Shown here one piece after another: positions 1 through 32,450 of a stretch of DNA of 32,450 bases (position 1 is the first letter of the stretch; every line of letters starts with the position of its first letter). A program made the position numbers and the translations under genes. This stretch comes from Chromobacterium piscinae (GTDB taxonomy: Bacteria > Pseudomonadota > Gammaproteobacteria > Burkholderiales > Chromobacteriaceae): positions 1 to 32,450 of the forward strand of contig NZ_JAJOHV010000034.1 in the NCBI RefSeq assembly GCF_021129175.1, in the 5' to 3' direction. Below the pieces are notes generated by a model. It saw only the letters and a list, made by a program, of their open reading frames with translations. It was not told the DNA's origin and made no database searches.

Positions 1-524
1 TGGAGCTGAAAGTGCCGCACGGCACCGACTGGCAGTCGCTGGCGCCGCTGCTGCCGGTGTTCCTCAGCTACCTGCTCAGCTTCGTCTACGTGGGCATCTA
101 CTGGAACAACCACCACCACTTCTACCATGCCGCCCGCCGCGTCGACGGCCGGGTGCTGTGGGCCAATCTGCACCTGCTGTTCTGGATGTCGCTGATCCCC
201 TTCGTCACCGGCTGGATGGGAGAGAACCACTACGCGCCGCTGCCGGTGGCGCTATATGGCGCGGTGCTGCTGATGTGCGCGATCGCCTGGTGGATCATGC
301 AGCAGGCGCTGTTGTGCCTGCCCGGCAACCGCACCCGGCTGTCCGAGGCGCTGGGCGGCGACATCAAAGGCAAGATCTCGCCCCTGTGCTACCTGCTGGC
401 GATCGGCCTCGCCTGGTACCAGACCTGGCTGGCCGGCGCGCTGTATCTCGTGGTGGCGCTGATGTGGCTGATTCCCGACCGGCGCATCGAGTGCATGCTG
501 TACGGCGAAGGCGAGCAGGGCTGA
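1..524 (+). CDS. TMEM175/DUF1211-like membrane protein, 5'-truncated
   Basis: The reading frame is open to the left edge (codons for L-E-L-K precede the first GTG at 12), so the gene begins upstream of the window and the true start is not visible. About 170 C-terminal residues remain. They form hydrophobic segments near residues 12-30, 48-68, 78-95 and two close to the C-terminus, with the histidine-rich stretch WNNHHHF after the first. This Trp-Asn-His pattern and the preceding LELKVP are typical of the bacterial TMEM175 (formerly DUF1211) family, whose members form tetrameric potassium-permeable channels. Channel activity here is inferred from the family only. The protein would sit in the inner membrane. 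It ends 64 bases before the next gene, and no terminator was seen after it. Confidence 0.72.
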   Translation, partial: ELKVPHGTDWQSLAPLLPVFLSYLLSFVYVGIYWNNHHHFYHAARRVDGRVLWANLHLLFWMSLIPFVTGWMGENHYAPLPVALYGAVLLMCAIAWWIMQQALLCLPGNRTRLSEALGGDIKGKISPLCYLLAIGLAWYQTWLAGALYLVVALMWLIPDRRIECMLYGEGEQG

Positions 525-588
525 GCCGGCGTGGCGGCGGGGCCTCGAATCGATTAAAATCGTCTGATCAGCCACCATGGAGGGTACG

Positions 589-768
589 ATGTACCAGTCC
601 GAATTCACCCAGTTCATCAATGGCTTCCTGGACAAGAACCCGGAAGTGGACAGCGAGCGCCGCGAGCTGCGCCTGACGCTGTGGGACCGCGAGCTCAACC
701 TGGACGACCAGCGCCGCTGGAAAGAATCCAACGTGCCGCAGAAGCCCTACGTCTACCAGCCGGAATAA
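589..768 (+). CDS. DUF3460 family small protein
   Basis: A 59-residue acidic protein of unknown function that resembles the betaproteobacterial DUF3460 family (MYQSEFTQFINGFL at the N-terminus, then a charged helical stretch and LWDRELN). An ATG at 577 would add four residues, but a perfect GGAGG at 579-583 lies five bases before the ATG at 589, which therefore is the better start; the upstream ATG overlaps this ribosome binding site. The protein has no signal peptide or membrane segment and is probably cytosolic. A hairpin terminator follows 20 bases after the stop, so it is probably a single-gene transcript or the last gene of one. Confidence 0.75.
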   Translation: MYQSEFTQFINGFLDKNPEVDSERRELRLTLWDRELNLDDQRRWKESNVPQKPYVYQPE

Positions 769-788
769 ACCCGACTGGTTCGCATCCG

Positions 789-818
789 ACGCCCCTCGCG
801 GGCGTTTCGTCATTTTGG
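789..818 (+). terminator. Rho-independent terminator after the DUF3460 gene
   Basis: ACGCCC (789-794) pairs with GGGCGT (800-805) around a five-base loop and is followed by a T-rich stretch ending at 818. The T tract is interrupted, so the terminator may be partial. It lies directly in front of the methyltransferase ribosome binding site. Confidence 0.6.
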
Positions 819-828
819 AAGCCCGAAT

Positions 829-1494
829 ATGACCCGCCACACGGTGGCGCTCAGCAGCGCCCTCTCCGCCTACCTGTTCGACATCGCCGTCGCCGAGCAT
901 CCGGCGCAGCGCGAGCTGCGCGAATTCACCGCCGGCCACCGGCTGGCGAAGATGCAGATCTCGCCGGACCAGGGCCAGTTCATGGGCTGGCTGGCGCGGC
1001 TGATCGGCGCGCGCCGCTACCTGGAGATCGGCGTGTTCACCGGCTACAGCGCGTTGACCGTAGCGCTGGCGATGCCGGAAGACGGCCAGGTGGTCGCTTG
1101 CGACGTCAGCGAAGCCTTCACCGCCATCGCCCGCGAATACTGGGCCAAGGCCGGCGTCGCCGACCGCATCGACCTGCGGCTGCAACCGGCGCTGAACACC
1201 TTGCGCGAACTGCTGGACGACGGCCAGGCCGGCCGCTTCGATCTCGCCTTCATCGATGCCGACAAGCCGTCCTACCGCGACTACTACGAAGCCTGCCTCG
1301 AGCTGGTGCGCCCCGGTGGGGTCATCGCCATCGACAACATCTTCCTGTCCGGCCGCGTGGTGGAGCCCAAACCGGAAGACCCGCCCGGCGTGCACCTGGT
1401 GCACGCGTTCAACGCCAGCCTGAAGGCCGACCCGCGCGTCCACATGTGCGTGCTGCCGATAGGCGACGGCCTGACGCTGTGCACCCGCCGCTAG
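829..1494 (+). CDS. SAM-dependent O-methyltransferase (class I, caffeoyl-CoA type)
   Basis: A 221-residue cytosolic methyltransferase of the Methyltransf_3 family, the usual length for it. Residues 64-76 (YLEIGVFTGYSAL) form the SAM-binding motif I, residues 88-93 (VVACDV) the acidic end of strand two, residues 141-154 (FIDADKPSYRDYYE) the loop with metal-binding and catalytic aspartates, and D169-N170 the next metal ligands. Family members methylate catechol-like hydroxyls with a divalent metal; the substrate of this bacterial member cannot be told from sequence. The ATG at 829 has a purine-rich GGAAG about eight bases upstream. No neighbour suggests a pathway. Confidence 0.85.
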   Translation: MTRHTVALSSALSAYLFDIAVAEHPAQRELREFTAGHRLAKMQISPDQGQFMGWLARLIGARRYLEIGVFTGYSALTVALAMPEDGQVVACDVSEAFTAIAREYWAKAGVADRIDLRLQPALNTLRELLDDGQAGRFDLAFIDADKPSYRDYYEACLELVRPGGVIAIDNIFLSGRVVEPKPEDPPGVHLVHAFNASLKADPRVHMCVLPIGDGLTLCTRR

Positions 1495-1567
1495 CCGGCG
1501 CGCATGAACTTTCGCCATCGCCGGATGGTCTGTAACGTTTTGGCCACAGCGCCGGCCCCCCCGCCGG

Positions 1568-1576
1568 TGCTATGAT
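1568..1576 (+). promoter_or_regulatory. Extended -10 promoter for tolR
   Basis: TGC-TATGAT at 1568-1576 fits an extended -10 element (TGnTATAAT, one mismatch); no convincing -35 lies at the usual distance. Transcription would start near 1583, about 29 bases before the tolR ATG. It supports tolR being the first gene of its transcript. Confidence 0.45.
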
Positions 1577-1611
1577 GGCCGTTTGTTGACCGAGCTTACC
1601 CCGTCACCGTC

Positions 1612-2025
1612 ATGCTGAACCGCCGCCCCCGCCGCCAGATGAACCAGATGAACGTCGTGCCCTATATCGACGTGATGCTGGTGCTGCTGGTGATTTTCAT
1701 GGTCACCGCCCCGATGTTCACGCCGGGCGTGATCGACGTGCCCAGCGTCTCCGAGGCGCCCGCCATCGACGTCCGCCCGCTGGAGGTCACCGTGGACGCC
1801 GCCGGCAAGATCGAACTGGTGGATGGCGAGCAGAAAACCCGCGTCGACTCGTTGGACGATCTCGCCAGCCAATTGCAGGCGCTGGCCGGCGCCGGGCAGC
1901 GCCCGGTGGCCATCTCCGCCGACGCCAACCTCAAATACGCCGAAGTGGTGAAGATCGCCGACCGCCTGCACCAGGCCGGCATCAAGCGCGTGGCGCTGAC
2001 CGTCAAGCAAATCAGCAAGCAATGA
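1612..2025 (+). CDS. tolR: TolR, Tol-Pal inner membrane proton-channel subunit
   Basis: A 137-residue ExbD/TolR family protein. The short cytosolic N-terminus is basic, residues 15-35 form the single transmembrane helix with NVVPYIDVMLVLLVIF, and Asp20 corresponds to the proton-path aspartate of TolR (D23 in E. coli). The rest is the periplasmic domain. With TolQ it uses the proton motive force to drive TolA, keeping the outer membrane attached during division. The ATG at 1612 has no strong ribosome binding site, but there is no in-frame alternative before an upstream TGA at 1573. The stop overlaps the tolA start by four bases (ATGA). The usual tolQ and ybgC genes are absent in front of it. 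ExbD is the alternative name, but the following tolA-tolB-pal makes TolR the right call. Confidence 0.92.
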   Translation: MLNRRPRRQMNQMNVVPYIDVMLVLLVIFMVTAPMFTPGVIDVPSVSEAPAIDVRPLEVTVDAAGKIELVDGEQKTRVDSLDDLASQLQALAGAGQRPVAISADANLKYAEVVKIADRLHQAGIKRVALTVKQISKQ

Positions 2026-2909
2026 AGCCGCAATCGTCCGCCTCGCCGCGTCCCTGGACCTTCATCGCCTCGGCGCTGTTCCACGCCGGCGTGATCGGCC
2101 TGTTGCTGTGGGGCGGCCTGCAGACCACGCCGCCGCCCAGCCCGGTGCCGCTGGCGCTGGAGCTGTGGACCACCGCGCCGCCCCCTCCGCCGGCCGTGAC
2201 CTCGCCGGTCGCGCCCGCGCCGCAACCGGCGCCGGAACCCAAACCGGTGGTCGAAGCGCCGCCGGCCGAGGTCAACCTGGGCAAGAAGGACGCGCCCAAG
2301 CCCAAACACGAGACGCCGAAACCGGAACCCAAGCCGGCGGCCGAGCCCGAGCCGAAAAAGCCCAAGCACGAGCCCAAACCGGCCGAACCGGAGAAAAAAG
2401 TCCCGGAAAAGGCCAAGGCGGCGGAAAAAGCGCCGGACAAGAAGGAAGCCAAGACCCACACGCCGCCCGCGGCCAAACCCGGTCACAAGACCGCCAAGGC
2501 CTACAACAACGAGGCCGACGACCTGCTCTCCAGCCTGGACAGCACACGCACCAGCGGCAAGCCCAACGCGCGCAGCGACCAGGCCGGCAGCAAACACGGC
2601 GTGGCCGGCGGCGCGGTGAACGGCTCCGGCGTCAACGCCGGCTGGATAGACCTGGTCAAGGCCAAAGTGACGCCGCTGGTGCAGGTTCCGCCCGGCATCG
2701 CCGGCAATCCGGCGGCGGTGCTGCGGGTGACGCTGCTGCCGACGCTGGAGGTCAAAGCGGTGCAACTGGTGAAAAGCAGCGGCGTTCCGGCCTATGATGA
2801 TGCCGTGCAACGCGCGGTCTGGGAGGCTAAGACTTTCCCCAAACTGCCGGCGGGAGCCAACTTCAACGACGGCTACCGCACCTTTACCCTGACGTTCCGT
2901 CCGCGCTGA
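2022..2909 (+). CDS. tolA: TolA, periplasm-spanning Tol-Pal energy transducer
   Basis: A 295-residue protein with the three TolA parts. Residues 14-33 are a single N-terminal transmembrane helix with the Ser17-xxx-His21 motif that contacts the TolQ/TolR motor. Residues about 35-165 are a long Pro-, Lys-, Glu- and Ala-rich stalk with PKPK and EPKP-like repeats; here it is more proline-rich and shorter than the alanine-rich helix of E. coli. The C-terminal ~95 residues ([14 protein letters not shown] to FTLTFRPR) are the TonB-like domain that contacts Pal and TolB. The start overlaps the tolR stop, implying translational coupling, and tolB follows after 28 bases. Confidence 0.93.
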
Positions 2910-2937
2910 GCGGACGCGACAAAGCCCTGAGGAAGCC

Positions 2938-4224
2938 ATGCCGAGTTTGAAAGCCCTGCTGCGGGGCATGCTGGTGGCGGCGATGCTGGTCGCCGGCAGC
3001 GCCCACGCCGAACTGAACATCGAAATCGTAGGCGGCGGCGCCAGCCGCCACGCCATCTCCGTGCTGCCGTTCAAGGACGAGGGACCGACCCAGGGCAACC
3101 TGACGCCGGTGATCCGCAACGACCTTGCCTTGTCCGGCGCCTTTCGCCTGATCGACCCGTCCGCCGTCGCCAACGTGCCGTTCGAGCCCGCCGACATCCG
3201 CTATCCGCTGTGGCAGGCTGCGGGCGCCCAGTCTATCGCCATCGGCAAGGTGGAAAGCGCCGGCGGCGGCCAGATCAAGATCAGCTTCCGGCTGATGGAC
3301 GCGTCGCAGCGCAAGCAGTTGACCGGCGGCGAATTCACCGTGACGCCGGACCGCAGCCGTCAGGTGGCGCACGCGATCGCCGACATGATCTACGAGGCGA
3401 TCACCGGCCAGAAGGGCTTCTTCAACACCCGCCTCGCTTACGTGCTGAAGTCCGGCCGCAACTTCGCGCTGCAGATTTCCGACGTCGACGGCCAGCGCAG
3501 CCAGACCATCCTGCGCTCCACCGAACCCATCATCTCGCCCAGCTGGAGCCCGGACGGCCGCTACATCGCCTATGTCTCCTTCGCCAGCCAGAAGCCGGTG
3601 GTATGGGTGCAGGATCTGGCCACCGGCCAGCGCCGCGCGGTGGCCAACTTCAAGGGCAGCAACTCCGCCCCCGCCTGGAGCCCGGACGGCAGCAAACTGG
3701 CCGTGGTGCTGACCACCAGCGGCAACTCGCAGGTCTACATCATCAACGCCGCCGGCGGCTCCGCCCGCCGCCTGATGTACAACGGCGGCATCGACACCGA
3801 GCCGGCCTTCAGCCCGGACGGCTCGATGGTCTACTTCGTCTCCGACCGCAGCGGCAACCCGCAGATCTACCGGGTGCCGGTGAACGGCGGCGACGCGCAG
3901 CGCGTCACCTGGGAGGGCAGTTACAATGTTTCGCCCAAATTGTCGCCGGACGGCAAGACCCTGGTCTATATTCGCCGTTCAGCCGGCAATTTCCGTGTGA
4001 TGTCGCAAGATCTGGCAACTAATGACAGCCGGCAGTTGTCAGACGGTAGTTACAGTGAGCGCCCCAGCTTCGCGCCCAACGGCCGCATGGTGCTGTATTC
4101 CAGCGACGCCGGCGGACAGAGCGTGCTGTACGCGGCTACCGCGGATGGCAGCAGCAAGGTGAAACTGGCCGTGCTCAACGGTGATGTTCAGGACCCGGCA
4201 TGGGGTCCGTTCAATAATCCTTGA
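2938..4224 (+). CDS. tolB: TolB, periplasmic beta-propeller of the Tol-Pal system
   Basis: A 428-residue secreted protein. Residues 1-24 are a Sec signal peptide, probably cut after SAHA before ELNI. Residues 25-165 are the TolB N-terminal domain (ISVLPFKDEGPTQGNL). The rest is a WD40-like propeller with repeated S/A-PDG blades: SPSWSPDGRYIAY, APAWSPDGSKLAV, EPAFSPDGSMVYF, SPKLSPDGKTLVY and RPSFAPNGRMVLY. TolB binds Pal and TolA in the periplasm and controls access of Pal to peptidoglycan. The length is normal for the family. It lies 28 bases after tolA and only 12 bases before pal, consistent with one operon. Confidence 0.95.
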   Translation: MPSLKALLRGMLVAAMLVAGSAHAELNIEIVGGGASRHAISVLPFKDEGPTQGNLTPVIRNDLALSGAFRLIDPSAVANVPFEPADIRYPLWQAAGAQSIAIGKVESAGGGQIKISFRLMDASQRKQLTGGEFTVTPDRSRQVAHAIADMIYEAITGQKGFFNTRLAYVLKSGRNFALQISDVDGQRSQTILRSTEPIISPSWSPDGRYIAYVSFASQKPVVWVQDLATGQRRAVANFKGSNSAPAWSPDGSKLAVVLTTSGNSQVYIINAAGGSARRLMYNGGIDTEPAFSPDGSMVYFVSDRSGNPQIYRVPVNGGDAQRVTWEGSYNVSPKLSPDGKTLVYIRRSAGNFRVMSQDLATNDSRQLSDGSYSERPSFAPNGRMVLYSSDAGGQSVLYAATADGSSKVKLAVLNGDVQDPAWGPFNNP

Positions 4225-4236
4225 TGGGAGCCAACA

Positions 4237-4755
4237 ATGAACCTGAAGCAACTCGCACTCGCCACCGCCGTCGCCACCCTGCTCGCCGCCTGCGCCAGCA
4301 CCAAGCCGGCCGAGACTCCGGCGGCGCCGGTGACCCAAGCCCCGGCCACCCAGGCCCCGGTGAGCTCGGGCAGCGAACAAAGCCAGGTAGCGGTCGATCC
4401 GCTGAATGATCCGAACAGCCCGCTGGCCAAGCGCAGCGTGTACTTCGGCTTCGATTCCTCCGCCGTCGACGGCGAAGGCAAGAACACCGTCGCCAACCAC
4501 TCCGATTACCTGAAGGGCCACGACAAGAAAGTGATCATTCAGGGCAACACCGACGCCCGCGGCAGCCGCGAATACAACCTGGCCCTGGGCCAGCGCCGCG
4601 CCGAGAGCGTCAAGCACGCGATGGAAGTGCTGGGCGTGAAGGAAAGCCAGCTGGAAGCCGTCAGCTTCGGCAAGGAAAAGCCGAAGGCCACCGGCCACAG
4701 CGACGCCGACTACGCGGAAAACCGCCGCGCCGACATCGTCTACCAGGGCCAGTAA
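4237..4755 (+). CDS. pal: Pal, peptidoglycan-associated outer membrane lipoprotein
   Basis: A 172-residue lipoprotein. The signal peptide ends in the lipobox L-A-A-C with Cys19 as the lipidated residue, followed by a flexible Ala/Pro/Thr-rich linker to about residue 65. Residues ~68-172 are an OmpA-like domain: YFGFDSS, then NTDARGSREYNLALGQRRA, which contains the Asp and Arg that bind meso-diaminopimelate of peptidoglycan. It anchors the outer membrane to the cell wall and is the outer end of the Tol-Pal machine. A GGGAG ribosome binding site precedes the ATG. It is followed by a hairpin without a T tract. Confidence 0.95.
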   Translation: MNLKQLALATAVATLLAACASTKPAETPAAPVTQAPATQAPVSSGSEQSQVAVDPLNDPNSPLAKRSVYFGFDSSAVDGEGKNTVANHSDYLKGHDKKVIIQGNTDARGSREYNLALGQRRAESVKHAMEVLGVKESQLEAVSFGKEKPKATGHSDADYAENRRADIVYQGQ

Positions 4756-4764
4756 GCGCCTGGC

Positions 4765-4788
4765 GCGGGCGGCTTCCCGGCCGCCCGC
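4765..4788 (+). other. Hairpin between pal and cpoB
   Basis: GCGGGCGGC (4765-4773) pairs perfectly with GCCGCCCGC (4780-4788) around a six-base loop. No T run follows, so it is more likely an mRNA 3'-end stabiliser or attenuator than a strong terminator. It separates pal from the promoter-like sequence in front of cpoB. Confidence 0.5.
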
Positions 4789-4819
4789 CGTCCTCGCCCT
4801 GCCGGATATCCGCGGGCGG

Positions 4820-4848
4820 CTGCCAAACGGCGGCCGAACCGTTATGAT
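4820..4848 (+). promoter_or_regulatory. Candidate sigma-70 promoter of cpoB
   Basis: CTGCCA (4820-4825) and TATGAT (4843-4848) are separated by 17 bases and would start transcription about 24 bases before the cpoB ATG. The -10 is one mismatch from consensus, the -35 two. Together with the preceding hairpin it suggests that cpoB can be expressed apart from tolR-pal. Confidence 0.4.
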
Positions 4849-4878
4849 GTCCGGCAATCTTCATCCATCGGAACGCCC

Positions 4879-5619
4879 ATGAAACGCATCGCCATCAGTA
4901 GCGCCCTGCTGTTGATCCTGAACGGCTGCGCCAGCACCAGCGACCTGGAGGAGACCCGCCGCCAACTGGCCCAGGTGAACCAGCAGGCGTCCACCCGCAT
5001 CAGCGCGGTGGAAAGCAAGCTGTCCAATGAGAAGCTGCTGGAGATGGTCAGCCAGGTCGACACCCTGAAGGCCGAGGTCGCCAAGCTGCGCGGCGACGTC
5101 GAAGTGCTGAACTACAATCTGCAAACCACCCAGAAGCGCCAGAACGATCTGTACAACGACCTGGACGGCCGCCTGTCGCACCTGGAAGGCGCGCCCGGCA
5201 AACGCGACGCCTCGCAGCCCGCCGCCCAACAAGCCGCCGCCGGCGACAGCCAGGCCAGCCCCGACTACGACAAGGCGCTGAACCTCCTGCGCGCGCGCGA
5301 CTTCCCCAACGCGATCAACGCGCTGTCGCTGTTCATCCAGCAGAACCCGCAAGCGCCGCAAGCGGCCGAGGCCAACTACTGGCTGGGCGTCGCCCACACC
5401 GCGCTGCGGCAGTACGACGCCGCCATCGACATCCACCGCCGCTTCGTCGAGCAATACCCGAACAACCATTTCGCGCCGGACGCCTTGCGCAATATCGGCA
5501 ACTGCCAGCGCGACCTGGGCCAGGTGGATCAGGCGAAGAACACCTACCGCCGCCTGATCAAGCTGTACCCGAAGACCGACGCCGCGCAGAAAGCCAAGCA
5601 GGCGCTGGCCAGGATGTAA
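4879..5619 (+). CDS. cpoB: CpoB (YbgF), Tol-associated cell-division coordinator
   Basis: A 246-residue exported protein. The first ~17 residues are a signal peptide; it ends in L-N-G-C, which could be a lipobox with Cys17 although Asn at -2 is unusual, whereas E. coli CpoB is a soluble periplasmic protein. Residues 22-100 are a heptad-like coiled coil (trimerisation domain), then an Ala/Gln linker, and residues ~130-246 hold three TPR-like repeats (DYDKALNLLRARDFPNAI, ANYWLGVAHTALRQYDAAI, ALRNIGNCQRDLGQVDQAK). The known role is to link Tol-Pal constriction with PBP1b peptidoglycan synthesis. It is the last gene of the cluster and is closed by a strong terminator. Confidence 0.9.
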   Translation: MKRIAISSALLLILNGCASTSDLEETRRQLAQVNQQASTRISAVESKLSNEKLLEMVSQVDTLKAEVAKLRGDVEVLNYNLQTTQKRQNDLYNDLDGRLSHLEGAPGKRDASQPAAQQAAAGDSQASPDYDKALNLLRARDFPNAINALSLFIQQNPQAPQAAEANYWLGVAHTALRQYDAAIDIHRRFVEQYPNNHFAPDALRNIGNCQRDLGQVDQAKNTYRRLIKLYPKTDAAQKAKQALARM

Positions 5620-5652
5620 GGCAAACGTCCGGCGCGGCCGCGCCGGCAAAGG

Positions 5653-5680
5653 AAAAGGGCGCCGCGCGGCGCCCTTTTTT
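5653..5680. terminator. Bidirectional Rho-independent terminator between cpoB and the GlpR-type gene
   Basis: GGGCGCC (5657-5663) pairs with GGCGCCC (5668-5674) around GCGC, flanked by AAAA on the left and six T on the right. It can therefore stop transcription of cpoB (plus strand) and of the convergent regulator gene, whose stop codon is at 5689. Confidence 0.85.
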
Positions 5681-5688
5681 CATGGCTG

Positions 5689-6471
5689 TCAGGCCTCGGA
5701 CAACACCAGCCTGACGTTGTGCTCTTCCAACAGCTTGGTCACCGGCTCCGGCGGCGTGGCGTCGGTGAACACGGTGTGGAACTCGCTGATGTGGCCCATG
5801 CGCACCAGCGCGTTGCGGCCGAACTTGCTGTGGTCGGCGGCCAGGTAGCGGTGGCGGGCGTTGTTCATCATCGCCTGGGCGACGCGCACCTCGCGGTAGT
5901 CGAAATCCAGCAGCGAGCCGTCGGTCTCGATGCCGGACACGCCGATGATCGCGTAGTCCACCTTGAACTGGTTGATGAAATCCAGCGTCGCTACGCCGGT
6001 GATGCCGCCGTCCGACGCGCGCACGGTGCCGGAGGTGATCATCGCGGTGAAGTCCGGGTTGGTGGACATGATGGAGGCGACGTGGATGTTGTTGGTGATG
6101 ACGCGCAGCCCCTTGTGGGTGGCCGTCAGCGCCTGCGCCACCGCCTCGATGGTGGTGCCTATGCTCATGAACAGCGAAGCGTGGTCGGGGATGCTGCGCG
6201 CGATCATGTCGGCGATATGGGCCTTTTCGCTCTGAAACTTTCCTTTGCGAGCAAAATAGTCCTCGTTCTCCACGCTGTTCCCGAGCGCGGCGCCGCCGTG
6301 GTAGCGGCGAAGCAGATTGGCCTCGCACAGCTGATTGATGTCGCGCCGTATCGTCTGCGGTGTGACATCAAGCAGGCGGGCCAGCTCTTCGATGGGCATG
6401 AAGCCGTTTTCGCGAACCAGCTGCAGGATTTTGTCGTGTCGTGGAGAGCGCGGCTCATAACTATTCGGAAT
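5689..6471 (-). CDS. glpR: GlpR-type DeoR-family repressor with no canonical start codon
   Basis: The product matches Pseudomonas-type GlpR, the repressor of glycerol-3-phosphate catabolism: PQTIRRDINQLCEANLLRRYHGGAA recognition region, then the DeoR sensor domain with TNNIHVASI, DFINQFKVDYAIIGVSGI and GSLLDFDYREVRVAQA, and SKFGRNA near the end. The first in-frame ATG (6399) would remove helix 1 of the winged helix. Codons upstream of it clearly continue the family pattern (PRHDKILQLVRENGF, 6444-6400) and stay open back to a TGA at 6478-6480, but contain no ATG, GTG or TTG; only an ATT at 6469-6471 is possible. An ATG at 6456-6458 is in a different frame. Either an unusual start or a one-base frameshift near 6455-6470 is present. 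No glp structural genes are nearby. Confidence 0.75.
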   Translation of the reverse strand: MPNSYEPRSPRHDKILQLVRENGFMPIEELARLLDVTPQTIRRDINQLCEANLLRRYHGGAALGNSVENEDYFARKGKFQSEKAHIADMIARSIPDHASLFMSIGTTIEAVAQALTATHKGLRVITNNIHVASIMSTNPDFTAMITSGTVRASDGGITGVATLDFINQFKVDYAIIGVSGIETDGSLLDFDYREVRVAQAMMNNARHRYLAADHSKFGRNALVRMGHISEFHTVFTDATPPEPVTKLLEEHNVRLVLSEA

Positions 6472-6475
6472 CGAA
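6464..6475. promoter_or_regulatory. Candidate DeoR/GlpR-type operator
   Basis: TTCG-GAAT-CGAA is a dyad with a four-base spacer, at the expected N-terminus of the GlpR-type gene. DeoR-family repressors commonly bind TTCG/CGAA half-sites, so this may be an autoregulatory operator. Assignment is by resemblance only. Confidence 0.35.
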
Positions 6476-6481
6476 AATCAC

Positions 6482-6495
6482 GTTACTTTAGTAAC
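6482..6495. promoter_or_regulatory. Perfect dyad GTTAC-TTTA-GTAAC
   Basis: Five-base arms with a four-base AT spacer lie in the short AT-rich region just upstream of the GlpR-type gene, next to the TTCG dyad. A regulator site is likely, but the binding protein is unknown. Confidence 0.35.
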
Positions 6496-6601
6496 ATATT
6501 TTTCCCCCCGATAGCAAATGCGAACCGCAAATTTCCCGGGCTTTCCGCCTGTTTGCGAAGCCGGCGGCCCCCTGGCCGCCACAACGGCGGCCGCGCCGGC
6601 C

Positions 6602-7612
6602 TCAGTGGACGATGGCCACCTTGCCGAAATGGCGGCGGGCGAGGAAATGCTCCCAGGCCGCGCGCGCGTCGCCGAACGGGAACACCCGGTCCACCACCGG
6701 CCGCAACTGATGCCGGGCGATGGCCCGCAACATCGCTTCCATCCCCTCGCGGTGGCCGACCGCGATGCGCCGCAGCGTGGCGCCGCTGAGGAAGTAGCGC
6801 ATGAAGTCCAGCTCCGCCGCGCCGTCGGCCAGAAAGCCGATCACCGCGATCTCGCCTCCCGGCGCCACCGCCGCCAGCGACTGCTCCAACGTGCCCTTGC
6901 CGCCCACCTCGACCACCAGGTCTACGCCCACGCCGCCGTTCAGTTCGCGCGCCCGCGCGCCCCACTCCGGCACAGCGAGGTAATCGATCGCCTCGTCCGC
7001 GCCCAGCGCCTTCAGCCTGGCCGCCTTGTCCGCGCCGGAGGTGGTGGCGATCACCCGCGCGCCCATCGCCTTGGCCAGCTGCAAGGCGAACAGCGACACG
7101 CCGCCCGATCCCTGCACCAGCACCGTGTCGCCGGCCTTGACCGGTTGCGGGCCGGTCAACGCGGTCCAGGCGGTCAGCGCCGCGCACGGCAGCGTCGCCG
7201 CTTCGGCCCAGTCGAGGTGATTCGGCACGCGCACCAGCGCCTCCTCGCTCACTACCTTGTATTCGCACAGCCAGCCGTCCAGATTGCTGCCGTACTGGCG
7301 CGCGCCCTGCTCAATGGGAAACGGTCCGCCGAACCATTGCGGGAAGAAGGTGTTGCACACCCGCTCGCCCAGCTGGAAACGATTGCAGCCCTCGCCCAAG
7401 GCGACGATCTCGCCGGCGCCGTCGGACAGGGGAACCAACCCATCGCGCCAGCTCATCGGATACTGGCCGCTCAACAGCGCCAGGTCGCGGTAGTTCAATG
7501 AGCTGGCGCGCACTCGCACCAGCACTTCGCCGCGCTCGGGCGTCGGCATCGGCTCGTCATGACGCGCCAGGTGGTCCAGCGAGCCGAAACGGGAAAAACG
7601 ATAGCTTTGCAT
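6602..7612 (-). CDS. NAD(P)-dependent medium-chain dehydrogenase, quinone oxidoreductase-like
   Basis: A 336-residue MDR-superfamily enzyme without the catalytic zinc-cysteine pattern of true alcohol dehydrogenases. Residues ~1-130 form the GroES-like domain (NYRDLALLSG, PLSDGAGEIVALGEG), and the Rossmann fold follows with the nucleotide-binding stretch TVLVQGSGGVSLFALQLAKAMGARV. The substrate cannot be told; related proteins reduce quinones or enals or oxidise alcohols. A good ribosome binding site (AAGGA, seven bases ahead) supports the ATG at 7612. It is divergent from an AraC-type regulator with ~105 bases between them, a common regulator/target arrangement, so that regulator probably controls it. 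Confidence 0.85.
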   Translation of the reverse strand: MQSYRFSRFGSLDHLARHDEPMPTPERGEVLVRVRASSLNYRDLALLSGQYPMSWRDGLVPLSDGAGEIVALGEGCNRFQLGERVCNTFFPQWFGGPFPIEQGARQYGSNLDGWLCEYKVVSEEALVRVPNHLDWAEAATLPCAALTAWTALTGPQPVKAGDTVLVQGSGGVSLFALQLAKAMGARVIATTSGADKAARLKALGADEAIDYLAVPEWGARARELNGGVGVDLVVEVGGKGTLEQSLAAVAPGGEIAVIGFLADGAAELDFMRYFLSGATLRRIAVGHREGMEAMLRAIARHQLRPVVDRVFPFGDARAAWEHFLARRHFGKVAIVH

Positions 7613-7660
7613 CGGGATGTCCTTGGATAAAAATCACCCGGACATCTTGCCGCGCCGCGT

Positions 7661-7670
7661 CATCATGATG
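7661..7670. promoter_or_regulatory. Palindrome in the divergent oxidoreductase/AraC region
   Basis: CATCATGATG is a perfect ten-base palindrome located 48 bases before the AraC start and 49 bases before the oxidoreductase start. It could be an operator. AraC proteins usually bind direct repeats, so the link to this regulator is weak. Confidence 0.25.
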
Positions 7671-7717
7671 AATGATTGGCCGTACCCGTTTTTTCACCTT
7701 TCGTACCGGATTCCACC

Positions 7718-8629
7718 ATGGACCTGCTGGAAAACATCTTCGCCGCGATGCGGGTGGAGAGCGCGCTGTACGCGCGGCTGGAAGCGCGCGCGCCGTGGGG
7801 CATAGATTTCGCCCACCAGGTGTCGGCGCGCTTCGGCATCGTCGCCCACGGCCGCGGCCTACTTGACGGCGCGGGCCTGGATCAGCCGCTGCCGCTGGCG
7901 GCCGGCGACCTGTTCATCGTCAGCGGCGGCCAGCGCTTCCGCCTGATGGACGAGGCCGGCCGGGAGACGCCGCCATGCGACACAATATTCGCCGGCCGCT
8001 GCGACGGCGTGATCCGCTTCGGCGGCGACGGCGAGGAGACCGGCATCGTTTCCGGCCGCTTCGTGTTCGACGCCGCCGCCGGCGCGCCCTTGATGGACCT
8101 GCTGCCGCCGGTGCTGCACCTGAAGCTGGACGAGGATCGGGCGCGGCTGCTGCGGGCGGCGCTGGAAATGATCGCGCGCGAGAACGCCGCCCCGGCGTTG
8201 GGTTCGCGGCTGGTGGTGCAGAAACTGGTGGACGTGTTGCTGATCGAGGCGCTGCGCATCCACTGCCTGTCCGGCCAAGGCGATGGCTGGCTGGGGGCTC
8301 TGGCCGACCGCCGGCTGTCACCGCTATTGCAGGCCATTCATGCCGACCTGGCCGCGCCGTGGACGCTGGAGAGCATGGCGGCGCGCGCCGGCATGTCGCG
8401 CTCGGCCTTCACCCGCCATTTCCGCGCCCGAGTGGGCGATACGCCGCTGAATCATCTGACCGGCTGGCGCATTCAGCGCGCCCGGACGCTGTTGCGGGAA
8501 AGCCGGCTTCCGCTGGCGGAGGTGGCCGCGCGCATCGGCTATGACAGCGACGCCGCCTTCCAGCGCGCGTTCAAGCGGCTGACCGGCCAGCCTCCGGGCG
8601 CGTACCGCCGCGCGGCCTCCGGGATCTGA
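7718..8629 (+). CDS. AraC-family regulator with N-terminal cupin domain
   Basis: A 303-residue regulator. Residues 1-180 form a cupin-type sensor (Cupin_6-like; LPLAAGDLFIVSGGQRFRL), and residues ~205-300 carry two helix-turn-helix units: LESMAARAGMSRSAFTRHFRARVGDTP and LAEVAARIGYDSDAAFQRAFKRLTGQPPG. The ATG at 7718 (MDLLENIF) is preferred because homologues begin there; a TTG at 7676 would add 14 residues inside the promoter region. It is divergent from the oxidoreductase gene and probably regulates it. The stop lies only six bases from the convergent stop of the racemase-family gene. Confidence 0.87.
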   Translation: MDLLENIFAAMRVESALYARLEARAPWGIDFAHQVSARFGIVAHGRGLLDGAGLDQPLPLAAGDLFIVSGGQRFRLMDEAGRETPPCDTIFAGRCDGVIRFGGDGEETGIVSGRFVFDAAAGAPLMDLLPPVLHLKLDEDRARLLRAALEMIARENAAPALGSRLVVQKLVDVLLIEALRIHCLSGQGDGWLGALADRRLSPLLQAIHADLAAPWTLESMAARAGMSRSAFTRHFRARVGDTPLNHLTGWRIQRARTLLRESRLPLAEVAARIGYDSDAAFQRAFKRLTGQPPGAYRRAASGI

Positions 8630-8635
8630 GTGGCG

Positions 8636-9331
8636 TTAGGCGCAAGCCGCAGCCAGCGCGGCCTCGGCCAGGACCAGGGTGGTATCGATCGCCGGCACGC
8701 CGCAGTTGGCGTCGTTCAACACCAACGGCAGCTCGGTGCAGGCAAGCGCCACGCCGTCGCAGCCCAGCGCCTTCATCCCTGCCACCACTTCCAGCAGCGC
8801 CGCCAGCGTGGCTGCGCTGGCGCGGCCGGTGGGCACCAGCTCTTCGAAGATGGCGCGCTGGATCGCCGCCTGCTGGGCTTCGTCAGGAATCACCTCCTCG
8901 ATGCCGCGCGCGGCCAGCGGCGCCTGGTACAGGCGGCGCGCCATGGTCCAGCGGGTGCCCAGTATCGCCACCCGTTTCAGGCCCCGCGCCGCGCAGGCGT
9001 CGGCCACCACATCGAGGATGCTGATCAGCGGAATGGGCGAGCGGGCGCGGATGTCGTCCACCACCAGGTGCACGGTGTTGGCCGGGATCACCGCCAGTTC
9101 GGCGCCGGCGCCGGCCAGCCGTTCGAGCGAGCCGACGATGGAATCGGCGACCAAGTCCCAGCGGTCGTCGTCCTGGGCCTGGTGCACCACGCCGAAATCC
9201 GGCTGGTCCAGCGCGAAGCGCGGGTGGTGATGGTGGGGAAAGCGGTCCGCGCATAGGCGGTGGATCTTGGACAGGCAGTCTACGGCGCCGGGCACGGTCA
9301 CGCCGGCGACGCCTATGGTTTTAGGGTTCAT
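8636..9331 (-). CDS. Asp/Glu racemase family protein, first catalytic Cys replaced
   Basis: A 231-residue protein of the aspartate/glutamate racemase family, starting MNPKTIGVAGVTVPGAV. Family members usually interconvert D and L forms of Asp or Glu with two cysteines acting as acid and base. The second is present in ACTEL (near residue 187), but the first, expected in the P-C-N-T-A-H motif, is Ala (IPANTVH, near residue 79). Some members such as E. coli YgeA also lack one of the pair and have altered activity, so racemase function is uncertain. The start at 9331 removes 25 unconserved residues of the open frame; no clear ribosome binding site was seen. Confidence 0.8.
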   Translation of the reverse strand: MNPKTIGVAGVTVPGAVDCLSKIHRLCADRFPHHHHPRFALDQPDFGVVHQAQDDDRWDLVADSIVGSLERLAGAGAELAVIPANTVHLVVDDIRARSPIPLISILDVVADACAARGLKRVAILGTRWTMARRLYQAPLAARGIEEVIPDEAQQAAIQRAIFEELVPTGRASAATLAALLEVVAGMKALGCDGVALACTELPLVLNDANCGVPAIDTTLVLAEAALAAACA

Positions 9332-9412
9332 GGTTTCTGCGTGGAAAAGCGCGCCGACAGCCGGCGCGGAGCCGGCCAGTCTACCCATGCGGCATGGCGG
9401 CCGCAACGCCGC

Positions 9413-10954
9413 TCAGCGCTGCCAGGTGCCGCCCTGGCGGACGCGGCGCACGAATTCGTCCAGCGGCATCGGCCGGGCGATGTAGAAGCCCTGCAGCCAG
9501 CCCACGCCCAGCCGGCTCAGGTAGTCGAACTGTTCGGCAGTCTCCACGCCCTCGGCCACCGTCGCCAAGCCCAGCTTGGCCGCCAGTTCGGCCACGCTGT
9601 CGACGATGTGGCCGGACAGGCCGTCGCTGCCGATGCCGGCGACGAAGCTCTGATCGATCTTCAAGCCGCCCACCGTCAGCTGCTGCAAATACACCAGGCT
9701 GGAGTGGCCGGTGCCGAAATCATCCAGCGCCACCCGGACACCCAGCGCGTCCAGGCGGCGGAACAGCGCCTCGACCTCGGGCGTGATCGCCACCATTTCG
9801 CGCTCGGTCAGCTCCAGCGTCAGCACCGCGCCGCTTTCGGCCAGCAGGCCCGCCCAGCGCCGGCAGTCGCCGTACAGGCCCCCCTCCTGCAGATGGGCGC
9901 GGCTGATGTTGACGCCCAGGTGGAAGTCCGGCGCCAGCGGCAGCTTGGTCAGCTTGGCCAGCACGGCGTCCATCATCCGCCGCGTCATCTCGACGATCAG
10001 CCCGCTCTCTTCGGCGCGCGGGATGAACAGATCGGGCCGGATCAGCCCCTCGCGCGGATGCCGCCAGCGCATCAGCACCTCTGCGCCGCGCCAGTCAGGC
10101 AGGCCGGGCTGCACGATGGGCTGCAGATAGCCTTCGAACTCGTCGTTGGCCAGCGCCCGCCGCAGCTCGTCGGTGAAGGAGGCCGGCCGCCCCAGCAGCC
10201 AGTACAACGTCGCGCCGGCCGACAGGCCCAGCAGTAGCAGGATCACGGTCAGCGGCGCATGATGCGACCAAAGATGCCGGTGCCAGGCCGGCACGTCATA
10301 GCTTGAGCGCACGGTGAACGGATAGCGGCTGGAGTGGCGGATTTCCTCCACCTGCCCGCGCGCAGGCATCGTCCCTTCGCCGTAGCGGCGCGGCCCCAGC
10401 CAGTGGTCTCCCACCTGCAGAAACACCAGGATGCGGTCGCTGACATCCTGCAAGGCCAGCTGCAGATAGCGTCCGTCCACCGTCGCCACCGCCGCGTCGC
10501 CGCCGCGATTGAGCCGGTAATACAGCAAAGGCACATCGGGCGTCACCGCGTTGCCGGACAGCAGTTGCATCCTGCCTTGCACGAAACCGCGCGCCGGCAT
10601 CGCCCAGCGGGTGCTGCCGCTCAGCGACGAACAATAGACGTTATCGCCATCCAGCAGTACGGTGCTGCGCACGAAGGGCGCGACCGCCACCTGGCGGCGC
10701 AAGGAATATACGGCCTTGTCGCACGATCCGCCGGCCAAGGGCAGCAGGATGCGCGCGGCCTCGTCGGCCTGGTCGAGGATACCATCCACCAGTTGCAGCC
10801 CCTGGTCCACCTGCTGCCGCACGGAAGCCTGGAGATCCTGCCGCTCCTGCCACAGCAACGCGGGCACCGTCGCGGCAAACGGCAGAGCCGCCACCAGCAG
10901 GGCAAACATCAAATGGGACAGGCGATGGCGACGGCGTGGCTGCAGGGGATTCAT
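9413..10954 (-). CDS. CSS-motif EAL-domain c-di-GMP phosphodiesterase
   Basis: A 513-residue inner membrane protein. Transmembrane helices near residues 14-34 and 235-255 enclose a periplasmic CSS domain with Cys77 and the signature VYCSSLSG near residue 108; in this family the periplasmic cysteines respond to DsbA/DsbB redox state. Residues ~265-505 form a cytosolic EAL domain with EVLMRW in place of EAL, GVNISRAHL, LELTERE, LDDFGTGHSS, GLKIDQSFV and AEGVETAEQ; these are the metal- and substrate-binding motifs of active enzymes, so it probably hydrolyses c-di-GMP to pGpG. A GGAGAG ribosome binding site precedes the ATG. Upstream lies a near-perfect AT palindrome. Confidence 0.9.
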   Translation of the reverse strand: MNPLQPRRRHRLSHLMFALLVAALPFAATVPALLWQERQDLQASVRQQVDQGLQLVDGILDQADEAARILLPLAGGSCDKAVYSLRRQVAVAPFVRSTVLLDGDNVYCSSLSGSTRWAMPARGFVQGRMQLLSGNAVTPDVPLLYYRLNRGGDAAVATVDGRYLQLALQDVSDRILVFLQVGDHWLGPRRYGEGTMPARGQVEEIRHSSRYPFTVRSSYDVPAWHRHLWSHHAPLTVILLLLGLSAGATLYWLLGRPASFTDELRRALANDEFEGYLQPIVQPGLPDWRGAEVLMRWRHPREGLIRPDLFIPRAEESGLIVEMTRRMMDAVLAKLTKLPLAPDFHLGVNISRAHLQEGGLYGDCRRWAGLLAESGAVLTLELTEREMVAITPEVEALFRRLDALGVRVALDDFGTGHSSLVYLQQLTVGGLKIDQSFVAGIGSDGLSGHIVDSVAELAAKLGLATVAEGVETAEQFDYLSRLGVGWLQGFYIARPMPLDEFVRRVRQGGTWQR

Positions 10955-10998
10955 CGACTCTCCGCGCGTGCAATTCCGGCTATGCGGAATTGATGATT

Positions 10999-11027
10999 GG
11001 TTTTAAATAATAGTATTATTTTAAACC
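10999..11027. promoter_or_regulatory. 29-bp AT-rich palindrome upstream of the CSS-EAL gene
   Basis: Arms GGTTTTAAATAATA (10999-11012) and TATTATTTTAAACC (11014-11027) are complementary at 13 of 14 positions around a single G; the core AAATAATA-G-TATTATTT is perfect. It is 45 bases upstream of the CSS-EAL start and just beyond the argH terminator. Likely an operator for a dimeric regulator; the protein is not identified. Confidence 0.55.
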
Positions 11028-11055
11028 AAAAAATAAACCCTCCCGCAGGAGGGTT
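11028..11055 (-). terminator. Rho-independent terminator of argH
   Basis: On the minus strand AACCCTCC-TGCG-GGAGGGTT (11055-11036) is followed by TATTTTTTGG. It lies 19 bases after the argH stop codon. Confidence 0.85.
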
Positions 11056-11074
11056 CGCGCGCGAGCCGGGAGGC

Positions 11075-12454
<1,380 letters not shown>

Positions 12455-12531
12455 GGCGTAGCGTCCTGCGGTGAGGGTGCGAAAACCCTACTATGCCAGC
12501 CGCAACCGCCCACGGCCAGCGCGGATTTGTC

Positions 12532-13272
12532 CTACCGTCCAGCAGCCGCCAGGATGCGGGCGACCGTGCCGTCGGCCACCATGCCGCGCAAGGCCTGTTC
12601 GAGGTCCGCCTTGCGCGGATGGAGCGGCGAGCGCCGCGCCAGCGCCAGCCGGTTGGGATGGCGGTCGTCCAGCGTCAGCGCCGCCCGCTTCACCCGGCCG
12701 GCAAACTCGGGCCGCGCGGCCAGCGCCGCGCCCTGGCTCGCGTTGACGATCAAGGCGTCGACGCGGCCGGCGGCCAGCTTGCGAAAACCGGACTCCATGC
12801 CGGGACTGGCGTCGCGGCGGATGCGGGCGTCGCGGTCGAAGCCCGCCTCGTAGCTCACCCCCTCCGACACGCCGACCGTCAGCGGCAGCAGATCGTCGTA
12901 GCGGGCCAGCGCGCGCGGGTCGCCGCTGCGCTGGTAAAACACCAGATGGTTGCTGTTGGCGAAGGGCGGCATCAGAAAATCCAGATAGCGCGAGCGCTCC
13001 GGCGTGGGCCGCACGCCTATCATCAGGTCGGCCCGCCCCTGCTGCATCACAGCCAGGCAACGCGACAGCGGGCAATGCAGGAAGCGCAGCGGCAGGCCCA
13101 GCCGCCGCGCCAGCTCGCGCACGATCTCGGTGTAAGGTCCGGCCGGCTCGCCGCGCGCATCCAGTTTTTTCCATGGCTCGAACACGTTGTAGGCGAGCAC
13201 CAGCTCGCGCGCGTCCGCCAGCGCCGGTTCGAACGCCAGACAACACAATAGCAGGACGATCAGTTTCTTCAC
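12532..13272 (-). CDS. Periplasmic solute-binding protein family 3, orphan
   Basis: A 246-residue exported protein starting at GTG 13272, with a Sec signal peptide (residues 1-20, cut near ALADA). The mature part matches the amino-acid-binding SBP_bac_3 fold: LVLAYNVFEPWKKLD, GPYTEIVRELARRLGL, CLAVMQQGRADLMIGVRPTPERSRYLDFL, in which the Asp and Arg of such motifs contact the amino acid backbone. It has no transporter genes of its own; the gltIJKL set nearby already has GltI. Such lone proteins may serve another permease or act in sensing. A Cys pair (residues ~67 and 72) may form a disulphide. The ribosome binding site is weak. Confidence 0.75.
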   Translation of the reverse strand: MKKLIVLLLCCLAFEPALADARELVLAYNVFEPWKKLDARGEPAGPYTEIVRELARRLGLPLRFLHCPLSRCLAVMQQGRADLMIGVRPTPERSRYLDFLMPPFANSNHLVFYQRSGDPRALARYDDLLPLTVGVSEGVSYEAGFDRDARIRRDASPGMESGFRKLAAGRVDALIVNASQGAALAARPEFAGRVKRAALTLDDRHPNRLALARRSPLHPRKADLEQALRGMVADGTVARILAAAGR

Positions 13273-13494
13273 GGCATTTGCTTGGAAATGTTTTCAGCAA
13301 TGCTATCCCCTAAGCGCCATGCGCTGCGCATTTGTCGACCGCATCCCCCACCGCTGTTGCGAAAACGCCATCCAGCCGACTAGAGCGGCTGCCGGCAAGC
13401 CATTGAATGGAAAATAATAATTGTTCCTCACGCGTCTGTTGGCCCCATCCCGCCAAAAATACCATCTGCACAACATAGGTATGATCCGGACGCG
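13273..13494. other. Intergenic region between the orphan binding protein and the glt terminator
   Basis: About 220 bases of ordinary composition. It must hold the promoter of the orphan binding protein (minus strand), but no convincing -35/-10 pair or repeat was found by eye, and no credible coding frame. Confidence 0.4.
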
Positions 13495-13519
13495 AAAAAG
13501 GCCCGGCATGCCGGGCCTT
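13495..13519 (-). terminator. Rho-independent terminator of the gltIJKL operon
   Basis: GGCCCGG-CATG-CCGGGCC (13500-13517) with flanking AA/TT is followed on the minus strand by five T. It lies 24 bases beyond the gltL stop. Confidence 0.85.
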
Positions 13520-13542
13520 ATCCAAGCAAACCCCGCTGCGGG

Positions 13543-14286
13543 TCAGTGCTGCAGGATTTTGGACAGGAACTGGCGCGCGCGCTCGCTGCGCGCGTCCAGG
13601 TCGCCGAAGAATTCGTCTTTGGCGCAATCCTCGACGATGCGGCCCTGATCCATGAAGATCACCCGGTCGGCCACGCGGCGGGCGAAGCCCATCTCGTGGG
13701 TCACGCACATCATGGTCATGCCCTCGTGCGCCAGCTCGGTCATCACGTCCAGCACCTCGTTGATCATCTCCGGGTCCAGCGCGCTGGTCGGCTCGTCGAA
13801 CAGCATCGCGATCGGGTCCATCGCCAGCGCGCGGGCGATGGCCACCCGCTGCTGCTGGCCGCCGGACAGCTGGCCGGGATGCTTGTCGGCGTGCGCGCGC
13901 AGGCCGACGCGGTCCAGCAGCTTCAGGCCCTTGGCCATCGCCTCGTCCCGGCCGCGGCCCAGCACCTTGACCTGGGCGATGGCCAGGTTCTCGGTGATGG
14001 TCAGGTGCGGAAACAGCTCGAAGTGCTGGAACACCATGCCGACGCGCGAACGCAGCTTGGGCAGATCGGTTTTCGGATCGCCGACCGAGATGCCGTCGAC
14101 GACGATCTCGCCCTGCTGGAACGGCTCCAGCGCGTTCACGCACTTGATCAGGGTGGACTTGCCGGAGCCGGACGGCCCACACACCACCACCACCTCGCCC
14201 TTGGCGACCTGGGTGGTGCAGTCGGTCAGCACCTGGAAGGTGCCATACCATTTGCTGACCTTGTTCAGCGAAATCATTGCAGTCAT
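13543..14286 (-). CDS. gltL: GltL, ATPase of the glutamate/aspartate ABC transporter
   Basis: A 247-residue ABC ATPase for polar amino acid uptake, normal length. Walker A GPSGSGKS is at residues 37-44, the Q-loop lies in VGMVFQHFELFPHL, the ABC signature is LSGGQQQR, Walker B is AMLFDEPTSALD and the switch histidine is in VTHEMGF. The ATG at 14286 overlaps the gltK stop by four bases, which favours it over the internal ATG at 14277 (MISLNKVSKWYG). It is the last gene of gltIJKL, ahead of a strong terminator. The partners are GltJ and GltK. Confidence 0.93.
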   Translation of the reverse strand: MTAMISLNKVSKWYGTFQVLTDCTTQVAKGEVVVVCGPSGSGKSTLIKCVNALEPFQQGEIVVDGISVGDPKTDLPKLRSRVGMVFQHFELFPHLTITENLAIAQVKVLGRGRDEAMAKGLKLLDRVGLRAHADKHPGQLSGGQQQRVAIARALAMDPIAMLFDEPTSALDPEMINEVLDVMTELAHEGMTMMCVTHEMGFARRVADRVIFMDQGRIVEDCAKDEFFGDLDARSERARQFLSKILQH

Positions 14287-14951
14287 ACAGCCAACCTTTG
14301 TTGCAGGCGCTTCACCAGGCGGGAGGCGCCGAAACTGATCAGGAAGTAGACCATGCCGGCGAATATCAGGAATTCGTGCGGCAGGCCGACGATGTCGCCC
14401 TTGGAGCGGGCGGTGTTGAGGAAATCCATCAAGCCGACAGCGTATACCAGAGAGGTGTCCTGGAACAGGATGATGGACTGCTGCAACAGCAGCGGCAGCA
14501 TCTTGCGCAGCGCCTGCGGCAGCACGATCAATCCCATCACCTGGTGGTAGCGCATGCCCAGCGCGTAGGCGGCGCCGGCCTGGCCCTTCGGTATCGCCTG
14601 GATGCCGGCGCGGACGATCTCGGCGAAGTAGGCCGCCTCGAACATCACGAAGGCCACCAGGCAGGAGGTGAACGCCCCCACCGGCTCCAGATTGCCGGTG
14701 ATCCAGTTCAGCAGCATCGGCACCGCCAAGTAGAACCAGGAGATCACCAGCAACAGCGGAATGGAGCGGAAGTAATAGATGTAGGCGGTGGCGAAACCCG
14801 ACAACACCTTGTTGCTGGACAGGCGCGCCAGCGCCAGCAGGATGCCGAGCAGCACGCCGCCGGCCACGCCGCCGGCCAGCATCTTCAGCGTCAGCAGCAT
14901 GCCTTGGCTCAGGCCCGGCAGCGCCGGTACGATTTGGCTGAAATCCATCAT
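14283..14951 (-). CDS. gltK: GltK, permease subunit of the glutamate/aspartate ABC transporter
   Basis: A 222-residue inner membrane permease of the His/Glu/Gln family with about five transmembrane helices (e.g. residues 14-40, 55-82, 88-108, 190-210). The EAA-type loop AEIVRAGIQAIPKGQAGAAYALG contacts the ATPase. It pairs with GltJ to form the channel. The start overlaps the gltJ stop (ATGA) and the stop overlaps the gltL start, so the three are translationally coupled. Confidence 0.93.
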   Translation of the reverse strand: MMDFSQIVPALPGLSQGMLLTLKMLAGGVAGGVLLGILLALARLSSNKVLSGFATAYIYYFRSIPLLLVISWFYLAVPMLLNWITGNLEPVGAFTSCLVAFVMFEAAYFAEIVRAGIQAIPKGQAGAAYALGMRYHQVMGLIVLPQALRKMLPLLLQQSIILFQDTSLVYAVGLMDFLNTARSKGDIVGLPHEFLIFAGMVYFLISFGASRLVKRLQQRLAV

Positions 14952-15688
14952 TTGCCTCCCATCATGCCGGGCACTCTGAGTTTCTTCTCCAGCGCGTTCA
15001 TCATCAGCATCAGGCTCATATTGAGCGTGAAATAGATGACCGTGGCCAGGGTGAAGGCCTCGAACAGGTTGGCCGAAAACTCAGCGGTCTGCTTGGTCTG
15101 CGCCAGCAGCTCGGCCAGGCCGATCAGCGACGCCACCGACGAGTTCTTGATGATGTTGAGGAATTCGCTGGTCAAGGGTGGAATGATGATGCGCATCGCC
15201 TGCGGCAACAGCACGTGGCGGTAAGTCTGGCCAAGCGAAAAGCCCACCGCCATCGCCGCGTTGCGCTGGCCGCGCGGCAGCGCCTCGATGCCGGTGCGCA
15301 CTTGCTCCGCCACCCGGGCCGCGGTGAACAGGCCCAGGCACACCACCACCGACAGGAACTGCGAGGTGGTCGGCGACAGATCCTGCTTGAACCAGACCTG
15401 CGCGCCCTCCGGCAGCAGGTCGGGCACCAGGAAGTACCAGACGAACAGCTGCACCAAGAGCGGCACATTGCGGAACAACTCGACGTAGACGGTCGCCAGG
15501 CCGGCGATCCAGCGATTGGGCAGCGTGCGCGCCACGCCGACCGCGATGCCCAGCAGCAAGGCGATGATCCAGCCGCTGAGCGACACCGACAGCGTCCAGC
15601 CCAGACCGCTGGCGAACCAGTTCAGATAGATCTCGCTACCGACACCGGTGGGTTTGAAGAAGACTCCCCAGTCCCAGTGATAATTCAT
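14948..15688 (-). CDS. gltJ: GltJ, permease subunit of the glutamate/aspartate ABC transporter
   Basis: A 246-residue permease. The ATG at 15688 (MNYHWDWGVFFKP) is the family start and has a GGGAG site upstream; the open frame extends 28 codons further, into the gltI-gltJ hairpins, with unconserved sequence. Transmembrane helices lie near residues 27-50, 63-85, 100-120 and 200-225, and the EAA loop is AEQVRTGIEALPRGQRNAAMAVG. The N-terminus WDWGVFF and the segment VYVELFRNVPLLVQLF are typical of GltJ. It is separated from gltI by about 150 bases that contain two strong hairpins. Confidence 0.93.
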   Translation of the reverse strand: MNYHWDWGVFFKPTGVGSEIYLNWFASGLGWTLSVSLSGWIIALLLGIAVGVARTLPNRWIAGLATVYVELFRNVPLLVQLFVWYFLVPDLLPEGAQVWFKQDLSPTTSQFLSVVVCLGLFTAARVAEQVRTGIEALPRGQRNAAMAVGFSLGQTYRHVLLPQAMRIIIPPLTSEFLNIIKNSSVASLIGLAELLAQTKQTAEFSANLFEAFTLATVIYFTLNMSLMLMMNALEKKLRVPGMMGGK

Positions 15689-15743
15689 TGCAACCACTCC
15701 CAGCCGCGCGTCGGGAAGACGGCGCGGCGATCGATGCCACCCG

Positions 15744-15762
15744 GCGGCCGGCTTCCGGCCGC
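15744..15762. other. Intercistronic hairpin 1, gltI-gltJ
   Basis: GCGGCCGG (15744-15751) pairs perfectly with CCGGCCGC (15755-15762) around three bases. No T run follows in the direction of transcription. It probably protects the gltI mRNA 3' end or limits read-through. Confidence 0.5.
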
Positions 15763-15775
15763 GCAGGGTCAAGCC

Positions 15776-15797
15776 GCCGCCCGCGAAAACGGGCGGC
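15776..15797. other. Intercistronic hairpin 2, gltI-gltJ
   Basis: GCCGCCCG (15776-15783) pairs perfectly with CGGGCGGC (15790-15797) around six bases, 39 bases after the gltI stop. Like hairpin 1 it lacks a T tract, fitting an mRNA stabiliser that keeps the binding protein more abundant than the permease. Confidence 0.55.
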
Positions 15798-15836
15798 TAC
15801 GTTCAGGGCGAAGGCCGCATGCGCGGCCAGGCTGGC

Positions 15837-16745
15837 TTATTCGGCGGGCTTGTCGGTCGGCTTGGCCAACAGCGCCTTCAGCTCGTCGGACATCGGGAAG
15901 TTGAGGTTCAGCCCCTTGGGCGGCACCGGACTGGTGAACCACTTGGCGTAGATCTTGTTCACTTCGCCGGACTTGAAGGTCTTCTCCAGCGCGGAGTCCA
16001 CCACCTTCTTGAACGCCGGATCGTCCTTGCGCAGCATGCAGCCGTAGATTTCGTAGGACTGCGACTTGCCGGTGACGATCCAGTTGGCCGGGTTCTTGGC
16101 CTTGGCCATCTCGCCGTACAACAGCGCGTCGTCCATCATGAAGGCGGCGGCGCGGCCGGATTCCAGCATCAGGAACGACTCGCCGTGGTCCTTGGCCGAG
16201 ATCACGTTCATGCCCATGTTCTTGCTGGCGTTCATCGCCTTGATCAGGCGCTCGGACGTGGTGCCGGCGGTGGTGACCACGTTCTTGCCCTTCAGGTCCG
16301 GGAAGTCCTTGACGCCGGAGGTCTTGGCGGTGAGCAGACGGGTGCCGATCTCGAAGATGCCGACCGAGAACGCCACCTGCTTGCCGCGCTCGGCGTTATT
16401 GGTGGTGGAGCCGCACTCCAGGTCCACGGTGCCGTTCTGCACCAGCGGGATGCGGGTCTGCGAGGTAACCAGGTTGTAGCGCACCTGCAGGTTCGGCATC
16501 TTCAATTCCTTCTTCACCTCGTCCACCACCTTGTTGGCGAGGTCAACCGAGTAGCCGATCGGCTTCTGGTTGTTGTCGTAGTACGAGAAGGGAATGGAAG
16601 AATCGCGGTTGCCGAGCACGATCACGCCGGAATCCTTGATCTTCTTCAGGGTGCCGGTCAGCTCGGCCGCGCCGGCGGGCAGCGCGGCGAGGGTGGACAT
16701 GGCGGCCAGCGTACATCCAGCGACGACGGAGGTGCGAATGCGCAT
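15837..16745 (-). CDS. gltI: GltI, periplasmic glutamate/aspartate-binding protein
   Basis: A 302-residue exported protein with a Sec signal peptide ending near residue 27 (LPAGAAE). The mature protein is a family 3 binding protein close to E. coli GltI: GTLKKIKDSGVIVLGNRDSS, PIGYSVDLANKVVDEVKKEL, TVDLECGSTTNNAERGKQVAFS and TTAGTTSERLI, where the TTN and TTS segments line the ligand pocket. It delivers Glu or Asp to GltJK-GltL. A strong ribosome binding site (AAGGAG, seven bases ahead) precedes the ATG. It is the first gene of the operon, separated from gltJ by two hairpins. Confidence 0.94.
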   Translation of the reverse strand: MRIRTSVVAGCTLAAMSTLAALPAGAAELTGTLKKIKDSGVIVLGNRDSSIPFSYYDNNQKPIGYSVDLANKVVDEVKKELKMPNLQVRYNLVTSQTRIPLVQNGTVDLECGSTTNNAERGKQVAFSVGIFEIGTRLLTAKTSGVKDFPDLKGKNVVTTAGTTSERLIKAMNASKNMGMNVISAKDHGESFLMLESGRAAAFMMDDALLYGEMAKAKNPANWIVTGKSQSYEIYGCMLRKDDPAFKKVVDSALEKTFKSGEVNKIYAKWFTSPVPPKGLNLNFPMSDELKALLAKPTDKPAE

Positions 16746-16782
16746 GAGGTTTCTCCTTATAGACTCTCTTTGCGGGTAAAGC

Positions 16783-16802
16783 GGCGCCGCTGTCGCGGCG
16801 CC
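16783..16802. other. GC-rich hairpin in the gltI leader
   Basis: GGCGCCGC (16783-16790) pairs perfectly with GCGGCGCC (16795-16802) around TGTC, 38 bases upstream of gltI. It could be a leader hairpin or a weak terminator for the upstream rsmA transcript; the following minus-strand sequence has only three T. Confidence 0.45.
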
Positions 16803-16821
16803 ATGATCTTCTTTTTAGTGA

Positions 16822-16832
16822 TTGTCTGACAG
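16822..16832. promoter_or_regulatory. Possible GntR-type operator upstream of gltI
   Basis: TTGTC-T-GACAG is a near-perfect dyad of the form bound by FadR-subfamily GntR regulators, about 77 bases upstream of the gltI start in an AT-rich stretch. No regulator gene is adjacent. Confidence 0.3.
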
Positions 16833-16878
16833 TATGCTGTTATTTTTTGTTTGCGTCAGAACTTAATGCAACGGGAAA

Positions 16879-16894
16879 CCGCGGCAGGCCGCGG
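16879..16894 (-). terminator. Weak terminator-like hairpin after rsmA
   Basis: CCGCGG and CCGCGG pair around a four-base loop eight bases after the rsmA stop; on the minus strand TTTCCCGTT follows. The stem is short and the T tract poor. Confidence 0.35.
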
Positions 16895-16901
16895 AACCGG
16901 C

Positions 16902-17690
16902 TCAGCCGCGCGCTCCCTTGTCGGACAAATGGTTCGCCAGACGGACATAGTCCTCCACCCGCAGGTTCTCCGGACGCAGGCCGGGGTCGATCCCCAGCGC
17001 TTCCAGATCGGCCACGTCGGCCAGTCCCTTCAGGTTGTTGCGCAGCGTCTTGCGGCGCTGGGCGAAAGCCTGGATCACCAGCTTCTCCAACAGCGCCTCG
17101 TCGCGGGCGACGCCGCAGCGGCCCGGCGCCGGCATCATCCGCACCACGGCGGAATCCACCTTCGGCGGCGGCCAGAACGCTTCCGGCGGCACGAACAGGA
17201 TGTTCTCCATGTAGAAGCGGTACTGCAGCATCACCGACAGCCGGCCGTAGTCGGCGGTGGAGGGCTCGGCCACCATCCGCTCGATCACTTCCTTTTGCAG
17301 CATGAAGTGCATGTCCAGCACCCGGTTGCCGTAAGTGGCGAGGTGGAACAACAGCGGCGTGGAGATGTTGTACGGCAGGTTGCCGACAATCTTCAGCGGC
17401 TGATCGCTGACCGAGGCGAAGTCGAAGGCCAGCGCATCGCCGGCGTGGATGGTCAGCTTGTCGGCCGGATGCTCGGCGCGCAGGCGCTCGATGATGTCGC
17501 GGTCGATCTCCACCACATGCAGGTGCTTCAGCCGCGACAGCAGCGGCTTGGTGATGGCGCCCAGGCCGGGGCCGATTTCGATCACGATATCGTCCGGCTG
17601 CGGGTTGACCGCGTGGACGATGCCGGCGATGACGCTGGCGTCCTGCAGGAAGTTCTGCCCGAAACGCTTGCGCGGTATGTGCTTGCTCAT
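16902..17690 (-). CDS. rsmA: 16S rRNA (adenine1518/1519-N6)-dimethyltransferase RsmA (KsgA)
   Basis: A 262-residue enzyme that dimethylates two adjacent adenosines near the 3' end of 16S rRNA during late 30S assembly. It has the family marks: N-terminal [14 protein letters not shown]-binding [11 protein letters not shown], the acidic EIDRD, GDAL, and the catalytic motif NLPYNIS near residue 104. A C-terminal helical domain with [14 protein letters not shown] completes it. Length is normal. Unlike in many bacteria it is not next to pdxA or apaG here. The start ATG at 17690 has only a weak ribosome binding site. Confidence 0.97.
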
Positions 17691-17791
17691 GAATCTGCCA
17701 ATCTTGGGAACAGCCGCGATTGTACTCGCGCGGCGGCGAATGTCCCAAGCGATTCAGGCAGTTGGCCGCTGGCGGCGGCCCCAAACGCGCC

Positions 17792-18958
17792 TCAGCCCCG
17801 CGCCGGCATGCGCCATTGCAGCGCCAGGCAGAACAGCGACAGCGCGATCACCGCGCCGCCCAGCGCCAGCTCGCCCGCCACCGGCAGCGCGGCCAGCAGC
17901 GCCGACAAGGCCGAGGCGAACAGCATCTGCGCGCAGCCCAGCAGCGCCGCCGCGCGGCCGGCCGACTCCGCGAACGGCGCCATCGCCATGCCCGCCGCCG
18001 GGCCCAGCGTGAAAGCGAAGCCCACGCTCAGCACCGCGATCGGCAGCATGTAATGCCAGGCGCCGGGCTGATGCGCCAGCGCCGGCAGCAGCGCGCCGGC
18101 CGCCAGCATGATCGCCAGGCCCGTCTTCAGCACCCGGCGCGGCCCCAGCCGGCCAATCAGGCCCAGGCCGATGAAGCTGGCCGCCATGATCAGCAGCGCG
18201 TTGGCCCCGAACAGCAGGCCGAAGGTGGCCGCGGACAGGCCACCGCGCTCGATCAGCACCGTCGGCGCCAGCGTCACGTAGCTGACGATCAGGCCCAGCG
18301 CGGTGCTGCTGCAGGCGCCGTTGCGCAGCAGCGCCGGATGGCGCAGCACCTGCAGAAAGCCCGGCCCCGCCGCATTCTCCACGCGTTCCGGCCGCGTCTC
18401 CGGCATCAGCCGCGCCAGCAGCGCCAGCGCCGCCAGCGCCGACACCGCCAGGAACAGGAAACAGGACTGCCAGCCGTACAGCTCGGTCAGCACCCCGCCC
18501 AGCGCCGGCGCCAGCGCTGGCACGATGTTGAGCGCGCCGTTGAGCATGCTGTAGCGCTGCGCCGCCGCGTTGCCGGAGAAGCAGTCGCGGATGATGGTGA
18601 ACGCGCACACCGAGCTGGCGCTGGCGCCCAGGCCCTGCAGCATCCGCGCCAGCATGAAGCTGCCCATCGAATCGCTGAGGCTGGCCAGCGCCGAGCCCAG
18701 CGCGTAGGCCAGCAGGCCGCCCAGCGCCACCGGGCGGCGGCCGGCGCGGTCGGCCAGCGGGCCGAACAACAGCTGGCCCAGGCCCAGGCAGAACACGAAC
18801 ACGCTGATGCTGGCCGACACGTCGGCCTGGAAATGGCGCTGCAGCGCCGGCAGCGCGGCCAGGTACAAATCCACGCCCAAGGGGTTGAACAGAATCAGCA
18901 GGATGGCGGCGGCGGTGGCCGGATTCGACTGGCGGACGGCAAGGCTGGAATGCGGCAT
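17792..18958 (-). CDS. Bcr/CflA-family multidrug efflux transporter (MFS)
   Basis: An inner membrane MFS exporter of about 388 residues with 12 predicted helices. The loop after helix 2 has motif A (LLFGPLADRAGRRPV), helix 4 has RMLQGLGASASSVCAFTIIRD, and helix 5 carries the antiporter-type GALNIVPALAPALGG; these fit the Bcr/CflA drug:H+ family (bicyclomycin, chloramphenicol type). Substrate is unknown. The ATG at 18958 (MPHSSLAVRQ) is chosen because the likely promoter is at 18988-19016, which leaves an upstream in-frame start at 18997 untranscribed. Confidence 0.87.
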   Translation of the reverse strand: MPHSSLAVRQSNPATAAAILLILFNPLGVDLYLAALPALQRHFQADVSASISVFVFCLGLGQLLFGPLADRAGRRPVALGGLLAYALGSALASLSDSMGSFMLARMLQGLGASASSVCAFTIIRDCFSGNAAAQRYSMLNGALNIVPALAPALGGVLTELYGWQSCFLFLAVSALAALALLARLMPETRPERVENAAGPGFLQVLRHPALLRNGACSSTALGLIVSYVTLAPTVLIERGGLSAATFGLLFGANALLIMAASFIGLGLIGRLGPRRVLKTGLAIMLAAGALLPALAHQPGAWHYMLPIAVLSVGFAFTLGPAAGMAMAPFAESAGRAAALLGCAQMLFASALSALLAALPVAGELALGGAVIALSLFCLALQWRMPARG

Positions 18959-18987
18959 GACGCGTGCTTCGAAGGGCGAAAGTCGAC

Positions 18988-19016
18988 AGTTTATCAAACC
19001 CTGCCCATATCTCCAA
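18988..19016 (-). promoter_or_regulatory. Candidate sigma-70 promoter of the Bcr/CflA gene
   Basis: On the minus strand TTGGAG (19016-19011) and TAAACT (18993-18988) are spaced by exactly 17 bases, each with four matches to consensus. Transcription would begin about 20 bases before the ATG at 18958. Confidence 0.45.
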
Positions 19017-19233
19017 TTGGCATAAAATTATCATCTTTAAAAATCAATGGCATATCAGCAGATCGGCATGCCGCCGGGGGATTACAATCGTTCACCAAAT
19101 CCCCGCCGCCGCAAGGCCTTGAATCGAAAGGCCGAATCCGCGCCGGCCGCGGCCCGCCGCGCCGCGGAGATGGTTGCCTCGGGGCCGCTCTGGTAACCTA
19201 GGCGGCAGCCCAAGAACAAACGAGCAGCCTGAC
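19017..19233. other. Divergent intergenic region between the exporter and maf
   Basis: The left half (19017-19065) is AT-rich and probably carries promoter elements; the right half is GC-rich. No credible small ORF, RNA or repeat was seen, and no clear maf promoter could be assigned. Confidence 0.4.
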
Positions 19234-19830
19234 ATGAGCACCAATGACACCCGAATATACCTGGCCTCCGGCAGCCCCCGCCGCCGCGAGATACTGGAAC
19301 AGCTGGGCCTGCATCTGGAACGCATCCATGCCGACATCGACGAAACGGTGCGGCCGGGCGAAGACGCCGTCGCCTACACCGAGCGGCTGGCGCGCGAGAA
19401 GGCCGAAGCCGGTTGGCGCGTGGTCTCCTCCTGCGGCCTGCCCGAGCGCCCGCTGCTGGCTGCCGACACCACAGTGACCCAGAACGGCGAGATCTTCGGC
19501 AAGCCGGAGAACGCCGATGACGCCCGCCGCATGCTGCGCGCCTTCTCCGGCCGCAGCCACCAGGCCATCACCAGCGTCGCCGTGCGCGACGGCGGCAGGC
19601 TGCTCGTCAAGACCTCGGTCACCGACGTGTTCTTCAAGCCCCTGTCCGACGCCGAAATCGAGCGCTACATCGACAGCGGCGAGCCGTTCGACAAGGCCGG
19701 CGCCTACGGCATCCAGGGCAAGGCCGGCGTGTTCATCGAACATATAGAAGGCAGCTACACCGGCGTGATGGGCCTGCCGGTGCACGAAACCGCGCTGCTC
19801 CTGGCCGAGTTCGGCTTCGAACTGCCATGA
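19234..19830 (+). CDS. maf: Maf-family nucleoside triphosphate pyrophosphatase (YhdE type)
   Basis: A 198-residue cytosolic house-cleaning enzyme that hydrolyses non-canonical or excess nucleotides (dTTP/UTP in the YhdE branch). It has the family motif SGSPRRREILEQLGL at the N-terminus, then DIDETVRPGEDA, LAADTTV, the KPENADDARRML stretch and a C-terminal GLPVHET. The ATG at 19234 (MSTNDTRIYLASGSPRR) is the family start; the frame is open 20 codons further without support. Its stop overlaps an ATG of the rng frame, and the maf-rng pair is a common operon in proteobacteria. Confidence 0.93.
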   Translation: MSTNDTRIYLASGSPRRREILEQLGLHLERIHADIDETVRPGEDAVAYTERLAREKAEAGWRVVSSCGLPERPLLAADTTVTQNGEIFGKPENADDARRMLRAFSGRSHQAITSVAVRDGGRLLVKTSVTDVFFKPLSDAEIERYIDSGEPFDKAGAYGIQGKAGVFIEHIEGSYTGVMGLPVHETALLLAEFGFELP

Positions 19831-19844
19831 GCCGGGAGGGCGCC

Positions 19845-21341
19845 ATGCTGCATCAATCGATACCCCTGCCGCGCGACCTGCCGCGGCCGCAAGAACAGAT
19901 CCTGGTCAACATCACCCCGCAGGAAACCCGCGTCGCGGTGCTGGAGGAAGGCATCGTCCAGGAGCTGCACGTGGAACGCGCCGCCAGCCGCGGCATCGTC
20001 GGCAACATCTACCTGGGCCAGGTGAAGCGCGTGCTGCCGGGCATGCAGAGCGCCTTCATCGAGATCGGCCTGGAGCGCGCCGCCTTCCTGCACATCGCCG
20101 ACGTGCTGGAACAGCGCCAGCACCCCACCGAGCCGCAGCGCATCGAGAAGATGCTGTTCGAAGGCCAGACCGTGCTGGTGCAGGTGATCAAGGACCCGAT
20201 CGGCACCAAGGGCGCGCGGCTGTCCACGCAGATCTCGCTGGCCGGCCGCTTCCTGGTGCACCTGCCGCAGGAAGAGCACATCGGCGTGTCGCAGAAAATT
20301 GAAAGCGACGCCGAGCGCCACAGCCTGAAAGCGCGGCTGGAAAAGCTGCTGCCCGCCGGCAGCCCCAGGGGCTACATCATCCGCACCAGCGCCGAGACCG
20401 CCCGCGACGACGAGCTGGCCGCCGACATCGAATACCTGTCCAAGCTGTGGTCCGACATCAAGCAGAAGTCGCAGACGCTGCCGGCGCAAAGCTTGCTGTA
20501 CGACGACCTGCCGCTGGCGGTGCGGGTGCTGCGCGACATGGTCAGCGGCTACACCGACAAGGTGCTGGTGGACTCCAACGAGAACTACGGCCGCATGGTG
20601 GAGTTCGCCGAGCAATACGTGCAGATCGCCGTCGACAAGATCGAGCGCTACGCCGGCGAGCGGCCGCTGTTCGAGCTGCACGGCATCGAGGCCGAGATCG
20701 AAAAGGCGCTGGCCCGCCGCGTCAATCTGAAGTTCGGCGGCTACCTGATCGTCGACCAGACCGAGGCGATGACGACGATAGACGTCAACACCGGCGGCTT
20801 CGTCGGCAACCGCAACTTCGACGAAACCATCTTCAAGACCAATCTGGAAGCCACCCAGGTGATCGCCCGCCAGCTGCGGCTGCGCAATCTGGGCGGCATC
20901 GTCATCGTCGACTTCATCGACATGGACAACGACGAGCACCAGGCGGCGGTGCTGGCCGAGCTGGCCAAGGCGATGGCGCGCGACCGCACCCGGGTGACGC
21001 TGAACGGCTTCACCAGCCTGGGCCTGGTGGAAATCACCCGCAAGCGCACCCGCGAGAGCCTGGCCCACATCCTGTGCGAACCCTGCCCCACCTGCCAGGG
21101 CCGCGGCGAGATCAAGACCGCGCAAACGGTGTGCTACGAGGTGCAGCGCGAGATCGTGCGCGAGGCGCGGCAGTACGACGCCAAGGGCTACCGCATCCTG
21201 GCGGCGCAGTCGGTGATCGACATGTTCCTGGACGAGGAGTCGCAGAGCCTGGCGATGCTGGTGGATTTCATCGGCAAGCCGGTGTCGCTGTCGGTGGAGT
21301 CCAGCTACACGCAGGAGCAGTTCGACGTGGTGTTGTTGTGA
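19845..21341 (+). CDS. rng: Ribonuclease G
   Basis: A 498-residue endoribonuclease of the RNase E/G family, which matures the 5' end of 16S rRNA and degrades some mRNAs. ILVNITPQETRVAVLEEG opens the protein, followed by an S1 domain (GIVGNIYLGQVKRVLPGMQSAFIEIG), the RNase H-like region, the DNase I-like catalytic site with TTIDVNTGGF and FIDMDND that hold the magnesium-binding aspartates, and the zinc-link CPTCQG for dimerisation. The ATG at 19845 is preferred because GGAGG lies five bases ahead; an ATG at 19827 overlapping the maf stop would add six residues. A terminator follows about 70 bases after the stop. Confidence 0.95.
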   Translation: MLHQSIPLPRDLPRPQEQILVNITPQETRVAVLEEGIVQELHVERAASRGIVGNIYLGQVKRVLPGMQSAFIEIGLERAAFLHIADVLEQRQHPTEPQRIEKMLFEGQTVLVQVIKDPIGTKGARLSTQISLAGRFLVHLPQEEHIGVSQKIESDAERHSLKARLEKLLPAGSPRGYIIRTSAETARDDELAADIEYLSKLWSDIKQKSQTLPAQSLLYDDLPLAVRVLRDMVSGYTDKVLVDSNENYGRMVEFAEQYVQIAVDKIERYAGERPLFELHGIEAEIEKALARRVNLKFGGYLIVDQTEAMTTIDVNTGGFVGNRNFDETIFKTNLEATQVIARQLRLRNLGGIVIVDFIDMDNDEHQAAVLAELAKAMARDRTRVTLNGFTSLGLVEITRKRTRESLAHILCEPCPTCQGRGEIKTAQTVCYEVQREIVREARQYDAKGYRILAAQSVIDMFLDEESQSLAMLVDFIGKPVSLSVESSYTQEQFDVVLL

Positions 21342-21346
21342 GGTAG

Positions 21347-21378
21347 GGCGGAAGCCCGGCGTGGCCGGGCGTTCCGCC
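21347..21378. other. Long hairpin after rng
   Basis: GGCGGAA-GCCCGG (21347-21359) pairs with CCGGGC-G-TTCCGCC (21365-21378), with one bulged G. There is no T tract, so it likely protects the mRNA end ahead of the true terminator downstream. Confidence 0.45.
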
Positions 21379-21408
21379 GGCTCCATCCTTATGGAGCGGG
21401 AAAGCGAG

Positions 21409-21446
21409 AACGGGCAATGGCGATGAGCTGTTGCCCGTTTTGTTTT
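21409..21446 (+). terminator. Rho-independent terminator of rng
   Basis: AACGGGCAA (21409-21417) pairs with TTGCCCGTT (21431-21439) around a 13-base loop and is followed by TTGTTTT. Confidence 0.7.
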
Positions 21447-21477
21447 GCGCGGGGTATTGGCTGTGCGTGGGCTTGGC

Positions 21478-21486
21478 TGTGGATAA
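21478..21486 (-). promoter_or_regulatory. Perfect DnaA box 1
   Basis: TGTGGATAA is the exact complement of the strong consensus TTATCCACA. It lies after the rng terminator and 29 bases from an identical second copy in the same orientation. Confidence 0.55.
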
Positions 21487-21506
21487 AAATGGATTTGGCG
21501 GATGGC

Positions 21507-21515
21507 TGTGGATAA
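21507..21515 (-). promoter_or_regulatory. Perfect DnaA box 2
   Basis: A second exact TGTGGATAA; both copies share the longer GGCTGTGGATAA. The pair sits between the rng terminator and repeat copy A. Two perfect boxes in 40 bases are very unlikely by chance. Confidence 0.55.
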
Positions 21516-21544
21516 GTATTGTGTAGAGGGTAGGGTGCTGTACG

Positions 21545-21824
21545 GGTAGGGTGCGTCACCCCGCAGGGGCGACGCACCGGTTATGGTGTCGCGGCTTTGT
21601 GTCCGCTTCGCGGACGATTGATTTTGGTGCCGGTTCCGCCCGGCGGACGGGCCAGGGGCTGGGCGGCCAGCCCCTTGGCAATCCCAGGCCGCCCCAGCAG
21701 CGCGGCGAAACCCCGTCTCCAAACCCATTCCCAAAGAGCCGCCGGAACTAGCAGGGCGCTACGTCGAACAACCGGCGGCTTAAAACTTTGGGAATGGCTT
21801 CGAAGCCGGCTTGCGCTGATGGGG
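21545..21824 (-). repeat. Multi-hairpin intergenic repeat, copy A (inverted)
   Basis: About 280 bases, a reverse-oriented copy of the repeat at 25287, 26641 and 27056. Its large hairpin has an outer stem CCATTCCCAAAG (21725-21736) with CTTTGGGAATGG (21786-21797) and a middle stem AGCCGCCGG (21737-21745) with CCGGCGGCT (21772-21780). The inner stem is damaged by a deletion. A second hairpin GGGGCTGG/CCAGCCCC is at 21655-21674, a third GTCCGC/GCGGAC at 21601-21615, and a fourth GGTGCGTC.../...GACGCACC near 21551-21579. Copies share CTGATGGGG at the end that faces the AT-rich island. Confidence 0.85.
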
Positions 21825-21904
21825 ATATGGGGCACGTTGATTCGGTCTATTTGGTCACAATAATGCATGTTATTGTTTATAGTCGACTACCTTTTTCTAG
21901 AAAT

Positions 21905-23521
21905 TTACTTTACATGTTTTGATATGTAAATTTTTGGCGTTAAGTTGAATTTACTAACTTTCTTTCTCCATGTTTCGAGCGCTAATAAGAGTTGGATTGA
22001 GTTGAGGTCTGTTATTTTGGTAATCTCTTTTTCCAGAACCAGCCAGATGGCGACAGATTTTATAGGGTATTGCTCAGGGACCACATTTCTAGAGATCACT
22101 TCGATAGCTGTTGCTGACTGGTGAATGTTGTAAATAAGATCTACTTTTTTATCTGATATTTTCACGGATATGATTTCCTCATTCTTATAGAGGTCAGCTA
22201 TTTCTACCTGGTAGTTTCTTGCCCCCTTTTTTATTGATTTTATTGCAACAGTACTTCGGTCTAGCAATATGAATCCATTTTCATCCCTTTGTTTTTTGTT
22301 AAAATAAAACTCTCGATATGTTATTTTATCTAACTCAAATTCTTGTGTGGCGAGGGCGTCGGCATCTAGATTTTCTTGTGTAGCTCGTATCTCTTGCTCA
22401 CGAGATGCTTTCCATGATACATAGTCAGCCTCGTTTAAATCATCCATTTTTTGGATTGCTATGTTTTCCAGCGCTTTCTTCAGGTAATCCATAAATGTTT
22501 GATTGAATAAATACCACTCACCGTTTTTGAGTAAGTATTGGTTTCTCAGTCTGCAATCAATTAACTCTTTTACATCTTGACTGAAGACGGTCTCACTAGA
22601 TATTTTGACTTTTACTTCATTTATATCACTTATATTATTTTCCACTAAGTAGGATGCAATGTTTTCTATTTGAATCGCACTGCCAAGATCTTTTTTATCT
22701 TCTCGTTTTCCCCTGCCACTTTTTGTGAAAATCATATACTCACAGTCTGATGTTCTTACACAAATCTGTGTTCCATAGATTGGAAACTCATCAATTACAA
22801 TATCCCCATCCCCCTTTTTGATACTTTCCAATAGCTCAATATCAAGTTCATTAATAATGTTTTCGTCGCGAACAATTTCTAATTTGGGTAGTTTTATCAA
22901 CTCATCTTTGGAAAAGGATTCTCTAATCTTGTTAAACAAATCTGCAAGATCACTAGGGCTTCGTTCTGTATCTATTTGAATGGAGTCGGCAAGAATAATA
23001 TTCTTTTCTCCCCATTCAGATGCATCAACAGCTTTTATTTTGACATGATCTACTGACTCGCCAGGTTCGTAGCTGTTTGGGGAAAAATTTACATATGCGG
23101 ATACTTCATTTCTTTTTGATCCTGCGAAATATCGGCTTTTCTTCAAAATGGTAGTTTTTTCATCGCCAATTCGGATGGCAAAGTTTATACCAAAGTCGTG
23201 CTCTATATATTTATTTAAGTAAAAGTGTGCTTTTCCTAGACTGACTAGATATATGATGTCTGGTGAGTCCTCTTTGATGGAAATGAGAAGAGCAAAATGA
23301 AATATGTTATGTGGCTCGACTATACCGTCCTTGAAAAAAACATTATATGTGTTCCACCACCATATAGGATTACCTTTAACATTTTCTGAGAAATAAAAAG
23401 TCATTTTATAGCCATTATCATTTATTGTTTTTTGCTCTGCCAGCCCAACAGATGATATTTTCTCTAGCAATTGTTCAAGATATTCTGATCTCAATTTGTA
23501 TATGTTGTATGCGGTACTCAT
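21905..23521 (-). CDS. TIGR04141/DUF6119 family sporadically distributed protein
   Basis: A 538-residue, Lys/Glu/Ile-rich protein without signal peptide or membrane segments. I recognise the pattern of the TIGR04141 (DUF6119) family: N-terminal YNIYKLR, then SLGKAHFYLNKYIEHDFGINFAIRI, followed by SRYFAGSKRN, NSYEPGESVDHVKIKAVD and WGEKNIILADSIQ, then the hydrophobic SVAIWLVLEKE near the C-terminus. The family has no established biochemical function that I can state; it is patchily distributed and often found in accessory islands, which makes a defence role possible but unproven. AAAGGA lies before the ATG at 23521. It follows the DUF6765-type gene on the same strand after 216 bases. Codon use is strongly AT-biased, a mark of transfer. 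Confidence 0.7.
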   Translation of the reverse strand: MSTAYNIYKLRSEYLEQLLEKISSVGLAEQKTINDNGYKMTFYFSENVKGNPIWWWNTYNVFFKDGIVEPHNIFHFALLISIKEDSPDIIYLVSLGKAHFYLNKYIEHDFGINFAIRIGDEKTTILKKSRYFAGSKRNEVSAYVNFSPNSYEPGESVDHVKIKAVDASEWGEKNIILADSIQIDTERSPSDLADLFNKIRESFSKDELIKLPKLEIVRDENIINELDIELLESIKKGDGDIVIDEFPIYGTQICVRTSDCEYMIFTKSGRGKREDKKDLGSAIQIENIASYLVENNISDINEVKVKISSETVFSQDVKELIDCRLRNQYLLKNGEWYLFNQTFMDYLKKALENIAIQKMDDLNEADYVSWKASREQEIRATQENLDADALATQEFELDKITYREFYFNKKQRDENGFILLDRSTVAIKSIKKGARNYQVEIADLYKNEEIISVKISDKKVDLIYNIHQSATAIEVISRNVVPEQYPIKSVAIWLVLEKEITKITDLNSIQLLLALETWRKKVSKFNLTPKIYISKHVK

Positions 23522-23737
23522 AGCATTCCTTTCAAGGTTGATTGTTTGAGAATTGCTTTGATGTATGCGCAGGTAAGATTAATAAAGATAATTTTGTAAA
23601 TTAATCTTCATCCTAATAATTTTGAGGGAATTTCATCTATATTTGTTTTAGTATGAATTGTACGTTTTAAGCTAGTTTCCCTCTAGAAGTTTACGTTGCA
23701 ATACATGGCCGCATTAAATTGGAATTAAAAATCTATC

Positions 23738-24829
23738 TTAGGCAACAATGACTTGATGCGCAGGCAAGAGCCGTTTAAGCACATAGTGCCGATGGTATTC
23801 AGCTGCAGTGTGAAACAAATAAGCTGAACTACTAGTGATACTGGTTGCATTGCGATTTTCCATTGCCCCAATTAACTCTTCAGTCCAACTACGTGAATTA
23901 TAATCTTTACACAATTCCACTGGGCCAAGGTGCCCATTCTTCATTGCCACTTTCCATTGATCTGATCGTTCATAGTTATCGCCTTCATAGCAAAGTATAT
24001 TCTCCACAGTTGAAGCTATCTCATCAAACGAAATTCTTGGTGTTGAATATCCCTTTTCATTAGCGAAACAAGTAAAGTGATCATGCAATCTTCTACAGGC
24101 CTCTAAAAAATTAACAGTATTATCACGCTTATCCACATAGCCAAGTGCATGTTCAAATTCCCATTTCAAAAAAGGCATATCTGGTAAAGTATCTACTCCA
24201 CCATGCCCCAGACCTGAATTATTGGCAAATCCCGTTTTTATTCTTTCACTAACATTCCACAGCATTTCTTGCATTTTAGATGATGTATGACCATCCAAAG
24301 AAATAGTATCTTTTTCTACCTGGTTTAACGAAGATGTTGTTCCTGAGAAACCAAAATGGGAAAATGTATCTGCATATACATGTGCAGCAATCCCCAACAA
24401 CTGCAGATTAAATTTTTCATCCTTTTGCTTGATATGATGGTCTATCATCTCTTGGGCAATCTGACTATCCCTCTTGCACATGATACGTTCAAGATATTTC
24501 CCGTTACCCCCTCCGGGTAAAAAATGAAAAGGAACCCATACAAGTCTGCTGTCATCCGCAGTACTATTCATCGGATGTCTCGTGAGCTTATTTATCACAG
24601 ACTTCATTAAACCTACGTCTGCAGAAATATCATATGGACTATGTGCCGTTGCAATTCCTATGACGGCTTCACATGTATCACCATTTACAGTTCTAACCGA
24701 CCTCAATTCTTCATGATCTTGATCATCTACATATTGAGAGGCATGAGCGACAATTTCTGCATCATCGCGGGGAATTCCTGCAGCAGCTGCCATTGCATAA
24801 GTCCCATAATAGTGCATATCAATTTGCAT
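23738..24829 (-). CDS. DUF6765-type protein, zinc phospholipase C-like
   Basis: A 363-residue soluble protein without a signal peptide. It begins MQIDMHYYGTYAMAAAAGI and HASQYVDDQDHEE, the pattern of DUF6765. His6, the HASQYVDD segment, WVPFHFLPGG, DHHIK and IAAHVYADTFSHFGFSG form a set of His and Asp residues like those of the zinc-dependent phospholipase C/P1 nuclease fold (H-x3-D pattern in HVYAD); metal-dependent hydrolase activity is inferred from this. Substrate is unknown. A strong ribosome binding site (AGGAG, six bases ahead) marks the ATG at 24829. It may share a transcript with the DUF6119-type gene 216 bases downstream. Its composition is AT-rich like the rest of the island. Confidence 0.62.
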   Translation of the reverse strand: MQIDMHYYGTYAMAAAAGIPRDDAEIVAHASQYVDDQDHEELRSVRTVNGDTCEAVIGIATAHSPYDISADVGLMKSVINKLTRHPMNSTADDSRLVWVPFHFLPGGGNGKYLERIMCKRDSQIAQEMIDHHIKQKDEKFNLQLLGIAAHVYADTFSHFGFSGTTSSLNQVEKDTISLDGHTSSKMQEMLWNVSERIKTGFANNSGLGHGGVDTLPDMPFLKWEFEHALGYVDKRDNTVNFLEACRRLHDHFTCFANEKGYSTPRISFDEIASTVENILCYEGDNYERSDQWKVAMKNGHLGPVELCKDYNSRSWTEELIGAMENRNATSITSSSAYLFHTAAEYHRHYVLKRLLPAHQVIVA

Positions 24830-25081
24830 GCTTATCTCCTAGAATCATTTAACAAGCCAACTTTCTGTACCTGCAATACAGAAAATAAATAAATCCAATT
24901 GAAAACTGCAATATTCACCGCACAACTATTTCAGACACCGTTCATACAAGTCCAATCCATTATTAAACCCATCCCTGCTAAAATTACTTACATTCTTTGC
25001 ATATAAATGCTAGGACTACTTAATCACTGGTAATAAAGAAATCCTCATCGCTATAAACTCAGTATGCTGTGGAAAAATTAT
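24830..25081. other. AT-rich non-coding stretch upstream of the DUF6765-type gene
   Basis: About 250 AT-rich bases. It presumably carries the promoter for the island genes (minus strand), but many TATAAT-like sequences occur by composition alone, so none is assigned. No repeat or RNA was recognised. Confidence 0.4.
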
Positions 25082-25282
25082 CTAAAAAAATTCCGCACAG
25101 AAGTCTAAAAAGGTGGCCATCTCCACATAATAGTCCTCACAAAAACAGATTCCTAAAAAATAATACCCGTGCAAATACCTACAAGATATTTGACTAAAAA
25201 GCGTGTTTTCCTCGCAATGCTCGGGGTTAAATTCATCGCCATCACGTGAGTAAATATTTGTAGAACCGAACCAACTCGACAC
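25082..25282 (-). CDS. Small ORF or gene remnant at the island edge
   Basis: A 66-codon frame starting at GTG 25282, five bases inside repeat copy B. The product is rich in Cys, Phe and Tyr (GYYFLGICFCEDYYVEM) and matches no family I know. There is no evident ribosome binding site. It may be the 3' end of a gene cut by the repeat, or a chance frame in AT-rich DNA. Confidence 0.25.
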   Translation of the reverse strand: MSSWFGSTNIYSRDGDEFNPEHCEENTLFSQISCRYLHGYYFLGICFCEDYYVEMATFLDFCAEFF

Positions 25283-25286
25283 TATT

Positions 25287-25496
25287 CCCCATCAGCGCAA
25301 GCCGTCTCCGAAGTCATTCCCAAGGTCTTAAGCCGCCATTTGTTTGAGCGGGGCAACGTTAGTGCCCCGCGAGTTGGGCGGTGCCTTGGGAATGGATTTG
25401 GAGACGGGGTTTCGCCGCGCTGTTGGGGCGGCCTGGGGGTGCCGGGGGGCTGACCGCGCAGCCCCCTGGCCCGCCCTTTGGGCGGAATCAAAACGC
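25287..25496 (+). repeat. Multi-hairpin intergenic repeat, copy B (3'-truncated)
   Basis: About 210 bases starting CCCCATCAGCGCAAGCCG. Outer stem CATTCCCAAGG (25315-25325) pairs with CCTTGGGAATG (25384-25394). Inner stem GCGGGGCA (25348-25355) pairs with TGCCCCGC (25363-25370) around the loop ACGTTAG; in copies C and D the last pair is G-C, a compensatory change. A second hairpin GGGGGCTG/CAGCCCCC and a third CCGCCC/GGGCGG follow. The two last hairpins of the full element are missing. Confidence 0.85.
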
Positions 25497-25519
25497 TTCA
25501 GAGCAACAAGTTTTGGCCG

Positions 25520-25543
25520 CAATGATTAGCAGTCAAATCATTG
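25520..25543. promoter_or_regulatory. Inverted repeat CAATGATT...AATCATTG
   Basis: Perfect eight-base arms (25520-25527, 25536-25543) with an eight-base spacer, in a mid-GC stretch between repeat B and the structured leader. A possible operator for the downstream transcript. Confidence 0.3.
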
Positions 25544-25684
25544 ATTACGCAGCAATACTTAGCACATTGACATGTAGATGGAGGCGGATTAGCGTGAGGG
25601 TTCTCTCAAAGCTCCAGCTGCACCCGCCCAGTTCTGGCGGTATCATTACGCCTTCTTTCTAGGCGTGCATTCGCACGTCGCAAG

Positions 25685-25760
25685 AGATCAAGGGGGGTGT
25701 CGGGTATCCGCAAGGACCCGGACGGCCTGGAGCCGTTGAGAGCGCCCCCACCCCGATACG
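25685..25760 (+). ncRNA. Structured leader, possible three-way junction
   Basis: GGGGTG (within 25692-25699) can pair with CACCCC (25749-25754). Inside are two hairpins: GGGTATCC-GCAA-GGACCC (25702-25719, GNRA tetraloop, two-base bulge) and ACGGC-CTGGA-GCCGT (25722-25736). This would give a compact three-stem RNA just upstream of the 32-codon ORF and the BRO-N-like gene. It matches no riboswitch class I recognise. A cis-regulatory role is inferred from position only. Confidence 0.4.
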
Positions 25761-25795
25761 GTGGAACCCTCTCTCAAACTCTCCAGGAGGCCATC

Positions 25796-25894
25796 ATGGC
25801 CATGATCAATCGTACTGCTGCGACACTTCTTCTCATCGGTTCACCCCTAGCTTGCTCCCAAGTAGCCCATTCACTTGCGGAGGCCCAGCCATGA
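25796..25894 (+). CDS. 32-residue leader or lipoprotein-like peptide, coupled to the BRO-N-like gene
   Basis: The ATG at 25796 has a perfect AGGAGG five bases ahead, a better site than most genes here. The peptide begins MAMINRTAATLLLIGSPLAC and ends SLAEAQP; the stretch L-A-C after a hydrophobic run resembles a short lipoprotein signal. Its TGA overlaps the ATG of the next gene (ATGA at 25891-25894), so the two are probably translationally coupled. It may be a leader peptide controlling the downstream gene, or a small exported peptide. Confidence 0.5.
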   Translation: MAMINRTAATLLLIGSPLACSQVAHSLAEAQP

Positions 25895-26559
25895 ACCACC
25901 ACCTCGACCTCTCCGTAAACCTCCCCCTCCGCCTCGACTACGCCAAGAACTTCCCGCTGCGCGTCATCCGCCGCGAGGAGGGCTTCTGGTTTGTCGCCGC
26001 CGAAATCGCCGCTTCGATGAAGCAGGAAGTGGAAGATCTGCTGGCAACGCTGGAGCAACCGGCTGGCCGCCTGTTGCTGCTAGCCGGGGAAGATGAACCG
26101 GTGCTGTGCTTGTCCGAAGGCGAGCTGGACGAGGTGGTCAGGAGGATCAAGAAACCCGGCGCGCGGCGGTTGCGGCGCTGGTGGCAGGAGGAGACGCGGC
26201 CGGCTTTGCTGCATGAAGGCGGGCCGGCCACCACGGCGGAGAGCCTGCATCTGGCGCTGGCCTTGGCCGCCGAGGCGGCGCAGCAGGTGGGGCGGGCGGT
26301 GATGGAGGCGGTGCTGCGCGGCCCTGGGCCTTGGCAGCATTCGCGCTGGGTGGTGGCGCTGGATTACGAGCGCCACAACAAACAGCGCTGGCCGCACGGC
26401 AAGCTGATCGGCCTCACCAGCTCCGTCGCCACGCTGGAAGGCTTGGCGGAGCTGATCGCCGAACCGGGCAGGATGCCGGTGAACAATACCGACCTGGTCA
26501 AACTGGCTTCCGCCTGCCATTTACGGCTGGCGGAGAGGATGGGACGGATCGCCGGTTGA
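25891..26559 (+). CDS. BRO-N-like (phage antirepressor-type) protein
   Basis: A 222-residue basic protein. Residues 20-80 (FPLRVIRREEGFWFVAAEIAASMK, then LCLSEGELDEVVRRIKKPGARRLRRWW) resemble the BRO-N/P22 antirepressor N-terminal domain, with F-W-x-A-x-x-I and a basic helix ending R-R-W-W. The second half has alanine-rich helices and no domain I know. BRO-N proteins bind DNA and are frequent in phages and accessory regions; function here is unknown. GGAGG lies seven bases before the ATG at 25891, and the start overlaps the preceding small ORF. The last 46 bases of the gene are duplicated 414 bases downstream. Confidence 0.55.
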   Translation: MNHHLDLSVNLPLRLDYAKNFPLRVIRREEGFWFVAAEIAASMKQEVEDLLATLEQPAGRLLLLAGEDEPVLCLSEGELDEVVRRIKKPGARRLRRWWQEETRPALLHEGGPATTAESLHLALALAAEAAQQVGRAVMEAVLRGPGPWQHSRWVVALDYERHNKQRWPHGKLIGLTSSVATLEGLAELIAEPGRMPVNNTDLVKLASACHLRLAERMGRIAG

Positions 26560-26567
26560 TCCAGCAG

Positions 26568-26599
26568 GAGCGCGATGCCGAAACGGGTCGCGCTTTTTT
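26568..26599 (+). terminator. Rho-independent terminator of the BRO-N-like gene
   Basis: AGCGCGA (26569-26575) pairs with TCGCGCT (26588-26594), with an inner CCG-AAA-CGG, followed by six T. It is duplicated at 26982-27013. Confidence 0.85.
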
Positions 26600-26640
26600 A
26601 TTGGCTTTATGGCAAACGCTCAATCGATAGCCACCGTGTC

Positions 26641-26926
26641 CCCCCTTCAGCGCGCGCCGGTCAAAAATCGCCCAGCCAGGTTTTAAGCCGCCGCCTGTTT
26701 GAGCGGGGCGACGTTAGCGCCCCGCGAGTTCGGCGGCGCCTGGCTGGGTGGTTTTTGAGCGGGGTTTCGCGCGCTGTGGGGCGGCCTGGGGTTGAAAGGG
26801 GGCTGGCCGCGCAGCCCCCTTTCCCGTCCGACGGGCGGAACCGGCATCAAAATCCATCGTCCGCACAGCGGACACCGCCCCCCCCCCAAGCGGTGCGTCG
26901 CCCCTTTGGGGTGACGCACCCTACCC
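26641..26926 (+). repeat. Multi-hairpin intergenic repeat, copy C
   Basis: About 286 bases. The outer stem is TCAAAAATCGCCCAGCCAGG (26661-26680) with CCTGGCTGGGTGGTTTTTGA (26739-26758), 20 pairs including two G-T wobbles. Its sequence is wholly unlike the CATTCCCAA stem of copies A, B and D, yet both arms are replaced together. Inner stem GCGGGGCG/CGCCCCGC (26703-26710, 26718-26725) has the same ACGTTAG loop. Then GAAAGGGGGCTG (26794-26805) pairs with CAGCCCCCTTTC (26812-26823), followed by CGTCCGC/GCGGAC and GGTGCGTC/GACGCACC hairpins. Confidence 0.88.
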
Positions 26927-26927
26927 G

Positions 26928-26973
26928 CTGCCATTTGCGGCTGGCGGAGCGGATGGGACGGATCGCCGGTTGA
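26928..26973 (+). pseudogene. Duplicated C-terminal fragment of the BRO-N-like gene
   Basis: These 46 bases repeat the end of the BRO-N-like gene (26514-26559) with two differences and would encode CHLRLAERMGRIAG and the stop. It has no start of its own and is a by-product of a tandem duplication that also copied the terminator and the repeat. Confidence 0.8.
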
Positions 26974-26981
26974 TCCAGCAG

Positions 26982-27013
26982 GAGCGCGATGCCAAAACGG
27001 GTCGCGCTTTTTT
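26982..27013 (+). terminator. Duplicate terminator
   Basis: AGCGCGA...TCGCGCT followed by T residues, a copy of the terminator at 26568-26599 with one base changed in the loop. Confidence 0.75.
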
Positions 27014-27055
27014 ATTGGCTTTATGGCAAACGCTCAACCGATAGCCACCCTGTCC

Positions 27056-27340
27056 CCCCATCAGCGCGCGCCGGCTTCAAAGCCATTCCCAATGGTTTTA
27101 AGACGCCGGTTGTTCGACGCGGGGCGACGTTAGCGCCCCGCTAGTTCCGGCGGCTCCTTGGGAATGGGTTTGGAGACGGGGCTTCGCCGCGCTGCTGGGG
27201 TCGCCTAGGGTTGCAAGGGGGCTGGCGACACAGCCCCCTTGCCTGCCTGGCGGGCAGCCCCGCCATGAAAACCATCATCCGCGCAGCGGACACAACACCC
27301 AAAACGGTGCGTCGCCCCTATGGGGTGACGCACCCTACCC
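27056..27340 (+). repeat. Multi-hairpin intergenic repeat, copy D
   Basis: About 285 bases starting CCCCATCAGCGCGCGCC. Outer stem CCATTCCCAA (27083-27092) pairs with TTGGGAATGG (27158-27167). Middle stem CGCCGG pairs with CCGGCG. Inner stem GCGGGGCG (27119-27126) pairs with CGCCCCGC (27134-27141) around ACGTTAG. Next hairpin GCAAGGGGGCTG (27213-27224) pairs with CAGCCCCCTTGC (27231-27242). CTGCC/GGCAG, TCCGC/GCGGA and GGTGCGTCGCCCC/GGGGTGACGCACC hairpins follow. It ends in CCCTACCC like copy C. Confidence 0.88.
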
Positions 27341-27558
27341 GGACAGCCCCCCCTGCCTGGCGGGCAGCCCCGCCGTGAAAATCATTCGTCCGCACAGCGG
27401 ACACCGCACCCAAAACGGTGCGTCGCCCCGGCGGGGGGACGCACCCTACCCGGACAGCCTCCCTGCCTGGCGGGCAGCCCCGCCATGAAAATCATCATCC
27501 GCGCAGCGGACACCGCACCCCAAACGGTGCGTCGCCCCGGCGGGGGGACGCACCCTAC
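27242..27558 (+). repeat. Three tandem units of about 110 bp from the 3' part of the repeat
   Basis: Units begin at 27242, 27352 and 27462, each with CCTGCCTGGCGGGCAG, then GCCATGAAAA- or GCCGTGAAAA-like sequence, a TCCGC/GCGGA hairpin and a terminal GGTGCGTC hairpin. The first unit is the end of copy D. The last ends three bases before the stop of the DUF2867 gene, so it also sits where a terminator for that gene would be expected. Confidence 0.88.
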
Positions 27559-27561
27559 GCC

Positions 27562-28056
27562 TCATCCCAATGCCGCCGCCATCCGCCTCATGCTCGCCGC
27601 CACAATCGCATGATGAAACGGCGTCACCACCGTCAGATACGTCCTCCCCAACAAATTATGCGTCCGCACCAGCGTGCTCACCTCCAGCCGCTCCGGCCGC
27701 CACTGCAACACCACCCGGAAATCCAGATGGCGGTCGTCTTCGCCAAGCACCGCGACATGCTCTCCCAGATGCAACACGCGGAACACGCCCAGCTGCTGGC
27801 CCACATGATATGGCTCAACCGAAGAGGAAGCGGGTCGGGCGGTTTTCAGGCCCAGCGGCGACACCAGCCGGTCGCGCAGCCGCATCAGCGCGCGGGCCCA
27901 GGGCGGCATCGTGGCGGAGAAGACGCGCAACAAGCTGGCTGCGTCGGCCGTCGGCGCGCCGGGCGGCAGCGGGACGCTGCGGCGGTCCTGCCAGGGATAG
28001 CGGCCGGTTTCCTGGACTAGCAGCGGAATGTCGGAAAAATCGTATTGGGCAGACAC
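27562..28056 (-). CDS. DUF2867 domain-containing protein
   Basis: About 164 residues, matching the DUF2867 pattern (EPYHVGQQLGVFRVLHLGEHVAVLGEDDRHLDFRVV, then LVRTHNLLGRTYLTVVTPFHHAIV near the C-terminus). Function is unknown; the fold may resemble START/SRPBCC-like ligand-binding proteins, which is an inference. GTG at 28056 is chosen because GGGAGAGG lies four to ten bases ahead; an ATG at 28128 would add 24 unconserved residues and nearly overlap the upstream gene. It lies 75 bases after the AraC-type gene on the same strand, so it is probably in the same operon. The end abuts the tandem repeat. Confidence 0.72.
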   Translation of the reverse strand: MSAQYDFSDIPLLVQETGRYPWQDRRSVPLPPGAPTADAASLLRVFSATMPPWARALMRLRDRLVSPLGLKTARPASSSVEPYHVGQQLGVFRVLHLGEHVAVLGEDDRHLDFRVVLQWRPERLEVSTLVRTHNLLGRTYLTVVTPFHHAIVAASMRRMAAALG

Positions 28057-28131
28057 GGGCCTCTCCCGATGTGGCGATGGCCGCAGCATGCCCAACGGCG
28101 GCGGGGCCGTCTTGAAGCGAAACGACACGCG

Positions 28132-28956
28132 TCAGCCGCGCAAACCGGGCTCGGCGCACATCCGCAGGATCACCGCCCTAGGCAAGCGGTACAAGTGCAG
28201 CGCCGGGTCATCGCCCAGGCCATCGACATAGGCCGAAGGCGTGCGTCCGGCGTAGCGGACGAAATCGCGGTGCAGATGGGCTTGGTCGGCGTAGCCGGCG
28301 GTGGCGGCCATGTCGGCCCAGTCGGGCGACGGCGTCCAGCGAGTGTTCAACAGCAGACGGTTCAGCCGCGCCTGCGGCCGGAGAGCGCGCAGGCTCTGGC
28401 CAGCGCTGGCGTGGAAGCGGCGCTCGAATTGCCTGAGGCTGAGGCCGAAATGCGCGGCCAGCTCGCCGGCGCTGCGCCGGGGCCAATCGGACGGCAACGC
28501 CAGCGTGGGCGTGCGGTGGCCGTGCCAGCCGGCTAGACGACGCAGCAGCGCCTCCGCCTGCGGGCGCAAGGCATCGCCGGCGGCATCGACCAGCGGCGAC
28601 AGCCAAGCCGGCGGCAGCAGCCGGTCCAGCGGCAGATAGGCGTCGAATATCTCGCCGGCGGCGATGCCGAACAGACGCGGCAGTTGGCCGGGCTTGAGCC
28701 AGGCCATCAGGATGCGCGCGCCGGGCGACGCCGTGGCCAGCCTCACGCCGGCGCAGCCACCCAACAGGCCGGCCGGCGCCGGCGTGCCGCCGTGGTCCAA
28801 GCGGATCTCGCCGCCGGTGACGAACAGCAGCATAGGGTGCAAGGTTGCCGGCAGCAGCAGCGGGCCACCGGGCAACACAAGGTCCAGCATGTCGCCCAGC
28901 AGCGTGTCCAGACCGGGCGGCGGCGGATAGAGAACGGGGAGCGGCGGGTGGGTCAT
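28132..28956 (-). CDS. AraC-family transcriptional regulator
   Basis: A 274-residue regulator. The N-terminal 150 residues are a poorly conserved sensor region with a proline-rich start. The C-terminal ~95 residues form the double helix-turn-helix: RRSAGELAAHFGLSLRQFERRFHASAGQS and WADMAATAGYADQAHLHRDFVRYAGRTPSAY. The target is unknown, though the DUF2867 gene in the same orientation is the likely partner. The ATG at 28956 is the first in a frame that is shared with the terminator-separated pepP gene upstream. The inducer cannot be told. Confidence 0.82.
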   Translation of the reverse strand: MTHPPLPVLYPPPPGLDTLLGDMLDLVLPGGPLLLPATLHPMLLFVTGGEIRLDHGGTPAPAGLLGGCAGVRLATASPGARILMAWLKPGQLPRLFGIAAGEIFDAYLPLDRLLPPAWLSPLVDAAGDALRPQAEALLRRLAGWHGHRTPTLALPSDWPRRSAGELAAHFGLSLRQFERRFHASAGQSLRALRPQARLNRLLLNTRWTPSPDWADMAATAGYADQAHLHRDFVRYAGRTPSAYVDGLGDDPALHLYRLPRAVILRMCAEPGLRG

Positions 28957-29033
28957 GGCGGACCGGCGCGAAATAGACTGTCGTCATTGTGTCGCCGCCG
29001 CCGCCGGCCGGTCAATCCGGGCGATGGATGCGA

Positions 29034-29059
29034 AAACGCCCCGCGCGAGCGGGGCGTTT
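29034..29059 (-). terminator. Rho-independent terminator of the pepP-type gene
   Basis: AAACGCCCCGC (29034-29044) pairs perfectly with GCGGGGCGTTT (29049-29059); on the minus strand it ends in TTTT. It lies 21 bases after the aminopeptidase stop. Confidence 0.85.
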
Positions 29060-29080
29060 CATGCTGCGGAACCGGCTGGC

Positions 29081-30469
29081 TTATACGGCCATCACCGCTT
29101 CCACCTCGTCCACTGTCTTTGGGATCGGCTCGCCCAGCACGCGGCTGCCGTCCTCGGTCACCAACACGTTGTCCTCGATGCGGATGCCGCCGAAGTCGGC
29201 GTATTCGCGGAACTTGGCGAAATTGATGTACTGGCTGTGGCGGCCTTCCTTCTCCCAAGCTTCGATCAGCGCCGGAATGAAGTAGACGCCCGGCTCCACG
29301 GTCAGCACCATGCCGGCCTTCAGCGTCTTGCCCAGGCGCAGATAGCCCAGGCCGAACAGCTTGCTGCGCTCGGTGCCGTCGCCGTAGCCCACCAGGTCTT
29401 CGCCCAGCGCTTCCATATCGTGCACGTCCATGCCGATCTGGTGGCCCAGCCCATGCGGGAAGGCGATGGCGTAGGCGCCGGATTCGACGATCGCGTCCAC
29501 ATCGCCGCTGAAGAAGCCCAGCGCGGCCATCCGCTCCACCATCACGGCGGCGGACAGCTTGTGGATGTCCTGGTATTTGACGCCTGGCTTGACCGCGGCG
29601 ATGGCGGCTTCCTGCATCTCCAGCACGATGTCGTACAGTTCGCGCTGGCGGGTGGAGAACTTGCCGCCCACCGGGAAGGTGCGGGTGATGTCGCTGGCGT
29701 AGCCGCCGCCGCTGGCGCAGCCGGTGTCGTTCAGCACCAGGTCGCCCTGCTGCAGCACGTGGTCGTGGTGGTGGTTGTGCAGCACTTCACCGCGCTTGGA
29801 GAAGATCGACGGGTAGGCCAGCTGCCAGTCGTGGCGGCGCATGATGCCTTCCATGATGCCCACCACCTGGTATTCCACCACGCCGGGCTTGGCGTTTTGC
29901 ATCGCGGCGATGTGCATCGCGTGGGTGACGCCCAGCGCGGCTTCCATTTCGGCGATCTCTTCCGCGCCCTTGATCTCGCGCAGCGCCACCACCGCGCGGG
30001 TCAGTTGGGGACAGAAGCCTTCCTTCACCTGGGCCGGATGGGTGTCCAGCAGGCGGCCCATCTCGATCAGCGTCTCGCCGCGGTAAGGCGCCAGGTAGCG
30101 CACTGGACGGCCGGCGGCGCGGGCCTCGGCCACCACTTGCGCCAGCTCGGCGTACGGACGGCTGCGCGAGAGCGAGACCTTGGCGGCGCGCTCGGCCAGG
30201 GACGGCAGCGGGCCGGTCCAGACGATGTCGGCCACGTCCGGATCATTGCCGAACAACGTCGCCTCGCCGCTGTCGGCGTCGATCGCGCCGGCCAGGCCCG
30301 GCTCGTTCAGGCCGAAGAAGTAGCGGAAGCTGGAGTCCTGCACGAAGGGCAGGGTGTTGTCGTGGTAATTCATCGGCGAGTCGACGTTGCCGACGAACAG
30401 CAGCAGGCCGGACAGGCCGGACGCTTGCAGGCCGGCGCGGCGCTGGGCGTAGACGGAAGGGGCGAACAT
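29081..30469 (-). CDS. pepP: Xaa-Pro aminopeptidase (aminopeptidase P, M24B)
   Basis: A 462-residue cytosolic dimetal peptidase that removes the N-terminal residue before proline. Residues 1-130 are the AMP_N domain (FVGNVDSPMNYHDNTLPFVQDSSFRYFFGLNEPG). The pita-bread catalytic domain follows, with the metal ligands in VLNDTGCASGGGYASDITRTFP (two Asp), HGLGHQIGMDVHD (His), LTVEPGVYF (Glu) and GGIRIEDN (Glu). The length is usual. A strong ribosome binding site AAGGAG precedes the ATG. It is separate from ubiH/visC genes that neighbour pepP in other bacteria. Confidence 0.92.
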   Translation of the reverse strand: MFAPSVYAQRRAGLQASGLSGLLLFVGNVDSPMNYHDNTLPFVQDSSFRYFFGLNEPGLAGAIDADSGEATLFGNDPDVADIVWTGPLPSLAERAAKVSLSRSRPYAELAQVVAEARAAGRPVRYLAPYRGETLIEMGRLLDTHPAQVKEGFCPQLTRAVVALREIKGAEEIAEMEAALGVTHAMHIAAMQNAKPGVVEYQVVGIMEGIMRRHDWQLAYPSIFSKRGEVLHNHHHDHVLQQGDLVLNDTGCASGGGYASDITRTFPVGGKFSTRQRELYDIVLEMQEAAIAAVKPGVKYQDIHKLSAAVMVERMAALGFFSGDVDAIVESGAYAIAFPHGLGHQIGMDVHDMEALGEDLVGYGDGTERSKLFGLGYLRLGKTLKAGMVLTVEPGVYFIPALIEAWEKEGRHSQYINFAKFREYADFGGIRIEDNVLVTEDGSRVLGEPIPKTVDEVEAVMAV

Positions 30470-30566
30470 GTTTTCTCCTTTTGCCGCATGCCGGCGGGAG
30501 GCGCCGCTGCGGGTATATTCAACCGCCTAAGTTATCATGCGCGGCCCCCGCCGGCCAGCCGCGGCC

Positions 30567-31772
30567 TCAGCGCGCCGGCGCCTCCACTGCCTTTTCCGGC
30601 GCGGGTTTGACCGGGCTCAGCAGCCGACACAGCAGGCCGCCGGCCAGCATCGCCCATAAGGGCGCGCCCAGGCCGGCGAAGCTGACGCCGGAGGCCGCCA
30701 CCACGAAGGTGAGCAACGCCGACTCCCTATGCTCGGCATCGGCCAGCGCCGCGCCCAGCGACGACGCCAGCGTGCCGAACAGCGCCAGGCCGGCCGCCGT
30801 CACCAGCAAGGGCTTGGGCAAGGCCAGCGCCAGCGCCGCCAGCGCGCCGCCCATCACGCCCATGACGATGTAGATCAGCCCGCAGAACACGCCGGCCACA
30901 TAGCGGCGGCTGCGGTCCGGATGCGCTTCCGGCCCGGTGCAGATGGCGGCGATGATGGCCGCCAGCGTGACGCCGTGGCCGCCGAACGGCGCGGTGAGCA
31001 TCGATGCCAGGCCCAGCGCGGTCACCGGCGAGCGCGCCGGCACCTGGTAGCCGAAGGCGCGCAGCACCGCCATGCCGGGCAAGAATTGGCTAGTCAGCGC
31101 CAGCAGCGCCAGCGGCAGGGCCAGATTGACGAAAGCGGACCACGACCAGGCCGGCCAGGTGAACAACGGCGCGGCGACGGCATGCAACGACGCGGCCGCC
31201 GGCGCATGCAACTCGCCGGCGGACAAGACCGCGCCCGCCGCGATGGCGGCCAGCAGCGCCCAGCGCGGAAACCAGCGGCGGCCGATGAAGAACAGCGCCG
31301 CCATCGCCAGCACCAAGCCCAGATGGCCCGTCGCCTCGGCCACCACTTCGCCGACGAAATGAAACAGGATGCCGGCCAGCAAGGCCGCCGCCAGCGCCGG
31401 CGGGAACAGCGCCATCAGCCGGTCGAACAAGCCGCTGACGCCCACCAACGTGACGATGGCGGCGGCGGCGAGGAAGGCGCCCACCGCCTCCGGGTACGGC
31501 ACGCCGGGCAAGCCAGCCAGCAGCAGCGCCGCGCCCGGCGTGCTCCAGGCGGCGATCACCGGCGTTTTCCAGCGCAGGCTCAGCCACAAGCCGGCCGCGC
31601 CGGAGCCGATGGACACCGCCCATACCCAGGACGCCAGCTGCCCCTGCGACAGCCCGGCCGACTGGGCGGCGTGGACGATGATCAGAAACGGCCCGGAAAA
31701 GCCGACCAGCAAGGCCAAAACGGCGGCCAGCAAGGCGGAGGGGGCGGCGTCGCGCCGCAAGGTTTGCCACAT
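30567..31772 (-). CDS. BenE-family benzoate/H+ symporter-like transporter
   Basis: A 401-residue inner membrane protein with about 11-12 hydrophobic helices and a short cytosolic tail. It matches the BenE family: N-terminal SALLAAVLALLVGFSGPFLIIVHAA, then AGLSQGQLASWVWAVSIGSG, and AAWSTPGAALLL with the WSTPG signature. Named members take up benzoate, but most genomes carry such genes without benzoate catabolism, and none is seen here, so the substrate is uncertain. The ATG at 31772 (MWQTLRRD) has AGGAG six bases ahead; an ATG at 31796 would extend it eight residues. Confidence 0.85.
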   Translation of the reverse strand: MWQTLRRDAAPSALLAAVLALLVGFSGPFLIIVHAAQSAGLSQGQLASWVWAVSIGSGAAGLWLSLRWKTPVIAAWSTPGAALLLAGLPGVPYPEAVGAFLAAAAIVTLVGVSGLFDRLMALFPPALAAALLAGILFHFVGEVVAEATGHLGLVLAMAALFFIGRRWFPRWALLAAIAAGAVLSAGELHAPAAASLHAVAAPLFTWPAWSWSAFVNLALPLALLALTSQFLPGMAVLRAFGYQVPARSPVTALGLASMLTAPFGGHGVTLAAIIAAICTGPEAHPDRSRRYVAGVFCGLIYIVMGVMGGALAALALALPKPLLVTAAGLALFGTLASSLGAALADAEHRESALLTFVVAASGVSFAGLGAPLWAMLAGGLLCRLLSPVKPAPEKAVEAPAR

Positions 31773-31904
31773 GGCGACTCTCCTGATGAAAACCAATGTC
31801 GCCAGCGTGCCACGGCCTGCGCGCCACGGACTCCCACAAGCGCGCCAAACAGTTTATGCTGGGCCGCATCTGTTCTATATAACAGCCATCCTCAGGAGCC
31901 CCGC

Positions 31905-32234
31905 ATGCAGCTGACCGGCATTCCCTTCGGCGTCACCGACTGGGCGGACGTCCCCGCCGACGAGCACCCCGGCGAACAGGGCCGCGCCTACTGGCGCACG
32001 CGCCAGCTCGGCGACATCCGGGTGCGGATGGTGGAGTACACGGCCGGCTACCTGGCCGACCACTGGTGCGAGAAGGGCCACATCCTGCTGTGCCTGGAGG
32101 GCGAGCTGCATACCGAGCTGGACGACGGCCGCGTCTTCGTCCTCACGTCCGGCATGAGCTACCAGGTGGCGGACCGGGCCGAGGCCCATCGCTCCCGCGC
32201 GCCGCAAGGCGCCAAGCTGTTCATCGTCGACTAA
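31905..32234 (+). CDS. DHCW-motif cupin-fold protein
   Basis: A 109-residue cytosolic protein of the single-domain cupin type. TAGYLADHWCEKGHILLCLEG is the family core, where D-H-W-C here replaces the usual D-H-C-W order, and ELDDGRVF, GMSYQVAD and AHRSRAPQGAKLFIVD complete the barrel. His residues in DHW and GH may bind a metal. Enzymatic function is unknown. The ATG has AGGAG seven bases ahead. The next gene starts four bases after its stop, so the two are likely co-transcribed and the GntR-type protein may regulate the pair. Confidence 0.82.
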   Translation: MQLTGIPFGVTDWADVPADEHPGEQGRAYWRTRQLGDIRVRMVEYTAGYLADHWCEKGHILLCLEGELHTELDDGRVFVLTSGMSYQVADRAEAHRSRAPQGAKLFIVD

Positions 32235-32238
32235 GCCC

Positions 32239-32450
32239 ATGCCGCAATACCAGGACATCGCCCGGCTGCTGCAGGCCCGTCTGGACGCCGGCGAATTCCC
32301 GCCCGGCGGCAAGCTGCCCTCGGTGCGGCAGCTGGCCGCCCACCACGGCGTCAACAGCCTGACCGCGCTGGCCGCCTACCGCTGGCTGGAGCAGAAGCAG
32401 CGGGTGGTGGCGCGGCCGCGCGCCGGCTTCTACGCCGCGCTGCCGGCCCG
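32239..32450 (+). CDS. GntR-family regulator, 3'-truncated by the window
   Basis: About 70 codons remain. YQDIARLLQARLDAGEFPPGGKLPSVRQLAAHHGVNSLTAL is a GntR winged helix-turn-helix, and AAYRWLEQKQRVVARPRAGFYAALPA ends the wing and begins a linker. This length of linker and the RAGFY ending fit the MocR type, which continues with an aminotransferase-like domain, but the rest is not visible. It starts four bases after the cupin stop. Confidence 0.72.
   Translation, partial: MPQYQDIARLLQARLDAGEFPPGGKLPSVRQLAAHHGVNSLTALAAYRWLEQKQRVVARPRAGFYAALPA

Follow-up and report, generated by a model that had tools for sequence, protein, structure and literature searches.

A dispersed folded repeat of Chromobacterium and its relatives, and its possible role as the ends of exchangeable gene cassettes

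The main result of this analysis is a folded intergenic repeat of approximately 260 bases, dispersed across Chromobacterium and its relatives, in which a single defined strand folds under strong selection. Tentatively, we propose that these repeats may serve as the paired ends of gene cassettes that are non-autonomous and exchangeable, recognized through their single-strand fold. If facing pairs are cassette ends, they would offer a handle on the movement of small defence-gene islands in Chromobacteriaceae; should the core be a multicopy RNA, that RNA would represent a new structured class. The covariation is as strong as in a functional RNA, and no family for this dispersed repeat was found in Rfam or in the papers searched. 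The window, that is, the whole stretch of 32,450 nucleotides analysed here, contains four copies (A to D), noticed in a preliminary description; iterated profile searches and a covariance model demonstrated that all four are real and belong to the dispersed family.

The fold and the strand that forms it

From its inner to its outer end, the repeat consists of a conserved stretch of about 25 nt, a core (P0–P3), the second and third hairpins (P4 and P5), and P6, the terminal palindrome TCCGCGNAGCGGA. The core contains fixed single-stranded motifs (TTTTAAG, TGTTYGA, ACGNTAG, and GGGGTTTCGC). Its stem occurs in two types: type 1 has ATTCCC...GGGAAT arms, and type 2 has other complementary sequences in their place.

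Covariation was examined first in a MAFFT alignment (A1) of 25 of the 31 non-redundant copies; six copies whose core carries an insert or deletion, copy A of the window being one of them, were excluded. Paired cells amounted to 96.5%, as compared with 77.0% after shuffling, and 26 of the 39 pairs varied on both sides. The covariation score was 0.517; shuffled alignments gave 0.151 (0 of 500), and sliding the structure gave no more than 0.125. Because pairing and covariation were far above both controls, which ignore relatedness, chance was excluded. Relatedness was taken into account with a home-made, R-scape-like null, in which the substitutions of 93 sequences were re-placed on a FastTree tree in only 20 simulated alignments. 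At E 0.05, significance was reached by 17 of the 9870 column pairs, and all 17 were among the 44 pairs of the structure; the remaining 27 structure pairs, including those of P0, were not significant. The preliminary description had named covariation beyond phylogeny as a test by which its reading might be refuted, and the reading withstood that test.

The mispairs were unevenly distributed between the strands. In a plain alignment of 93 sequences, from which L040 (a duplicate of L167), L034 (without a compelling reason), copies with a 30-nt insert, and copies that were too short had been left out, G·T occurred 252 times and A·C 45 times. Without one uncertain pair the counts were 196 and 45, with G·T ahead in 31 of the 44 pairs and behind in 5. 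A model-fitted alignment of the best 97 of 108 model matches (95 distinct; the other 11 were antisense to listed copies) gave 210 and 42. Such an excess of G·T over A·C indicates that one defined strand folds. The preliminary description had attributed the compensatory changes to selection on pairing, as RNA or as a DNA cruciform. The covariation supports the first part, that pairing is selected; a symmetric cruciform does not predict the G·T excess and was rejected as the main form because of the strand asymmetry, which RNA or single-stranded DNA would fit better.

The invariant loop motifs and the one-strand G·T excess also favour the main rival of the cassette reading, a multicopy structured non-coding RNA, in which the inner-to-outer strand would be transcribed and the RNA selected, spread and variable neighbours being incidental. 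We consider it somewhat unlikely. Further points in its favour came from two genomes of another family (G040 and G089), where the conserved unit extends approximately 40 nt further upstream and 10 of 11 copies have ATAC (TATAC in 6) about 22–25 nt before P0. Eight of the ten loci examined in these genomes hold a lone copy; L235 is a tandem repeat, and L237 has a full copy facing a partial one. In the window's own genome, five of the six single copies listed follow an apparent 3′ end of a same-strand gene, as judged by eye. Against an RNA gene, the single G040 copy scanned contained neither a sigma-70-type promoter nor a terminator-like site, and no promoter common to the Chromobacterium copies was visible in their inner stretches. 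In addition, closely related species do not all have the same copies, and recombination takes place among copies, both of which would be unusual for a needed RNA gene.

Spread of the family and its copies in the window

A search of related genomes, suggested in the preliminary description, matched the repeat family in 33 of 61 genomes, the window's own included; the latter had 33 blastn places. In the five genomes for which covariance-model matches were counted, their number ranged from 11 to 37 per genome, with weak and antisense ones among them. Model scoring of relatives took 12 candidates per genome under strict filters and yielded none from G010, G022, and G036 despite their blastn matches. 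A model check over 80 named rng loci gave a single match, in Pseudogulbenkiania ferrooxidans. The statement that no known family has this layout was upheld in the sources searched: the window, copy C alone, and one G040 copy had only sub-threshold matches in Rfam 15 at the curated (gathering) score, plasmid and phage databases gave no match to the repeat, and literature searches returned nothing on it. Known Rfam families and a phage or plasmid origin were rejected for lack of such matches. Two IMG/VR contigs matched the repeat, and none did under a stricter pattern. L188 lies, as judged by eye, next to the chromosomal gene that also neighbours L162 and L140.

Copies A and B form a divergent pair around a 36%-GC island in a region of 67% GC, and the variable island is bounded by A, B, and C; this paired arrangement was absent from the preliminary description. 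Copy A (21600..21824, minus strand) is the left island end, with a profile match over positions 1–234 and a model score of 85.8 bits at 21705–21811. Its outer end carries the P6 palindrome GTCCGC-TTC-GCGGAC. Its inner hairpin is damaged: the model match spans only 107 nt, and 11 alignment columns covering the 5′ arm and loop are gaps. Adjoining A is a REP-like hairpin, read directly, with GTAG at its foot (21546..21578, plus strand; GTAGGGTGCGTCACCCCGCAGGGGCGACGCACC); a GTAG class of REP hairpins is described in PMC3733652. The conserved inner stretch of this end (21825..21851) reads GACCGAATCAACGTGCCCCATAT on the minus strand, and that of the right end (25260..25286, plus strand) begins GTAGAACCGAACCAACTCG; for both, the 70 nt upstream of position 1 were inspected in 64 copies. 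Between them, on the minus strand, are genes of the DUF6119 family (21905..23521, 538 aa; Pfam PF19614, E 3e-27) and the DUF6765 family (23738..24829, 363 aa; Pfam PF20551, E 5e-88), neither with a PADLOC match. The latter has weak similarity, below the cut-off, to zinc-dependent phospholipase C (PF00882).

Copy B (25287..25494, plus strand), the right island end, matched the profile over positions 1–208 and scored 116.2 bits at 25300–25415. Its outer part ends early, after P4, as it does in L142:5979, L159:7024, and L168:5467. All features beyond it are on the plus strand. A Bro-N-like gene (25891..26559; PF02498 below the cut-off, E 0.002) precedes copy C (26642..26874), which has a type 2 stem, a profile match, a P1–P3 core at 26655–26770, and a score of 125.9 bits. 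Copy D (27056..27292) has a type 1 stem, a profile match, and a score of 110.8 bits. It is followed by an array (27293..27558) in which P5, P6, and a GTAG-type REP hairpin are repeated, with profile positions 169–233 at 27340–27402 and 27452–27511.

C and D lie in a tandem duplication. The left flank unit of 128 bp (26514..26641), comprising the 3′ end of the Bro-N gene and a terminator-like hairpin, is 96% identical to the right unit (26928..27055), and C and D are 79% identical; L165 (G015) and L176 (G006) have only a single copy of the unit. The four copies of the preliminary description thus all exist, and C and D are not independent loci because they are inside this duplication. The stem sequences it quoted are present in the DNA. 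Its observation of covarying stems is confirmed, with the exception that A, because of its damaged hairpin, gives no support for the inner stem.

A scan of 21500–27600 found 11 terminator-like sites versus 7.2 expected (SD 2.4), and 5 of the 11 are P6 hairpins with T-rich sequence on the strand entering a copy from outside. That orientation is the one needed by an insulator. It would suit a reading in which the islands are immobile, old mosaic repeats provide homology for exchange, and their structure shields neighbours from read-through or protects mRNA ends. The presence of the same loci in many species also agrees with it, as do the exchange of content between fixed flanks described below and gene-conversion-like chimaeras, seen in C versus D and in L226 versus L229. 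Immobility does not account for the invariance of the internal-loop motifs, for the tendency of copies to face each other in pairs, or for intergenic sites that look never occupied, and we judge it improbable.

Paired copies, exchanged content, and candidate enzymes

Clustering was analysed for 59 positions in four genomes, taken from model matches of about 50 bits or more, with one antisense match left out. Fourteen neighbours lay within 5 kb, as compared with 0.9 expected; these pairs were divergent in eight cases, convergent in one, and on the same strand in five. Among the pairs listed, facing copies were just 95–182 bp apart in 10 of 13 close pairs. The copies of one further pair (L144) are 11.7 kb apart; only an ORF list covers it, and it was set aside. 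Most of the 59 copies have no close neighbour. We counted this against the cassette reading, together with the mostly single copies in G040 and G089 and the fact that homologous recombination, with no mobility involved, can exchange DNA between fixed flanks.

Facing copies surround species-variable DNA at the rng locus (G000, G015, and G006) and at the locus of L142 and L168. At rng, the flanks are the same and the content is different: the DUF6119 and DUF6765 genes in the window, a RAYT gene and a deaminase gene in G015, and a 155-aa ORF and a deaminase gene in G006. Both deaminase genes match a PADLOC defence model. At the second locus, the two flanks and the RAYT gene are common to L142 and L168, and the rest differs, with a HATPase/STAS gene in L168. 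One intergenic site was seen both occupied and unoccupied, and the intergenic L149 site looks never occupied in G009, G014, and G016. A lone P6 was present at two sites that are occupied elsewhere (G015; G017), and at one site different species keep different partner copies. No insertion with a clean junction or target duplication was found among the sites compared between species. Inverted ends, as in a DDE-type MITE, are present, with no target duplication visible at the L149 site, where the junctions are too diverged; a clean young insertion 3′ of a fixed short target, of the IS200/IS605 type, was not found.

On the cassette reading, two repeats of about 260 nt each would bound a set of exchangeable genes, and a trans-acting enzyme that recognizes the fold of one strand may have moved the ends. 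Copies, and likewise terminal palindromes, would later have recombined with one another and so caused further turnover; a P6 standing alone would accordingly be the scar of a lost cassette. As a marker of the element P6 is imperfect: of the 24 P6 palindromes in G015, 14 had a model match within 400 bp and 10 had none that close. It is unlikely, in our estimate, that the system is a new kind of mobile cassette, with long ends recognized through a conserved single-strand fold (of RNA or of single-stranded DNA, with the internal-loop motifs fixed) and arbitrary genes, anti-phage genes included, swappable by an as-yet-unnamed enzyme.

No enzyme gene proved common to all the genomes that carry copies. 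Of the 42 Bro-N matches listed for relatives and the window's own genome, minor ones and second fragments were set aside and the other 35 checked; at least 25 of these lay within 3.5 kb of a copy. Bro-N was rejected as the autonomous gene because it matched in only two genera and is missing from G040, a genome with copies. For RAYT, at least 8 of the 14 matches in the genus start within 0.8 kb of a copy start, 7 of them at 462–570 bp. These nearness counts, for RAYT and Bro-N alike, are lower bounds.

A RAYT (TnpA_REP, a Y1 HUH nuclease) might move folded single-stranded DNA, which would make the repeat an oversized REP and its facing pairs giant REPINs. Y1 enzymes read one strand, and this would suit the G·T asymmetry. 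The nearness of RAYT genes argues for the idea, as do the GTAG-type REP hairpins that adjoin several copies, the presence of GTAG between −35 and −20, at the inner edge, in 11 of the 64 copies (and of GTGG in 4), and a REPtron layout like that described in PMC6006769. Against it, six genomes with copies (G005, G006, G008, G009, G017, and G040) have no PF01797 match at E ≤ 0.001, and the core, over 116 positions, lacks both the GTAG and the CGTC tag at its stem foot. A GTAG-type arm lies between the RAYT gene and the copy in L142 and L168, and a whole hairpin lies between copies in L160; thus RAYT may have its own target. We therefore rate the giant REPIN as a poor prospect. For the cassette reading, the best candidate enzyme would be a Y1 (RAYT) transposase, and only in those genomes that have one.

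Comparison with known systems

The repeat resembles REP, BIME, and REPIN sequences with their RAYTs in being a multicopy intergenic palindrome, often in inverted pairs, mosaic, and with a RAYT nearby in some genomes. It differs in its length of about 260 nt, its nested stems and invariant internal loops, the absence of a GTAG or CGTC foot from its core stem, in contrast to the short tagged hairpin of REPs, its occurrence in genomes without a match to a cognate RAYT, and the other genes situated between pairs.

Bacterial MITEs and mosaic repeats (ERIC, BOX, NEMIS, RUP) are 70–300 bp long, intergenic, foldable, non-coding, and dispersed. The repeat shares all of these properties; unlike them, it has a strand-specific covarying fold, fixed loops, two end types, and facing pairs around genes. 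Palindrome-associated elements and IS200/IS605 have folded ends around cargo and may act in trans. That organization is similar, whereas here the ends are mutually inverted and a PF01797 match is absent from several genomes with copies.

In neisserial dRS3, ATTCCC and GGGAAT form one short palindrome. Type 1 copies have the same arm order, as in neisserial intergenic mosaic elements, but their arms are about 60–70 nt apart around P2–P3 and are replaced in type 2 copies; identity with dRS3 was rejected for these two reasons. Integron attC sites fold from one strand, vary in sequence while keeping their shape, and serve the exchange of cassettes; their boxes are RYYYAAC/GTTRRRY. No such pair was seen by eye among the invariant columns of A1. 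Some of the mosaic repeats are named in PMC3733652, which equates CGTC-1 with dRS3. With attC the repeat has in common the one-strand fold, the variable letters, the kept shape, and the exchange of cassettes, and it differs in forming facing pairs, not tandem arrays.

Fold and distribution of the repeat

Profile and covariance-model searches, together with direct reading, confirmed the four copies (A-D) named in the preliminary description, and the stem arms quoted there are present in the sequence; the inner stem gained no support from copy A, whose inner hairpin is broken. Copy A begins at 21824 and is oriented leftward, and B, C, and D are oriented rightward. In the alignment, P1 is a long stem of about 24 pairs whose bases vary freely while pairing is kept, accompanied by a short P2 and the hairpin P3. 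Between the stems lie invariant unpaired motifs: TTTTAAG, TGTTYGA facing AGTT, the loop ACGNTAG, and GGGGTTTCGC 3' of P1. Covariation of the stems was far above shuffle and slide controls. A phylogeny-aware null, built by re-placing the substitutions on a tree, left 17 significant column pairs, all within the structure and 0 outside; the covariation first read from the window copies thus exceeds phylogeny. An outer stem, P0, is suggested by the complementarity of CCCC-CAGCGC with GCGCTG-GGGG and, in G040 (a genome of another family), of GCCCG-GACGC with GCGTC-CGGGC; none of its pairs was significant in the phylogeny-aware test. P0-P3 are followed by P4, P5, and the terminal palindrome P6. A palindromic insert of ~30 nt (around GTGCGAATCTTTGATTCGCTCAGC) is located within P3 in some copies and close to P4 in others (L188 12895-12935, L171 5296-5443, L169 4920-5680, and L180), and is perhaps a second, smaller mobile palindrome with hairpins as its target.

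The search of related genomes proposed in the preliminary description revealed a dispersed family: copy C matched 33 places in its own genome and 33 of the 61 genomes searched, its own counted. R1, a covariance model built from 25 core sequences, matched 12 of 300 genomes sampled from the order, under strict filters that missed G010, G022, and G036 despite their blastn matches. Matches above 60 bits in this sample were confined to the window's own bacterial family and one other (f5), and four more genomes had one match each, at 29-36 bits. In named rng neighbourhoods totalling 1.54 Mb, R1 matched once, in Pseudogulbenkiania ferrooxidans. Plasmids and phages gave no blastn match; of 2.9 million viral contigs, two fit a motif pattern and none a stricter one. 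Nor did the repeat match any Rfam family at the curated score.

The folding strand

The preliminary description attributed the selected pairing to RNA or a DNA cruciform. Equal strands would give equally common G·T and A·C mismatches in the stems, and an excess of G·T indicates that the inner-to-outer strand folds. A plain MAFFT alignment contained 252 G·T and 45 A·C mismatches, or 196 and 45 after removal of one uncertain isolated pair (the source of 56 of the 252), cells that are not independent because the copies are related. Among the 44 stem pairs, G·T was ahead in 31 and A·C in 5, with 8 ties. The model-fitted alignment gave 210 and 42, 49 of the 210 coming from the isolated pair. Folding is therefore a property of the inner-to-outer strand. 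This asymmetry argues against selection mainly for a symmetric cruciform, a reading that we rejected; it cannot tell RNA from single-stranded DNA.

In G040 and G089, both of another family, copies are mostly solitary and carry a conserved upstream stretch of ~40 nt (L233-L242), with ATAC in 10 of 11; Chromobacterium copies were not seen to have it. These features keep viable the reading of the repeat as a multicopy structured non-coding RNA, which we consider rather unlikely, but a promoter scan of one G040 copy found nothing.

On the strand entering a copy from outside, P6 followed by T-rich sequence resembles a terminator. Read from outside inward, P6 (21600-21616, 26858-26874, 27276-27292, 27387-27403, and 27496-27512) accounted for 5 of the 11 terminator-like sites at 21500-27600 in the window, where 7.2 were expected in all. 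It is thus possible that copies shield neighbouring genes from transcriptional read-through.

Facing pairs and probable exchange between copies

The 59 copies of four genomes, each assembled into one or two contigs, included 14 neighbouring pairs within 5 kb, vs 0.9 expected at random; 8 were divergent, 5 same-strand, and 1 convergent, and the other copies had no close neighbour. The inner ends of divergent pairs faced each other over 95-182 bp in 10 of 13 selected close pairs, and in some divergent pairs with genes between. Inside position 1, a stretch of ~25 nt is conserved, in two versions that mostly follow the two stem types (D is type 1, C type 2); by eye, 8 of the 13 selected pairs had one end of each type.

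C and D are part of a tandem duplication, in which a flank of 128 bp occurs twice around them (window 26514-26641 and 26928-27055) at 96% identity, whereas C and D are 79% identical, so that one of them was probably replaced during or after duplication. The flank is present once at the corresponding place in G015 and G006; the duplication is therefore not common to the window and those genomes. Outer-end modules and GTAG-type REP hairpins (GGTGCGTCGCCCC...GGGGACGCACCCTAC) are arrayed at 27340-27558. Two ROSE_3 matches below threshold (27.5 and 22.1 bits vs a cut-off of 43; 26569-26614 and 26983-27028) sit at a terminator-like hairpin 3' of the Bro-N gene and are probably due to chance.

Single sites differed between genomes. 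The L149 site holds a single copy in the window's genome, G012, and G006, a different copy in opposite orientation in G015, only the P6 palindrome in G017, and no copy in G007; in G009, G014, and G016, ~7 bases separate two apparent stop codons. These states fit a pair that lost one or other partner, alongside never-occupied sites. Five genomes have facing pairs at the L140 site, with three different centres among them (the window's own; G012 and G017; G007 and G016); the same site has a lone GAATCCGCGTAGCGGATTC in G015 and reduced remains in G003, G004, and G008. G015 contains the exact P6 core 24 times (1 in the reversed control); 14 of these lie no more than 400 bp from a model match, and the 10 others include the L140 site and an L148-site copy without its core. 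A longer P6 form occurs 17 times in the window's genome (control, 0). From these counts a lone P6 is plausibly, not certainly, the scar of a lost copy. At the L148 site, G007 and G014 have the outer half of the copy in common and differ in the entire P1-P3 half, which points to exchange between copies.

Content of the proposed cassettes and relation to known repeats

We tentatively hold it most likely that the repeats are cassette ends recognised through their single-strand fold. The A-B interval comprises 3.5 kb at 36% GC, vs 67% in the surrounding region, with DUF6119 and DUF6765 genes that had no PADLOC match. The orthologous rng locus in G015 and G006 retains the rng side and copy A on the left and the Bro-N gene or a remnant and copy C on the right; its centre holds a cytidine-deaminase-domain gene matching the PADLOC dCTPase model (E 3e-170 and 2e-161), which we take to represent anti-phage dCTP deaminases. 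G009 has a third gene of this kind between facing copies (E 4.5e-166), so that three species carry them between copies (L159 4861-6471, L165 5763-7259, and L176 7146-8732). The rng product of C. vaccinii MWU205 is 99% identical to that of the window, which places the window in Chromobacterium; the C. vaccinii rng locus gave no model match and consisted of outer-end modules together with other sequence. A second locus is represented by L142 and L168, which have flanks and a RAYT gene (for a Y1 transposase, PF01797) in common and otherwise differ; between facing copies, L168 carries a gene (5819-7054) for a HATPase and STAS-like (DUF4325) protein that partially matches DrmA.

Of 14 RAYT matches in the genus, at least 8 have a gene start no more than 0.8 kb from a copy; several copy-bearing genomes have no PF01797 match at E<=0.001, and RAYT was rejected as general mover on that ground. 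Chromobacterium genomes also carry a Bro-N-like gene family that recurs next to the repeats (25891-26559 in the window, and elsewhere): of 35 matches checked, at least 25 were no more than 3.5 kb from a copy. This family was rejected as general mover because, bar one weak match, it is restricted to that genus.

Search listings of the open PMC literature contained no description of the family, subscription papers lying mostly outside the search. The main texts of two papers, on GTAG and CGTC repeats (PMC3733652) and on REPtrons and BIMEs (PMC6006769), do not mention Chromobacterium. The family is real and strongly structured. In ordinary terms it belongs among bacterial intergenic repeats, from which it is set apart by a fold that is specific to one strand and has fixed loops, and by facing pairs that enclose exchangeable genes.
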